Source: Acidobacteriota bacterium (lineage in GTDB: Bacteria > Acidobacteriota > UBA6911 > JACOSC01). Taken from it: DNA of 54,285 nucleotides. Of the stretch, positions 1-54,285 are shown piece by piece. The notes beneath the pieces were generated by a model. That model saw only the letters and a program-made list of their open reading frames with translations, did no database searches and was not told the origin of the DNA. Made by a program: the position numbers and the translations under genes. The stretch covers positions 1-54,285 of the forward strand of contig JACOSC010000017.1 in NCBI GenBank assembly GCA_016179055.1. Reading direction: 5' to 3'. Each line of letters opens with the position of its first letter. Position 1 is the stretch's first letter.

Positions 1-1
1 C

Positions 2-88
2 AAAGGACATCAGGAAATCCTGGCCGTCGTTTCTGCGATCGAAGCGGAACAAGCTGGGAATGCTGAAGCCATGAGGGTAGCGGTCTAA
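2..88 (+). CDS. C-terminal fragment of a possible GntR/FCD-type transcriptional regulator (partial)
   Basis: An open frame enters from the left edge and stops at 86-88. Its 28 residues contain HQEILAVVSAIEAEQAGNAEAMR, which resembles the last helix of FCD-domain GntR regulators, where an HxxIL-A-xxx-GD-EAAxxAMR pattern closes the ligand-binding domain. The DNA-binding part would lie outside the window. It faces the substrate-binding protein gene tail-to-tail with only about 30 bases between them. The assignment rests on a short pattern and is tentative. Confidence 0.35.
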   Translation, partial: KGHQEILAVVSAIEAEQAGNAEAMRVAV

Positions 89-121
89 TGAAAAACCGGG
101 AACTACTCGAAAAAAATTCAA

Positions 122-892
122 CTAAATACTTGACAAGCTCACCTTAATAAAGGTGGACGTAAGACCTAGCTCCTTAGCCTGCTTCAGAATCAGGCCGCTC
201 GGCTCGTAGTGGCCCGGGAAGAACATGATATCGGGATGCTGACCCCGAACCTTTGTAATTTGGGCGCGAAAATCGGACGAGCCTGGATTGTAGCTTTCTA
301 TAGCGAGTATTTTGCCTCCTCCACCAACAAAGGTAGCCTTGAATGCATCACTCAAGCTAACGCCGTAATCATTATTCATCTGCAGAATCGCGGCAGATTT
401 CGCTTTAAGTTGGTTCAAGCAGAACTCGGCCGCAGTTTTTCCCTGCGCCTTGTTCGGAGGAACATTGCGGAATACGTAGTCACCGGCATCCTTGATAGCG
501 TCAGCCGTAGAACTCGCTGAGAACAGGACGACCTTGTTTTTCTCGGCAATAGGCGCAATGGCAAGTGTCACCGATGACCCAAACGCGCCGATGATAACAG
601 GCACTTTGTCCACTGTTATTAGCTTCTGAATAGCATTAGTGGCTGTTATTGCGCTCATGCGGTCGTCTTCGTAAAGAATCTCTAGGCGCTTGCCATTAAT
701 CCCACCCATAGAGTTAATTTTCTCCGTGGCAAGGTCGAGCCCGCGTTTTGTTGCGGTGCCGTAGCTCGCTCCATCGCCCGTTAACGGGGTAATGCATCCC
801 ACACGCAGCACTGGCGACCTATCAGTACAAGCGGCGATGAGCATAAAGACTAGGCCGACGGTCAGAGTAATCCTCTTGCTGTTCTTGTTCAT
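122..892 (-). pseudogene. Truncated ABC transporter substrate-binding lipoprotein (Leu/Ile/Val-binding type)
   Basis: The 256-residue product starts with a lipoprotein signal peptide whose lipobox is LIAAC (Cys at about residue 22). It continues with the type I periplasmic binding fold of branched-chain amino-acid/amide receptors: GCITPLTGDGASYG near the N-terminus, then GLDLATEKIN, GGINGKRLEILYEDD and VPVIIGAFGSSVTLAIAP. Family members are usually about 370-400 residues. This one stops right after the second-domain sequence GLTSTF with seven unrelated residues, so roughly the last third is missing. No permease or ATPase gene is adjacent. It would bind a small amino-acid-like solute outside the cell if functional, but it is probably a decayed gene. 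Confidence 0.75.
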
Positions 893-1038
893 AAGTTCCC
901 ACTCTTGAATATACGGATTGATCGCTTATTACAACTACATACATTTTGGATACCGCCGACTGCTTTTAAGGTCAACAACATCCCCGAAGGCGGTTTTTTA
1001 ACTTTTTTGCGCGCGCGTGACAGATCATGCTGGCCTAT

Positions 1039-1256
1039 GTATGGCTTTTGAGAAATTTCAGCCACAGATCATAAAAATGCAGGCGCAGCTATAGTTTATG
1101 AAACCAATCTACTGCCTTCCCTAATGGTCACCGCCGCCGACAGAAAACCATAGTGCTGATGGAAGAACCCAATAAAATAACCCTCGCGCCATTGAGATCC
1201 CGGTTATAGATCCGCTATGGCTGGTTCTCATAGATGAAATTTCTCAAAAGCTATAC
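1039..1256. repeat. MITE-like element with 21-bp terminal inverted repeats
   Basis: The left arm at 1039-1059 contains GGCTTTTGAGAAATTTC. The right arm at 1236-1256 is its reverse complement with one mismatch over 21 bases. About 176 bases without a credible ORF lie between. The size and ends fit a non-autonomous transposon. No convincing target-site duplication flanks it, and no second copy was seen in this window. Confidence 0.5.
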
Positions 1257-1860
1257 CTACCCCTTGCGCAGAGTTTTGTTACCTCCCTCCGAGTCTGCTT
1301 AACTACTCAACCGAACCAGACAATTTTGTTAAAACGGGACTTTCACCCGCTAGATCAACAATATTGCTGGCTGCCGTAGGAAATCCCTTATCTGCTCCAG
1401 GGAGCACTATATCAAATTCGGGGGCGAAAAACCAGAAAAATTAGTCGTGCGCGGGAAGGTAGCGGAAGGGTCGTGGCGGATGTTTCTTGCGGTGCCGGAC
1501 CGGCTGGGCGGTCCCTTTGCTCCGCCTGCCTCTCTTTTTGGCGGGCGGTCGACAGACCTGGACCCTGGGGCGGTAGGGACAGTGTTGACCCAGGGTGTGG
1601 CGCCCTGGGCGCCATGAGTCGTAAGACGCGGGCGCATCCGCACGCGATAGTCTAAAGGGAGCCTTGCTATGTGAAGCGGGGCTGCGAGTTGGCTCCCTGA
1701 ATATGGGAAGAGAACCCAAGGCGGACTTACGAGGCGATTATAAAATTCCTTCGAAGCATCCCCTTTCCAACGCACTTCCAGACCCCAAGCCACGGAAAAG
1801 ATCCCCAAGCACTCTGGATCTTTTCAGCGGCGTAGCAACGGAAAGGACGGCCCGCAGCAC
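1257..1860. other. Gene-free spacer with small hairpins
   Basis: No reading frame here has codon-like composition or a ribosome binding site; the long open frames overlap on both strands and result from high GC. Short inverted repeats are visible: CCCTGGGG/CCCAGGG around 1564-1600, and GAAAAGATCC/GGATCTTTTC at about 1795-1825, which could fold as a terminator-like stem. I see no gene. Confidence 0.5.
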
Positions 1861-3130
1861 TAGGCGTGCCAGCGGGTCTTGCTGGCACACGCGGTGCGGT
1901 CCACCGAATTGATGAGAATTTCGAGGCAAGCAGTGATGGCAAGTTGCTGTTACCGTCCCGCATCTCTTTATAGCCCCGCGGCGGGGGGAGCGGCGAGTTT
2001 TTGGTTTTTGCTGGCCAACGCGGTGCGGCCCACCGATGGAACAAAAGCGGCCGTGCGGATACAGCGGCTCGTTAAAAATACCGTCCCATGTATGCTTGCA
2101 GCCACGCGCCGCAGCGGAGTGGAGCGGCGGGGCTGTGGAGAAAGCGCACGGTCCTGTCACAGAACCACGCGCCGCGGCGGAGCGGCGGGCCTGTGGACAA
2201 CCGAGAGATTTCATGGCAAGAATACGCACCGCGCCGGGCGGTGCGGCGCGGTTAATCTGCCCAAAGACAACGAACATACCGCTTCAATGAAGGCCGGACT
2301 GGGAATCGCATCGCTCGGTGAAGAGATGGAGCAGTGCCGCGTTGGGCGGGAGCGGCGGGGGCTGTGGGCAGATCGTACGATTCCGTCATAGAAGAACGCG
2401 CCGCGGCGGACGGCGTCGTCGGGGTGTCGGAGCACGGCAAGAGATCTCCGCGGTATTAACGCGCCCGGCGGGTGGAGCGGCGCGGCGGTGTCCAGATGGC
2501 ACGATTCCGTCACAGAACCACGTCCCGCGGGGGCTTGAGCGGCGGGGCTGGCTTTGCGCGTAGCGGGGGAGCACATAGCTTGAATCAGGGCTGCTGGGAG
2601 CGGTACGGCTCGGCGAAGGAATCGAGTGCCGCGGCGGTCGGCGCGGCGGGGGTAAATCCGCACAAAGACCACGAGCACACCGCGTCAATGAAGACCGCGC
2701 TGGAATTCGCCTCGCTCGGTGAAGGGGTGGCGTGCCGCGGCGGGGCAGAGGCGGGATTAATCCGCCCAAAGACAACGAGCATGCCGCGTGAATGAAGACC
2801 GGGCTAGGAATCGCATCGCTTGGTGAAGGGGTGACGCGCCGCGTCGGGCGGAGCGGCGGGGTTTTTGTCGGAGCACGCTTCCGTAAGAGAGCCACGCGCG
2901 GCGGCGGGGGGAGCGACGGTGGTATATGCAGACCGCACGATTCCGTCAGAGAACCACGCACCGCGGTGCGAGGAAAAGGGGGGGTGGACGACGGAGAGAG
3001 TTTCGTCGCAGAAGCACGCGCCGCGGCGGGACCGTATAACCATGCAAGAGTCTGGTCGCAGAACCACGCGTCGCGGTGGGGCTGGGTGCAAAGCGCGATA
3101 TTCTCGTGACCAAATAAGGCACCGTAGCGG
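1860..3130. repeat. GC-rich satellite-like array of degenerate, spaced repeats
   Basis: A core close to CACGCGCCGCGGCGG followed by AGCGGCGGGG recurs near 2107, 2165, 2334, 2394, 2460, 2519, 2630, 2733, 2835, 2890, 2953, 3014 and 3063, mostly every 55-65 bases. Between cores two arm types alternate. Type A carries ACGATTCCGTCA(C/T/G)AGAACCACG, near 2378, 2500 and 2938. Type B carries AAAGACAACGAGCATGCCGC followed by ATGAAG and TCGCATCGCT, near 2262, 2661 and 2768. A third arm with ACGCGGTGCGGYCCACCGA occurs at about 1889 and 2017. All six frames stay open for long stretches, but none has start signals or a recognisable product. It is not a CRISPR array, because the units diverge and the spacers themselves repeat. 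Confidence 0.6.
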
Positions 3131-3236
3131 GCACTAGCGAGGGTTGATCGTCAGAAAGGTTTCCGGGACTGCCGCCCGGTGAGACGGTGCCTCGCCTTAG
3201 AGCGAGACGAACCGGCGGTGGCCGAAACGGATGAAA

Positions 3237-3545
3237 TTAAGATCGGTCGTCCCCATACAGGGTATAAGCCATGTCGACGGCTCGGAGAGTGGTATTATTT
3301 TCTGGCCAAAGGCGCGTGGGGCGTGAAAAAACATCCAACGCCAGGTCAATCCAATTCGCTGACAGCTTACAATACGTCCTAGAACGTGGGATTTCGTCAT
3401 CGATGACGTTTTCCCACTTCTGTCCGGGCAACAGTGACTTCCGGTCAAACCACGTACTGATACCGACATCCGCCAGGAACACATTGAGGCGCTCCACGAG
3501 TGGCAGGTCGACTCGGCTATATGGGATGAACACGTCCTGCGCCAT
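3237..3545 (-). pseudogene. Truncated TIR-domain protein, apparently an integron cassette gene
   Basis: The first ~50 residues are a clear TIR (TIR_2) beginning: QDVFIPYSRVDLPLVERL, then LADVGISTWFDR, then LLPGQKWENVIDDEI. TIR domains cleave NAD or form signalling scaffolds and are common in anti-phage systems. After DDEI the frame loses all TIR similarity and no other frame restores it, so the part with the catalytic glutamate is gone. On the minus strand the ATG follows a GTTAGAGC attC core by about 20 bases, with GGGGAGA as ribosome binding site. This is the usual spacing of a gene in an integron cassette. The downstream attC expected for this cassette was not found. Confidence 0.7.
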
Positions 3546-3563
3546 CGCTCGGTCTCCCCTTGG

Positions 3564-3657
3564 GCTCTAACGGGCATGTTGACCAGGCCGCGCCTGACAA
3601 CGTTGTGGGTAAGCTCAGCACCGGTTGGCGCGGCTCCGGTCTAACGGGTGTTAGGCC
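3564..3657 (-). repeat. Integron attC recombination site
   Basis: Read on the minus strand, the site opens with GCCTAAC (fits R'' consensus RYYYAAC) and closes with GTTAGAGC (R'). Between them the arms pair: GGAGCCGCGCC near the left with GGCGCGGCC near the right, and TAGACC with GGTCAA. About 32 bases lie in the apex. Length (about 93 bp), ends and imperfect palindromy all match attC sites. The stop of the ORF fragment before it lies only 6 bases outside R'', and the TIR gene starts about 20 bases after R', as expected between two cassettes. Confidence 0.7.
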
Positions 3658-3662
3658 AGCCC

Positions 3663-3838
3663 TCAAGGAAATCGAGCCCTGCTAGTCCGTGCCTTACATT
3701 CGATATGATCTTGCTCCTCGGCCGAGAGCCCATCTTTTCTCTTGGTTTGAGATTCTGTCTCTCCGATTAAGCGAGATGCAAACACAAACTTCCGCGCTCT
3801 ACTGTTGTTTTTCTCTGAAAACTATCACATTTATTGCT
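3663..3838 (-). pseudogene. C-terminal remnant of a preceding integron-cassette gene
   Basis: On the minus strand a frame runs toward the attC site and ends with TGA at 3663-3665. The tail reads GLSAEEQDHIECKARTSRARF, preceded by KFVFASRLIGETESQTKRKD. The stop immediately before an attC R'' box is typical of cassette genes. The 5' part is absent because the IS21 element begins at about 3857. The product is not recognised. The reading is supported by position rather than homology. Confidence 0.3.
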
Positions 3839-3856
3839 TTGTTATTGATGAAGGCT

Positions 3857-3985
3857 TGACCCTGGCATACATGCGTATTCCGGTGAAACCAGCCACCGAT
3901 TCCTGGGGAAGTCGGCCACCCAGCGAGCGTAGCGACGCTGGCGGTTGTTATTCTGCCACAGGTGGCCGCTTTCCGTCAATCAAAT
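3857..3985 (+). repeat. IS21 left end with multiple transposase-binding subrepeats
   Basis: The boundary TG at 3857 opens a segment with CAGCCACCGATTCC (about 3890), CGGCCACCC (about 3913) and, inverted, GGTGGCCGC (about 3961). These copies mirror the set at the right end. A CCAGCG/CGCTGG hairpin lies between the second and third copies. Confidence 0.6.
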
Positions 3986-4032
3986 TTACGTCTGGCGCGT
4001 TTTATCATCATCTCGTTTCTCCGGCTTGGCGC

Positions 4033-4067
4033 GCGTTTGCCTGCGCAAAGTTTGCACAGGCAAACGC
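4033..4067. terminator. Hairpin inside the IS, downstream of its last ORF
   Basis: GCGTTTGCCTG (4033-4043) pairs perfectly with CAGGCAAACGC (4057-4067) across a 13-base loop. It lies about 70 bases beyond the stop of the third IS ORF and could end the IS transcript, although no T-run follows on the minus strand. Confidence 0.35.
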
Positions 4068-4137
4068 GGTCAAGCTTAGTCCAAAAACTGATCGCCGTGT
4101 AAAGGCAACCGCAACCGGCCATCGCACACGGGGCCGG

Positions 4138-4806
4138 TTAGCCGGTACCTTCCGCTTTTCCCAGCCGCTTGTTCTCATGGGCCGGCTGGACCCTGGCCCT
4201 TGGCTCTTTTCCCTGACCCTGAGCCCGCTCCACATACTGGCGCAGATAGGCCCAGTAATCCTCAGAGACGCTGAGTCCAGCCACCTCTTCCAGCAGCGGA
4301 GCAAAATAGCTCAGACTGGCGATCGTGCCCTGGCCCTGGCCGTTCAACTGCGCGGTGTACTTGCGGGCTATACCCAGCAGCAGCGCCCGCTCCACGTGCG
4401 GTAGTGAGACCCCCCGGCGGTAGAGCGCTCCGGCCAGTTGGCGATCGGCGGCGCCAAAGGCAGAGCGCACGACCGGATACGCTAAAAACCAACGTTGCAC
4501 CTGTTCCACATAAGCGGCCTCTGGGTCGGGCGCTGGGCACCCCCCGGTTTTTACATAGGGCCAGAAGGCGTCCTGGATTTCGATCTCGCCGGTTTGGTGC
4601 TGATTCGCGGCCGGCCGCACCCGGCAAACCTGTTGCCGGCCGAGTTCTTCCAGATAGGTGCTAATGGAGCGGCGCGACTTGCCGAGTGCACGGGCCAGAT
4701 CGGGGTGGCGGAACGAGAGCCGGCCGCTCTGGCGTTGGGCGCTGAGCGCCAGGTAGACGAATAACTTGAAGGCACCGTCCGCTAGCAGTAGCAAAGCTTG
4801 TTGCAT
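4138..4806 (-). CDS. Helix-turn-helix protein of unknown role, third ORF of the IS21 element
   Basis: The 222-residue product has an N-terminal winged-helix/HTH-like stretch at about residues 25-60 (RLSFRHPDLARALGKSRRSI, then TYLEELG), like those of replication-initiator or DnaD-type proteins. A helical middle (VERALLLGIARKY, SYFAPLLEEV) and a basic, charged tail follow. It begins about 35 bases after the original istB stop and ends about 280 bases before the left IS end. It therefore lies wholly inside the element and probably moves with it. Canonical IS21 elements have only istA and istB. The function is unknown; regulation of transposition or target choice is a guess from the DNA-binding motif. 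Confidence 0.65.
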   Translation of the reverse strand: MQQALLLLADGAFKLFVYLALSAQRQSGRLSFRHPDLARALGKSRRSISTYLEELGRQQVCRVRPAANQHQTGEIEIQDAFWPYVKTGGCPAPDPEAAYVEQVQRWFLAYPVVRSAFGAADRQLAGALYRRGVSLPHVERALLLGIARKYTAQLNGQGQGTIASLSYFAPLLEEVAGLSVSEDYWAYLRQYVERAQGQGKEPRARVQPAHENKRLGKAEGTG

Positions 4807-4840
4807 CTCCGGCCCGGCGGCAAACCATCCGCGGCGGTTT

Positions 4841-5618
4841 TTAAGTTCCAGGCTCCTGCGTCACCTCCTTGGCCTCGGCGGTCCGCGCCGCTTTTTCCTT
4901 GCGCATAGAGGGGCCGGCCAGCTCGATGCGATAGGCGTTGTGCACCAAGCGGTCCAGGATGCTGTCGGCGACCGTCCCGACACGTCGGGATCTGCTCGTG
5001 CCAGTGCCCGACCGCCAGTTGGCTGGTCAGAATGGTCGACCGGGTGCGGTAGCGGTCTTCGCAGATCTCCAGAAAGTCGCGGCGCTCGCTCTCACTGAGC
5101 GCCGACATCGCCCAATCATCCACAATCAGCACGTCGGGGCGGGCAATCTGGCGCAGCCGCTCATCCAGACTACCGTCGGCTCTGGCCAGCGCCAACTCGC
5201 GAAACAAACGCGTCGCCCGCGTATAGAGCGCGGTGAACCCGTCGCGCACCGCCCTGTGCGCCAAGGCGCAAGCCAGATAGCTTTTACCCACTCCGCAGGG
5301 GCCGACCATGAGCAGATTATGGTGAGCCGCCACCCACTGCGAGGTGGACAGGCTCTGCAGCAGCGCCCGATCCAGTCCGCGGGGGTGCCGGTAATCGATG
5401 TCTTCCACACAAGCCGCATGCTTCAAGTGGGCATTTTTCAGCCGGCGGGCCAGGGCTTTGTTCTGACGCGAGAGCCATTGCTGGTCCACCAGCAGCGAGA
5501 AGCGTTCTTCAAAGCTGAGTCGAGTCATCCCGGGATCTTCCATCTGGCGGGCTAACGCCTCGGCCATGCCGCTCAGTCGCAGGGCCCGCAGTCTTTCCAA
5601 CGTCGGTTTAATCAGCAT
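4841..5618 (-). pseudogene. istB: IS21 helper ATPase IstB, frameshifted near the C-terminus
   Basis: IstB is the AAA+ ATPase that loads target DNA for the IstA transposase. Seen here are a Walker A box GPCGVGKSYLA, a Walker B VLIVDDWAM, and sensor sequence [14 protein letters not shown]. After HWHEQIPT the frame breaks. One extra base near 4982 moves the true tail ([19 protein letters not shown], then [11 protein letters not shown], ending EVTQEPGT and TAA at 4841-4843) into another frame. The intact gene would give about 258 residues. As it stands, translation runs on to 4782 with unrelated residues. The start overlaps the istA stop by 11 bases (translational coupling). A sequencing error at this single base cannot be excluded. 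Confidence 0.85.
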
Positions 5619-7158
5619 GCGGCGCCTCCTTCCCGGAAGCGAAGTAGTCGGCGCCGCGCAGGTTTTCGTGTAACCGCGGCGGCCGCGCCGCCGCCGGCTC
5701 CGCGTCGGGTTGCGGATCGAGCCCTTTTTTCAAGATCGACTTTACACTCTGGTAGCCGGCATGGTCGAATCGCAGGGCGCGCGCGCAGGCCGCCTCGAGC
5801 CGCTCGGGGCCGAAGCTTTTCCCCAAACGCATCAGGCCTAACCCGGAGCGCAGACTCTGTTCCGTGTGGGCACCGGACTGGAACAGACGCTCGACTACTT
5901 GCGCCGTGGCCAGACCGGCTTTAGCGGCCCAGTCCTGCAGCCGCGCCGGTGTCCACTCCAGATAACGCTGGTGCGCCGGCGGCCGATGCGCCGCTAGCGT
6001 GGTGGCCCCGCCCGGCTCTGCGCCGCGGGCATGAGCCGCTATCCGCTCACCCCGGTGGAATACCTCCACCGGGGTGGTCGTGTAACGGACTTCGACCTTA
6101 CGCCCCACCAGCCGGTAAGGCACACTGTAGTAGTGACGGTCCAACTCGACGTGGTAGTCGTGTCCCACCGCGGCCCACTTCCATTCGGCAAAAGCATAGC
6201 GGGCGCTGGGGAGCGGTCGCAGCGCCCGCCGCTCCAGCTGCTCAAACAGCTCGGCCCGGCTGCCCGGTCGTTTGCGAAACGGACGTTGGTTGAGTCTCTC
6301 TAGCTGTTCCCCGATGGCTTGATTGAACTCCGCCAGGCTGAAGAAGGTGCGCTGGCGCAGCGCCGCCAGAATCCAGCGCTCCACTACCAGAACGCCGGTT
6401 TCCACTTTGGCCTTATCACGGGGCTTGCGCGGCCGCGCCGGGATGACGGCGATCCCGTAATGTACCGCCATTTCCTGATAAGTTGGATTGATGTCGGGCT
6501 CGTAGCGACAGGCGCGCTGCACGCCGGCGCACAGGTTATCGGGAACCAGCATGGCCGGGCCTCCACCAAAATACTCCAGCGCGTGGATGTGCGAGGCGAT
6601 CCAGGAGGGCAGATCCTGTTTCAGCGACGCTTCGGCGAACGTGTAGTTGCTGGCTCCCCACACGGCGACGAAGATCGACGCCGCGGTCGTCTCGCCGGTA
6701 TTGGGATTAACCATGGGGACGGTCTGGCCGGCATAATCAACGAACAGGTTCTCTCCCGCCCGATGCGTCTGCCGCAGCACCAAGTCTAGCTGCTGAGTCC
6801 AACGCCGATATCGCTCGCAGAACTGACTGTACTGGTAACCGTCCGGGTGGTCTTGATTATACTCTTGCCAGAGCTGCTGCCGGGTGACGTGTTTGAAACG
6901 ACGCTGTTGCTCGTGGATCGCCGCAAAGTCCGGCGGCGATTTCTGTTCCGGTGACGTTTTGGAGGCGACCGGAAACAGCTGCGCCTCGAGATCGGCATCG
7001 GTGGTTTCTTCTGGCAAAGGCCAGCCGATGCCGGCTTGCCGAGCCCGCTGCAGGTACTCGGCCACCGCGCACCGCGAGATCGAACAACTGCGAGCGACCT
7101 GTCGCTCGGAAAGTTGGTGCTGATACTTCAGTCGCAGGACTTCTTTGATTTTACGCAT
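5608..7158 (-). CDS. istA: IS21-family transposase IstA
   Basis: The DDE transposase of the element has 516 residues from the chosen start. The N-terminal HTH is LSERQVARSCSISRCAVAEYL. The RNase-H-like core shows the first Asp in LFVDYAGQ, the second in LVPDNLCAGV and the Glu in KAKVETGV. The C-terminal beta-barrel domain follows (DYHVELDRHYYSVPYRLVGR). I chose ATG at 7158 because AGGAGA lies about 7 bases upstream; the frame is open further upstream to 7200. The catalytic residues and length look complete, so IstA may be intact although its partner istB is frameshifted. Confidence 0.9.
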   Translation of the reverse strand: MRKIKEVLRLKYQHQLSERQVARSCSISRCAVAEYLQRARQAGIGWPLPEETTDADLEAQLFPVASKTSPEQKSPPDFAAIHEQQRRFKHVTRQQLWQEYNQDHPDGYQYSQFCERYRRWTQQLDLVLRQTHRAGENLFVDYAGQTVPMVNPNTGETTAASIFVAVWGASNYTFAEASLKQDLPSWIASHIHALEYFGGGPAMLVPDNLCAGVQRACRYEPDINPTYQEMAVHYGIAVIPARPRKPRDKAKVETGVLVVERWILAALRQRTFFSLAEFNQAIGEQLERLNQRPFRKRPGSRAELFEQLERRALRPLPSARYAFAEWKWAAVGHDYHVELDRHYYSVPYRLVGRKVEVRYTTTPVEVFHRGERIAAHARGAEPGGATTLAAHRPPAHQRYLEWTPARLQDWAAKAGLATAQVVERLFQSGAHTEQSLRSGLGLMRLGKSFGPERLEAACARALRFDHAGYQSVKSILKKGLDPQPDAEPAAARPPRLHENLRGADYFASGKEAPHAD

Positions 7159-7289
7159 AGACGTTCTCCTATTGGGCACGCTTTTTCTCCTCCTTAACAT
7201 TCGATTGGGAGGAGAAATCGTGCCAAAGAATGTCCAGCGTCGCTACCTATATCCAGGGGTTTACGGAGATGGCCCCGTCATTCCGGAGC

Positions 7290-7410
7290 AAACCGGCCAC
7301 CCATTCCGGGCAATCGGCCACCCGTTCCGGTCCCGCCCAAAAAAGTGACCGGTTTCCGGCCGGAATCGGTGGCCGGTTTGCCCCGGAATCAGTGGCCGCT
7401 CCAGGTAACA
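7290..7410 (-). repeat. IS21 right end with multiple transposase-binding subrepeats
   Basis: Four copies of the GGCCAC-N-ATTCC motif occur in both orientations at about 7294-7310, 7315-7330, 7360-7380 and 7383-7400. The terminal bases read TGTTACCTGG inward. They lie upstream of istA and may also contain its promoter. Confidence 0.6.
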
Positions 7411-7496
7411 AGCTAAAGCCGAACCATCGCAGCCAGTGGACGGCTAAAGCCGCCGTTGAGGCACATCGTTAGCCCGCACTCAGGAGAAATCACGCG

Positions 7497-7607
7497 ATGA
7501 TTGCGCTGGAGGAGATCGTCGCACTGTCGCCGGCTGTGCACTACGTGGCTTTCTATCGGGACGGCCAGCTTACGTCACGCCAGCGTGCGGGTCTACTATC
7601 AACTTAA
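7497..7607 (+). pseudogene. Short ORF resembling the start of a DUF2173/roadblock-like small protein
   Basis: ATG at 7497 has AGGAGA about 10 bases upstream and encodes 36 residues: MIALEEIVALSPAVHYVAFY then RDGQLTSRQRAGLLST. The pattern of a leading LEE-LALP-like helix followed by V-YVAxYRDGQL resembles small roadblock/LC7-like (DUF2173) proteins of about 100 residues, so this may be a truncated remnant. A GTTAGCC sequence lies about 25 bases before the start, which is also the spacing of an integron cassette gene. Both readings are tentative. Confidence 0.3.
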
Positions 7608-7752
7608 AGAACTTTCACTGGCTTTGTGTTTTGCAAGGCAGGCAATGTTGCCAGGAAAGCGCCTCTTTTAGATCCTGGCTTAAGTCGTCATGAAGTGATT
7701 GTTGCTGCGGAACGTCGAGTTGGAGCCCTCATTGTCAGAAATAAAACCGTCC

Positions 7753-7792
7753 GCAGTCCACAGCCTCATGGCTGGTTCAGGCCGTGGACTGC
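7753..7792. terminator. Hairpin in the spacer downstream of the PEP-CTERM gene
   Basis: GCAGTCCAC (7753-7761) pairs perfectly with GTGGACTGC (7784-7792); inside it AGCC/GGCT can extend the fold. It lies about 80 bases past the stop of the minus-strand PEP-CTERM gene. No T-run follows, so it may be a repeat rather than a true terminator. Confidence 0.3.
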
Positions 7793-7870
7793 AGACCTGA
7801 GGGGGCTATCTATAATGTCTCTTCTGCACCGTATGAGGTGCTGAATTAATCAAGGGGAGATTAGTCTATG

Positions 7871-8479
7871 TTATGCCTTTTTTCTATTGCTCAGCCGACG
7901 ACGAATAGCAAGGGATGCCAAGCTTAATCCGCCACCCAGCAACAACAGAGTACCGGGCTCGGGGACCGGTGGAGGTAACCTTCCTCCGGCACGTCGGTGT
8001 GTGAGGTTCTCCAGAAGATTAGCCAGCATCTCATCGGGAGGTTGCGTGGATTGCGCATAAACCGTGACGGAATCACCCGAATCAAAATCATCAAAAATAA
8101 AGAAAGTGGAGCCATCCGGGTTGGTTCCGATAAAATCAATGTCAAATCCCTCAGAGGTCCATCCAACGCCGTTAATCAGACCATAGTTTAAACCGGCCAG
8201 ATCAAACAAGGCGCCGTGGTTGATCGTAAGCGCCGGTCCGTCAATTAAGCGAGAAGGCTGCGAAAGCCTATAGACGTAAGTATAAACCCCATTGGATGAG
8301 TTGAAGTAGACTTCTACATGAAGATTGGCTGAGAATTGGCCGGTGAGTGTGACATTTTCGTTTTGTATCAAGTTGCCAAGCCCCGCCGTGCTGGTAATGT
8401 CCACTCGATCCGCGAAGATCGGCGTGGCGAGTCCCACCAACACCAACATGAGAAAGACTGCTAAATTCAAGCGTTTCAT
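7871..8479 (-). CDS. PEP-CTERM sorting-domain protein
   Basis: A secreted protein of 202 residues. I chose ATG at 8479 (MKRLNLAVF) because GGGAGG lies 9-10 bases upstream and a clean signal peptide follows (LAVFLMLVLVGLATPIFA); the longer frame to 8515 lacks these features. The C-terminus has the three-part sorting signal: PVPEPGT, a hydrophobic segment LLLLGGGLSLASLAI and a basic tail RRRLSNRKKA. PEP-CTERM proteins are cut and anchored or released by an exosortase, normally together with an EPS. The neighbouring XrtA-type EPS cluster fits that role. The central region is beta-rich with no known catalytic domain. Confidence 0.85.
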   Translation of the reverse strand: MKRLNLAVFLMLVLVGLATPIFADRVDITSTAGLGNLIQNENVTLTGQFSANLHVEVYFNSSNGVYTYVYRLSQPSRLIDGPALTINHGALFDLAGLNYGLINGVGWTSEGFDIDFIGTNPDGSTFFIFDDFDSGDSVTVYAQSTQPPDEMLANLLENLTHRRAGGRLPPPVPEPGTLLLLGGGLSLASLAIRRRLSNRKKA

Positions 8480-9109
8480 TGAAATCGTCCTCCCTTTCAT
8501 TCTCTGTGAAATCATTTAAGATAGCCCTTAGTACTCATCATTCATTTAATCCTGCGGTTAACTCTCTCGTACTCTACCGCGCTTTTGCTAGGTATCATAC
8601 TATCATTCTTGGCATTAAATCAACCTCCAATTGTAAAAGGGCTTACCTACAATTGGAAACCTTGTCCATCTTCTTTACGCTAGAACGCTTAGACTCAAAG
8701 TGAATTGGGAGTCCTCACGAAAGATGAATCTACATTAGCCAAGCCTTCTAAGTATTTAAAAAAATGCCAGGGGGTTTTTGCAGTGTTTCCATCGGCGAAC
8801 AGCCGCCTTCGGCGCCACCTACTGCATGAATGTCTTTTTGCCAAGGTTCAGACAAGTGACAGTCTATCACAAGGCAATTCAGTTTTCAACCATTTAAACA
8901 TAGTTTCCTCATTTTTTTCTAACCTAATTTGGAAAGGACACTCCAAGATAACAAACGGCAAATGAGATTCCTGTCCTGAGTTAAGAAAGTCTCAAGGAGC
9001 CGGCGGTATTAATTGATTTTGCCGGTCTTCTTAAGGTAATATTGTTCTAGGGCAATCAGCTAATAGTTTTGAAGGAGTCAAAACCCCTGATGGGATTTGG
9101 GGCCGATAT
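8480..9109. promoter_or_regulatory. Divergent spacer between the PEP-CTERM gene and the EPS cluster
   Basis: This 630-base AT-richer stretch separates the leftward PEP-CTERM gene from the rightward EPS genes and must hold promoters for both. A perfect inverted repeat CCAATTGTA/TACAATTGG with a 12-base spacer lies at 8627-8656 and could be an operator. A GCCGGCGG/TTGCCGG dyad lies near 9000-9032. I looked for the sigma-54 pattern (TGGCAC-N5-TTGC) used in some PEP-CTERM regulons and did not find a good match. Confidence 0.35.
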
Positions 9110-9976
9110 ATGCTAAGCGCCTTGACTATAGATTTGGAAGATTACTATAATGCATCGGTCTTTGACTCTATTTATCAGCGGCATCATTGGCCAAACCTGG
9201 AAAGTAGAGTTGAAGCCAGCACAGAGACCGTCTTGGAACTTCTCGCCCACCACCACATTAAGGCTACTTTTTTTGTTCTCGGGTGGGTCGCCGAACGCCA
9301 CCAGAATTTGGTGAAGGCCGTTTGTAAAGCCGGTCATGAAATAGGCTCGCACGGATTTCATCATGAGCTGACTTATTCCATGACCAGAGATCATTATCGT
9401 CAGGATGTCCGGCGATCCAAGCAGCTCTTGGAAGATTTAACCGGGAGTGAAGTTGTGGGCTACCGAGCGCCCAGCTATACCATTACCACGCAATCGTTAT
9501 GGGCTTTGGATATTTTGGTAGAAGAGTCGTACCAATATGATTCCAGCATATTTCCTATCCATCATGATCGTTACGGGATTCCAGGAGCCGAGCGATTCCC
9601 CTACGTTCGTTCCACCGCAGCCGGCAAGATTCTAGAATTTCCTCCCTCCACCGTACGCCTGTTGCGACGAAATCTTCCCGTCGCCGGGGGCGCTTATCTT
9701 CGAATATTACCCTACGCTTATATACGGTGGGGCTTACGCCAAATAACTACCATTGAGCGGAAGCCCGCAATCGTTTATTTTCATCCATGGGAGCTCGATG
9801 GCGATCAGCCGCGCGTAACCATGGGGCTTTTCTCAAGATTCCGCCATTACACTAATTTAACGAAGATGCGATCAAAATTGGAGCACTTATTCGCAGATTT
9901 CGAGTTTGGCCCGGTACGCGCGGTTGCTCAGAGTTTACGTCTAAGTGGAGCGGCGCAATTTGATTATGGACGTTAA
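9110..9976 (+). CDS. XrtA-system polysaccharide deacetylase (TIGR03006/DUF3473 type)
   Basis: This 288-residue NodB-fold deacetylase removes N-acetyl groups from nascent or exported polysaccharide. Visible motifs are TIDLEDYY near the N-terminus (metal and base aspartates), GSHGFHHELTYS (metal-binding histidines), GYRAPSYTIT, and YFHPWELD near residue 225, all typical of the exosortase-associated subfamily. Length fits the family. No signal peptide is evident. It heads the EPS cluster and overlaps the next gene by 11 bases, so the two are probably translationally coupled. The family assignment rests on motif recognition. Confidence 0.88.
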   Translation: MLSALTIDLEDYYNASVFDSIYQRHHWPNLESRVEASTETVLELLAHHHIKATFFVLGWVAERHQNLVKAVCKAGHEIGSHGFHHELTYSMTRDHYRQDVRRSKQLLEDLTGSEVVGYRAPSYTITTQSLWALDILVEESYQYDSSIFPIHHDRYGIPGAERFPYVRSTAAGKILEFPPSTVRLLRRNLPVAGGAYLRILPYAYIRWGLRQITTIERKPAIVYFHPWELDGDQPRVTMGLFSRFRHYTNLTKMRSKLEHLFADFEFGPVRAVAQSLRLSGAAQFDYGR

Positions 9977-10994
9977 GCGCTTTGCTGAGGCCGATGCCAT
10001 ACATTGGGACCACTTCGTTCGTCAACACGAAGATGGAAGTTTTTTTCACTTAACCGGATGGAAGCAGGTTATCGAACGTACGTTTGGGTACCAATCGTCG
10101 TACTTAAGCCTTGAAGACCGTGGCCAACTGGTGGCCGTCCTGCCACTGTTTAAAGTCAAGAGTCCGTTGTGCCGTGTTGCCTTTACATCTGTCCCATTTG
10201 GTGTGTATGGCGGGATCCTGGCGAGTTCATCCTCCGCTTATAGCGAACTGATGGCCAAGGCCAAAGCGTTGGCTGAAGAGCAGCGAGCCGCTTACGTCGA
10301 GTTCAAGAATATACGTAAGCGCGACGAGGATCTGCCCACGAAAGATCTTTATGTTACGTTTATACAGGACCTCGATCCCGATCCCGCAATAAACTTCGAA
10401 TTGATCCCGCGTAAGACCCGGCGTATGGTGCGTGTAAGTTTGCGCAATGAATTGGAGGCTGAATTCACGAGGGAGGGCATCGACGAATTCTACGAAATTT
10501 ATGCCCACAGTCTCCATTGGCTGGGTACCCCGGTTTTCCCCAAGCGACTATTCCAAAACATATTGCAAACCTTTCCGGAGTGTTTCTTCTTGTTTGTACG
10601 TCATCGCGGTCGCCGTATTGCCGGTGTGCTGACGTTAGTATATGGGGGAAGCTTGCTCCCGTATTATGGCGGCTCCTACCGTGAGTATAACCATCTGGGG
10701 GCCAATAATTTTATGTATTGGAAGCTTATCGAACACGGTTGCCAGACCGGTTATAAACGGTTTGATTTCGGACGCAGCAAAAAAAATGCCGGATCCGGCT
10801 CGTACGACTACAAACGGCACTGGGGTATGCAAGAAATTAGTCTGGAGTATCAGTATTACCTAAGCCCTGGTGAGCATTTACCAAATGTCAGTCCCGCCAA
10901 TCCAAAGTTCAAACTTCTCGTGGAGACCTGGAAACGGCTCCCCTTTCCCCTTACAAAAATATTAGGCCCTAGACTTGTGCGGTATTTTCCTTGA
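9966..10994 (+). CDS. FemAB-like peptidyl/aminoacyl transferase, XrtA/PEP-CTERM associated (TIGR03019 type)
   Basis: A 342-residue GNAT/FemAB-fold protein. I chose ATG at 9966 (MDVKRFAEADAIHWDHFV), overlapping the deacetylase stop; an earlier in-frame start at 9945 is less likely. Landmarks are HEDGSFFHLTGWKQVIERTFGY, the VPFGVYGGIL motif, and the C-terminal GGSYREYNHLGANNFMYWK, then GYKRFDFGRSKKNAGSGSYDYK, characteristic of this subfamily. Members are found beside exosortase A and are presumed to transfer an amino-acyl or related group during EPS or surface-protein processing. The exact substrate is unknown. Confidence 0.85.
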   Translation: MDVKRFAEADAIHWDHFVRQHEDGSFFHLTGWKQVIERTFGYQSSYLSLEDRGQLVAVLPLFKVKSPLCRVAFTSVPFGVYGGILASSSSAYSELMAKAKALAEEQRAAYVEFKNIRKRDEDLPTKDLYVTFIQDLDPDPAINFELIPRKTRRMVRVSLRNELEAEFTREGIDEFYEIYAHSLHWLGTPVFPKRLFQNILQTFPECFFLFVRHRGRRIAGVLTLVYGGSLLPYYGGSYREYNHLGANNFMYWKLIEHGCQTGYKRFDFGRSKKNAGSGSYDYKRHWGMQEISLEYQYYLSPGEHLPNVSPANPKFKLLVETWKRLPFPLTKILGPRLVRYFP

Positions 10995-11080
10995 TAATAG
11001 TACAAGCCTCGGTGAACGGAAGATAAAGCTTCAAAGTAGTATCGTTCACCCGTCGATGCGAGTCGTTTCTATTGGGGCCG

Positions 11081-11156
11081 AGGCGGATAGCTCAGTGGTA
11101 GAGCATCCCGATTACTCCGGGAGGGGCGCAGCGTTCGATTCCTGCTCCGCCTACCA
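11081..11156 (+). tRNA. tRNA-like sequence, anticodon UAC (Val?) with irregular T arm
   Basis: The 7-bp acceptor AGGCGGA/TCCGCCT pairs perfectly and is followed by ACCA. The D arm is GCTC-AGTGGTA-GAGC, and the anticodon stem TCCCG/CGGGA closes the 7-base loop ATTACTC. With U33 in place the anticodon is TAC, reading valine codons. Two features are odd: position 37 is a pyrimidine, and the T arm GCAGCGTTCGATTCCTGC is 18 bases instead of 17, with one extra base before TTCGA. It sits between two same-strand EPS genes. It may be a genuine divergent tRNA, a decayed copy or the footprint of an insertion. Confidence 0.6.
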
Positions 11157-11191
11157 GTGCCGGCTCCATGACCGATATCCCCTTGGCATCT

Positions 11192-12439
11192 ATGCGAATA
11201 TTGTATATCGCTCATCGGATCCCTTATCCTCCCAACAAGGGAGAGAAGATAAGATCCTTTCATCAAATTAAGTATCTCGCGCGACGTCACGAGGTGCATT
11301 TGGCGTGCTTGGTCGATGACCCCGGCGACCTGCGGTTTCAGTACGAATTACGGTCGTTTTGCCGCTCGGTTCATGCCGTCCCTATTAGCCGCTACTGGGC
11401 ATACTGGCGGGCGTTGCTTTCGTTGGCGTCCCGTCAACCCTTGACGTTGCCCTTTTTTTATTCGGCGCGATTAAAGCGATCGATTGCCCGTATGACAGAA
11501 TCGCTGGCCTTCGACCTGATTTATGTTTTTTCCAGTTCGATGGCACAGTATGTGTCCGATAGTGCGTGCGTGCCCACTGTACTGGACATGGTCGATGTTG
11601 ACTCCGATAAATGGCGACAGTACGCGCGGTTTACCCGGTGGCCGCGTTCGGCTTTATATGCTTTGGAATGGAGGCGCCTGGCGGCCTACGAATGCTCAAT
11701 TATGAAGCGCTTCCGCCAAACGTTGGTGATTGCCGAGCCGGAAGCTAAAATTCTCCGCGCTTTAAATCCCAGCTCGGCCATCACGGTTATTGCTAATGGG
11801 GCTGACGTGGCTGATGGCGATCCCCCAGCAGGAGGGAGCGTTTCTGCTGACCTGCGCAGGGCGGCGCCGTATGTTGTCTTCACGGGGGCTATGGACTATT
11901 TTCCGAACATCGATGGCGTACGGTATTTTATTAATGAAGTATGGCCTCAGGTTCGCCGGGCCGTTCCTGATTTGCGCTTTTACGTTGTGGGGATGAATCC
12001 CACGCGCGCGATCCGCGCACTCGCCAAGCGGGATCTTAACGTTGTCGTGACCGGTTATGTGCCGGATACGCGGCCGTACTTGGCGCACGCCGCGGCTTGC
12101 GTTATTCCGCTGAGAATCGCCCGCGGCATTCAAAATAAGATACTCGAGGCCGCCGCGGCTGGAACACCGGTAATAACCACTCCCCAAGCCCTCGAAGGCC
12201 TGTGTTTTGAGCCGGGGCGCGAGGTGCGATTGGCCGACACCGCCGCAACTTTTGCGGAAGAGGTGGTTCGAGTGGTGCAGTCTCCCGAGCAATATCGACA
12301 GCAGATTGCCGCGGCTATAGAGGCCGTGAAGACCCATTATTCCTGGGAGGCAAGCCTGTTGCAACTCGATACGCTGCTTTGTGCCGTGGCCGACACGTAT
12401 AGGAATCAGCCCCATAAATCGGCGGCGCAGGCTATATAA
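11192..12439 (+). CDS. Glycosyltransferase, XrtA/PEP-CTERM associated (TIGR03087 type)
   Basis: A GT-B (GT4-like) enzyme of 415 residues from ATG at 11192 (MRILYIAHRIPYPPNKGEKI). The frame is open to 11168, but the family begins at MRILY. The N-terminal motif PPNKGEKIRSFHQIKYLA and the mid-protein VFTGAMDYFPNIDGVRYF are hallmarks of the exosortase-linked TIGR03087 family. The C-terminal nucleotide-sugar site reads ARGIQNKILEAAAAGTPVITT. It probably adds a sugar to the lipid-linked EPS repeat unit at the inner membrane. It follows the tRNA-like sequence by about 35 bases. Confidence 0.87.
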   Translation: MRILYIAHRIPYPPNKGEKIRSFHQIKYLARRHEVHLACLVDDPGDLRFQYELRSFCRSVHAVPISRYWAYWRALLSLASRQPLTLPFFYSARLKRSIARMTESLAFDLIYVFSSSMAQYVSDSACVPTVLDMVDVDSDKWRQYARFTRWPRSALYALEWRRLAAYECSIMKRFRQTLVIAEPEAKILRALNPSSAITVIANGADVADGDPPAGGSVSADLRRAAPYVVFTGAMDYFPNIDGVRYFINEVWPQVRRAVPDLRFYVVGMNPTRAIRALAKRDLNVVVTGYVPDTRPYLAHAAACVIPLRIARGIQNKILEAAAAGTPVITTPQALEGLCFEPGREVRLADTAATFAEEVVRVVQSPEQYRQQIAAAIEAVKTHYSWEASLLQLDTLLCAVADTYRNQPHKSAAQAI

Positions 12440-12538
12440 TGAGAGTATAATGGTACTAGAGCCTATTGATGCTCGCCCGTTGTCGGGTTCCCTGGCTAGT
12501 ATGTGGATACCCAGACAATTGGAGGTAAGTTTAGAAGT

Positions 12539-14800
12539 ATGCTATCCCCTCGCAGACTCACCAGCAAGAGTAAGGTTTTGTGTGTGCTCTTGGTTTATTT
12601 GGCCTTGTCTCACGCCTCGGCGTTTGGGCAGCGGCTTTCCTTTTCCAGTCGAAACGATTATTTGAGCCGTGGCACCCCTTTTGGGATCGCCACGGGCAAC
12701 TTTAACAATCTTACAGATATGTTTCCGGATTTGGCGATAGTCAATACCGACTCTAATAACGTTTCCATTCTTCTCGGCGATGGCAATGGCGGGTTCACCA
12801 CCGGAACCGCGGTAACTGTCGGCGGAAAGCCGAAAGGCATTGTCGCCGTAGATCTCAATGGTGATAACAAGCTGGACTTGGCGGTTACCAATAGCCAGAC
12901 CGGCAACGTCTCGCTTTTGCTGGGCGATGGTCGAGGTGGCTTCACTCCTCGCCTGCCCATAGCCGGTGTCCAGAGTCCCGGCGCCATAGCCGCCGGCGAT
13001 TTTAACGGTGACGGGGTTATGGACCTGGTGGTTGCCAACACTGGATCAAGAACTATTTCCGTTATACTGGGACGACCAAATGGGTCCTATGCGGTATCGT
13101 CTCTGCCGGTCGGAACGGAGCCGCAATCCATTGCCGTTGGACGCCTAACCCGCGGGAGAAATTTGGATATCGTAGTGGCCAACAGCGGCTCCGATTCGCT
13201 CACGATTCTATTGGGCCGAGGTAACGGAACTTTTTTAAGCCCTAGGTCAATCATGCTGCCTCCGGGCAGCGCCCCCCGTAGCGTGGTACTGGGCGATTTC
13301 AACGGCGACTCAAACATGGATATCGCCGTAGCCGCGTATGGCACCCGGAGGGTGACGGTGTTTCCTGGTCGAGGTGATGGGACATTCTTTTTACCACAAC
13401 AAATACCTTTGCTGTCGCGGCCGACGACGTTGGCCGTTTCTGATCTGAATCAAGATCGCAATCTGGACTTGGTCGTGTGCGCCGTTGAAGATCTGATAGC
13501 CGGTGATTTGCCGGCGGTGTCCATTTTATTAGGCAATGGTGACCTCTCCTTTACCTCGGCTCCGGACCTCTCCGTAGGCTTTGGGTCGATGGCAGTTGTG
13601 ACCCAGGATTTCAATAGAGATGGCATTCCTGACCTTGCCGCCACAAGCTCAGGCGCCGGCATGGTTTCGGTTTGGCGTGGAGTAGGCGACGGGACCTTTG
13701 TTTCGGATGTGAGCTTTGCCAGTGGGCAATCCCCATCCGGCATTGTTTCCGGCGATCTCAACGGGGACGGTAAGGCGGATTTGGTGACGGCCAATTTTGG
13801 ATCAGAGAGCCTTTCAGTTTTTCTGAACGCCGGAGGCGGAACTTTCTCTGACCCGGTGAATTACCCCCTGGGTCCGCCGTCGACACGGTTGGATCCCACG
13901 GCTGTAGCCTTGGGCGATTTCAATGGTGACGGCTTCCTGGATGTGGCTGTCGCCAATGCGTACACGAATTCCGTTGCCGTTTTATTAGGCCGCGGGAACG
14001 GGACTTTCATTACTCCGGCCATACAATACCCGGTGGGATATGATCCGCGGTCTATTGCCATAGCCGACTTGAATGGGGATGCCTTCCTTGACATTGTCAC
14101 GGGTAATTTCAACGGCAACGGACTTCCCAACGAAGATTCCGTCTCCGTCTTGCTTGGGCGTGGCAACGGGACTTTCTTTCCGGCGATCAATTATCGCTTG
14201 GAGGCCGGCAGCAAACCGCGCGCCCTCGTCGTCGTCGACGTCGATGGCGATGGTTGGCTCGACGTGCTGACGGCCAATTTTGGATCCGCCAGCCTATCCA
14301 TCTTGCGCGGGTCGGATACGGGGCTGGTGACGCCGCCGGTGACTTTTTCGGTTAGTAATTGTGGACAGGGTCCGCATGGAATAACCGTAGGATATTTTAA
14401 CGGAGATACGGCATTGGATCTGGCCATTGGCGTGGCCGGTACCTACGACGTCGCTAACGACAAGGTGGCTGTTTTACTCGGCAAGCCGGAATCGCCGGGT
14501 ACGTTTACGCTTCCGGCCAGTTGTTTGCAAGTGGGTTTGGGTCCCACGGCCGTGATCACGGACGACTTCGATTTGGATGGCAAAGCCGACATCGTCGTGG
14601 TCAATAGCTTATCCAATAGCGTGGCCGTTCTGCTGGGCAATGGCGATGGCACTTTCCGCAGCGCCCAGTTTTTTGGGGTAGGCGCGGGCCCGCTTTTCAT
14701 GGCCATGGATGATTTCGATTTGGATGGCCAATGGGATTTAGCGGTGGCCAATGCCATGGGTAGCACCGTTTCCGTTCTGTATAATACTACAGTGCAGTGA
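12539..14800 (+). CDS. Secreted FG-GAP/VCBS repeat beta-propeller protein
   Basis: A 753-residue exported protein. ATG at 12539 is preceded by GGAGGT at 12 bases and opens a signal peptide (KVLCVLLVYLALSHASAFGQ); a GTG at 12503 is also in frame. The body consists of about a dozen repeats of roughly 50-60 residues with the pattern GDFNGDGxxDLxVAN...VSVLLGxGxGTF, each carrying a calcium-binding DxNxDGxxD loop, as in integrin-type propellers. No enzyme domain, PEP-CTERM tail or transmembrane anchor is visible, and the protein ends VSVLYNTTVQ. It lies inside the EPS cluster and may bind the polysaccharide or cell surface (inference). Confidence 0.85.
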   Translation: MLSPRRLTSKSKVLCVLLVYLALSHASAFGQRLSFSSRNDYLSRGTPFGIATGNFNNLTDMFPDLAIVNTDSNNVSILLGDGNGGFTTGTAVTVGGKPKGIVAVDLNGDNKLDLAVTNSQTGNVSLLLGDGRGGFTPRLPIAGVQSPGAIAAGDFNGDGVMDLVVANTGSRTISVILGRPNGSYAVSSLPVGTEPQSIAVGRLTRGRNLDIVVANSGSDSLTILLGRGNGTFLSPRSIMLPPGSAPRSVVLGDFNGDSNMDIAVAAYGTRRVTVFPGRGDGTFFLPQQIPLLSRPTTLAVSDLNQDRNLDLVVCAVEDLIAGDLPAVSILLGNGDLSFTSAPDLSVGFGSMAVVTQDFNRDGIPDLAATSSGAGMVSVWRGVGDGTFVSDVSFASGQSPSGIVSGDLNGDGKADLVTANFGSESLSVFLNAGGGTFSDPVNYPLGPPSTRLDPTAVALGDFNGDGFLDVAVANAYTNSVAVLLGRGNGTFITPAIQYPVGYDPRSIAIADLNGDAFLDIVTGNFNGNGLPNEDSVSVLLGRGNGTFFPAINYRLEAGSKPRALVVVDVDGDGWLDVLTANFGSASLSILRGSDTGLVTPPVTFSVSNCGQGPHGITVGYFNGDTALDLAIGVAGTYDVANDKVAVLLGKPESPGTFTLPASCLQVGLGPTAVITDDFDLDGKADIVVVNSLSNSVAVLLGNGDGTFRSAQFFGVGAGPLFMAMDDFDLDGQWDLAVANAMGSTVSVLYNTTVQ

Positions 14801-14864
14801 AGGACGCCTAGTTGAGGAGCCGGCATGATGGGCATTTACGATCTACCGTGGAGAGGAACTTCCT

Positions 14865-15887
14865 ATGACAGTGTCCGTTGGTGTGGGGATTGTTGGTGCA
14901 GGCTATTGGGGAATCAATCTCGTAAGAAATTTCGCACAGTTGCCCTCCGCTCGTTTGTTGGCTTGTTGTGATTTGGATGCGGATCGCTTTGACCGAATAC
15001 GGGCCGCCGGCGGGCCGGTATTTTGCACGACACGACTCGAAGAGCTCCTGGCGAATTCGGAAGTGGAGGGTGTGATTATTGCCACCTCGGCGGCGCATCA
15101 TGCGGCCGTGGCGAGGCAGTGCCTATTGGCCGGCAAGCACGTTTTTGTCGAGAAGCCGTTGACGCTCAATGCCGAGGATGCAAAGATGTTGGTCCATCTG
15201 GCCGAAGAACGCCGACGCGTTCTGATGGTTGGCCATTTAATGCAGTATCATCCCGGCACGGAAATGCTCAAGCAGTTGATTGAAAAGGGTGAGCTGGGAG
15301 AGATTTTCTATCTATACTCGCAGCGCTTAAATTTGGGGATCGTGCGCAAGGATGAGAATGCCCTATGGAGTTTCGCCCCGCACGACCTATCCGTAATTCT
15401 TTACCTTTTTGGCGAGGAACCGCTCGATGTTACGGCCCGCGGCGAATCTTACATTCAGCCGGGCATCGAAGACGTGGTTTTCGTTAACCTGCGGTTTAAA
15501 GACCGCCGCATGGCGCAGATTCAACTCAGTTGGCTTGACCCTCACAAAGTGCGGCGGCTTACCATTGTCGGCAGCAAGAAAATGGTGGTTTTCGATGATG
15601 TGGAGAGCAGCGAAAAAATTAGAATTTATGATAAAGGCGTGGATTACGCGCCATCGGTGGTATCATACAATGAATCGTTGACGCTGCGCTCAGGCGACAT
15701 TTTGATTCCCAGCCTCAAAATGACCGAGCCCCTGCGGCTCGAATGCCAACATTTTGTGGAATGCATACGAGACGGGAAAACTCCGCGGAGTGATGGGCTG
15801 GCCGGGTTGCGCGTGGTTAAGGTCCTGGAAGCGGCTCAGGTTTCGATGCAGTCCAACGGCCGTCCGATACAGCTTACTGACGTGTAG
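14865..15887 (+). CDS. Gfo/Idh/MocA oxidoreductase, probable UDP-GlcNAc(A) 3-dehydrogenase (WbpB/WlbA-like)
   Basis: A 340-residue NAD-dependent sugar dehydrogenase with Rossmann motif GIVGAGYWGINLVRNF at the N-terminus and the conserved EKP in HVFVEKPLTL. Start ATG 14865 has GAGAGGAA 6 bases upstream. The next genes encode a hexapeptide acetyltransferase, a DegT aminotransferase and a UDP-sugar 2-epimerase. That set matches the route to UDP-2,3-diacetamido-2,3-dideoxy-hexuronic acids: 3-oxidation, transamination, N-acetylation, epimerisation. The dehydrogenase would make the 3-keto intermediate in the cytoplasm. The exact substrate is inferred from context only, and the UDP-GlcNAc 6-dehydrogenase needed first is not in the window. 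Confidence 0.85.
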   Translation: MTVSVGVGIVGAGYWGINLVRNFAQLPSARLLACCDLDADRFDRIRAAGGPVFCTTRLEELLANSEVEGVIIATSAAHHAAVARQCLLAGKHVFVEKPLTLNAEDAKMLVHLAEERRRVLMVGHLMQYHPGTEMLKQLIEKGELGEIFYLYSQRLNLGIVRKDENALWSFAPHDLSVILYLFGEEPLDVTARGESYIQPGIEDVVFVNLRFKDRRMAQIQLSWLDPHKVRRLTIVGSKKMVVFDDVESSEKIRIYDKGVDYAPSVVSYNESLTLRSGDILIPSLKMTEPLRLECQHFVECIRDGKTPRSDGLAGLRVVKVLEAAQVSMQSNGRPIQLTDV

Positions 15888-15909
15888 AGCCAAGAGGCGA
15901 AAAGGCAAA

Positions 15910-16518
15910 ATGGCGGAGAAAGACTATTTTGTGCATGAGTCAGCTTATGTCGATGAACCAGTTACTATAGGGAAGGGAAGCAAGATTTGGCATTTTTCTC
16001 ACATAATGGCCGGGGCGGTGCTGGGCGAACGGTGTGTGGTTGGGCAAAATGTCAATATTGGCGGAGGCGCCGTGCTCGGCAACAACGTGAAGGTGCAGAA
16101 TAATGTTTCGATTTATGACGCCGTGATTCTCGAGGATGATGTTTTTTGCGGTCCGTCGATGGTGTTTACCAACGTAATCAATCCCCGTAGCCACATTGTC
16201 CGGAAAGACGAGTATCAAGTGACGCGCGTTAAACGAGGGGCGACGCTTGGCGCCAACTGTACGATTATCTGTGGGGTGACCATCGGGCGCTACGCTTTTG
16301 TCGGCGCCGGTGCGGTCGTTACGCGCGACGTGACGGATTTTTCCCTAGTCTATGGCAGCCCCGCCCGCCGGCAAGGCTATGTGTGCCGGTGCGGCGTTCG
16401 CTTGGGGTTTCGATTCGGCGATGACTACGAGCGGGTGACCTGCTCATCATGCTCAGCCGAGTACGAAAAAGGCGAAGATGGCGTCTCCGAAATCTTGTAT
16501 CTCGATTTAAGCGATTAA
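15910..16518 (+). CDS. Hexapeptide-repeat N-acetyltransferase (WbpD/WlbB-like)
   Basis: A left-handed beta-helix acetyltransferase of 202 residues. ATG at 15910 begins MAEKDYFVHESAYVDEPVTI, the usual family start, so the longer upstream frame is rejected. Hexapeptide repeats run from GKGSKIWHFSHIM through GVTIGRYAFVGAGAVVTRDV. Conserved CGPSMVFTNVINPRS and the closing GSPARRQGYVCRCG are typical of WbpD/WlbB enzymes, which acetylate the 3-amino group of UDP-GlcNAc3N-type sugars. The C-terminus has four cysteines in a CRCG...CSSC arrangement, suggesting a small zinc site. It follows the dehydrogenase gene by 22 bases, consistent with co-transcription. Confidence 0.87.
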   Translation: MAEKDYFVHESAYVDEPVTIGKGSKIWHFSHIMAGAVLGERCVVGQNVNIGGGAVLGNNVKVQNNVSIYDAVILEDDVFCGPSMVFTNVINPRSHIVRKDEYQVTRVKRGATLGANCTIICGVTIGRYAFVGAGAVVTRDVTDFSLVYGSPARRQGYVCRCGVRLGFRFGDDYERVTCSSCSAEYEKGEDGVSEILYLDLSD

Positions 16519-16564
16519 ATGCATGATGCCCTCAATGTAACTGTCGTCCCCTCATATAAAAATC

Positions 16565-16746
16565 GTAACTGTTCACGGGGATCGGGGTCCAGGGATCAGA
16601 GGCTGGGGCCCGGGGGTGCCGATGACTGTTAGGAATTATCTTAATTTAGAGATTGGGTAGTGGGGCGGATGCTTAACAAATGGCGGACGGTTTGGAAAAG
16701 AAATCCAACCAATATCGCCCGACCCCCGATCCCCGTGAACGGTTAT
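16565..16746 (+). mobile_element. MITE copy 1 (plus orientation)
   Basis: The left end GTAACTGTTCACGGGG and right end CCCCGTGAACGGTTAT form terminal inverted repeats. The interior shares long runs such as GATTGGGTAGTGGGGCGGAT and TTTGGAAAAGAAATCCAA with the inverted copy at 48632-48822. There is no ORF. Flanking octamers TAAAAATC and TAATAATT may be a decayed 8-bp target duplication. It separates the acetyltransferase gene from the aminotransferase gene and fills most of that gap. Confidence 0.75.
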
Positions 16747-16795
16747 TAATAATTTAGCCTAGACGCATTGACCGTGATGCATGCGGAGAAGGTTT

Positions 16796-17923
16796 ATGAA
16801 GATTCCATTACTGGACTTGAAAGCGCAGCATGATCCCATTGACGCGGAAATCAAAGCGGCGGTCCTTCAGGTGATTGACCAAGCCAACTATATCATGGGT
16901 CCCGAGGTAGCTCAATTTGAGAAGGCTGCCGGGGACTATATTGGCGCTCGTCACGCCATTGCCGTGGCTTCCGGGACCGATGCCCTGCTGCTATCGTTAC
17001 GCGCGCTGGGCATTGGCGTGGGCGATGAAGTCATAACCACTCCTTATTCGTTTTTTGCCACTGCCGGCGCGATCGCCAACGTCGGCGCCACGCCGGTGTT
17101 TGTCGACATTGAGCCAGACACGTATAACATTAATCCAAAGCGGATCGCCGCCCGGATTACGCCGCGCACCAAAGCCATCCTGCCGGTGCATTTATTCGGG
17201 CAATGCGCCGATATGGATTCAATATTAGCCGTAGCGGGCGAGCATCGCCTGCCGGTGATCGAAGACGCCGCCCAGGCGTTCGGCGCGCATCACAAAGGGC
17301 GTAAAGCCGGCACGCTGGGTTCGCTGGGCTGTTTTAGTTTCTTTCCCAGTAAAAACCTCGGCGGCTTAGGCGACGGTGGCATGATTACCACCAACGATGA
17401 TGCACTGGCCGAACGCGCACGTATGTTGCGCGCCCACGGCGGAAAAGAAAAATACATGCACTCGATCGTCGGGACCAACAGCCGGCTTGACACGCTGCAA
17501 GCCGCGGTCTTGCTCGTCAAGATTAAGTATATTGACGGCTGGCACGAGGGACGGCGGCGCAACGCCCGTTACTTCGACAATGCCTTCGCCGGAATCGTCG
17601 ATCTGAAAACGCCGGTGGTGCGTCCGGCGAACTATCATATTTATAATCAGTACGTCGTCCGCTCGGCGACCAGAGATTTGCTGGTGGCCCACTTAAAGCA
17701 GTGTGAGATTGGGTATGCGCTGTATTATCCGCGGCCGCTTCATCTGCAGACGTGCTTCAGCTACTTGGGTTACCAGCCGGGAGATATGCCGGAAGCTGAG
17801 GCGGCCTGCCGGGAGACAGTGGCCTTGCCGGTTTATCCTGAGCTGACTGACGAGCAGCTACAATATATAGCTTTCCGCCTGGAGCAGTTTTTTTTAAGCA
17901 CTTCCTTGAAGAAGTCTCTTTAG
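16796..17923 (+). CDS. DegT/DnrJ/EryC1/StrS sugar aminotransferase (WbpE/WlbC-like)
   Basis: A PLP-dependent sugar aminotransferase of 375 residues. ATG at 16796 (MKIPLLDLKAQHDPID) has GGAGAAGG about 5 bases upstream. Family marks are the GPEVAQFEKAAGDYIGARHA opening, ASGTDALLLSLRALGIG, EDAAQAFGAHHKG, and the PLP lysine in CFSFFPSKNLGGLGDGG. In the WbpB/D/E pathway it transfers an amino group from glutamate to the 3-keto sugar made by the dehydrogenase. Gene order here is B-D-E-I, separated only by repeat elements, which supports the pathway assignment. Confidence 0.88.
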   Translation: MKIPLLDLKAQHDPIDAEIKAAVLQVIDQANYIMGPEVAQFEKAAGDYIGARHAIAVASGTDALLLSLRALGIGVGDEVITTPYSFFATAGAIANVGATPVFVDIEPDTYNINPKRIAARITPRTKAILPVHLFGQCADMDSILAVAGEHRLPVIEDAAQAFGAHHKGRKAGTLGSLGCFSFFPSKNLGGLGDGGMITTNDDALAERARMLRAHGGKEKYMHSIVGTNSRLDTLQAAVLLVKIKYIDGWHEGRRRNARYFDNAFAGIVDLKTPVVRPANYHIYNQYVVRSATRDLLVAHLKQCEIGYALYYPRPLHLQTCFSYLGYQPGDMPEAEAACRETVALPVYPELTDEQLQYIAFRLEQFFLSTSLKKSL

Positions 17924-17975
17924 GGGTGTTCATGGCCTTGTGGGGCACTACGACGTAGAAAAAAGCACAGACATG

Positions 17976-18060
17976 CCTGGGAGCGCCGGCATCCTTGCCG
18001 GCACAGGTGGACGCGGTCCGCGACGGGACTTGCCCCGACGGTAGTCGGGGCGCTCCCAGG
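17976..18060. repeat. REP-like palindrome, long form
   Basis: The ends CCTGGGAGCGCC and GGCGCTCCCAGG are perfect inverted repeats, with CCCCGACGGTAGTCGGGG just inside the right arm. The same palindrome recurs in short form at 33080-33117, and both copies are followed by TATTTTCA. It lies 17 bases before the epimerase start and could affect mRNA folding there. Confidence 0.65.
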
Positions 18061-18077
18061 TATTTTCAGAGGCGAAT

Positions 18078-19145
18078 ATGCGTATTATTAGTGTGGTGGG
18101 CGCGCGGCCGCAGTTTATCAAGGCGGCGGTCGTCTCGCGGGCTCTCGTCCGCCAGGGCATCCCGGAGGTTCTGGTCCATACGGGGCAGCACTATGATCCT
18201 ATGATGTCTCGAGTGTTTTTCGATGAAATGCTCATACCGCAGCCCCACTATAACCTCGACGTTGGCTCAGGCTCTCATGGCCGGCAAACCGGCGAAATTT
18301 TGAAGCGACTTGAACCTATCCTGGAAAAAGAGCGTCCCGATCGAGTTCTGATTTACGGCGATACCAACTCAACGCTGGCCGCGGCCCTCGCCGCTTCCAA
18401 GCTGTGCATACCCGTGGCCCACGTCGAAGCGGGCTTGCGCAGCTACAATCGTCGCATGCCCGAAGAGATCAATCGAATATTGGCCGATCATATTGCGGAC
18501 CTGCTCTTTTGTCCGACGATGATGGCGGTGGCCAATCTGCGCAAAGAAGGCATTGTGGACGGCGTCCATAATGTGGGGGACGTCATGTATGATGCCGTGC
18601 TCTTCTACGCGGACTTGGCTTCCCAACAAACCGACCCGCTCAAAGGCTTGGGGATAGCTCCCCGAGAATATTTCCTGGCCACGATTCATCGTGCCGAAAA
18701 CACCGACCATCCGAAACGACTGCGCGACCTACTTGAGGCGCTTTCCGGACTGGAAAAACCGGTGCTGCTGCCGCTTCACCCGCGCACTCGTAAAGAAGTT
18801 CATCGCCAGAGTATCACGATAGCCCCAACGGTTATTCTGATGAATCCGGCCTCCTATTTCCAGATGATTCGGCTTGAGCAGCAGGCGGCGGCGATCCTAA
18901 CCGATTCCGGTGGAGTGCAGAAAGAGGCGTTCTTTTTCGGTGTGCCATGCCTTACGCTGCGCGAAGAAACGGAGTGGGTGGAAACGGTCGAGTCCGGCTG
19001 GAACCATCTGGTGGGCGCCGATCCGCTGCGCATCGCTAGGGCTGTGCGGGGTTTGGCGGCTATGGAGCGACGTCGTCCACCGTCATTGTTTGGCGATGGC
19101 CATGCTGCCGAGAAGATATGCAATTTAATCAAAGCTACCGTATAA
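18078..19145 (+). CDS. Non-hydrolysing UDP-N-acetylglucosamine 2-epimerase, WbpI/WlbD-like
   Basis: A 355-residue GT-B-fold epimerase that inverts C2 of UDP-GlcNAc-type sugars. Motifs seen: VGARPQFIKAAVVSRAL at the N-terminus, HTGQHYDPMMS, IYGDTNSTLAAALAA, HVEAGLRSYNRRMPEEINR (catalytic Glu pair), TIHRAENTD (active-site His) and LTDSGGVQKEAFFFGVPCLTLR. The GARPQFIKAA opening resembles enzymes that act on UDP-GlcNAc3NAcA rather than WecB (GTRPEAIK). With the three preceding genes it would complete the route to UDP-ManNAc3NAcA. Substrate specificity is inferred. Confidence 0.87.
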   Translation: MRIISVVGARPQFIKAAVVSRALVRQGIPEVLVHTGQHYDPMMSRVFFDEMLIPQPHYNLDVGSGSHGRQTGEILKRLEPILEKERPDRVLIYGDTNSTLAAALAASKLCIPVAHVEAGLRSYNRRMPEEINRILADHIADLLFCPTMMAVANLRKEGIVDGVHNVGDVMYDAVLFYADLASQQTDPLKGLGIAPREYFLATIHRAENTDHPKRLRDLLEALSGLEKPVLLPLHPRTRKEVHRQSITIAPTVILMNPASYFQMIRLEQQAAAILTDSGGVQKEAFFFGVPCLTLREETEWVETVESGWNHLVGADPLRIARAVRGLAAMERRRPPSLFGDGHAAEKICNLIKATV

Positions 19146-19404
19146 TTTATTTGGGCCTATCGTTGAGGCCGCGCCGCGCCGGGCGCAGCAAGCTCATCGG
19201 ACGGTGTGAAGGCCGCGTGACCTATCGAGAATATCCGGGAGCCGGTGATTGTCTCAGAGTTGGCGTGGGTGTCTTTAAAGAGGGTTTCCAGCGCCGGCTC
19301 GGATAATCGGCGAAGGCCAAGCCGGTGCGCGCCGTGCGCATCATCCTAAATGACCGACTTACCGCACCCCCCTCTGGGAGCTACAAATAGATCGGACAAC
19401 TATT

Positions 19405-20574
19405 ATGCGTAAGATCGTGAGCATCGTCGGGGCACGGCCCAATTTCATGAAAATTGCTCCACTCATGCAGCAGGCTAGAAAGCGTCGGAATCTAAATATG
19501 CGACTGGTCCACACGGGCCAACATTACGATTTTCAGATGTCGCAACTCTTTTTTCAGGAGCTGCATATTCCAAAGCCCGACATTGATCTGGGCGTCGGCT
19601 CCGCCTCGCATGCCGTGCAAACGGCGGAAATCATGAAGGGGCTCGAGCCGGTCCTGCAAAAAGAGCGGCCGGACTTGGTTCTCGTAGTGGGCGATGTCAA
19701 TTCCACTCTGGCGGGGGCTCTGACGGCCGCTAAACTCGGCATCCCAGTAGCTCACGTGGAGGCGGGATTACGCAGCTTTGATCGGACCATGCCGGAAGAG
19801 ATCAATCGAGTGCTCACCGACTCGCTAGCGGACTGGCTTTTTACGAGCGAAGTCGGGGCGGCCAAGAACTTGCTCCGGGAAGGCGTCGCGCGACGAAAGA
19901 TTTTTTTTGTCGGCAACACGATGATTGATACGCTGTTACGTCACCGTTCTAAAGCCGGTCGATCCCAGGTGTTGGTCAGATTGGGATTAATCGCCGAAAA
20001 TGGCTTCCACCCACCGAGAAGACCCGCCCCACCGGCCAAAATAAAATCTACGCGCCCCTATGCCTTGCTTACGTTGCATCGGCCCAGCAACGTGGATGAC
20101 CCTGACGTGCTCGGCCCCATCTTGCAGGCCCTCCACCAAGTCAGTCAAGATGCGCCGATTCTGTTTCCGATCCACCCGCGTACACGCCGGCAAATTGAAA
20201 TCTTTGGATATTCCCATTACTTCTCGACGCACGATCGGATAGGTGAGCATGGCCTATGGATGGTGGAGCCCCTGGGTTATTTAGATTTTGCCTGTCTCAT
20301 GGCTAAAGCGCGTTTGGTGCTGACCGACTCGGGCGGCATTCAGGAAGAGACTACGGTTCTTGGCGTTCCCTGTCTCACATTGCGCAAGAACACGGAGCGG
20401 CCAATAACGGTGACGCAAGGGACCAACCGTGTCGTAGGCACGGATGGCAACCTTATTGTTAAGTATAGTAGCGCGGCGTTGCAACACGGCGTAAGACGCC
20501 GGCGATTGCCCAAGTATTGGGATGGTCATGCCGCCGAGCGCATCATCGATGTACTCTGCCGAGCCCTGACCTAA
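19405..20574 (+). CDS. wecB: UDP-N-acetylglucosamine 2-epimerase (non-hydrolysing), second paralogue
   Basis: A 389-residue paralogue of the upstream gene. Motifs: IVGARPNFMKIAPLMQQA, HTGQHYDFQMSQLFF, VVGDVNSTLAGALTAAK, HVEAGLRSFDRTMPEEINR, LTLHRPSNVDD, and LTDSGGIQEETTVLGVPCLTLR then NTERP. The GARPNFMK/IAPL opening and the GGIQEETT loop are closer to general WecB enzymes making UDP-ManNAc. An extra basic, proline-rich loop (PPRRPAPPAKIKS) precedes the LTLHR motif. Having two epimerases suggests that two different 2-epimeric sugars enter the EPS. It lies 259 bases after the first epimerase; that gap shows no gene. Confidence 0.88.
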   Translation: MRKIVSIVGARPNFMKIAPLMQQARKRRNLNMRLVHTGQHYDFQMSQLFFQELHIPKPDIDLGVGSASHAVQTAEIMKGLEPVLQKERPDLVLVVGDVNSTLAGALTAAKLGIPVAHVEAGLRSFDRTMPEEINRVLTDSLADWLFTSEVGAAKNLLREGVARRKIFFVGNTMIDTLLRHRSKAGRSQVLVRLGLIAENGFHPPRRPAPPAKIKSTRPYALLTLHRPSNVDDPDVLGPILQALHQVSQDAPILFPIHPRTRRQIEIFGYSHYFSTHDRIGEHGLWMVEPLGYLDFACLMAKARLVLTDSGGIQEETTVLGVPCLTLRKNTERPITVTQGTNRVVGTDGNLIVKYSSAALQHGVRRRRLPKYWDGHAAERIIDVLCRALT

Positions 20575-20702
20575 GCGAATAGGCCGGCCATGGCAAGTTT
20601 CAATAGCCAGAGGATTGTCATCGCCGGTGGCGAATGGGTGATGGCGTCTAGATCCTATTCTCATCCGGCTGGGGGATTGCCAACGCAGCGTGAACAACGT
20701 TT

Positions 20703-21932
20703 ATGAAAGTGTTACATGTACTGGATCATACGGTTCCCTACTTTAGTGGGTACAGCTTCCGCACGAAATACATATTGGAAACGCAGAAGCGTTTTGGCCT
20801 CATTCCATTGGCCGTTACGTCGCCGAAGCACGAGAAAATGGACGCGCTGCTCGAAGAGATTCAAGGTATTCCGCATTATCGGACCCGTATGCCCGAGGGT
20901 TTCCTGGTTAGGAGTATCCGTAAGACCCCCTTCTTAAAAGAAAAAATACTGATGAAGGCCCTTCGGCAGAGGGTATTTGAGATCGCCCGTGACGAACGTG
21001 TCGACCTGATCCATGCGCACTCCCCGATCTTAAACGGGATCCCGGCGCTTAAAGTGGCGCGGCGTCTGCATCTGCCGGTGATTTATGAGGTGAGAGCTTT
21101 TTGGGAAGATGCCGCCGTCGATCATGGCACGCTGCGAGAGCATTCGTTGAAATATGGCCTGATCCAGCGCATGGAAACGGATCTGATCAAGAAAGTGGAT
21201 CTGGTCATAACCATATGCCGCGGTTTGCGTGATGACCTGATTGCCCGCGGAATCTCGGCGGAAAAAATAGCAATCGTAACGAATGGTGTAGAGACGTCGC
21301 GCTTCCGGCCGCCCGTCCGCAACTCGGCCTTGGCCACGCGCCTCGGCCTCGACGGCAAAGTAACGTTAGGATTTCTCGGCTCATTTTATCGCTACGAGGG
21401 GCTGGACTTGTTGGTGGAGGCCTTCCGCGCCTTAATCACTCCTTTTCCCCACGCGCGCTTGCTGCTGGTGGGCGATGGTGAAGGAGGAGAGGAATTGCGC
21501 GGCGCCGTTATGCGTGACGGCCTCGAAGGTAAAGTACTCTTCACCGGCAATGTTCCACATGACGAAGTTCAAGATTATTATTCGGTAATGGATGTGGCCG
21601 TGTACCCACGCAAGAAGATGCGCTTGACCGAAACGGTTACGCCTCTGAAAACGTTGGAGGCTATGTCCATGGAACGACCGGTGATTTGCAGCGACCTCGG
21701 CGGCTTTCGCGAAATAGTACGCGATGGCGTCACGGGACTATTGTTTCGCGCCGGGGACGTCGGAGACTTGGTGGCGCGCTGTCGCGCCGTCATTGCAGAT
21801 CCGGGGCTCCGGGAGAATTTGGCCAAAGCCGCGCGCATCGACATGCAGACCTCATGGGATTGGCAGGAAGTTATTCGCCGCCAACTGAGCCTCTACGAGT
21901 CGTTGGTCGAGCATTATCGGTCTCCGGTGTAA
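20703..21932 (+). CDS. Glycosyltransferase, exosortase-A associated (TIGR04063 type)
   Basis: A GT4-family enzyme of 409 residues. The opening MKVLHVLDHTVPYFSGYSFR and TKYILETQ with LAVTSPKH is the signature of the XrtA-linked TIGR04063 family. The donor-binding half shows GFLGSFYRYEGLDLLVEA, LLLVGDGEGGEELR and the ETVTPLKTLEAMSMERPVI stretch with the GT4 glutamates. It presumably extends the lipid-linked EPS unit in the cytoplasm. The 128 bases before it contain no gene. After it the cluster is interrupted by a palindromic repeat and an integron cassette. Confidence 0.88.
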   Translation: MKVLHVLDHTVPYFSGYSFRTKYILETQKRFGLIPLAVTSPKHEKMDALLEEIQGIPHYRTRMPEGFLVRSIRKTPFLKEKILMKALRQRVFEIARDERVDLIHAHSPILNGIPALKVARRLHLPVIYEVRAFWEDAAVDHGTLREHSLKYGLIQRMETDLIKKVDLVITICRGLRDDLIARGISAEKIAIVTNGVETSRFRPPVRNSALATRLGLDGKVTLGFLGSFYRYEGLDLLVEAFRALITPFPHARLLLVGDGEGGEELRGAVMRDGLEGKVLFTGNVPHDEVQDYYSVMDVAVYPRKKMRLTETVTPLKTLEAMSMERPVICSDLGGFREIVRDGVTGLLFRAGDVGDLVARCRAVIADPGLRENLAKAARIDMQTSWDWQEVIRRQLSLYESLVEHYRSPV

Positions 21933-22022
21933 ATCGAGGGCGGATTCAATTGGAGCAGTTCAGCCGCCCCGGCATTAGAGCTGTCAGCCAAAACGGTACC
22001 CCGTCGCTACCGTTATAGCGAA

Positions 22023-22095
22023 ACAGAACCGGGAGCGGTAGCGACCGGGTGCGCCGCGGCCACGGCCACCTGCCCGCTACCGCAGGGGGTTCTGT
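22023..22095. repeat. Palindromic repeat next to the integron cassette
   Basis: ACAGAACC (22023-22030) pairs with GGTTCTGT (22088-22095), and GAGCGGTAGCG pairs inside with CGCTACCGC. A partial third arm GTCGCTACCG lies just upstream near 22003. It resembles a REP-type structured element. It ends 13 bases before the cassette junction and may have served as the folded target for cassette insertion (speculative). Confidence 0.5.
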
Positions 22096-22108
22096 TATTC
22101 ATTCGTCG

Positions 22109-22780
22109 TTAGACGGCGAAAGAGGAGCTACAGTGCGCGAATGGACGTGTTCGTGGAACGGTATCCCGATCGTTGTGCGGAGCTGGACGCGATGGTTAAG
22201 GACCGGCGAGGAACTGCTCGTCGGGGGCCTCGATGTAGACCGGAACGAATCGGGCCTCTTGAGCCGGATGTCTGCGCATCTTGCCGCGCCGATCTCGGTT
22301 GGCGGGCGGCGCCATAACGTCGAAGCCATTCTTGCGCAAGGCCAAGGCACCGTTCGGACGTGCTGCAAGATCCACGTTGATGGACAGGTAGTTGGTGGGG
22401 ATATCGCAGCGAAACTGCGTGCGCCAGAGGTCGCAACATGGGAGAAGGTGCACGAAGCGGGGATGCTGCGATATGTTTTCGGTAGTGGGTTGCTTCGCTA
22501 CGGACTCCCGTATGCGGTCATGGCAGCAGCTATCAGTGCGCCTGCCGCCAAGAATCGAAGCGTATGGAGTATTGTTATCCAATGGACGATCGCTGGCGCG
22601 ATGTTCGGACTTGCCATGACGTACTTCACATGGCGCAGCTCGGAATCGGCGTTCAATTCTCGGCAAGAGAAGCTTAGAGGTGAGCCGAAATTCGCCGCCT
22701 AACAAGCGGTTGGGGCGGCCCGGCGACAGCTAGTGCGATGTTCTGGCGGGCATTCCGTCCGTCGGTCGCTCAACCGCAGG
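22109..22780 (+). mobile_element. Solitary integron gene cassette
   Basis: The left junction is G|TTAGAC at 22108-22114. The right end is an attC whose R'' box is GCCTAAC at 22697-22703 and whose crossover is G|TTATAC at 22780-22786. The cassette's own R' half (TTAGAC) now sits at the left and is complementary in 6 of 7 positions to R'', whereas the right half (TTATAC) fits less well and is presumably target DNA. This is the arrangement produced when a circular cassette integrates at a GTT. One ORF on the same strand fills the cassette. No integrase or second cassette lies next to it. Confidence 0.7.
22133..22702 (+). CDS. Integron-cassette-borne membrane protein of unknown function
   Basis: I chose GTG at 22133 because GAGGAG lies about 6 bases upstream and the start is 25 bases inside the cassette; the product has 189 residues. 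The N-terminal half is beta-rich (REWTCSWNGIPIVVRSWTRW, LLVGGLDVD, CCKIHVDGQVVGGD) and resembles a soluble domain often seen in cassette-encoded hypothetical proteins. Two hydrophobic segments follow at about residues 122-140 and 145-165 (GLPYAVMAAAISAPA and IVIQWTIAGAMFGLAMTYF). The stop codon TAA lies within the attC R'' box. It is unrelated to its EPS neighbours. No function can be named. Confidence 0.7.
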   Translation: MREWTCSWNGIPIVVRSWTRWLRTGEELLVGGLDVDRNESGLLSRMSAHLAAPISVGGRRHNVEAILAQGQGTVRTCCKIHVDGQVVGGDIAAKLRAPEVATWEKVHEAGMLRYVFGSGLLRYGLPYAVMAAAISAPAAKNRSVWSIVIQWTIAGAMFGLAMTYFTWRSSESAFNSRQEKLRGEPKFAA

Positions 22781-22786
22781 TTATAC
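22697..22786 (+). repeat. Integron attC site of the solitary cassette
   Basis: The 90-bp imperfect palindrome has R'' GCCTAAC, then AGCGGTTG pairing with CAACCGC at 22771-22777, inner GGCGAC pairing with GTCGGTCGC, and R' GTTATAC. An unpaired A lies beside each stem (CTAAC-A-AGCGG and CCGC-A-GGTTA), the sort of extrahelical base attC sites use for strand choice. Confidence 0.7.
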
Positions 22787-22857
22787 ACCAAAAGGGACAT
22801 GAACAACTCTTATGAAAATGCGGAGTTAATAATTCTCCTCCACTCGACAGGACTCCT

Positions 22858-23952
22858 ATGGTAGTGCGAGTGAAATATTGGCTGGCCTTCTTGCTGAGGA
22901 AATCCGGTATTTTGTTCCTGGCGCGGCGACGGCCTTTTGGAGGTGTGACTATTCTGTGCTATCACCGGGTTTTTAATGATCCTCGCTCGATGCGTGATTA
23001 TTGTTTTCCCGGTATGGCCATCTCCCGCAAGATGTTTGACGCGCAAATGGCTTGTTTGGCTAAGTATTATCACGTGGTTTGCCTGTCGCATGCCGTGGAG
23101 TGCCTTAAGAGCGGCCGATCTCTCCCTGTCGGAGCAGTGGTCATTACTTTTGATGATGGGTACATGGATAACTATCTTTATGCCTATCCAGTTTTGCAAA
23201 AGTATGAGCTGCCGGCAACTTTTTTCTTGGTTTCCGAGTTTATGGGGGGGAAGTCGCTGTTGTGGTTTGATCGGATCGCTCGCCTGTTAGATTGCGCGGA
23301 AGCCGGCCCGGCGCTGCCGGCACTCTTTCGGACGCACTTGCCGGCGGCACTGAGCGAACGCGCGTCAGCCCTCATGGCGGCTCACGCGGCCAGCCGGCCA
23401 CAGAAGATTAGCGCCGTGGTTGGTTTGCTAAAAGGGGCGCCGGCGGCGGCTGTGGCCGGCTTGGTTGAAGCTCTGGCGAAACAATTCCCGGCGGCTGCGG
23501 AAAGCGCCGGCGCCGATGGCGGCATGTCCTGGGAAATGCTTCGCGAGATGACGCGCAATGGCATGGATGTCGGCTCGCATACGCAAACGCACACGATCCT
23601 GACCGGGCTGCCGGCGGACCGCGTTGAACATGAGATAGGCGAATCGAAGCGTCAACTCGAGCAACAGTTGTCCACTACGGTGCGCTGGTTTTGTTATCCT
23701 AATGGCAATTTTGATGACCGTATATGGAAGAACTTAGCCCGGCATGGTTTTTGGGCCGCTTGCGCCTTGCGCTACGGGTCCAACAAAAGTGCTAATGATT
23801 TAACGGCGCTTAGACGAATAAATATCAATGAAGCGTTTTCGGCGGATCTCTTCGGGGACTTTTCGGAAAACGTGTTCATGGCCGAATTGGCTGGTTTGTT
23901 TGATTGGGTGCTCCTACGACGTTTTCGTCGGGGCTCGCCGTCATACAAATAA
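22858..23952 (+). CDS. Polysaccharide deacetylase (NodB domain)
   Basis: A 364-residue protein with metal-binding motifs VITFDDGYMDNYLYAYPVL (TFDDG) and VGSHTQTHTIL (SHxxxH), plus RWFCYPNGNFDD near the C-terminus. The residue order fits the NodB catalytic domain of carbohydrate esterase family 4. A helical Ala-rich insert of about 110 residues (roughly positions 140-250) separates the two metal motifs, longer than usual. The N-terminal GGVTILCYHRV is a classic start of membrane-associated deacetylases. It probably deacetylates a sugar of this EPS. It is distinct from the XrtA-type deacetylase at the cluster start. Confidence 0.87.
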   Translation: MVVRVKYWLAFLLRKSGILFLARRRPFGGVTILCYHRVFNDPRSMRDYCFPGMAISRKMFDAQMACLAKYYHVVCLSHAVECLKSGRSLPVGAVVITFDDGYMDNYLYAYPVLQKYELPATFFLVSEFMGGKSLLWFDRIARLLDCAEAGPALPALFRTHLPAALSERASALMAAHAASRPQKISAVVGLLKGAPAAAVAGLVEALAKQFPAAAESAGADGGMSWEMLREMTRNGMDVGSHTQTHTILTGLPADRVEHEIGESKRQLEQQLSTTVRWFCYPNGNFDDRIWKNLARHGFWAACALRYGSNKSANDLTALRRININEAFSADLFGDFSENVFMAELAGLFDWVLLRRFRRGSPSYK

Positions 23953-24034
23953 ATATGGAATAATAAAAGGCGACGGGCGCGAACGCGTGTCCTTTCGATG
24001 GACTGGAAACAAGTGGCAGGAGAACCGTAGCGCG

Positions 24035-25012
24035 ATGACCCAACAAGGCCTTAATCGGGATGCCGGCCGGAATCCCGCTATACCGCCGATCGACAACCTT
24101 GATAAGTGCCGTAATATACTGGCCTGTACGGAGTGTCAATCGCCGTTGGATATGGCGCCGGCGGTGACACAGGTTACTTGTTTGCGTTGTGGTAAGCAAT
24201 ATCCCATTATCAGTGGTGTTCCGGTTATGCTCAAGGGGAGTGACGCCGCGGCCATCAATATCGGCGCCAACGCCCAGCCGGCGCGCTCCGTGCTCAGAAA
24301 GTTGCCTTTGATCGGCCGCTTCTTGCGCTGGGTTCTTAACCCACCGGCCGGGCTCATTAATGTGGCGGCCGCGGAGAACTATCGGTGCCTGCGCGAAATG
24401 CTTTCCGGCCTAGACCACCCCAAATTGCTCTTTGTCGGCGGCGCCGACGGCCTCGGCTTTGGCTCGATACACTTGGGTCAGAAACTTTTGCAGTCCGTGA
24501 TAAATACCGACGTCGCTTTAATGCCGGGCGTGGACTTGGTAGCCGATGGCCACTGCCTTCCCTTTGTCGATGAGAGTTTTGATGGCGTAGTCGTGCAATC
24601 CGTGTTGCAACACACGCGGGAGCCAAAGGTCGTCGTCGACGAAATACTTCGAGTGCTCCGCCCCGGCGGCTGCGTTTATAGCGAAATACCTTTTCTGCAA
24701 CGCTATTACCCGGGCTATGATTTTCAGAGGCTCACCTTAGAAGGGTTGGAATTTTTGTTCCGTGATTTTGAGGCTATTCGCACCGGCATCTCCAACGGAC
24801 CGGCGTCCGCTTTGGCGCACGTGGGCGCTTACGCCTTTGCCGCGCTTTTAGCCTTCCGGTCCGAGGCGTTCTACAAAATTCTAGTGACGACGTTCCGGTG
24901 GGCTTTTGCTCCGCTACGCTATCTGGACTGGCTGGTGAAGGATCATGAACACTCCGTTGAGGTGGCCGGTGGATTTTATTTCTTAGGAAGAAAACAACAA
25001 GGAGCACATTAA
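24035..25012 (+). CDS. Class I SAM-dependent methyltransferase with N-terminal zinc ribbon
   Basis: ATG at 24035 (MTQQGLNRD) has AGGAG about 12 bases upstream; the frame is open much further upstream over the deacetylase tail, which I reject. The product has 325 residues. A Trm112-like zinc ribbon at about residues 27-65 shows CTECQSPLD and TCLRCGKQYPIISGVPVM. The methyltransferase core follows with LPFVDESFDGVVVQSVLQH and RVLRPGGCVYSEIPF (motifs II-III). The glycine-rich SAM loop (LFVGGADGLGFGS) is less canonical. It probably methylates a sugar or lipid intermediate of the EPS. The following gene starts 6 bases after its stop. Confidence 0.82.
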   Translation: MTQQGLNRDAGRNPAIPPIDNLDKCRNILACTECQSPLDMAPAVTQVTCLRCGKQYPIISGVPVMLKGSDAAAINIGANAQPARSVLRKLPLIGRFLRWVLNPPAGLINVAAAENYRCLREMLSGLDHPKLLFVGGADGLGFGSIHLGQKLLQSVINTDVALMPGVDLVADGHCLPFVDESFDGVVVQSVLQHTREPKVVVDEILRVLRPGGCVYSEIPFLQRYYPGYDFQRLTLEGLEFLFRDFEAIRTGISNGPASALAHVGAYAFAALLAFRSEAFYKILVTTFRWAFAPLRYLDWLVKDHEHSVEVAGGFYFLGRKQQGAH

Positions 25013-25018
25013 GACGCT

Positions 25019-26023
25019 ATGAAAAAAATTCTCATAACCGGGGTAGCCGGATTCGTCGGGTCGAATTTAGCGGCCGCCTTGCTACAATCGCCAAAGGGGT
25101 ATCAGGTGGTCGGCCTTGACGATCTCTCGCATGGCTTTATGCGTAATTTGGCGGGATGTCTGAGCGATCCCCGCTTTGTATTCCGTGAAGGCGATGTGCG
25201 CGATGGCGAGTTGCTGACGAAATTGGCCGAAGGGGCGGCGGCCATTATTCATCTGGCGACCTACAAGATCCCTCGCTATGGGAATGCCTATGACACGCTC
25301 ACTATTAATGTGAAAGGAACGGAGAACGCTCTCCATGCGGCCTTGAAGAACAATAAGTGCAAGGTCGTATTCAGCTCGACGTCGGATGTCTACGGAAAGA
25401 ACCCCAAGCTGCCTTTTACCGAGCATAGCGATATGTACATGGGCGAGCCTAACGTTAAGCGCTGGGCTTACGCAGTGTCGAAGATGTTGGATGAGCACTA
25501 CTGTTTTGCCTTCATGAAGGAATACGGTCTACCGGTGGCCATCGTACGCTACTTTGGCGGCTATGGTCCCAACCAGAACATGACGTGGTGGGGCGGGCCG
25601 CAGTCGGTTTTTATGCATTGCGCTCTGGAAAACAAGCCGATGCCGATTCATGGCGACGGCCTGCAGACCCGCAGCTTTACTTACATATCGGATATGGTAG
25701 ACGGCACGATACGCGTTCTCGAAAGCGACCGTACTGTGGGTGAAGTCTTCAACGTTGGAAATACGCATGAGATCACCATCCTTGAGCTGGCAAAGTTGAT
25801 TTGGCGACTCATACGTCCCACAGAAGAGCCCAAGCTGGAAATGATCTCGTACCGGAGCTTCTCGGGGCGATATGAAGACGTTCGCAATCGCACGCCGGAA
25901 ATCCTGAAGGCCCGCACACTGTTGGGCTTTGAACCAAAGGTTGGACTCGAAGAGGGTTTATTGCGGACCATTGAGTGGCAACGCCGAGTGATGACGGCGG
26001 AGAAGGAGGCGGCCAATGTCTAG
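25019..26023 (+). CDS. NAD-dependent epimerase/dehydratase (extended SDR)
   Basis: A 334-residue extended SDR with the NAD motif TGVAGFVGS (residues 7-15) and the catalytic triad Thr121 (FSSTSDVYG), Tyr151 and Lys155 (YAVSK). YFGGYGPNQNMTWWGGPQSV and a C-terminal substrate domain follow. GGAG lies about 15 bases before the ATG. It would act on a nucleotide sugar (epimerisation, dehydration or decarboxylation) in the cytoplasm. The specific reaction cannot be told from the sequence. It overlaps the next gene, its own paralogue, by 8 bases. Confidence 0.87.
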   Translation: MKKILITGVAGFVGSNLAAALLQSPKGYQVVGLDDLSHGFMRNLAGCLSDPRFVFREGDVRDGELLTKLAEGAAAIIHLATYKIPRYGNAYDTLTINVKGTENALHAALKNNKCKVVFSSTSDVYGKNPKLPFTEHSDMYMGEPNVKRWAYAVSKMLDEHYCFAFMKEYGLPVAIVRYFGGYGPNQNMTWWGGPQSVFMHCALENKPMPIHGDGLQTRSFTYISDMVDGTIRVLESDRTVGEVFNVGNTHEITILELAKLIWRLIRPTEEPKLEMISYRSFSGRYEDVRNRTPEILKARTLLGFEPKVGLEEGLLRTIEWQRRVMTAEKEAANV

Positions 26024-27023
26024 CGCGAGCGGCGAGAAAAGAGTGTTGATCACTGGAGCCGCGGGTTTTCTTGGCTCCCACTTGACCGAACATCTGCTGT
26101 CGCAGGGCTACGAGGTTATCGGAGTGGATAACCTTTCTCAGGGCCGCGAGGCCAACCTGCAGAGCTTTATCCATGACGCACGGTTTCGTTTTCATGAGCT
26201 CGACGTTCTCGATAGAGAAGCGCTCTTTGAAGCCGGCCGCGGCGTCCAGTTTGTGGTACATTTTGCCGCCTACAAGATACCTCGCTACTACACGCCGCTC
26301 AAAACCCTCGAGATCAACACGCATGGAACCGAGAACGCGCTGGAAACCGCGCGCCTGAATGCGGCGAGATTCATTTACGGCTCCACCGACGATATCTATG
26401 GAAAGAATCCCGACACGCCTTTCAGCGAGGAAAGCGCGCTGGTCATGGGCGAAGCCGACGTTAGCCGCTGGAGTTTTGCCGTCTCGCAAATGTATGCGGA
26501 GCATCTTTGTTTTGCTTACCATGAGAAGTTCGGCCTGCCCATCTCGATCCTCCGTTATTTTGGCGGGTATGGCCCGCGGCAGAGCCCGGGGTGGTGGGGA
26601 GGTCCGACCTCTGTATTTATCGAGTCGGCCCTGAAAGATACCTACATGCCCATCCACGGCAACGGAACGCAGACCCGCAGCTTTTGTTATGTTACGGACA
26701 TGATCAATGGTACTATTAACGTCATGGAGAACCCCAGGGCCGTGGGCGAGATCTTTAACATTGGCAATCCCAACGAAGTGTCGATGATTGATTTGGCCTA
26801 TACAGTGTGGGGGTTATCCGGAAATGATCAAAAACCCAAGCTTGAGTTTATTGACTACACGGAATTCTCCCTCAAATACGAAGACGTTAAACGCAAGATA
26901 CCGGATATTACCAAGGCTCGTTTCATGCTGGGTTTTGAGCCGAAGACTTCGTTGATCGAAGGCCTGCGGCTGACGTTGGAATGGCATAAGATAGAAGGGC
27001 CGCTGGCGAACGCCCAGCCCTAG
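26016..27023 (+). CDS. SDR-fold paralogue lacking catalytic Tyr and Lys (probable pseudoenzyme)
   Basis: The 335-residue protein aligns over its whole length with the preceding SDR: shared KIPRY, TENALE/TENALH, GKNPxxPF, RYFGGYGP and WWGGP-SVF blocks. The NAD loop TGAAGFLGS and Thr124 (YGSTDDIYG) are kept. At the active site, where the upstream paralogue has YAVSK, this one has FAVSQ: Phe154 (TTT, 26475-26477) and Gln158 (CAA, 26487-26489). SDR epimerases need that Tyr and Lys, so it probably cannot do the usual chemistry. An 8-base overlap with its active-looking partner suggests a coupled pair, perhaps a heterodimer or regulatory subunit. This is inference. Confidence 0.8.
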   Translation: MSSASGEKRVLITGAAGFLGSHLTEHLLSQGYEVIGVDNLSQGREANLQSFIHDARFRFHELDVLDREALFEAGRGVQFVVHFAAYKIPRYYTPLKTLEINTHGTENALETARLNAARFIYGSTDDIYGKNPDTPFSEESALVMGEADVSRWSFAVSQMYAEHLCFAYHEKFGLPISILRYFGGYGPRQSPGWWGGPTSVFIESALKDTYMPIHGNGTQTRSFCYVTDMINGTINVMENPRAVGEIFNIGNPNEVSMIDLAYTVWGLSGNDQKPKLEFIDYTEFSLKYEDVKRKIPDITKARFMLGFEPKTSLIEGLRLTLEWHKIEGPLANAQP

Positions 27024-27104
27024 TTATGACGCCGCTTGTGGGCGGGCAATGGACCGCAAGATCCTGGCGTTGCCTTTGTCGTCGGCCGTCCTGAGTAGAG
27101 TCGT

Positions 27105-28274
27105 ATGGAGAAGGTGAAAATCATACATGTGCTTGATCATTTTGGGGTGGGTGGGCTGCAAAACGGTGTAGTGAACATTATTAACGGCTTGGATGCGGAA
27201 GTCTTTGATCATAGCATTTGCGCCATCAACCGCCTCGGCGAATCTCAGCAGAGAATTCAGTGCGCATCGGTAAAGTACTATGACATGCATAAAGCTCCCG
27301 GGCATGATCCATGGATGGCCTTGCGGTTGGCCCGGCTTATCCGACGTGAACGTCCGCATATTGTCCATACGCGCAATTGGGGGGCCATGGATGGAATTTT
27401 TGGCGCAAAGCTAGCCGGTATACCGGCGGTGATTCATAGTGAGCATGGGCGAGATCAATCGAACATGAAGACGGAGAACTGGCGCCGCGTGATTTTGCGG
27501 CGGCTGATGTTCCGGTTGTCGGACACCGTGTTTACCGTTTCGGAAGAGCTGCGATCGTTTTATCACCAGCTTACCGGGTTTCCGACGGCGCGGATTAAAA
27601 TATTGGAGAATGGCGTTGACTTGCAATGTTTCCGCTACGATCCCGAGGCGCGCGCGGCTGTGCGAGCCGCGGGCGGATTGAATCCTGGCACGTTTCTCAT
27701 CGGCACGATCGGACGCCTAGATCCGGTCAAGGATCCGATGACGATGCTGCGCGCTATGGACGTGTTGCGAATGCGCGGCGCCGACGTACATTTATGGATT
27801 ATCGGCGATGGGCCTCTGCGGGGCGAGCTTGAGAGCTACACGCGCGAGAAAGGCTTGGGAGCGATCGTAAGCTTCTTAGGTCATCGAACGGACATTCCAG
27901 AGCTGCTGAGCGGCTTGGATGTTTTCGTATCGTCTTCTATGTCCGAGGGCATGTCAAACACGATCTTGGAAGCCATGGCGGCGGGGCGTCCGGTAGTGGC
28001 GACAGGCGTTGGGGGCAATCCCCAATTGATTGTGGAAGAATCCTCAGGACTATTATTTGCTCCTGGAGATGTGCCTCGCTTGGTGAGCCACTTGGACCGT
28101 CTGTGGCAAGACCCCCTTGGCAGAGCGGCGCTGGGCGCCGCGGCGCGGCGCCGCGCCGAAACGGAATTCAGCCTGACCGCCATGCTTGACCGCTACGCCA
28201 ATTTATACTTGGCTATGGCGCAGAAGAAAAGGTACAAGGTTAATTCGCGTGTCAGACCGTATGTGGCAACGTAG
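27105..28274 (+). CDS. Glycosyltransferase, probable XrtA-associated type (TIGR03088-like)
   Basis: A GT4-family enzyme of 389 residues. The N-terminal IIHVLDHFGVGGLQNGVVNI matches the FxxGGLExGxVNLI signature of PEP-CTERM/XrtA sugar transferases. The acceptor domain contains VIHSEHGRD, the linker IKILENGVDLQCF, and the donor domain IGTIGRLDPVKDPMTMLRA, LWIIGDGPLRGELE and SSSMSEGMSNTILEAMAAGR, then PVVATGVGGNP, with the EX7E motif. It is expected to transfer a sugar to the EPS lipid intermediate. Assignment to TIGR03088 in particular is from memory of the signature. The next gene begins 11 bases after its stop. Confidence 0.83.
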   Translation: MEKVKIIHVLDHFGVGGLQNGVVNIINGLDAEVFDHSICAINRLGESQQRIQCASVKYYDMHKAPGHDPWMALRLARLIRRERPHIVHTRNWGAMDGIFGAKLAGIPAVIHSEHGRDQSNMKTENWRRVILRRLMFRLSDTVFTVSEELRSFYHQLTGFPTARIKILENGVDLQCFRYDPEARAAVRAAGGLNPGTFLIGTIGRLDPVKDPMTMLRAMDVLRMRGADVHLWIIGDGPLRGELESYTREKGLGAIVSFLGHRTDIPELLSGLDVFVSSSMSEGMSNTILEAMAAGRPVVATGVGGNPQLIVEESSGLLFAPGDVPRLVSHLDRLWQDPLGRAALGAAARRRAETEFSLTAMLDRYANLYLAMAQKKRYKVNSRVRPYVAT

Positions 28275-28285
28275 GTAGGTTTGGA

Positions 28286-29608
28286 ATGCGTGCGTTTCTA
28301 TTATTTTTAATAATGCTGGTGGCCGTTCCGATTTCCTTCATTAACTCGTATTACGGCCTATTGATTTATTACTGGGTCAACTATATGCGTCCGTTGGAGC
28401 TGGCCTGGTATATAAAGTATTTCGATTACGGAACCTTCTTGGCGGCCGCCCTACTTTCGGGTTACTTCCTGTTTAGCATCCATAAGGCCCGTCTGTGCAT
28501 TAACCATCTCGGCCATCTTCTTTTGCTATGGGTCATTCTGGGGATAACCTCCGCCACGGCGTACATTCCTCAAGTGGCCGTCTGGAAGTTTTGGGAGTTT
28601 TCCAAGGTTATTATTATTTGCATTCTAACCGTATCAATCATTAAGGACGACACGGCGCGGCTCAAACGATTAATGCTCGTGATTGCGCTATCGTCGGGGG
28701 TGCTGGCCTTTCACGGTTTGAAGCAGGCCATTTTTACCGGTGGTGGCATGGTAAAAGGGCCGGGGGGTCAACTGGCCGAGAACAATGATTTTGCCATCTT
28801 CCTGACTATGATGATTCCGATCATTTACTACGTGGGCAAGTGTGAAGGAAATGAACGTTGGCGAAGGTTATGTACCATCATGGCCATCTCGTCCGGGATC
28901 GCCGCCATTTTTACTTACTCGCGGGCCGGCTTCCTTGAGCTGTGCGGCGTGGTTTTGATTATGTCAGCCAAAGCCAACCGAAAGTGGGTTGGTATAATTG
29001 GGCTAAGCTTTGCCGTTGTGGTTTTCCTGCTCTTTGCGCCGCAGGCCGTGAAGAACCGTATCGCCAGCATTAAGACCGCTCGCCAGGATGACATTTCCAC
29101 AAAGAGCCGGTTTGACGCCTGGGAATGTGCCGGGCGCATGATCCGGCGTCATCCGGTGGTCGGGGTCGGCCCCAAAAATTTTTCGTATGTGTTTAATTAT
29201 TTCCAGAGTGGAATCCCTTGGGACACGCATAACGGATTTTTGCGAATTACGGCGGAGAGCGGGATTCCCGCTTTTATCGTATACGTCTATATAATTCTGC
29301 AATCGATTTACGTTCTGCGACACACCCGGCGCAAGCTTCAGAAAGCCGGGGGGCCCTCGCACCTAATTCTATACTGTCATGGTATAGGAGCCATGTTCCC
29401 TGCCTATATCATCGGCAACCTCTTTAATAGTCGGCACGATTTTGATGCCTATTATTATCTGATCCCGGTTATTGCCTGCATTCGCCTTCAGGCGGATGCG
29501 TGGTTGGCCCAGAATACGATGACCGATAGACAGCGACGTATGAAATTATTCAAAGACCGATTGGCGGGTCGTTCCGTTATTGCGCCTACCGGAGCGACGG
29601 CGTCATAG
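28286..29608 (+). CDS. O-antigen ligase/polymerase-like membrane protein, XrtA associated (TIGR03097-like)
   Basis: A 440-residue polytopic inner-membrane protein with about 10-11 hydrophobic segments. The opening (FLLFLIMLVAVPISFINSYY, then GLLIYYWVNYMRPLELAW) resembles the putative O-glycosylation ligases linked to exosortase A. The large periplasmic loop with the Wzy_C signature appears as KSRFDAWECAGRMIRRHPVV then GVGPKNF, followed by WDTHNGFLRITAESG. It would polymerise EPS units or join them to an acceptor on the outer face of the inner membrane. It is the only Wzy/WaaL-type gene in the window. Confidence 0.83.
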   Translation: MRAFLLFLIMLVAVPISFINSYYGLLIYYWVNYMRPLELAWYIKYFDYGTFLAAALLSGYFLFSIHKARLCINHLGHLLLLWVILGITSATAYIPQVAVWKFWEFSKVIIICILTVSIIKDDTARLKRLMLVIALSSGVLAFHGLKQAIFTGGGMVKGPGGQLAENNDFAIFLTMMIPIIYYVGKCEGNERWRRLCTIMAISSGIAAIFTYSRAGFLELCGVVLIMSAKANRKWVGIIGLSFAVVVFLLFAPQAVKNRIASIKTARQDDISTKSRFDAWECAGRMIRRHPVVGVGPKNFSYVFNYFQSGIPWDTHNGFLRITAESGIPAFIVYVYIILQSIYVLRHTRRKLQKAGGPSHLILYCHGIGAMFPAYIIGNLFNSRHDFDAYYYLIPVIACIRLQADAWLAQNTMTDRQRRMKLFKDRLAGRSVIAPTGATAS

Positions 29609-29623
29609 TGCGGGAGCCGAAGT

Positions 29624-29999
29624 ATGTTGGACGCGGCGAGTCGCCGGCAACGTTGCCGGGAGCTGCCGCAGAAATACTACAAGGATATTCCGCTGGTATC
29701 CCTACTACTTGATGTTTTCTCCTGGGCTGTTCCGCATGGGAGTGTTCTACAATTGGTTGATTACCGGTAGGCATTTGGATGGTATGAAGCCCATGATTAT
29801 GGTGTTTCTTAATAAAATGGTAACTGCGCAGCCCATGGCGGCGGTTCCGTATCGGCTGGGAAGCCTAATGCGTGGGTGGTTGAACAATAACGAAATCTGG
29901 AATCAGGAATCGCGCGGAAACCCAGAGGGTTTCCAGCTATTAGCCGGTGGTATCGCTGTGCTCAACCACCGGCTAATAGCTGTCAAGCCTCCGGCTTGA
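29624..29999 (+). other. Spacer of ~440 bases with a doubtful short ORF
   Basis: One frame on the plus strand encodes a stretch with protein-like composition (LMFSPGLFRMGVFYNWLI, then GRHLDGMKPMIMVFLNKMV) between the ligase and the amidotransferase genes. It has no clear ribosome binding site, matches no family I know, and runs into the triple hairpin at 29916-29999. It may be a remnant of a gene that decayed in the cluster. I do not call it a gene. Confidence 0.2.
29916..29999. repeat. Triple-hairpin repeat upstream of the amidotransferase gene
   Basis: Three adjacent perfect or near-perfect stems occur: GGAAACCCAGAGGGTTTCC (29916-29934), AGCTATTAGCCGGTGG with CCACCGGCTAATAGCT (29935-29981), and TCAAGCCTCCGGCTTGA (29983-29999). 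It ends about 50 bases before the next start codon and could attenuate or stabilise the mRNA. It belongs to the same general class of palindromic spacer repeats seen elsewhere in the window. Confidence 0.65.
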
Positions 30000-30051
30000 T
30001 CGAAGGCGTGGCTGAGCAGTTAAATAAAATGTAAGCCGGGTAATGGGAGTT

Positions 30052-31950
30052 ATGTGCGGAATTAGCGGCGTTTATAATTTTGGCACGGGAGAGCCGGTTG
30101 ATCCCGGTCTGCTGAAGCGCATGACCGGAACGATACGACATCGCGGACCGGACGATGACGGCTTTTTCATGGATGGCTCGATTGGCCTCGGCTTTCGTCG
30201 GTTGAGTATCATCGATGTGGCCGGCGGGCATCAACCGATTTATAACGAGGATGGTTCCTGCGCCATAATCTTCAACGGCGAGATTTATAATTACGCGGGT
30301 TTGCGGTCCGGGCTCTTGGCTCGTGGGCACCGGTTCAAAACGAATTCAGACACGGAGACCATCCTTCACCTCTACGAAGAGCAAGGGGCGGATTGCGTGC
30401 AGTCGCTACGCGGGATGTTTGCGTTTGCCATATGGGACGCCAAACGACGGCAGCTCATGCTGGCTCGGGATCGCCTGGGCATCAAGCCGCTTTATTATTT
30501 TTTAAAAGACGGCCGCTGCGTTTTTGGCTCTGAGATCAAGCCCATTTTGTGCGACGCCGCGGTACCCCGGGAAATTGATCTGCAAGCGCTCAGCGACTAC
30601 GTGTCCCTGGGCTATATTCCTTCCCCTAAAACCATCTTCCAGGATATCCGCAAGCTGCCTGCTGGGCATTACCTGGTCATCAATCCGGAACAAGTTGCGC
30701 AGCGTGAGTATTGGGATGTCCATTTCGGAGAGGTTTCCGCTGACTCGCCGGCGGTCCTGACCCAACGCCTGACGGAATTATTGCAGGAATCCGTTTCCAT
30801 TCGGCTGATGAGCGAAGTTCCTCTGGGCGCCTTTTTGAGCGGCGGCGTAGATTCCAGCGCCGTGGTGGCCCTGATGTCCGACCTTCTTTCCGAGCCGGTG
30901 ATTACCAACTCCATCGGGTTCCCCGAATCCAGTTATGACGAAACCTGCCACGCGCGCGCCGTCGCTGACAGGTTCCATACCAACCATCACGAATACACGG
31001 TCAAGCCGCAAGCCTTGGAAATCCTGGATACGTTATCTTGGCATTACGATGAGCCTTTTGCCGATTCCTCCGCGATTCCGACCTACTACGTCTCCAAGGT
31101 CGCGCGTGAAAACGTAACGGTGGCGCTCACCGGAGACGGCGGCGATGAAAACTTCGCCGGTTATCGACGGTATCGTTTTGATCGGTTGGAGAACCGTATG
31201 CGCCGGCTAATTCCCACACCGGTTCGCCGGCATGTAATTGGGTCGATAGCCAAGCTTTATCCCAAAGCCGATTGGGCGCCGCAAGTGTTTCGCGGGAAGA
31301 CTTTGTTAACCAATCTCTCCGGCTCGCCGGAAGCCGGATACTTTAATACGATGTCCGCGTTTAAAGAGGCGGAAAAGGGTCAGCTTTTCAAGGGCGAGAT
31401 GTTGCGCGAGTTGCACGGCTATAGCACGTATTCCGTATTCGATGACTACTTTCGCCGCTGTGACAGCGTCGATCCGCTCAGCCGGGTTCAGTACGTCGAC
31501 ATCAAGACCTACCTGGTGGACGACATTCTCACGAAGGTGGATCGAGCCAGCATGGCCGTATCGCTGGAGGCGCGCGCTCCACTGCTCGATCACAAGTTGA
31601 CTGAATTTGCCGCCACGATTCCATCGCATTTGAAGCTGAGCGGACAGAGCGGAAAACATATTTTTAAGCAGGCTATGGGTCATCGCCTTCCCGAGGAGAT
31701 CCTGCATCGACGCAAGATGGGGTTTGCCGTGCCGCTGGATGTATGGTTTCGCCGGGACATCAAAGAGTTTGCCCATGACCTATTGTTGGGCGGCTCGTCC
31801 GGCCTTGGCCAATACATTAACCTGGGGTATGTACGTCGTTTATGGAACCACCACCAGAGCGGCGTACGCGATCACTCTACGCGTCTTTGGATACTGCTCA
31901 TGTTTGAGCTGTGGCTGCGAAAATTCATGATCAACCGGGGCGCGGTTTAA
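30052..31950 (+). CDS. Asparagine synthase-like amidotransferase, XrtA/PEP-CTERM associated (TIGR03108-like)
   Basis: A 632-residue two-domain enzyme. The start must be ATG at 30052 because the family needs Cys2 (MCGISGVYNF) as the glutaminase nucleophile; an ATG nine bases earlier would bury it. The N-terminal Ntn glutaminase domain shows RHRGPDDDG and FNGEIYNY. The ATP-binding synthetase domain shows VPLGAFLSGGVDSSAVVAL (SGGxDSS PP-loop) and VALTGDGGDENFAGYRRYR. In EPS clusters such enzymes amidate uronic acid carboxyls or similar groups, which would suit the diacetamido-uronic acid route encoded nearby (inference). The next gene starts 4 bases after its stop. Confidence 0.88.
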   Translation: MCGISGVYNFGTGEPVDPGLLKRMTGTIRHRGPDDDGFFMDGSIGLGFRRLSIIDVAGGHQPIYNEDGSCAIIFNGEIYNYAGLRSGLLARGHRFKTNSDTETILHLYEEQGADCVQSLRGMFAFAIWDAKRRQLMLARDRLGIKPLYYFLKDGRCVFGSEIKPILCDAAVPREIDLQALSDYVSLGYIPSPKTIFQDIRKLPAGHYLVINPEQVAQREYWDVHFGEVSADSPAVLTQRLTELLQESVSIRLMSEVPLGAFLSGGVDSSAVVALMSDLLSEPVITNSIGFPESSYDETCHARAVADRFHTNHHEYTVKPQALEILDTLSWHYDEPFADSSAIPTYYVSKVARENVTVALTGDGGDENFAGYRRYRFDRLENRMRRLIPTPVRRHVIGSIAKLYPKADWAPQVFRGKTLLTNLSGSPEAGYFNTMSAFKEAEKGQLFKGEMLRELHGYSTYSVFDDYFRRCDSVDPLSRVQYVDIKTYLVDDILTKVDRASMAVSLEARAPLLDHKLTEFAATIPSHLKLSGQSGKHIFKQAMGHRLPEEILHRRKMGFAVPLDVWFRRDIKEFAHDLLLGGSSGLGQYINLGYVRRLWNHHQSGVRDHSTRLWILLMFELWLRKFMINRGAV

Positions 31951-31954
31951 GCCG

Positions 31955-33049
31955 ATGAGCGGCGATAAATCTTCCACCAAGGCTTTACGCATATGTTTCG
32001 TCACGCCACTGCCTCCGCCCTACGGAGGGATGGCCGTTCAAGCGGAAAAACTGATAGCGGGATTGCGTGCTGAGGGAATGATCGTGACGGTAGTTTCAAC
32101 CAATCCCGTTTTCCCAGCGGCCGTGCGGGCCCTGGCGCGATGGCCCGGCGTGCGGACCGCGGTCTCGTTGGGGCTTTTGGCACGCGCCTTGTGGCGGTTT
32201 CTTCCGGAGTGCGACATCGTTCACCACTTATCATGTTCCCATCTCTACTTTTTCATTGTGACGGCCCCCACGGCGGCCTTGTGCAAGCTATTCCGCAAGC
32301 CGCATATCATAAACTATCGCGGCGGGGAAGCTGAGCGCTTCTTTGGCCGATGGGCGGCCGCGGTGCGCGCCATTCTAAGGGGGTGCACGGTGATAGTTCC
32401 GTCGGCATTCCTGCAGCAGGTGTTTGCGCGCTACGATATGAAGAGCCGAATTGTGCCCAATATCGCCGATCTGGAGCGCTTTACGTATCGGGCGCGGAAA
32501 ACGCTCCGCCCGCTCTGCATTAGCACACGCAATCTGGAAAAGTTGTACAATGTGCGATGCACATTGGAGGCGTTTCAGTTGGTGCAACAGGTCCGACCGG
32601 ACGCCGAGTTGCTCATTGCCGGCGATGGCAGTGAACGCGCGGCCTTGGAGCGCTTTGTAAGAGACAACGGCTTGCCGCGGGTCACCTTTTGTGGCGCCGT
32701 AGATCATGCAGCCATGGCGGCGTTATACCAGCAGTGTGACATTTTTTTAAACGCCTCAATAGCCGATAATTTTCCCGGCGCGATTTTGGAAGCCGCCGCC
32801 TGCGGCCTCCCTATCGTATCCAGCGATGCGGGAGGAATTCCTTACCTGGTGGAGCAAGGCAAGACGGGCTTGTTAGTTTCGGTAAACGATCCGCGGGCCA
32901 TGGCTGAAAAGATTTTGTTTTTGCTCAACCACCCGGAGTACGCTTTGGAGTTAGCGGAAAACGCCCGATCGGCATGCCGGAAATACGTATGGGCCGCGGT
33001 CTACCCGCAGTGGCTGGAGGTTTACGAAGGACTCCTCGCCAAGTCCTAA
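31955..33049 (+). CDS. Glycosyltransferase family 4 protein
   Basis: A 364-residue GT-B enzyme. The N-terminal RICFVTPLPPPYGGMAVQAE is the classic acceptor-side glycine loop, and HIINYRGGEAERF and VPSAFLQQVF follow. In the C-terminal donor domain ELLIAGDGSERAALE and ADNFPGAILEAAACGLPIVS carry the GT4 glutamates. No membrane segment is clear apart from a hydrophobic patch near residue 95. It lies 4 bases after the amidotransferase gene and is surely in the same operon. Donor and acceptor are unknown. Confidence 0.87.
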   Translation: MSGDKSSTKALRICFVTPLPPPYGGMAVQAEKLIAGLRAEGMIVTVVSTNPVFPAAVRALARWPGVRTAVSLGLLARALWRFLPECDIVHHLSCSHLYFFIVTAPTAALCKLFRKPHIINYRGGEAERFFGRWAAAVRAILRGCTVIVPSAFLQQVFARYDMKSRIVPNIADLERFTYRARKTLRPLCISTRNLEKLYNVRCTLEAFQLVQQVRPDAELLIAGDGSERAALERFVRDNGLPRVTFCGAVDHAAMAALYQQCDIFLNASIADNFPGAILEAAACGLPIVSSDAGGIPYLVEQGKTGLLVSVNDPRAMAEKILFLLNHPEYALELAENARSACRKYVWAAVYPQWLEVYEGLLAKS

Positions 33050-33079
33050 AGGGCGATGAATGAAAACAGCAACTACACC

Positions 33080-33117
33080 CCTGGGAGCGCCCCGACTACC
33101 GTCGGGGCGCTCCCAGG
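33080..33117. repeat. REP-like palindrome, short form
   Basis: CCTGGGAGCGCCCCGAC pairs almost perfectly with GTCGGGGCGCTCCCAGG around a small loop, 38 bp in total. It repeats the ends and inner stem of the element at 17976-18060 and is followed by the same TATTTTCA. It lies between two glycosyltransferase genes. Confidence 0.65.
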
Positions 33118-33159
33118 TATTTTCAAGGTCGCGGCCGCTCGAGTTATTTTGGAGATTAC

Positions 33160-34467
33160 ATGGGAAAGGATGGCCAATCAAAGATGACCGTGCTTGCCAT
33201 ATCGGGTCTCATGTTGTTCCCGCAGGGCGAACGGCGCGGATACATGGCTGCGTACTTGGGTATGCGGGCCTACGTGGAGGCGGGTCACCGTGTGCATTTT
33301 CTTACTTGTTGGCCCCCCCTCGAACACTACGAAGGGCAAGAAGCCCGCGCGGCGCGGGACCGGATTGAAGACGGGATTCACGTTCATGAATTTCATGTAC
33401 CATGGGTCGAGCGTTTGAGCCGTTTCCGCCGGGCCAAGTTGCCGGCGAATAAATTTCTGCATTATCTGATATACCTTTTTCAAATCCTCTTATGCGAGTA
33501 TGTGATTTGGGGCCTCTTCACGGCTGGGGCGGTCGTCGCGGGAATCCGTATAGCCCGCCGAGTCAAGCCGGATGTGATATACGGTTTTCATATCGGCAAC
33601 GCTGCCGGATGGGTGGTGTCTCGCCGGTATGGCGTGCCCTTGATTACCCGAGTCTTCGGCACTTTTCTTTATTCGTTGCTCTCCACGCGGTTTTACAAGT
33701 TCCGTTATTTTACTTCGGTCACGGCCTTCACAGTGCCGTGCGACTGTCTGATCATTCTTGACGACGGAACGCGCGGCGACTATGTGGCCGAAGTCTTACG
33801 TGTACCGAAGGCGCGGGTACGCTTCTGGCGCGACGGCATTCACCCGAGCATGTTGGAAAAGCCCAAGGAAATTGTGGATCTACGCGCCCGCTGGAATATT
33901 CCCGAGAAGAATAAAATCATTCTAACGCTTGGGCGCATGTGGTTGGTCAAGGGGTTTCACAAACTTATTCGCGCCGTTCCGCGCATGGTGCAACAATATC
34001 AGGATGTCACGGTCTTGATGGTGGGGGATGGTGGCGAGCGTGAGTTCCTCGAGAAAATGGTCAGAGACTTTTCTGTCGACCAGTGGGTAAAGTTTCCCGG
34101 CAGCCTGGCGCATGACGAGGTCAAGTCCTGTATGTATTTGGCCGATGTATTTGTGCAGCTCTGCGATATATCTAATTTGACCAATGTCCTGATCGAGGCG
34201 CTGAGTTGCCGGCGTTGTGTGGTCACCCTGGACGACGGCAGTACTAAGGGCTTAATCACTGATGGAGAAACCGGCTTTCTGGCGCCACCGGGCGACGATC
34301 ACGCGTTGGCCGACACCGTTGTGCGTCTCCTTCGAGATGATTCCCTGCGCCGCCGCGTCGGTGAAGCGGCGGGTCAGCATGTGGCCCAACAGCTTTTAAC
34401 CTGGGACCGGCGGAATCAAATGGAAATTGATTTAGTGCAAGATCTCGTCAGCCATTCTAAAAGTTAG
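33160..34467 (+). CDS. Glycosyltransferase (GT4-like), last gene of the EPS cluster
   Basis: A 435-residue GT-B-type protein. ATG at 33160 follows GGAG by 5 bases. The N-terminal half holds LMLFPQGERRGYMAAYLGMR and a hydrophobic segment near residues 105-130 (IYLFQILLCEYVIW) that may touch the membrane. The donor half shows IILTLGRMWLVKGFHKLIRA, VLMVGDGGEREFLEKM and NLTNVLIEALSCRRCVVT, with the GT4-type glutamate. It is separated from the upstream gene by the short REP palindrome. It ends the run of plus-strand EPS genes; the next gene is convergent. Confidence 0.82.
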   Translation: MGKDGQSKMTVLAISGLMLFPQGERRGYMAAYLGMRAYVEAGHRVHFLTCWPPLEHYEGQEARAARDRIEDGIHVHEFHVPWVERLSRFRRAKLPANKFLHYLIYLFQILLCEYVIWGLFTAGAVVAGIRIARRVKPDVIYGFHIGNAAGWVVSRRYGVPLITRVFGTFLYSLLSTRFYKFRYFTSVTAFTVPCDCLIILDDGTRGDYVAEVLRVPKARVRFWRDGIHPSMLEKPKEIVDLRARWNIPEKNKIILTLGRMWLVKGFHKLIRAVPRMVQQYQDVTVLMVGDGGEREFLEKMVRDFSVDQWVKFPGSLAHDEVKSCMYLADVFVQLCDISNLTNVLIEALSCRRCVVTLDDGSTKGLITDGETGFLAPPGDDHALADTVVRLLRDDSLRRRVGEAAGQHVAQQLLTWDRRNQMEIDLVQDLVSHSKS

Positions 34468-34992
34468 TGTGCGTCAAATTTGTTGGTGGTTTGAATCAGC
34501 CAGGGAGATTTTCTGATGATGGTTTTTTGTATATTTATGGTAGGATTCATTTAACCACAAAGACACGAAGACACACAAAGTATGGAATTAAGCGAATGGT
34601 TTTGTGAGCTTAATGCCTTTGTGTCCTTGTGGTAAGATTTATTCTGAAGGCTTTTTCAGCATTCAGCTACTCGGAAATAGCCTATCTCTTGTCCATTCCT
34701 ACCTATATTTTTAACGCACACTCATCGCGGCAGGCCGCGCGTCTTTGGCTCATCAGATTCGCGTTCTAGCCGGAGACGCTGTTTGCGCGGAACCGCGTTT
34801 TGACTTGTATTCCTATGGAATTTCGACGATTCTTCGCGGCTTTTTCCATTTTGAATTTTGTCGGCTATGAATGAGCCTGGCCGGCTGACAAAAACAAGGT
34901 TCTAGCGGCCGAGCGCCGTATACGAAAGGGCAATAGTCTGTATGTTGTCAAAGCGGCTATTTATGATTGGGGAGCCGTATGAGAGGCTTTAA
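34468..34992. other. Convergent spacer with a large inverted repeat
   Basis: No gene is seen. The one structured part is 34554-34633: ACCACAAAGACAC pairs with GTGTCCTTGTGGT (one mismatch), and inside it ATTAAGC pairs with GCTTAAT, giving an 80-base hairpin-like repeat. It lies between two convergent genes and could serve as a bidirectional terminator. Confidence 0.55.
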
Positions 34993-35727
34993 TCAGGCAT
35001 CGGTACGTACTTCGGCCGGCACGTCTCCTTTCCAGTAAAGGATGCGCATGCAGCTTTCGCACATGATAATTTGATTGTTTAGCCGAACATCACTGAAAAC
35101 TTGCGGTCGCAATCGCACGTGGCAGGCCTGACAAGACTCGTTCTTAGCTTCGGCCAGGGCCACACCTCGTCTCTGGTTGGCGATACTGTGGTAAGTCGCC
35201 AACAACTCTCGACCAATATGGCCGACAAAGGCTGACCGTTGCTCATTGAGGCGAGACAACTCAGCCTGAAGCTCTATAGAGAGTTGATCGAGATCTTCCT
35301 TTGATTGCTTGATTTGTCCGCGGGCAATCCGCAACTCGCCTTCTTTGGCTTTGGTCTCTTTCTCCAACGCATCGCAAAACTCCATGTACTCGAGAATGCG
35401 ATCCTCGGCACGGGCGATCTCGATCTTGCAGGTCTCGATTTCCTTTAGAACGGCGGTATATTCATCATTCTTTTTCACGGCCATGAGTTGGTCTTTGTAC
35501 TTGGAGGATCTCAGGCAGAGCAATTCTACTTCACCTTCCAGACGTCGGCGTTCCTTTTGCGTTTCACCCAACTTTTCCTTATTCCTTGCGACTGCCGCAT
35601 CGTAGGAGGCCAGTTGTTCATCGAGCTGAGTGAGCTGGCGGGGGATTTCCGCAATCTTTCGATTCAGATCCATGATCTTCAAGTCAGTCTCTTGCAGACT
35701 GATCAACGACCATAATCCTTCGCCCAT
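34993..35727 (-). CDS. Coiled-coil protein with C4 zinc ribbon (CT398/DUF164-like)
   Basis: A 244-residue protein from ATG at 35727, with GGAG about 8 bases upstream (a TTG two codons earlier is less likely). Residues ~10-170 form a long antiparallel coiled coil of charged heptads (LDEQLASYDAAVARNKEKLG, VKKNDEYTAVLKEIETCKIE). The C-terminus is a four-cysteine zinc ribbon, Cys199/202 (CQAC) and Cys223/226 (CESC). Such proteins are widespread and thought to bind nucleic acid or act as chaperone-like adaptors; the exact role is not established. It is transcribed alone, convergent with the EPS cluster. Confidence 0.82.
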   Translation of the reverse strand: MGEGLWSLISLQETDLKIMDLNRKIAEIPRQLTQLDEQLASYDAAVARNKEKLGETQKERRRLEGEVELLCLRSSKYKDQLMAVKKNDEYTAVLKEIETCKIEIARAEDRILEYMEFCDALEKETKAKEGELRIARGQIKQSKEDLDQLSIELQAELSRLNEQRSAFVGHIGRELLATYHSIANQRRGVALAEAKNESCQACHVRLRPQVFSDVRLNNQIIMCESCMRILYWKGDVPAEVRTDA

Positions 35728-35884
35728 GTTCAACTCCTTTTGATTTTATCACGCAATTCGCGCGATAAATATAGCCTACTTATACAACCCTGTCAACGGC
35801 CGTACCCAAAGACCAGCCAGGAACTCCGTCTTGTGCTATACTGCATTTTTTAACAAATCAAGTTGGAAGGCACTATACTGAAGT

Positions 35885-36320
35885 TCGATCATAAGAAACG
35901 CGCTAATTCCAAAATCCGGCCCCCTGCGGGGCGTTGGAATTTGGATATTTAGTAGGGAGTGAGGCGCCGTTTACAATCCAGAGCTCTTGCGGAACGATGC
36001 GAACAAGCTGCAATCTATGGCGGGGTGGGCTTGCTCGAAATGGATTTTTGGAAAAATCCGTAGGTGCTTGTAAACTTTGTAACGGCTCAGTGCGGTCGCC
36101 GCCGGTCCCTGAAGGGGACCTTGTTGATAGCCGTGGGTGGCGCCCCGCGCCACCCACGGAAGGCCATCATTTCCAGCCGGACCCTGAAAGGGTCCACGTA
36201 GGGTCCGATGTGGGTGGACGACTGCGACCCTTTCAGGGTCGGCCGGCGCGGGGGTTTCAGTCCGTGGGTGGCGAAACGCCACCCACGGCTATTAACCGTG
36301 TCCCCTTCAGGGACTAGGCG
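35885..36320. repeat. Compound palindrome island A
   Basis: Small perfect hairpins are arranged in mirror order around a centre near 36210: GTCCCTGAAGGGGAC (36105-36119), CCGTGGGTGGCG with CGCCACCCACGG (36131-36159), GGACCCTGAAAGGGTCC (36179-36195), then GACCCTTTCAGGGTC (36226-36240), CCGTGGGTGGCG with CGCCACCCACGG (36262-36288) and GTCCCCTTCAGGGAC (36300-36314). A further AATTCCAA...TTGGAATT hairpin lies at 35904-35942. The left edge (GATCATAAG near 35887) and the segment GTTTACAATCCAGAGCTC resemble the edges of island B. It occupies the divergent spacer before the mlaD-like gene; no ORF is credible. Confidence 0.7.
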
Positions 36321-36396
36321 CCGTAGGGTCACCTTTTGTCGAAAGGTTCATCAGCACACTCCCTTGAACAGTTACTAAACTTTATCAGGAGGAACC

Positions 36397-37647
36397 ATGG
36401 TGACACGAAAGAGACTGGCATGGGCCGAGCTTAAGGTCGGAGTCTTCGTGATTATCGCGTTGACGCTGTTGATTGTTTTCATCCTCAGAGCCTCATGGGG
36501 AAGCAAACTTTTCTCTTTCGCTCCCAAACAGTTTTATGCGAAGACCTATCTGCCCACGGTAGAACGACTGAAACCGGGTTCTCCCGTATGGCTCTCGGGT
36601 CTGGAAGTCGGCTATGTGACCAATGTCCGTTTCGTTCCCGTGGAAAAATACAGCCGCAATCAAACGGTCTTAGCGGAGATCCAGAAAATCCGCGCCCAGA
36701 TTGAGGGCCTCGATCGCGCCCGGCCCGATTATTGGAAGAAGCGCTCCGACCTCAGCGACGACATCCGTAACAAGAAATTGGAATTGCGGACGGTTGAAAT
36801 CATGATGAAGATTGATAATTTATTTCGCGATAAACTGGGGACCGACTCGGAAGTCAGTATTGGGTCCGCCGGGTTGATTGGTGAAAGTTATATCGATATT
36901 TCAATTGGCAGCGGCGGCGAGCCGGCCCGCCGAGAATTTGATCCGACGCACAAGCAAGAAGTGGTAATTGTCGAGGGCTTGCGCACGACCAGCATTAAAG
37001 ATATACTCGCCGGCGCCAATGACGTAGTCGCCAATTTTTCAGTTATCTCCGATCAGATGAAACGGATCGCCAATCGCATAGACATTGACCAAGTAAGCGA
37101 GACCATTACGACTGTAGGCAGTCGTCTGGATAGTACGTTCAAAGAAGCGGAGACGGCCATGAACCGCGCCAATCAGTTAATTCAGGACGTGCAAAGCGGA
37201 AAAGGCACGATGGGAAAAATCATGCAGGATTCCGCCATCTACGACCAGGCGGAAAACGTCATGCGCAACGTCACCGACATTACCGAGCGCGTGAAGTCCG
37301 GCCGCGGCACGGCCGGTCGTTTTATTGTGGATGAAGCGTTATATAATGATGCCGACCGCGTGGTCAAGCGTGCCGACGTTATTGCCGAGCGCATAGAAAA
37401 AGGCCAGGGAACTATCGGCATGCTTTCTAAGGATCGCGCCTTGTATGATCAAACTACCAAGGCCATTGAGAAACTGACGGATCTGGCCGATCGGATTGAG
37501 CGCGGGGAAGGCACACTGGGCAAATTGAGCAAAGATGATTCTATGTACAAAACCGTAAATCAGACACTGTCGGAAGTCTCCAAGTTGATCTACGATTTTC
37601 GGCAAAATCCCAAACGCTATCTGACCATCAACTTTAAGCTATTTTAA
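36397..37647 (+). CDS. MlaD/MCE-family lipid-transport protein with C-terminal repeats
   Basis: The 416-residue product has one N-terminal transmembrane helix (residues ~14-30, VGVFVIIALTLLIVFIL) and then an MCE domain: LKPGSPVWLSGLEVGYVTNV and, after a charged insertion of about 50 residues (IQKIRAQIEGLDRARPDYWK), SIGSAGLIGESYIDISIG. The C-terminal half has about four ~40-residue repeats with G(K/R/Q/E)GTxGxxxxDxxxYDxA, as in other MlaD-type proteins. MCE proteins form hexameric rings that pass phospholipids between inner and outer membranes. No MlaE/MlaF partner is in the window. AGGAGG lies 5 bases before the ATG. CDP-alcohol transferase and lptD follow, an envelope set. Confidence 0.85.
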   Translation: MVTRKRLAWAELKVGVFVIIALTLLIVFILRASWGSKLFSFAPKQFYAKTYLPTVERLKPGSPVWLSGLEVGYVTNVRFVPVEKYSRNQTVLAEIQKIRAQIEGLDRARPDYWKKRSDLSDDIRNKKLELRTVEIMMKIDNLFRDKLGTDSEVSIGSAGLIGESYIDISIGSGGEPARREFDPTHKQEVVIVEGLRTTSIKDILAGANDVVANFSVISDQMKRIANRIDIDQVSETITTVGSRLDSTFKEAETAMNRANQLIQDVQSGKGTMGKIMQDSAIYDQAENVMRNVTDITERVKSGRGTAGRFIVDEALYNDADRVVKRADVIAERIEKGQGTIGMLSKDRALYDQTTKAIEKLTDLADRIERGEGTLGKLSKDDSMYKTVNQTLSEVSKLIYDFRQNPKRYLTINFKLF

Positions 37648-37666
37648 CACCTCGGAGTAGTGCGCG

Positions 37667-38281
37667 ATGGTAACTTTTACGGAACGGATCGGCCGCTCGG
37701 TCGGTTTTATTCTTGACAAGATCGTCTGGGTAGTCACACTCATCGGGGTCAGCCCCAACACGCTGACCTTAATCGGGCTGGTCATCAATGTGATCGCCGC
37801 CTACTTGCTGGCCAATGGCCGTTTCTTCGAGGCAGGACTGGTGGTCATCGGCGCCGGACTCTTCGACATGATCGACGGTCGCGTGGCGCGGGCCATGAAC
37901 TCCGATACGAAATTTGGCGCGTTTTTCGATTCGGTCATCGATCGATTTTCCGACGTCGTCTTGTTTATCGGCCTGATTGTGCATTACGCGCGTACATCAC
38001 AGATCAGCTACGTGCTGATCACTTGCATAGTTCTGATGGGCGCCGTGATGACCAGTTATGCCCGCGCCCGCGCCGAATCCATCATTCCAAAATGCAAGAT
38101 TGGATTTACCGAGCGCCCGGAACGAATCGTCCTCTTGATCGTCGGCGCTTTGTTTAATCGGATGGCCGCCGTGCTTTGGTTGATGGCCATTTTGTCGAAC
38201 TGGACCGTGATCGACCGTATTATTTATACCTGGAAAGAAACCAAGGCTATGGAGCAGCGAAACCGTTCGCAATCCGCCTAG
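37667..38281 (+). CDS. CDP-alcohol phosphatidyltransferase family protein
   Basis: A 204-residue integral membrane enzyme that transfers a phosphatidyl group from CDP-diacylglycerol to an alcohol. The signature D-x2-DG-x2-AR-x8-G-x3-D-x3-D is complete (Asp67, Asp70, Asp88 and Asp92 by my count). About six hydrophobic helices surround it. The head group (glycerol phosphate, inositol phosphate or other) cannot be told. It starts 19 bases after the MCE gene, so both are probably one operon for membrane lipid supply. Confidence 0.87.
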   Translation: MVTFTERIGRSVGFILDKIVWVVTLIGVSPNTLTLIGLVINVIAAYLLANGRFFEAGLVVIGAGLFDMIDGRVARAMNSDTKFGAFFDSVIDRFSDVVLFIGLIVHYARTSQISYVLITCIVLMGAVMTSYARARAESIIPKCKIGFTERPERIVLLIVGALFNRMAAVLWLMAILSNWTVIDRIIYTWKETKAMEQRNRSQSA

Positions 38282-38503
38282 CGCCCGCCAATGGTCGCTG
38301 CTGGCCTCGGTAGGAGTAGCCTCGTTAAAGCGCGCAGCTCCGGACTACCTCCGCGGCGACAAACACGTGCGTGGTTGTTTGCAATTCTCATATGACCAAT
38401 GACGTGGCCCGACTGATTTTAATGCAACGGCCGCCTGTCGAACTTGCCGGCGCCCCTGTGGCGGTTACCGCGCTCACGGATGCCGTATATCACGTTGAGA
38501 ATC

Positions 38504-40933
38504 ATGAACAAACTGACTACCCTCATTGCTCTCATTACCCTACCTTACCTTGCGCTGGCAGGACCGTTGGGCGCGCGCGCGCTCATGGCCGCGGTCGATC
38601 CCTTGTTTTTACCGGCCGCCTTGCAACAGATCGTCGGGCGCCCTCGCACGACCACACTAATTCCGCGCCCTGCCGGTGTCGTGCGTATTGAAGCAGACCA
38701 ACAAGAAAGGACTGAAGCGGGCGTTTGGGTTGCCGAAGGGAAAGTTGTAGTTACCCATTTGGATATGAAATTGGAGGCAGATAAGATCGAATACTTTGCA
38801 GAGAGCGATTACGCTGTAGCCACGGACAACGTCATCCTTACACGCGGCGCGCAACGATTCGCCGGCTCCCGCGCTGAGTATGACATTGCCACGGGGGAAG
38901 GCGTTTTCTATGACGTCAAGGGCAAGACCGATCGCGAGTATTATTTGGAGGCCGCGCGTATTACGATGACCAGCCGGACGACGTACCGCGTACAAAATGG
39001 CTTTATCACCGCTTGCCAGGAGGCGGTTCCCAAGTGGCGTTTCTCCTCGCGCGCGGCGGCCGTAAACGTGGAAAGTCATGCCACGCTGCGCGGCGCTATT
39101 TTTAAAGTCAAGAAGATTCCCGTCTTATATTTGCCGTTCCTGCGGATTCCCTTGGAAAAAAAAGAACGGAGCAGCGGGTTTCTCATTCCCTCGACCGGCA
39201 CCTCTACCACTAAAGGCCGCTCGATCAGCGCGGGGTTTTACATGACGCTCGGGCCCAGCGCCGATGCCTTGATTTCCAGCGATTACTTTTCCAAGCGCGG
39301 CTTGGGCAGCAGCCTGCGCTTCCGCTTTCGGCCCAACGATCAAACCCGGCTGACCTTCAGCAGCTATCTGGTGGCCGATCGCATAAAAACCGATCTCAGC
39401 AAAGGAACGCGCAGCGCCAGCGGCGCCAACATCAGCGCGCAAGGCGAGACTTATCTAAAACACGGGTTTCGCGGCGTCATCGATTTGAACTTGACCAGCA
39501 ACAATTTATTCCGAGAAGTGTTCGCCCAGGATTTTCGCGCCGCCACCAACACCGTGGATCGTTCGACAATTTTTCTCACGAACAATTTTGGCGCACATAG
39601 CCTTAATTTTCTTTTTGCCCGTAATGAGAGTTTTCTACCGGCGTATCGCTCATTGGTGGTGCGTAACGCGCCCGTGGTTAATTTTAAAACCCTGGGCCGA
39701 CAAGTGTCCGATTGGCCTTTGTACTTTTTTCTGGATACCTCCTTGGAAGGGCTAAATCGCCTGCAGCACCCCGACGCCAATACTACGGTATTGACGCCGG
39801 AGTTCGTCCAGCGTTTGGATTTCCATCCCCGCCTGCTGATTCCATTTCGACAGTTCGCCGGAATTTCCCTATCGGCTATGCTCGGCGCGCGCGATACTTT
39901 TTATAGTCATAGCTTCGCCGAGAACGATACGCGCACCGTGACCGGACAGCACATTAACCGGGGCTACGTGTCGGCTGAACTTACTGCCAAAGGACCCGGA
40001 CTGGCCAAGATCTACAAAGATGCCGCCGGGGAAAGCCGATTCAAGCACCTCATCGAGCCGGAAATCATCTATCGCCGGATTAGCGGCATTGATCGCTTCC
40101 GGCGAATTATTCGCTTTGATGAGAAAGAAGCCATCGCCGACAGCAACGAATTCGAGTACGCCTTGTCCAATCGTATCCTCGTCAAGCAAGCCATGCCCGA
40201 CGGCGGAAGCGCGGTCCGCGAGCTTATCTATTTTCGTCTGGGCCAAAAGTATTTCTGGGATCCGACCTTTGGCGGCGCCTTGATCGAAGGCCAACCCAAT
40301 CAGTTTTTCCCGATCAATACTCAAACCGCCTTTTCCTACGGCGGTCTGCGCCGGCGCTTCTCCCCGATTTCGGCGCTCCTCCGCTGGTACACGTCGTGGT
40401 TCTATAACGCGGAAGCACGCGCCGATTATGATCCTGAAGCCCGCACGTTGCGCGCCGCCAGTCTGGCGGGGACGGCCACCTATCGTAAGCTGGCCGTCGC
40501 CGCGATGTATGCCTATACCAAAGAGATACGAATTCCCGACCCGAGCACGAGCGCCCGCACGCCGACGCTAACGCCTGACCCGCTTTACTGCCCGCCCGCC
40601 TTTTCCAACTTCAAATGCGACCTCGGTACATTTAACAGCCGGCAGCTTCAGGGTCAGGTTGGCTACGGCGATCCCCGCAAGGGATTTTCGACCGGCGGCA
40701 TATTCACGTACGATTTATTGAAGTCGCCGGCCACAACGGGCAGCCTGCCCAATAAGCGGCATCTCCTGGGCAGCACTACCCGCCTGCATTACAATTGGGA
40801 CTGCTGCGGAGTGACGGTAGAGGCGCAACAATATAATTTGGGCTTCCGTTCGGAGACGCTCGTACGGTTTTCGTTCACACTGGGAGGGGTCGGCTCTTTC
40901 GGTACTATACGAAAACCGCAAAATCTTTTTTGA
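38504..40933 (+). CDS. lptD: LPS-assembly outer-membrane protein LptD (OstA/Imp)
   Basis: I chose ATG at 38504 (MNKLTTLIALITLPYLALAG), which opens a signal peptide, rather than the longer frame to 38444; the product has 809 residues. Residues ~60-160 form the OstA/LptA-like periplasmic domain (ADQQERTEAGVWVAEGKVVV, LDMKLEADKIEYFAESDYAV). The rest is the large beta-barrel, with KKIPVLYLPFLRIPLEKKER, then SSGFLIPS marking the start of the barrel. It inserts LPS into the outer leaflet, with LptE. Its presence shows that the organism has an LPS-type outer membrane. It sits 222 bases after the CDP-alcohol transferase gene. Confidence 0.9.
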   Translation: MNKLTTLIALITLPYLALAGPLGARALMAAVDPLFLPAALQQIVGRPRTTTLIPRPAGVVRIEADQQERTEAGVWVAEGKVVVTHLDMKLEADKIEYFAESDYAVATDNVILTRGAQRFAGSRAEYDIATGEGVFYDVKGKTDREYYLEAARITMTSRTTYRVQNGFITACQEAVPKWRFSSRAAAVNVESHATLRGAIFKVKKIPVLYLPFLRIPLEKKERSSGFLIPSTGTSTTKGRSISAGFYMTLGPSADALISSDYFSKRGLGSSLRFRFRPNDQTRLTFSSYLVADRIKTDLSKGTRSASGANISAQGETYLKHGFRGVIDLNLTSNNLFREVFAQDFRAATNTVDRSTIFLTNNFGAHSLNFLFARNESFLPAYRSLVVRNAPVVNFKTLGRQVSDWPLYFFLDTSLEGLNRLQHPDANTTVLTPEFVQRLDFHPRLLIPFRQFAGISLSAMLGARDTFYSHSFAENDTRTVTGQHINRGYVSAELTAKGPGLAKIYKDAAGESRFKHLIEPEIIYRRISGIDRFRRIIRFDEKEAIADSNEFEYALSNRILVKQAMPDGGSAVRELIYFRLGQKYFWDPTFGGALIEGQPNQFFPINTQTAFSYGGLRRRFSPISALLRWYTSWFYNAEARADYDPEARTLRAASLAGTATYRKLAVAAMYAYTKEIRIPDPSTSARTPTLTPDPLYCPPAFSNFKCDLGTFNSRQLQGQVGYGDPRKGFSTGGIFTYDLLKSPATTGSLPNKRHLLGSTTRLHYNWDCCGVTVEAQQYNLGFRSETLVRFSFTLGGVGSFGTIRKPQNLF

Positions 40934-41064
40934 ATGAATTAGCGGCTCTCCGCGGCCAGGCGTCCATGATCCTGTTAAGGAACTTGCGCTCACTTCTTGA
41001 GATCGCATAACACGTCAAGTCTGCACCCTACGTAACCCGTACGATTACGGATAGGTCCTGAGAT

Positions 41065-41710
41065 TTGATCATAAGCCAATCAGATGGTAGCGGTGCCGGT
41101 CCCGCACGGGGGATCGGAAGTTTGAATATTGGCCACAGCTCGGTGCGATCCGTTCGTTCCCATCACATCGAGCGGGCACCCCGCCATAGCCCGAAGCTTG
41201 TTCGCGTAGCTCTGAAGGAGCGCTCTATAATAGCCAGGGGCTGCGCGGCGCTTGCCCCTGGTATGTAAGATAATATGTAACTACTCAGGCAATGCGTCTC
41301 AGCCCCGTAGGGGTGGCCTGTTTATAGTAGCAATTCCTATGGTAGGTCCTAAAGCTCCGTAGGAGCGACCTGTGCGGACGCGTTCGTCGACGAGATCAAC
41401 TTTACACAGGCCGCCCCTACGGGGCTTGTTCGAATTCATGGATGGATTCTTGCTTTAAACAGGCCGCTCCTATGGAGCTAAAGGCACTGGCTGAGTAGTT
41501 ATGATTATATTAAGTTATAAGCCCTAAAAGGGCGGGATGCCCTTCTGCTCGATGAATTCGTATGGAAGAAAACGATGGCGGCCTAGGAATTGATTTCCAT
41601 TAGTGCGCCCTTACAGGGCTGGCGTGCTGGGGACGCTTTCTTTCAGGGGCTGCGCTAGGCTTGCCCCTGGCTATTATAGCTCGCTCCTTCGGAGCTTTGG
41701 ATTGTAAGCG
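41065..41710. repeat. Compound palindrome island B (1-kb gene-free spacer)
   Basis: The spacer 40934-41981 has no credible gene. Mirror-ordered stems fill it: CCAGGGGC/GCCCCTGG at 41234-41261 matches CAGGGGC/GCCCCTG at 41644-41669; AGCTCTGAAGGAGC near 41209 matches GCTCCTTCGGAGCT near 41683; and TATAATAGCCAGGGG is mirrored by CCCCTGGCTATTATA. Inside are CCCCGTAGGGG (about 41303), GCTCCGTAGGAGCGACCTGT (about 41354), CAGGCCGCCCCTACGGGGC (about 41404), CAGGCCGCTCCTATGGAGC (about 41461), and GCCCTAAAAGGGC (about 41521). The left edge has TTTGATCATAAG, as in island A. Confidence 0.7.
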
Positions 41711-41981
41711 GCACGCCACTTCCTACAAATGTCCAAACTCCAGGACGCCGCGGGACTGGATTTTGGCATCCGCGCGTTTCTTCTGATCGAACGTCAGTAT
41801 AGGTTCGTCGCGATTGACAGCCTTTGCGACTCTCACGTAAGATAATGGCTTTCGTTGTAAAATAATAACAGGAGGATTGAAGACCGATTAGAATAGTGCC
41901 TAGAGTGCACGGGTCATCGATCAATTACAAAGGTTTCCCAACTCTTCTTAGCGACCCTTTCTTTCCGTCTTCATAGCCCAT

Positions 41982-43256
41982 ATGCGTTTAGGGATTACCG
42001 GCCGATTAACCAAAGAGGAACAGGAACAGATCGCCAAGGAATGCATTGAAAACTTCAACGCCTACCAAAATCGATGGCCCGATCCGCGGGTCTTTGCGCC
42101 CAACACGATGCAGAGCGTCGAATGGGAAGGAGAAGGTTCGGTCGTTCGGGATATAACGGGCCGCGAGCTACTGGACTTTCTCGGCGGTTACGGAATCTTT
42201 ACACTGGGCCATCGCCATCCGAAGGTTGTGGCCGCGGTAAAGGCTCAGCTCGACCGTCTCGCTTTACATAGCCAGAAATTGATGAACCCGGCGGCCGCTG
42301 ACGCGGCGCGGCGCTTGGCGGAAATTGCTCCGGGAAACCTTCGCAAGGTTTTCTTTTGCAACAGCGGCACGGAGGCCGTGGAGGGTGCGCTTAAGTTAGC
42401 GCGCCTCTATACCAAGAGGACGCACGTAGTCGCCGCCATCAACTCTTTCCACGGTAAGACGCTGGGGGCGCTCAGCGTGACCGGCAGGGAACTGTTCCGC
42501 AAACCTGTCGGCGATCTGCTGCCGGCTTCATTTGTTCCTTACGGAGATGCCAAGGCCCTGGAGTCCGCCGTTCAAGCCGACACGGCCGCCGTCATATTGG
42601 AGCCCGTCCAAGGCGAAGGCGGAGTCCATGTTCCCCCAACGGACTACTGGCCGTCCGTTCGGGAGATATGCACGCGACGGGGCGTCTTGCTTATCGCCGA
42701 TGAAGTGCAGACCGGCTTGGGCCGTACCGGGCGCATGTTCGGTGTAGACCATTACGGTATCGTTCCCGATATCATCTCGATGGGTAAAGCTCTAAGTGGC
42801 GGTATTATTCCCTGCGCCGCCTTCATCAGCACGGATGAGATTTGGCGGGCTTTTCATGCACTACCGCTCATACATACATCGACGTTTGGCTCCAACCCGT
42901 TGGCCTGTGCCGCGGCGGCGGCGGCCATTGAAGTCACCGTGGAGGAGGATCTGCCTCGGCAGGCCAAAGCTACCGGTGATTATCTGATGACGCGCCTACG
43001 AGATCTTCAGTCTCGCCATGCGGCGATCATTCGTGAGGTACGAGGCCAAGGGCTGCTCATTGGTTTGGAAATCGCCGACGAGGCGCTGGGTGTGCGACTG
43101 GCCGATGCCCTGTTTGACCGCGGGGTTTTAGTCGCCCATACGCTTAATCGGCCGGAAGTTATACGTATAGAACCGCCGTTGAATGTGCCGCGGCCGCTGG
43201 TCGACATCTTCCTTGCCTGCCTCGCTGATTCACTGGCGGGTGATCTTCTCCCATAG
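41982..43256 (+). CDS. Class III (acetylornithine/putrescine-type) aminotransferase
   Basis: A 424-residue PLP enzyme of the ornithine/acetylornithine aminotransferase group. Seen are FLGGYGIFTLGHRHPKVVAA, FFCNSGTEAVEGALKLAR (phosphate cup), NSFHGKTLGALSVTG, VILEPVQGEGGVHVP, LLIADEVQTGLGRTG (Asp for the pyridine nitrogen) and the PLP lysine in IISMGKALSGGIIPCAAF. The N-terminal ECIENFNAYQNRW extension and SVEWEGEGSVVRDITGRE are closest to putrescine- or diamine-type transaminases, but substrate cannot be fixed. No other amino-acid biosynthesis gene is nearby. No strong ribosome binding site precedes the ATG. Confidence 0.85.
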   Translation: MRLGITGRLTKEEQEQIAKECIENFNAYQNRWPDPRVFAPNTMQSVEWEGEGSVVRDITGRELLDFLGGYGIFTLGHRHPKVVAAVKAQLDRLALHSQKLMNPAAADAARRLAEIAPGNLRKVFFCNSGTEAVEGALKLARLYTKRTHVVAAINSFHGKTLGALSVTGRELFRKPVGDLLPASFVPYGDAKALESAVQADTAAVILEPVQGEGGVHVPPTDYWPSVREICTRRGVLLIADEVQTGLGRTGRMFGVDHYGIVPDIISMGKALSGGIIPCAAFISTDEIWRAFHALPLIHTSTFGSNPLACAAAAAAIEVTVEEDLPRQAKATGDYLMTRLRDLQSRHAAIIREVRGQGLLIGLEIADEALGVRLADALFDRGVLVAHTLNRPEVIRIEPPLNVPRPLVDIFLACLADSLAGDLLP

Positions 43257-43352
43257 CTTACGGTTACACACCGCCACAAAACGTAGGCCTGGCATTTCGT
43301 AAAACCGATGTTATAGTTTGACCTGTCCTAGAACGCAAATGAGGAGAGAATT

Positions 43353-44213
43353 ATGGCAAACTATGTGAAGACCGCCATTTTGATGGGGGCGCTGACCCTG
43401 TTGATTCTGTTCATTGGTAGTTTTTTCGGACCGAACGGGCTAACTGTGGCGTTGATCTTTGCGGGATTGATGAATTTCGTCAGCTACTACTTTTCGGATC
43501 GAATCGCCTTGTCAATGTATGGCGCCGAGGCCGTAACTCGCGAACAGACCCCTGATTTGTACCGTATAGTGGAGTCTCTGACCGTCAGAGCGGGCATACC
43601 CATGCCCAAGATATTTATCATTCCCAACGAATCGCCCAATGCCTTTGCCACCGGACGCAACCCTGAGCACGCCTCGGTGGCGGTCACGCAGGGCATACTG
43701 CGGAGCCTCAGTAGAGATGAGCTGGAAGGCGTGCTGGCCCATGAGATTGGACACGTCATCAATAGGGACATTCTCATTTCCACCATTGTGGCCACCATGG
43801 CCGGCGCCATCATGTATTTGACAACCATGTTGAAATGGGGAATGATATTCGGCGGTGCTGGTCGAGAACGCGACGACGAGAGTCCCATGGGCGGATTCGG
43901 TTTCTTGCTTGCGGTAATCCTAGCGCCCATTGCCGCCACGATCATACAACTGGCTATTTCGCGGTCGCGCGAATATGGGGCGGATTCAACCGGCGCGCAT
44001 TTAATTGGTACGCCTTATCCTTTAGCCAACGCGCTCCAAAAGCTGGACCAAGCCTCAAAACAAATTCCGTTGGCGGCTAGCCCGGAGACGGCCCACATGT
44101 TTATCGTGCAACCCTTGACGGGAGGCGGGGGACTTGGGCTTTTGATGAACATTTTCAGCACACATCCTCCTATTGAAAAGCGGATCGCGCGGTTGCTCGG
44201 CCGCTCGGCATAA
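43353..44213 (+). CDS. htpX: Membrane zinc metalloprotease HtpX
   Basis: This 286-residue M48-family protease cleaves misfolded inner-membrane proteins. Two N-terminal transmembrane helices (residues ~8-24 and ~29-47) are followed by the zinc motif HEIGH (His130, Glu131, His134) and two more hydrophobic segments (~140-160 and ~180-198). The third metal ligand is probably the Glu in SREYGADS. It ends FSTHPPIEKRIARL, as usual for HtpX. GGAG lies about 7 bases before the ATG. Length is standard. It stands between an aminotransferase and a glycosyltransferase gene with no visible functional link. Confidence 0.92.
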   Translation: MANYVKTAILMGALTLLILFIGSFFGPNGLTVALIFAGLMNFVSYYFSDRIALSMYGAEAVTREQTPDLYRIVESLTVRAGIPMPKIFIIPNESPNAFATGRNPEHASVAVTQGILRSLSRDELEGVLAHEIGHVINRDILISTIVATMAGAIMYLTTMLKWGMIFGGAGRERDDESPMGGFGFLLAVILAPIAATIIQLAISRSREYGADSTGAHLIGTPYPLANALQKLDQASKQIPLAASPETAHMFIVQPLTGGGGLGLLMNIFSTHPPIEKRIARLLGRSA

Positions 44214-44362
44214 CCCTGCGTGGACCTCTAACGTAGAAGGGACGACCAGTAAACGCGGCACTGCGTTTTTAATCGCTGCTATCCGCACAGACGGGAAGGC
44301 CAAGGCGAGGCGCACCCTGTCGCTATCGCTCCAGGTTCCGTTTTGCCGGAAGGAAGCCGTCA

Positions 44363-45562
44363 ATGATTTTTAGCCTAGTAATTCCAGCCTATAACGAGGA
44401 GAATGGAATTGCTGATATCATCCGGCGAACCCTGCAGGCCAAAGCGGCGATCCTGGCCGTCGACGGCATCAACGAACTAGAAGTAATCGTGGTCAATGAT
44501 GGATCCAAAGATCATACCGCCGAAGTTGTTGCGTCGTTCAAAGAAGTTCGATTGATCCAGCACTCCTCCAATAGAGGATACGGCGCTGCCCTGAAAACGG
44601 GCTTTGAAAGCGCCTCCGGTCACCTTATTGGATTTCTGGATGCCGATGGCACCTACCCGCCGGAATTCTTCCCCAAGCTCATAAAATCGCTGCTGGCCGA
44701 AAAAGCGGATATGGCTATCGGATCGCGCATGATGGGCGCCCGCAGCGGCATGCCGGTAACCCGCTATATCGGGAACAGACTTTTTGCTTGGCTGCTCAGT
44801 TGGATTGTGGGAAAGAAGATCACGGACACGGCGAGCGGTTTGCGCGTGTTTCGCAAGGAAGCGCTTAACCAACTCTATCCTTTGCCGGACGGTTTGGATC
44901 TTACGCCGGCTATGAGCACGAAGGCGATTCATGAAAAACTGAAGATCATTGAAACGCCGATGCCCTATGCCGAGCGGGTCGGCCGATCCAAGCTGAGTGT
45001 AGTTAAGGATGGCGTACGCTTTTTCAATACGATCGTGGGGATCGCCAGACTATATAACCCCCTGAAATTCTTCGGAATTTTGGGTGCGATTCTTATCCTG
45101 CTGGGAGTAATCCTCGCGATGGGACCGGTGACCCACTATTTACGGTTCCGGCGAGTGGAAGACTATGAAGTATACCGTCTGTTCACGATCATGGTGCTTT
45201 GGGTCACAGGCATCAACGTCATTTCGTTCGGCGCTTTTTGCAACAGTCTGCTCGGAGTTATTCATGGCAAGCCCGTCCATACGCAGAGCGCCTGGAGCAC
45301 TTATATTTTCCGTCCCCCCATCATGCGCAACCTCGATAAGGTCGGCTATGTCCTTATAGCCGTCGCCATCGCCCTTAATCACAAGACCATCATCGAGTAT
45401 GTTACGACTCGTCAGATCGACGTGCACTGGTCGTACATCTTTACCGGCGCTACGCTCTTCTTGGTGGGTGTCCAGCTCGCCATGACGAGTTTTCTTCTCA
45501 AAGTGGTTGAAGAACTGCGCGGCGTGAAAAACGCGCGCGTTACGCTCCGCAAAGCCAGTTAA
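44363..45562 (+). CDS. Family 2 glycosyltransferase with C-terminal membrane domain (DPM1/polyprenyl-phosphate type)
   Basis: A 399-residue protein. Residues 1-235 are a GT-A domain: FSLVIPAYNEENGIADII, VIVVNDGSKDHT, and IGFLDADGTYPPEFFPKL (catalytic DAD), then SGLRVFRKEAL. After this come about four transmembrane helices (FGILGAILILLGVILAMG, LFTIMVLWVTGINVISFGAF, VLIAVAIAL, FLVGVQLAMTSFLL). This layout matches dolichol/undecaprenyl-phosphate sugar transferases and related GT2 enzymes with membrane tails. It may make a lipid-linked sugar donor for surface glycans. AAGGAAG lies about 8 bases before the start. Confidence 0.87.
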   Translation: MIFSLVIPAYNEENGIADIIRRTLQAKAAILAVDGINELEVIVVNDGSKDHTAEVVASFKEVRLIQHSSNRGYGAALKTGFESASGHLIGFLDADGTYPPEFFPKLIKSLLAEKADMAIGSRMMGARSGMPVTRYIGNRLFAWLLSWIVGKKITDTASGLRVFRKEALNQLYPLPDGLDLTPAMSTKAIHEKLKIIETPMPYAERVGRSKLSVVKDGVRFFNTIVGIARLYNPLKFFGILGAILILLGVILAMGPVTHYLRFRRVEDYEVYRLFTIMVLWVTGINVISFGAFCNSLLGVIHGKPVHTQSAWSTYIFRPPIMRNLDKVGYVLIAVAIALNHKTIIEYVTTRQIDVHWSYIFTGATLFLVGVQLAMTSFLLKVVEELRGVKNARVTLRKAS

Positions 45563-45718
45563 ACACCGGCGCCGCGGTAGGGCTGAAGGCGACCTTCATC
45601 TTGATTGGTCATGCAGTGGTTAGGGGACGGCTGGGTGTCTTCTCAATAAATCGGGGTAAACAATAGGTTCAGCAAGCTGAGAAACCAGTAAACGGAATAG
45701 AGCACCCCTAAGAAATTA

Positions 45719-45770
45719 AACCGCCAAGACGCCAAGAAAAGGTGGCGTTTATCTTGGCGTCTTGGCGGTT
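45719..45770. repeat. Perfect 19-bp inverted repeat
   Basis: AACCGCCAAGACGCCAAGA at 45719-45737 pairs without mismatch with its reverse complement at 45752-45770. It is similar in design to the ACCACAAAGACAC repeat at 34554-34633. Both sit between convergent genes, so both could act as bidirectional terminators. Confidence 0.65.
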
Positions 45771-45863
45771 CATAAGCTCCATTTTTCCACGCGCATTTTG
45801 GTTCGTTGCCCCTAAGGATGTTTGGCATTTACTCCATAGCGATCGGCGGCGGGGCGCGAAAAC

Positions 45864-46078
45864 AATCCCAACGGGATTGCGGAACAAAGCCCAGGGTTGG
45901 CCGCGTCCCCGCGGCCAACCCTGGGAATGCGCTGCGAAATGGATTCAACCCCCAAGGGGTTGCGGCACGACCGAGGAACCGACGCAACCCCGTTGGGGTT
46001 GCCAATGTCCGCCGACCTTTTCCCAGGGTAGCTCGTGCCTCGCAACCCTGGGCTTTGAGACGGAATCCCGTTGGGATT
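45864..46078. repeat. Compound palindrome island C
   Basis: Six hairpins in mirror order: AATCCCAACGGGATT (45864-45878), CCCAGGGTTGGCCGCG with its complement (45890-45925), CAACCCCCAAGGGGTTG (about 45946-45962), then CAACCCCGTTGGGGTTG (45985-46001), CCCAGGGT with ACCCTGGG (46022-46052) and AATCCCGTTGGGATT (46064-46078). The outer arms, including the linker CAAAG/CTTTG, are also inverted copies of each other, so the whole 215 bases form one palindrome of palindromes. It lies between the convergent GT2 and hemY genes and probably ends transcription from both sides. Confidence 0.75.
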
Positions 46079-46199
46079 CTTAAACGGTCAAACTATTTTC
46101 AGGAAGTGCCATTCGGACCTTTATTCATGCTATCTGTTTGGTTCCGGATCGTCCGGGTTAGTGTGCCCCGATTTATTGAGAAGATACACGGCTGCGCTT

Positions 46200-47624
46200 T
46201 TACAGGGCTTTCAAGTAGTTGATGACTTGCCGCGCCGCTTGTGCGCCGCTGTTTATGCAATCGGGGAGGCCAATTCCGTTGTAGGCGTTGCCCGCGAGAA
46301 AAAGCCCTGGTGTCGCCGCCAAATCTTCTTGAACCCGCGCCATTTGATCCGCGTGACCGAGCGGATATTGCGGCATCGCCTGCCGCCAACGAAAAACTCG
46401 CGCGAGGATCGGCGTCGCGATTATTCCCGCCACGGCCTGCAACTCGGCACGCAGCAAGCTGACCAAAGCGTCGTCATCCAGATCAACCAGATGAGAATTA
46501 TGCGCGCCGCCGGCAAACCCCCGCACCAACAAGTGCTCGGAATCGGAGCGGAAAGAGAACTTGTTTGAGGACCATGTACAGGCGATCAGGGGCCGCATGG
46601 CCGCATGAGGCACGACGAATCCGAAACCCACGGGCCAGGCCGCTAGATCGCGACGGGCGAAGGCCAGCGATATGGTGGCGGCCGACGTATAGGGCACTTG
46701 CTCGAGACGATTGGCGGCCGACGGCTGTATAGCCCTTAAGATCTCGGCCGCCCGCGGGGCGGGCATGGCCAAAACCAGTGCGTCGGCCGGTATCTCGCTC
46801 CCATCGGCCAGCATGGCCCGATAGGGTGGAAGGGCGTCCTTTGTCGAAGCGGCTCGCGTCAGCGTTACTATGTGACGATTAGGCAGCAATTCGACGCCAT
46901 CAAGCCGATCGATAAGTGTCTTTACCAGATCGCTAAGTCCACCGCGGAGCGTAACAAATAGGCTAGTCGAGTTCCCCGCGGATGTCGCGCTCAGAGAGGG
47001 TCGCCGGAGTAAACCCCGAAGTAAACTGCCATGCCGGGCTTCCATATCCAGGAACATCGGAAATGTGCTTCGGAGGCTGAGTTGCTCGACATCAGCCCCA
47101 TATATGCCGCCGATCAATGGCTCGGCGATTTTTTCCAGAGCCTCGCGTCCTAAACGACGGCGGACGAACGAAGCCACCGTTTCGTCCGCACTCGGCGACT
47201 TGGCAGGCAAAACCCAATCCAAAGCCATACGCAGTTTCCCCGGCCAGGAAATCAAGGGGCTGCGCAGGAAGGGGCCGACTTTCGTGGGCGCCATCAGCAT
47301 GATCCCGTCCGGCAACTCGATCAGTTTCCCTTTGCAAAGAACATAGGTTTTGCGCAGGCCGTCATTGGAGGGGATGAGTTGATCGTTGAGCCCTAATTGG
47401 CGGCAGAGATCCAGCGCCCAGGGCTTTTGTGAGATAAACGAATCGGGCCCGCCCTCAATAATAAAGGAATCCACTTTTTCGGTGCGAATCAAGCCGCCGA
47501 AATGCGGGGACCGTTCGACCAAAGAACATTGGATGGGCGGGCCGTCGGTTAGGGAGTGGAGTCGCAAAAAGTGGGCGGCCGCCAGCCCAGAAATGCCGCC
47601 ACCGATAATCAAAACTCGTTTCAT
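46200..47624 (-). CDS. hemY: Protoporphyrinogen oxidase, HemY type
   Basis: A 474-residue FAD enzyme that oxidises (copro)protoporphyrinogen in haem synthesis; it is also called hemG in some annotations. The dinucleotide motif RVLIIGGGISGLAAAHFL starts the protein. EGGPDSFISQKPWALDLC is the conserved second block and GLFLAGNAYNGIGLPDCINS the C-terminal FAD contact. It lies 62 bases downstream of hemH and is the last gene of the hemE-hemH-hemY run. Whether it acts on the protoporphyrin or coproporphyrin branch is not decided by sequence alone. Confidence 0.9.
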   Translation of the reverse strand: MKRVLIIGGGISGLAAAHFLRLHSLTDGPPIQCSLVERSPHFGGLIRTEKVDSFIIEGGPDSFISQKPWALDLCRQLGLNDQLIPSNDGLRKTYVLCKGKLIELPDGIMLMAPTKVGPFLRSPLISWPGKLRMALDWVLPAKSPSADETVASFVRRRLGREALEKIAEPLIGGIYGADVEQLSLRSTFPMFLDMEARHGSLLRGLLRRPSLSATSAGNSTSLFVTLRGGLSDLVKTLIDRLDGVELLPNRHIVTLTRAASTKDALPPYRAMLADGSEIPADALVLAMPAPRAAEILRAIQPSAANRLEQVPYTSAATISLAFARRDLAAWPVGFGFVVPHAAMRPLIACTWSSNKFSFRSDSEHLLVRGFAGGAHNSHLVDLDDDALVSLLRAELQAVAGIIATPILARVFRWRQAMPQYPLGHADQMARVQEDLAATPGLFLAGNAYNGIGLPDCINSGAQAARQVINYLKAL

Positions 47625-47686
47625 GGGTTTGTATTAATTCGTTAGCGCAAACTCCGGCGCTGCTTACTATATTTATGCTGCTTGCG

Positions 47687-48622
47687 CTAAGGCTTCAGCC
47701 GGGCCACGATGAGATCCGCCAGCGCCTCGATCAGCCGAGGACTGACATTGAGCGACTCAATACGATCGAGCCGCATACCTTTGGCTTTCGCCACGCTCTG
47801 GAAAAGCACATCGACATCATATAAGATTTCCACATGATCGGCGAGGAAACCGATCGGCGCCATTAACACATGGCGATGTCCGGCGGCGTGCAGGTCAGCC
47901 AGCACGGCTTCGACTCGGGGCCCCATCCAGGGTTCGTCAGTTCGCCCCTGACTCTGATAAGCAAAATGCCACGACAGCGGTCCCACCAAACGCATTATGC
48001 CGGCAATCGTCTCCCGCAGTTGTCGATCATAGGGATCCCCGGTCTTGAGCAGTCGCTCGGGTAAGCTGTGCGCCGAAAAAATAACTTGCACAGCCGCTCG
48101 CTCCGCCGGCGTGTATCGATCGAGTGCCCCCTTGAGTTTTTCGGCGAAGGCCTGCAACAGCAGCGGATGGTCATGATAGCTTGCCACGAGGGCGATTTCC
48201 CAAGCAACGCCGGTTTCTCCCACGGCTTCGTGAAGTTTTTTGGCATACGCGCCGATACTCGCGGAAGAGTAGTACGGCGAGAGGCAGAGGGCCACCACCT
48301 TACGAATCGGCCGCGCGGCCATTTGTTCGACGGTCTCCTGTATATAAGGCTGCCAATGACGCATTCCGATAAAGACCGTAACCGCGGAGCCAATTTGTTC
48401 CAGCCTTTTGGCAAGCGCCTCACTCTGTGCCTGCGTGATCTCCAATAGTGGCGATTTACCGCCGATCAGGCGATAGCGCTCCTTGATTTCCGCAACCAGC
48501 GCCGGCGGCAATTTTCGACCCGTAACGTCGGCCAGGTAGGGCTCCACCTCGTCGAGGTTGGTGGGTCCCCCGTAGGCCATCAAGAGCACAGCGTTTTCGG
48601 AAGCGACAGTGGGTGCGGTCAT
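47687..48622 (-). CDS. hemH: Ferrochelatase
   Basis: The 311-residue product inserts ferrous iron into porphyrin. Conserved features include VLLMAYGGPTNLDEVEPYLA at the start, GGKSPLLEITQAQSEAL, FIGMRHWQPYI, the active-site His in VIFSAHSLPERLL, SWHFAYQSQGRTDEPWMGP and the Glu-rich PIGFLADHVEILYDVD. All are standard ferrochelatase landmarks and length is normal. It lies between hemE and hemY; a 191-bp MITE is inserted in the gap before its start, which may separate it from the hemE promoter. Confidence 0.92.
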   Translation of the reverse strand: MTAPTVASENAVLLMAYGGPTNLDEVEPYLADVTGRKLPPALVAEIKERYRLIGGKSPLLEITQAQSEALAKRLEQIGSAVTVFIGMRHWQPYIQETVEQMAARPIRKVVALCLSPYYSSASIGAYAKKLHEAVGETGVAWEIALVASYHDHPLLLQAFAEKLKGALDRYTPAERAAVQVIFSAHSLPERLLKTGDPYDRQLRETIAGIMRLVGPLSWHFAYQSQGRTDEPWMGPRVEAVLADLHAAGHRHVLMAPIGFLADHVEILYDVDVLFQSVAKAKGMRLDRIESLNVSPRLIEALADLIVARLKP

Positions 48623-48631
48623 ATATTAAAG

Positions 48632-48822
48632 GTAACTGTTCACGGGGGTCAGGGGTCGGGGATCGGGCAATATTGCTTGGATTTCTTTTCCAAAGACTTC
48701 CGCAATCCGTTAAGTATCCGCCCCACTACCCAATCTCTAAATCACGATAACTCCTAACAGCCATCGGTACAACCGGGCCCTTGGCCCTTGATCCCTGACC
48801 CCCGATCCCCGTGAACAGTTAC
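48632..48822 (-). mobile_element. MITE copy 2 (minus orientation) with 8-bp target-site duplication
   Basis: Perfect terminal inverted repeats GTAACTGTTCACGGGG and CCCCGTGAACAGTTAC bound 191 bp. The direct octamer TATTAAAG flanks both sides (48624-48631 and 48823-48830), a textbook target duplication. The reverse complement matches copy 1 at 16565-16746 along its length, with shared GATTGGGTAGTGGGGCGGAT. It has no ORF. It is inserted between hemE and hemH, starting only 9 bases from the hemH start codon, so it could change hemH translation or transcription. Confidence 0.85.
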
Positions 48823-48928
48823 TATTAAAGTTACTCGGGCAAGTGTCGGCGTTGGCTTTCAGCCATGATCTGTGTTTGCCGCCTCCCGGCAAAATTCTTC
48901 GGCAAACCAGCCGGACCAATGAGGACGA

Positions 48929-49969
48929 TCATTTCGCCCCATTATAGGCGTGTACCAGATCTACAACAGCTTTAACGTTGTCAACAGGAGTCTGCGGCAG
49001 TATGCCGTGCCCGAGATTAAAAATGTATCCGGGATGGTGAGCGGCCCGGCGCAATATATCGCGGACCGCGCGTTCGAGTTCCAACCTTGGCGCCATCAGA
49101 AGAACCGGATCTAAATTGCCTTGCAGGGCGACATCGGGACCCAACTGCGACCGCGCATTATCCATAGGAACGCGCCAATCAATCCCAATCACGTCACCGC
49201 CGGCCGCTTTCATATGGTCCAGCAGTGTGGCCGTCCCGGCGCCAAAGTGTATGAGCGGAACTCGCTCGGCGCGCAATCCATCGAAAATTATTTTGACGTA
49301 AGGCGCAACGTACTGCTGATAGTCGGCAGGACTCAAGCAGCCCACCCAGCTATCGAAAAGCTGTACGGCTTGCGCGCCGGCCCTAATTTGCCCGAGCAAG
49401 TACTCGCGCACCACGGTGGCGAGCTTAGTCATCAAGAGCGACCAGGCGCCGGGGTCGGCTCGCATCATCAGTTTGGGGCCGATGTAGTTGCGCGAATGGC
49501 CGCCTTCGATCATGTAACTGGCCAGCGTAAAGGGAGCACCGGCAAACCCGATCAACGGCACTTTGCCGCTTAGCGCCGCCCGAATCATACGGATGGCGTC
49601 GAAAACATAACCCAAGTGCTCTTCGGGAGGCGCCACGCGCAGGGCTTGCACATCCGCCAAACTGCGAACCGGATTATGAATCACCGGACCCTCGCCGTGA
49701 GCGAAGTCAAACCCGATCCCCATGGATTCCAACGGTAATAAAATGTCCGCAAAAAGTATGGCGGCATCGACTCCAAGCGCGCGTATCGGCTGCAAGGTGA
49801 CTTCGACGGCTAGCTCCGGCGTTTTACATAGCGTCAGCAGTGAATATTTCTCACGGAGCGCGCGGTACTCCGCCATGTAACGGCCCGCTTGGCGCATAAA
49901 CCAAATCGGAACGTAATCAACTTCTTGCCTATAACAAGCCCGTATGAAACGAGACAATCCTTCTTCCAT
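48929..49969 (-). CDS. hemE: Uroporphyrinogen decarboxylase
   Basis: The 346-residue product converts uroporphyrinogen III to coproporphyrinogen III. The UroD signature 1 (PIWFMRQAGRYMAEYR) is near residues 21-36. LFADILLPLESMGIGFDFA, FAGAPFTLASYMIEGG (signature 2), LFDSWVGCLSP, and IFNLGHGILPQTPVDNVKAV complete the family. Length is standard. It is the first gene of the minus-strand haem operon; the 111 bases upstream of it lead to the start of a decayed transposase on the other strand and should hold its promoter. Confidence 0.93.
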   Translation of the reverse strand: MEEGLSRFIRACYRQEVDYVPIWFMRQAGRYMAEYRALREKYSLLTLCKTPELAVEVTLQPIRALGVDAAILFADILLPLESMGIGFDFAHGEGPVIHNPVRSLADVQALRVAPPEEHLGYVFDAIRMIRAALSGKVPLIGFAGAPFTLASYMIEGGHSRNYIGPKLMMRADPGAWSLLMTKLATVVREYLLGQIRAGAQAVQLFDSWVGCLSPADYQQYVAPYVKIIFDGLRAERVPLIHFGAGTATLLDHMKAAGGDVIGIDWRVPMDNARSQLGPDVALQGNLDPVLLMAPRLELERAVRDILRRAAHHPGYIFNLGHGILPQTPVDNVKAVVDLVHAYNGAK

Positions 49970-50080
49970 AAATTCTTACCTTACGGATTTTTACCTTGGT
50001 GCACAAGTCCCCGCCGGTCAATTTTATCGTACCACCCTCGCCCTGTGCAATGATTGGCCCGATAGGGCACGTGATTACGC

Positions 50081-50472
50081 GTGTTGAAAAGTTATCCAGT
50101 TAACATTACTACCGAGGCTCCCTTCTTTCTGGAATCGACATCCACGGCCCAACGCCAATATGAAGCCCTATACGCCTATTTTGTCGAAGGGGCCTCAACC
50201 CCGCAAGTGGCACACCGTTTTGGCTATTCACCGGGCGCCTTCCGTGTGATGTGCCGTCATTTTCGCCGCCGGAAAGCTACTTCTTTCGCGAACGGAAGAC
50301 GGGGCCGCATGATCCACCGAAGAAAGGGGTGCGGCGAGAGTTGACTGTAGCCCTGCGGAAGCAGAATCTGTCCATCTATGACATCGAACAGGCGATGAAA
50401 AGTAAGGGGGCGCCGCTGGGTCGCACCGCCATCTGGGAGATTCTGCAGCAAGAGGGTTTCGCCCGCTTGTGA
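50081..50472 (+). pseudogene. N-terminal remnant of a transposase, frameshifted
   Basis: The first frame gives a helix-turn-helix region: TAQRQYEALYAYFVEGASTP, then QVAHRFGYSPGAFRVMCRHF. Near 50265 it shifts to another frame, which continues FRERKTGPHDPPKKGVRREL, then VALRKQNLSIYDIEQAMKSK, then AIWEILQQEGFARL, and stops at 50472. These blocks together are the N-terminal, DNA-binding part of a large bacterial transposase family. The catalytic domain is absent. One frameshift and the early stop mark it as dead. No inverted-repeat ends were found. Confidence 0.7.
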
Positions 50473-50631
50473 GGATATTCTCTCTAATGATGGGCTTAGC
50501 GCAAGCAGATTCCCAGCAAAAACGAAGTTGACAACCAACGCCGTTTAGGCTACTAATAAAGAGGGTTTAAATTAAATCCACGTCTCACCCCCTTCTTTTT
50601 TTACGTCCGATCCTTGTTGAGGGGAGAAGCC

Positions 50632-52070
50632 ATGCCTAAGAATCACTTTGCCAAGGCCTTGACGGTTTTCCTGTTGTGGGCCATCAGTATGAGCTTAATT
50701 TGCGATTCAACTATGGGACAGGTCCGATTCGAGCCACCGATCAACCTTTCGGACAATCCCAGTGATTCCTGGAATCCCAATATTGCCGCGGTGAATGACC
50801 AGGTGCTTGTAGTCTGGCGGGATGAGCAGCGTCCTCTCTTTCTCGGCGATATACTGCTGGCGCACTCCAAAGATAAGGGGAGGACGTTCCGTACGTGGAA
50901 TCTTACCGGAGATCTTGAATTCCACAATGGCTCGTTCCCCCAAGTTGCTGCCGACGGCAACAATAGCTATGTTGGTTGGGCCGGGCAAGGGGGAGGCGGT
51001 AGTAAGACTTGGGCGCCTTTCCTATCAAGGTCGAATGATCGTGGCGAGACCTTCTCCCCCCCTTTGATCTTTCCGGGCGTGGAGCGTATGGCATACCGAT
51101 TATGCAAATTCAAGAGAGTATCCTTAATGTCGCATGGGAAGGCTATGACCAGGAATCGAGTTTTTTGGACATTCTCTTTGCCAAATCCACTGATCTTGGC
51201 CAAACCTTCAGCGATCCAATAATGGTTTCGGAACTATGGCAACGGGACTGGGGTATTGGCAGTTCACCCGCGTTAGCTGTGGATGGTAATCAGGTTTACA
51301 TCGGATGGATGGGTGGCACGCCGAACTTGCTTCTTTGGGATATCTATTTCGCTCTTTCGCGCGATGCTGGTAAAACGTTTAGCCCATCCGTCAGACTGTC
51401 AAAAAGGACCCGAGAAGGGGAATTCGCCGCGGGTCCGCAACTGCTCGCCGGCAACAACGGCCATGTTTATGTTGGATGGATGCAGGTATTAGGGGGTCCC
51501 CCTCCGAGCCCGCGTGACATGTATTTTGTTCGCTCAACCGATGGGGGACATACCTTCGACAAAACCTTGAATTTATCGAACAATCCACAGGCTCACAATC
51601 TCGGACCGGTTATGGCCGTAGCGGATGATAACATCTATGTGGCCTGGATGAGTGCCAGGGGCGGGAATAAAATACTCTTTTCTCGATCTACGGATGCGGG
51701 AGAAACGTTCAGCACGCCTCGTGATATTGCTCGCGACCCGTCGGGTACCGCGTCCAGCCCTCGAATAGCGGTCATTGAGAAAGGAACACTGCCAGATCCA
51801 TGTAATACGGAGGACATCGTCTATTTGGCTTGGCATGATAGTCGGACCGGACCTTCCGAGATCTTTTTTTCGGTCTCTCTCGATAGTGGTGTCACATTTA
51901 GTGAGCCACAAAATGTTTCCAATACCTTCAGCCTTACGAGTGGGCTTCGTCTCGTCGTAGCGGGAAACAATGTCTACTTGACTTGGATGGTTAATCGAGC
52001 CAGAAATTGGGATGTCTTTTTTGTTCGAGGTCAACTGGACCTGGATGATAAGCTACCATTGACTCAATGA
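50632..52070 (+). pseudogene. Secreted BNR/Asp-box sialidase-like repeat protein, frameshifted
   Basis: ATG at 50632, with AGGGGAGAA 4-5 bases upstream, opens a signal peptide (FAKALTVFLLWAISMSLICD). Repeated Asp-boxes follow, of the type S-x-DxGxTF (SKDKGRTF, SNDRGETF, STDLGQTF, SRDAGKTF, STDGGHTF, STDAGETF, SLDSGVTF), each after VYVGW-like strands, giving a beta-propeller. At about 51075-51085 the frame shifts (…PPLIFPG to GIPIMQIQESILNVAWEG), splitting the gene into two ORFs, 50632-51222 and 51102-52070. Repaired, it is about 479 residues. The sialidase catalytic Arg triad is not evident, so a binding or structural role is likely. The shift may be a mutation or a sequencing error. Confidence 0.75.
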
Positions 52071-52097
52071 ACGGGTGTGATTTCGGTACGATGTAAT

Positions 52098-52260
52098 CTC
52101 CGCAGGAGCGACATGTTTATAGCAGGGGCTGTTGGCTTTAAGTCCCAAGCCCCGTGGGGGCGGCATGTAAACTGTCACAACCGACCACATGTCGCTCCTT
52201 CGGAGTTTGAGGCCTCCTTCTAGGTACACTTGGCTATAAACATGCCGCCCCTACGGAGCT
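52098..52260. repeat. Compound palindrome island D
   Basis: CTCCGCAGGAGCGACATGTT followed by TATAGC (52099-52125) is mirrored by GCTATAAACATGCCGCCCCT then ACGGAG at the right end. Inside, GCCCCGTGGGGGCGGCATGT is mirrored by ACATGTCGCTCCTTCGGAG. It shares the GCTCC-xx-GGAGC and CATGTTTATAG vocabulary with island B. It fills the spacer between the convergent BNR gene and the propeller-like fragment. Confidence 0.7.
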
Positions 52261-52402
52261 GATACTTATCCTGATCTGATGATAATTTCCCTCTAGTCGA
52301 GTACATCATACGGAAATCACACCCCAATGAACTGAATTTTATTGTTATTATCGAATCAGAAGGGAGGCATTATTTGGCCTCCCTCGAGCAAGGCGGAAAG
52401 GA

Positions 52403-52993
52403 TTATCGGGGCCGTGTAGGGCTTCTAGGTAAATTAGTGGTATGGGAAAGCGCAATCCAGAAAGGATTGCCACTGAGACCTGTTATTGGCGTTACACTAG
52501 GACCAGGAGGATTAGGGTTAACCACATACAAAGTAGGTTCCAGCGCACCATCGTTGCCCACATAAAGCCTACCATCGTCAAGGCAGGCGATCCCTCTCGG
52601 CCCCGCAAAAACACTGGCCTGAAAATCTATAGAACTCGCTATATCAAAAGCACTGTTGTTAGGCGAGACTGCAATGGTGTAGATTCTCCTATTGTCACCC
52701 GCCGAAGTCACATAGGCCGTCGAATTATTGGGATGAAAGCAAATGGCATAGGGCGTTGTGTTCTCAAGCTCCCCGGGTCCCAGCCATCTTAGTGGACGTG
52801 TCGTTCGACTGATCACGTGTCCATTAGTATCGAGCGTGTTCGTAATGACCCAGGCGGCACGTTGACCCCCACCACCGCCATCGGTGACGTACATACGATA
52901 CTCATTGGCGCTAATAGAGACATAGGCGAGGTGAATAGGGCTTGCCGAAAAGGGTGGGCAACACGTATTACCTGAATTTTGCACGAGAATCAC
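52403..52993 (-). CDS. Hypothetical propeller-like fragment, possibly the 3' part of a broken gene
   Basis: The 196-residue frame has strand-rich repeats such as IHLAYVSISANEYRMYVTDG, PYAICFHPNNSTAYVTSAGD, RRIYTIAVSPN and GIACLDDGRLYVGNDG, typical of YVTN/NHL-like propellers that wrap the cell surface or extracellular glycans. It has no signal peptide or good ribosome binding site. It lies 115 bases after the stop of a secreted protein with similar repeats, in a different frame, so the two could be one gene broken by a frameshift and deletion. That link is an inference. Confidence 0.5.
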   Translation of the reverse strand: MILVQNSGNTCCPPFSASPIHLAYVSISANEYRMYVTDGGGGGQRAAWVITNTLDTNGHVISRTTRPLRWLGPGELENTTPYAICFHPNNSTAYVTSAGDNRRIYTIAVSPNNSAFDIASSIDFQASVFAGPRGIACLDDGRLYVGNDGALEPTLYVVNPNPPGPSVTPITGLSGNPFWIALSHTTNLPRSPTRPR

Positions 52994-53108
52994 CAGGATC
53001 GTCTGGAAACAAGGCTTCAGCGTTGTTTTACGCTGATTAGCTGAGAACGCACAGTCATCGCTAAGTTACCCTCCGTGGTGATGATCGTCCGTGCAAAAAT
53101 TTTAAAAT

Positions 53109-53828
53109 TCAGGTATTAATACAATCGGGAGGGCATGTCAGGTCAACAGCAAATATTGCAGGAACACAACTGGGTGGTTGTTGGATGAATTTGCAACCCG
53201 GAACACACTGTCCTTGGTTAGGAGGAGGGCAATCCGTTCTAATCGTTGTATTAAATACGATCACTCTGCCACTAACCGCCAGGTCACTGGTCCAAATATC
53301 AGCCGTGCCATCTGGAAGCGGCGCCACGGCCACACCGAGCGAAGATACACCGCCAGGTATCATAATATTCGGTTGTCGTACGCTATTGTCACACAGGTTA
53401 ATTTCCGATATATTCGCCGAAGCCGTTGTAACATAAGCGAAGCGGCAACCACCTCTATTAGAAATCGGCGGAGTTATAGCAACAAATAGGGCGCCGTTAC
53501 GAGTGGCAATAGACTGCGGATTACCCGTGCTAACAGGAATCCTCGTAACACATGAGTTGGAGGACGGCCCGCACTGGCTGCTGGTCACTACCAGGTCATT
53601 GTTATCGAGTGATATATCGACTCCCTGTGGACTAAATACGGTGACGGGAAAAGGGTTTTGAACTTCCCGGTTAATGCTCGTGTCGATTTGGGAAACCTTC
53701 CTCGCGGCGGTTCCCGTGGTGAAAGCGGTTTGGGCAGGATTCTGAGCAAACACATACCCGCAAACAAGAGCCAAACCGAAAATCAAGCCCGTGTATCTAA
53801 TGGCAATTGGTCCCTTTTGCTTTTTCAT
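53109..53828 (-). CDS. Secreted propeller-like protein, probable N-terminal part
   Basis: I chose ATG at 53828 (MKKQKGPIAIRYTGLIFGLA), because AGGAGGAA lies 3-4 bases upstream and a signal peptide ending VFAQ follows; a longer frame to 53864 has no such signals. The product has 239 residues. Repeats such as GVDISLDNNDLVVTSSQCGP, GNPQSIATRNGALFVAITPP and SSLGVAVAPLPDGTADIWTS suggest a beta-propeller. Several cysteines occur (CPPPNQGQCVPGC, CPPDC), fitting an extracytoplasmic location. The end at CINT is abrupt for a propeller and the next frame on the same strand continues similar repeats. Function unknown. Confidence 0.55.
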   Translation of the reverse strand: MKKQKGPIAIRYTGLIFGLALVCGYVFAQNPAQTAFTTGTAARKVSQIDTSINREVQNPFPVTVFSPQGVDISLDNNDLVVTSSQCGPSSNSCVTRIPVSTGNPQSIATRNGALFVAITPPISNRGGCRFAYVTTASANISEINLCDNSVRQPNIMIPGGVSSLGVAVAPLPDGTADIWTSDLAVSGRVIVFNTTIRTDCPPPNQGQCVPGCKFIQQPPSCVPAIFAVDLTCPPDCINT

Positions 53829-54285
53829 AGTTCCTCCTCTACAAGTTATCGACTGAGCCGGCAATTTATATTTCGCCAGCTTCAGGATTATTTTTTATTT
53901 TAGCCGTAGCCAGGTGCTTTTCCCCCCCATGGATCGATAACACCCGCGACATTCAAGAGCCGCACGACCCTTGTGGATATCGAACATGATTCAGTCTAAA
54001 CCGAAATTATTTCACTGTTTAACGACCGGATTATACGACTGTTTTCGTATGCTGGTCAAGGGAAATTTTGAAATTTCGCTCATGCGAGCCTCTTCGTAAT
54101 GTTGATATAAGAATCAAGCGTAACTGGTTCGATCAGTAAGACAAATTGTAACCGTTCACGGGGGGGGTAAGACTTCAGATGACCGGTGGAGGGTGATAGG
54201 GTAGCCTGTTGATTAGAGCCTGAGCCTATTTTTAGACGGTCATAAGTTTTTGCTGGACAAAGGCATTGCTTTCTGGTATGGTATC
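53829..54285. other. Right-edge spacer with a MITE end fragment
   Basis: No gene is seen in the last ~450 bases. At 54148-54163 GTAACCGTTCACGGGG matches 15 of 16 bases of the terminal repeat of the 191-bp MITE, but the sequence after it is unrelated, so only an end remains. The promoter of the secreted propeller-like gene should lie in 53830-53950. Confidence 0.5.

Follow-up and report, generated by a model that had tools for sequence, protein, structure and literature searches.

A gene cassette between two exopolysaccharide genes

The window analysed here is the whole contig C332 of 54,285 nt, and all positions refer to its forward strand. Between the genes for a group 1 glycosyltransferase and a polysaccharide deacetylase, in surroundings of co-oriented sugar-nucleotide, glycosyltransferase and Wzy-type genes, an integrated gene cassette was identified (Table 1). 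The cassette lies between the two halves of a palindromic intergenic repeat, which is present in many copies in the same genome. Judging by one conserved protein, AroC, whose nearest matches, at 60-62%, belong to group 4 Acidobacteria/Pyrinomonadaceae, the host is probably acidobacterial.

Table 1. Features of the window, with the evidence for each assignment.
Feature	Position	Strand	Basis
Second, weaker lone attC-like site	7418-7474	+	Covariance model, 26.2 bits
XrtA-system deacetylase	9110-9976		
Glycosyltransferase group 1, upstream of the cassette	20703-21932	+	Pfam PF13692/PF00534
Left half of the high-copy palindromic intergenic repeat, ending in CATTCGTCG	22017-22108	+	78-91% identity to about 40 scored copies in the own genome; hairpin; profile
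Integrated gene cassette, 672 bp (TTAGAC to the G of R', including attC)	22109-22780	+	Direct sequence reading; missing in uninterrupted repeat copies
RBS-like AGAGGAG ahead of the GTG start	22121-22127	+	Sequence
Cassette ORF, 189 aa, orphan, probable C-terminal two-helix hydrophobic domain	22133-22702	+	Translation; weak homologues; low-confidence AlphaFold model
attC site	22697-22786	+	Covariance model, 30.8 bits; bottom-strand fold with R and L stems, z -2.3
attC box R'', GCCTAAC	22697-22703	+	Sequence
attC box L'', GCGGTTG	22706-22712	+	Sequence
attC box L', CAACCGC	22771-22777	+	Sequence
attC box R', GTTATAC	22780-22786	+	Sequence
Right half of the interrupted palindromic repeat, TTATACACCAAAAGGGACATGAACAACTC	22781-22809	+	Gapless join to 22108; profile; genome-wide count
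Polysaccharide deacetylase, downstream of the cassette	22858-23952	+	Pfam PF01522

The anatomy of the cassette can be read directly from the sequence. The left junction is formed by GTTAGAC at 22108-22114, and a single ORF follows after a short 5' leader, with its GTG start at 22133, 24 bp from the left end, and its TAA stop at 22700-22702, inside the R'' box of the attC site. This position of the stop had been part of the original prediction, as had the left junction and the attC boxes, and each of these elements was found where it had been placed. It had further been claimed that TTAGAC on the left fits R'' better than TTATAC on the right. On the complement strand R'' reads GTTAGGC, with which GTTAGAC agrees in 6/7 positions and GTTATAC in 5/7, in line with this claim. 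The element was originally given as 22108-22786; it is real, but since the crossover is placed between G and T, the cassette proper had to be trimmed to 22109-22780. Its GC content is 59.7%, compared to 54.5-54.9% in the two neighbouring genes.

For the encoded protein of 189 amino acids, no match was obtained in Pfam or NCBIfam, and no relative was detected in the named genomes by a pattern search or in plasmids. A weak similarity (27-28%) links residues 87-171 to small stand-alone proteins, 85-95 residues long, which share the pattern WEKxRxxG...GVLxxG... and contain two hydrophobic stretches. No attC site was identified near the genes of these small two-helix proteins. The AlphaFold model of the cassette protein is poor (mean pLDDT 46) apart from the C-terminal helix; helices are predicted for residues 103-135 and 142-183. 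The protein probably contains a C-terminal two-helix membrane domain, with which the weak homologues and this low-confidence model are consistent. As a guess, the cargo might be a membrane-anchored accessory protein. A sigma-70-like promoter was not seen in the region 21900-22900, and an Rfam search gave nothing relevant. The cassette gene is plausibly read from the upstream exopolysaccharide transcript.

The attC site and the integrases of the genome

The attC site was recognized directly by a covariance model built from eight attC sites located elsewhere in the own genome, with the site in the window left out. It represents the top match of the window (E 9.5e-6), spanning all 60 model positions. 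At E <= 0.01, the same model identified 72 sites in the own genome, corresponding to about 70 attC sites, and zero sites in 12 of 30 related genomes, so that its false-positive rate is low. The inverted homology of R''-L'' to L'-R' and an extrahelical base in the L stem are both present, with some of the pairs decayed. The bottom strand, on which the site carries mismatches, folds into R and L stems of moderate stability (z -1.7 to -2.3). Thus, covariance scan and fold both bear out the attC site proposed originally. Two resident attC sites fold more stably, with z values of -3.7 and -4.1; the weaker fold of the site in the window is due to the loss of several stem pairs, and because of this loss re-excision of the cassette may be inefficient.

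Four near-full-length integron integrases, all above the cut-off of TIGR02249, were identified in the genome. They are encoded on contigs C57, C9, C184 and C315, and several fragments exist besides. The R, HxxR and Y motifs are all present in three of the four; the integrase on C184 has an altered C-terminus and is devoid of the Y motif. On contig C332, no match to TIGR02249 or PF00589 was obtained, and an intI gene with an attI site does not adjoin the cassette. The attC site in the window is therefore a lone site on a contig without intI, with the nearest other attC match at least 15 kb away. The claim that neither an integrase nor a second cassette is present consequently holds for the lack of intI on the contig, but not for the genome with its four integrases, and it has to be qualified by the weaker lone attC-like site in the window. 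The latter adjoins the terminal repeats of an IS21-type element (IstA/IstB, 4782-7200) and is followed by a short truncated ORF.

On C9, C184 and C315 (loci L026, L027, L028 and L143), the attC arrays follow intI on its 3' side and share its orientation, which is the opposite of the usual divergent layout. In addition, the own genome carries about 26 isolated attC sites away from any integrase, for example at 772-858 of contig C255 (L029), where the site is accompanied by an ORF of 78 amino acids. Some of these may represent further insertions outside of integrons, and others are located near contig ends. In another genome of the same class (G019), a long array of about 30 attC sites in 20 kb was identified on a contig of that genome, also numbered C57.

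The interrupted palindromic repeat

The left flank of the cassette is the left part of the palindromic repeat, the hairpin arms of which are formed by 22022-22051 and 22067-22096. A profile of the 24-nt repeat end scored 29.5 at 22108, with a runner-up of 17.3 within the window. For the right block, the profile scored 26.1 at 22793, the runner-up within the window reaching 15.7, and its sequence GGGNCATGAAYAACTC was counted 33 times in the genome but not once in a reversed control. When 22108 is joined to 22781, the alignment with 29 repeat copies contains no gap at the junction. Among 30 repeat copies drawn by the right block, the end of the left part was found immediately upstream in about 28 by eye and in 15 by a strict pattern. 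In the family, the two halves are spaced by 16-18 nt. In the window as it stands they are 672 bp apart, no intact arrangement of the repeat being present there, and after removal of 22109-22780 the spacing is 17 nt.

Other repeat copies run on beyond the crossover roughly as TGGCGCCCCAAAAGGGGCATGAACAACTCC. At the crossover position, GTG is found in most copies. The copy of the window has GTT there, as do a few further ones, L065 among them. By homology to the repeat, the left boundary of the cassette is resolved to 1-2 bases. The first six bases of the right flank, TTATAC, fit the repeat consensus TGGYGC poorly, and the right boundary is therefore set by homology only to about 6 bp. Since GTTA is present at both cassette junctions, the exact crossover within GTTA was taken from integron biology and not from the alignment. 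The junctions are precise and lie at a G^T core, and their uninterrupted target can be identified from the paralogous empty sites.

The interruption itself is a direct observation, and comparison of the repeat sequences confirmed that the cassette interrupts one repeat copy at G^TTA, with the uninterrupted copies of the genome serving as paralogous empty site. For an orthologous locus, 149 genomes, none of them of the same order, were searched with 4.3 kb; the matches were limited to fragments of the repeat and short coding stretches, without synteny of the exopolysaccharide genes. Within the repeat family (loci L056, L063-L090 and L231-L260), two kinds of left part are combined with one common right part. 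The repeat core is also present in other genomes of the same phylum.

Origin of the insertion and comparison with known systems

Since the attC site is matched by the model and the flanks are the two halves of one repeat, the locus is very probably the product of an off-platform insertion, in which a trans-acting integrase placed the cassette at G^TTA in the repeat between the exopolysaccharide genes. Capture of a cassette outside of an integron had been proposed originally, and it gained support from the attC match, from the split repeat being contiguous elsewhere and from the integrases in the genome. A circular integron cassette with its own attC site would have been inserted by an integron integrase acting from elsewhere in the genome, presumably one of those identified here, using the folded bottom strand of attC. 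The target would have been a single G^TTA within one copy of the high-copy repeat, which before the insertion would have read ...CATTCGTCG followed directly by TTATACACC... in the gap between the two genes. On the left, TTAGAC of the cassette would have been joined to the G of the target, and on the right, the terminal G of attC to TTATAC of the target.

A former local integron or array, of which this cassette is the last remnant after loss of the integrase and the other cassettes, is unlikely. In its favour are the many attC clusters of the genome and another lone attC 15 kb upstream, but both junctions fall within one repeat copy with nothing else in between, and whereas such a remnant would be expected to leave traces of attI or intI, no intI match lies on the contig. 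A possible variant, in which several cassettes were inserted at the repeat site and later reduced to one, would look identical. It is very unlikely that repeat and cassette were brought together along a different route, with attC being incidental, for instance through homologous recombination or through a transposition that duplicated 4 bp of the target. The GTTA identity on both sides of the segment would fit such a route; against it, the 672 bp contain neither a transposase nor terminal inverted repeats, and the core-site boundaries of attC coincide with the breakpoints of the repeat. Least probable of all, to the point of being hardly credible, is that 22108-22786 represents ancestral intergenic DNA with a chance likeness to attC. 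The near lack of homologues of the cassette protein would be compatible with this, but it is contradicted by the split repeat, and the independent match to the attC model and the difference in composition also stand against it.

It was further considered whether cassettes in this lineage land preferentially in the dispersed copies of the repeat family, an extruded hairpin of which might, for example, expose a nearby G^TT to the integrase. This is improbable. The flanks of the fetched attC loci were scanned for repeat blocks and none was found adjoining, so that there is no sign of repeat-specific targeting. If it were true, repeats and integrons would jointly scatter cassettes through operons.

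For the off-platform insertion favoured here, the value of the locus lies in its target. Because this is a repeat, dozens of copies in the genome still show the sequence as it was before insertion, and the left crossover can be placed with nearly single-base precision. Insertion outside of integrons has been proposed as one source of isolated attC sites and of clusters without an integrase, but its natural cases have usually been inferred in the absence of an empty site. With its four integrases and its isolated attC sites, about 26 in number, the genome would make it possible to measure how often such insertions occur naturally and which targets they prefer.

Off-platform insertion at attG sites and elements with a single attC have already been described, and the locus presented here is a further, unusually well-documented natural case. 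Cassette integration at attG, that is, non-classical genomic sites, was reported by Loot et al. (2024, Nat Microbiol 9:228), as cited in PMC12444791 and PMC12901181. As far as it is described in these citing papers, it shares with the present locus a single cassette with attC at the right end, which is joined to ordinary genomic DNA at a G^T core, without attI. It differs in that the event described here is a natural one in a probably acidobacterial genome, with a high-copy repeat as target and thus with empty sites in the same genome. A single attC lacking an integron-integrase is termed SALIN (PMC12690207); this likewise comprises one attC with no integrase nearby, but here the insertion origin is documented rather than assumed. 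CALIN are clusters of attC sites lacking an integron-integrase, and one of the origins proposed for them is that a distant IntI inserted cassettes off target (PMC8618304). With these, the locus has in common that an integrase is present elsewhere in the genome; in contrast to them, it consists of one cassette only and not of a cluster.
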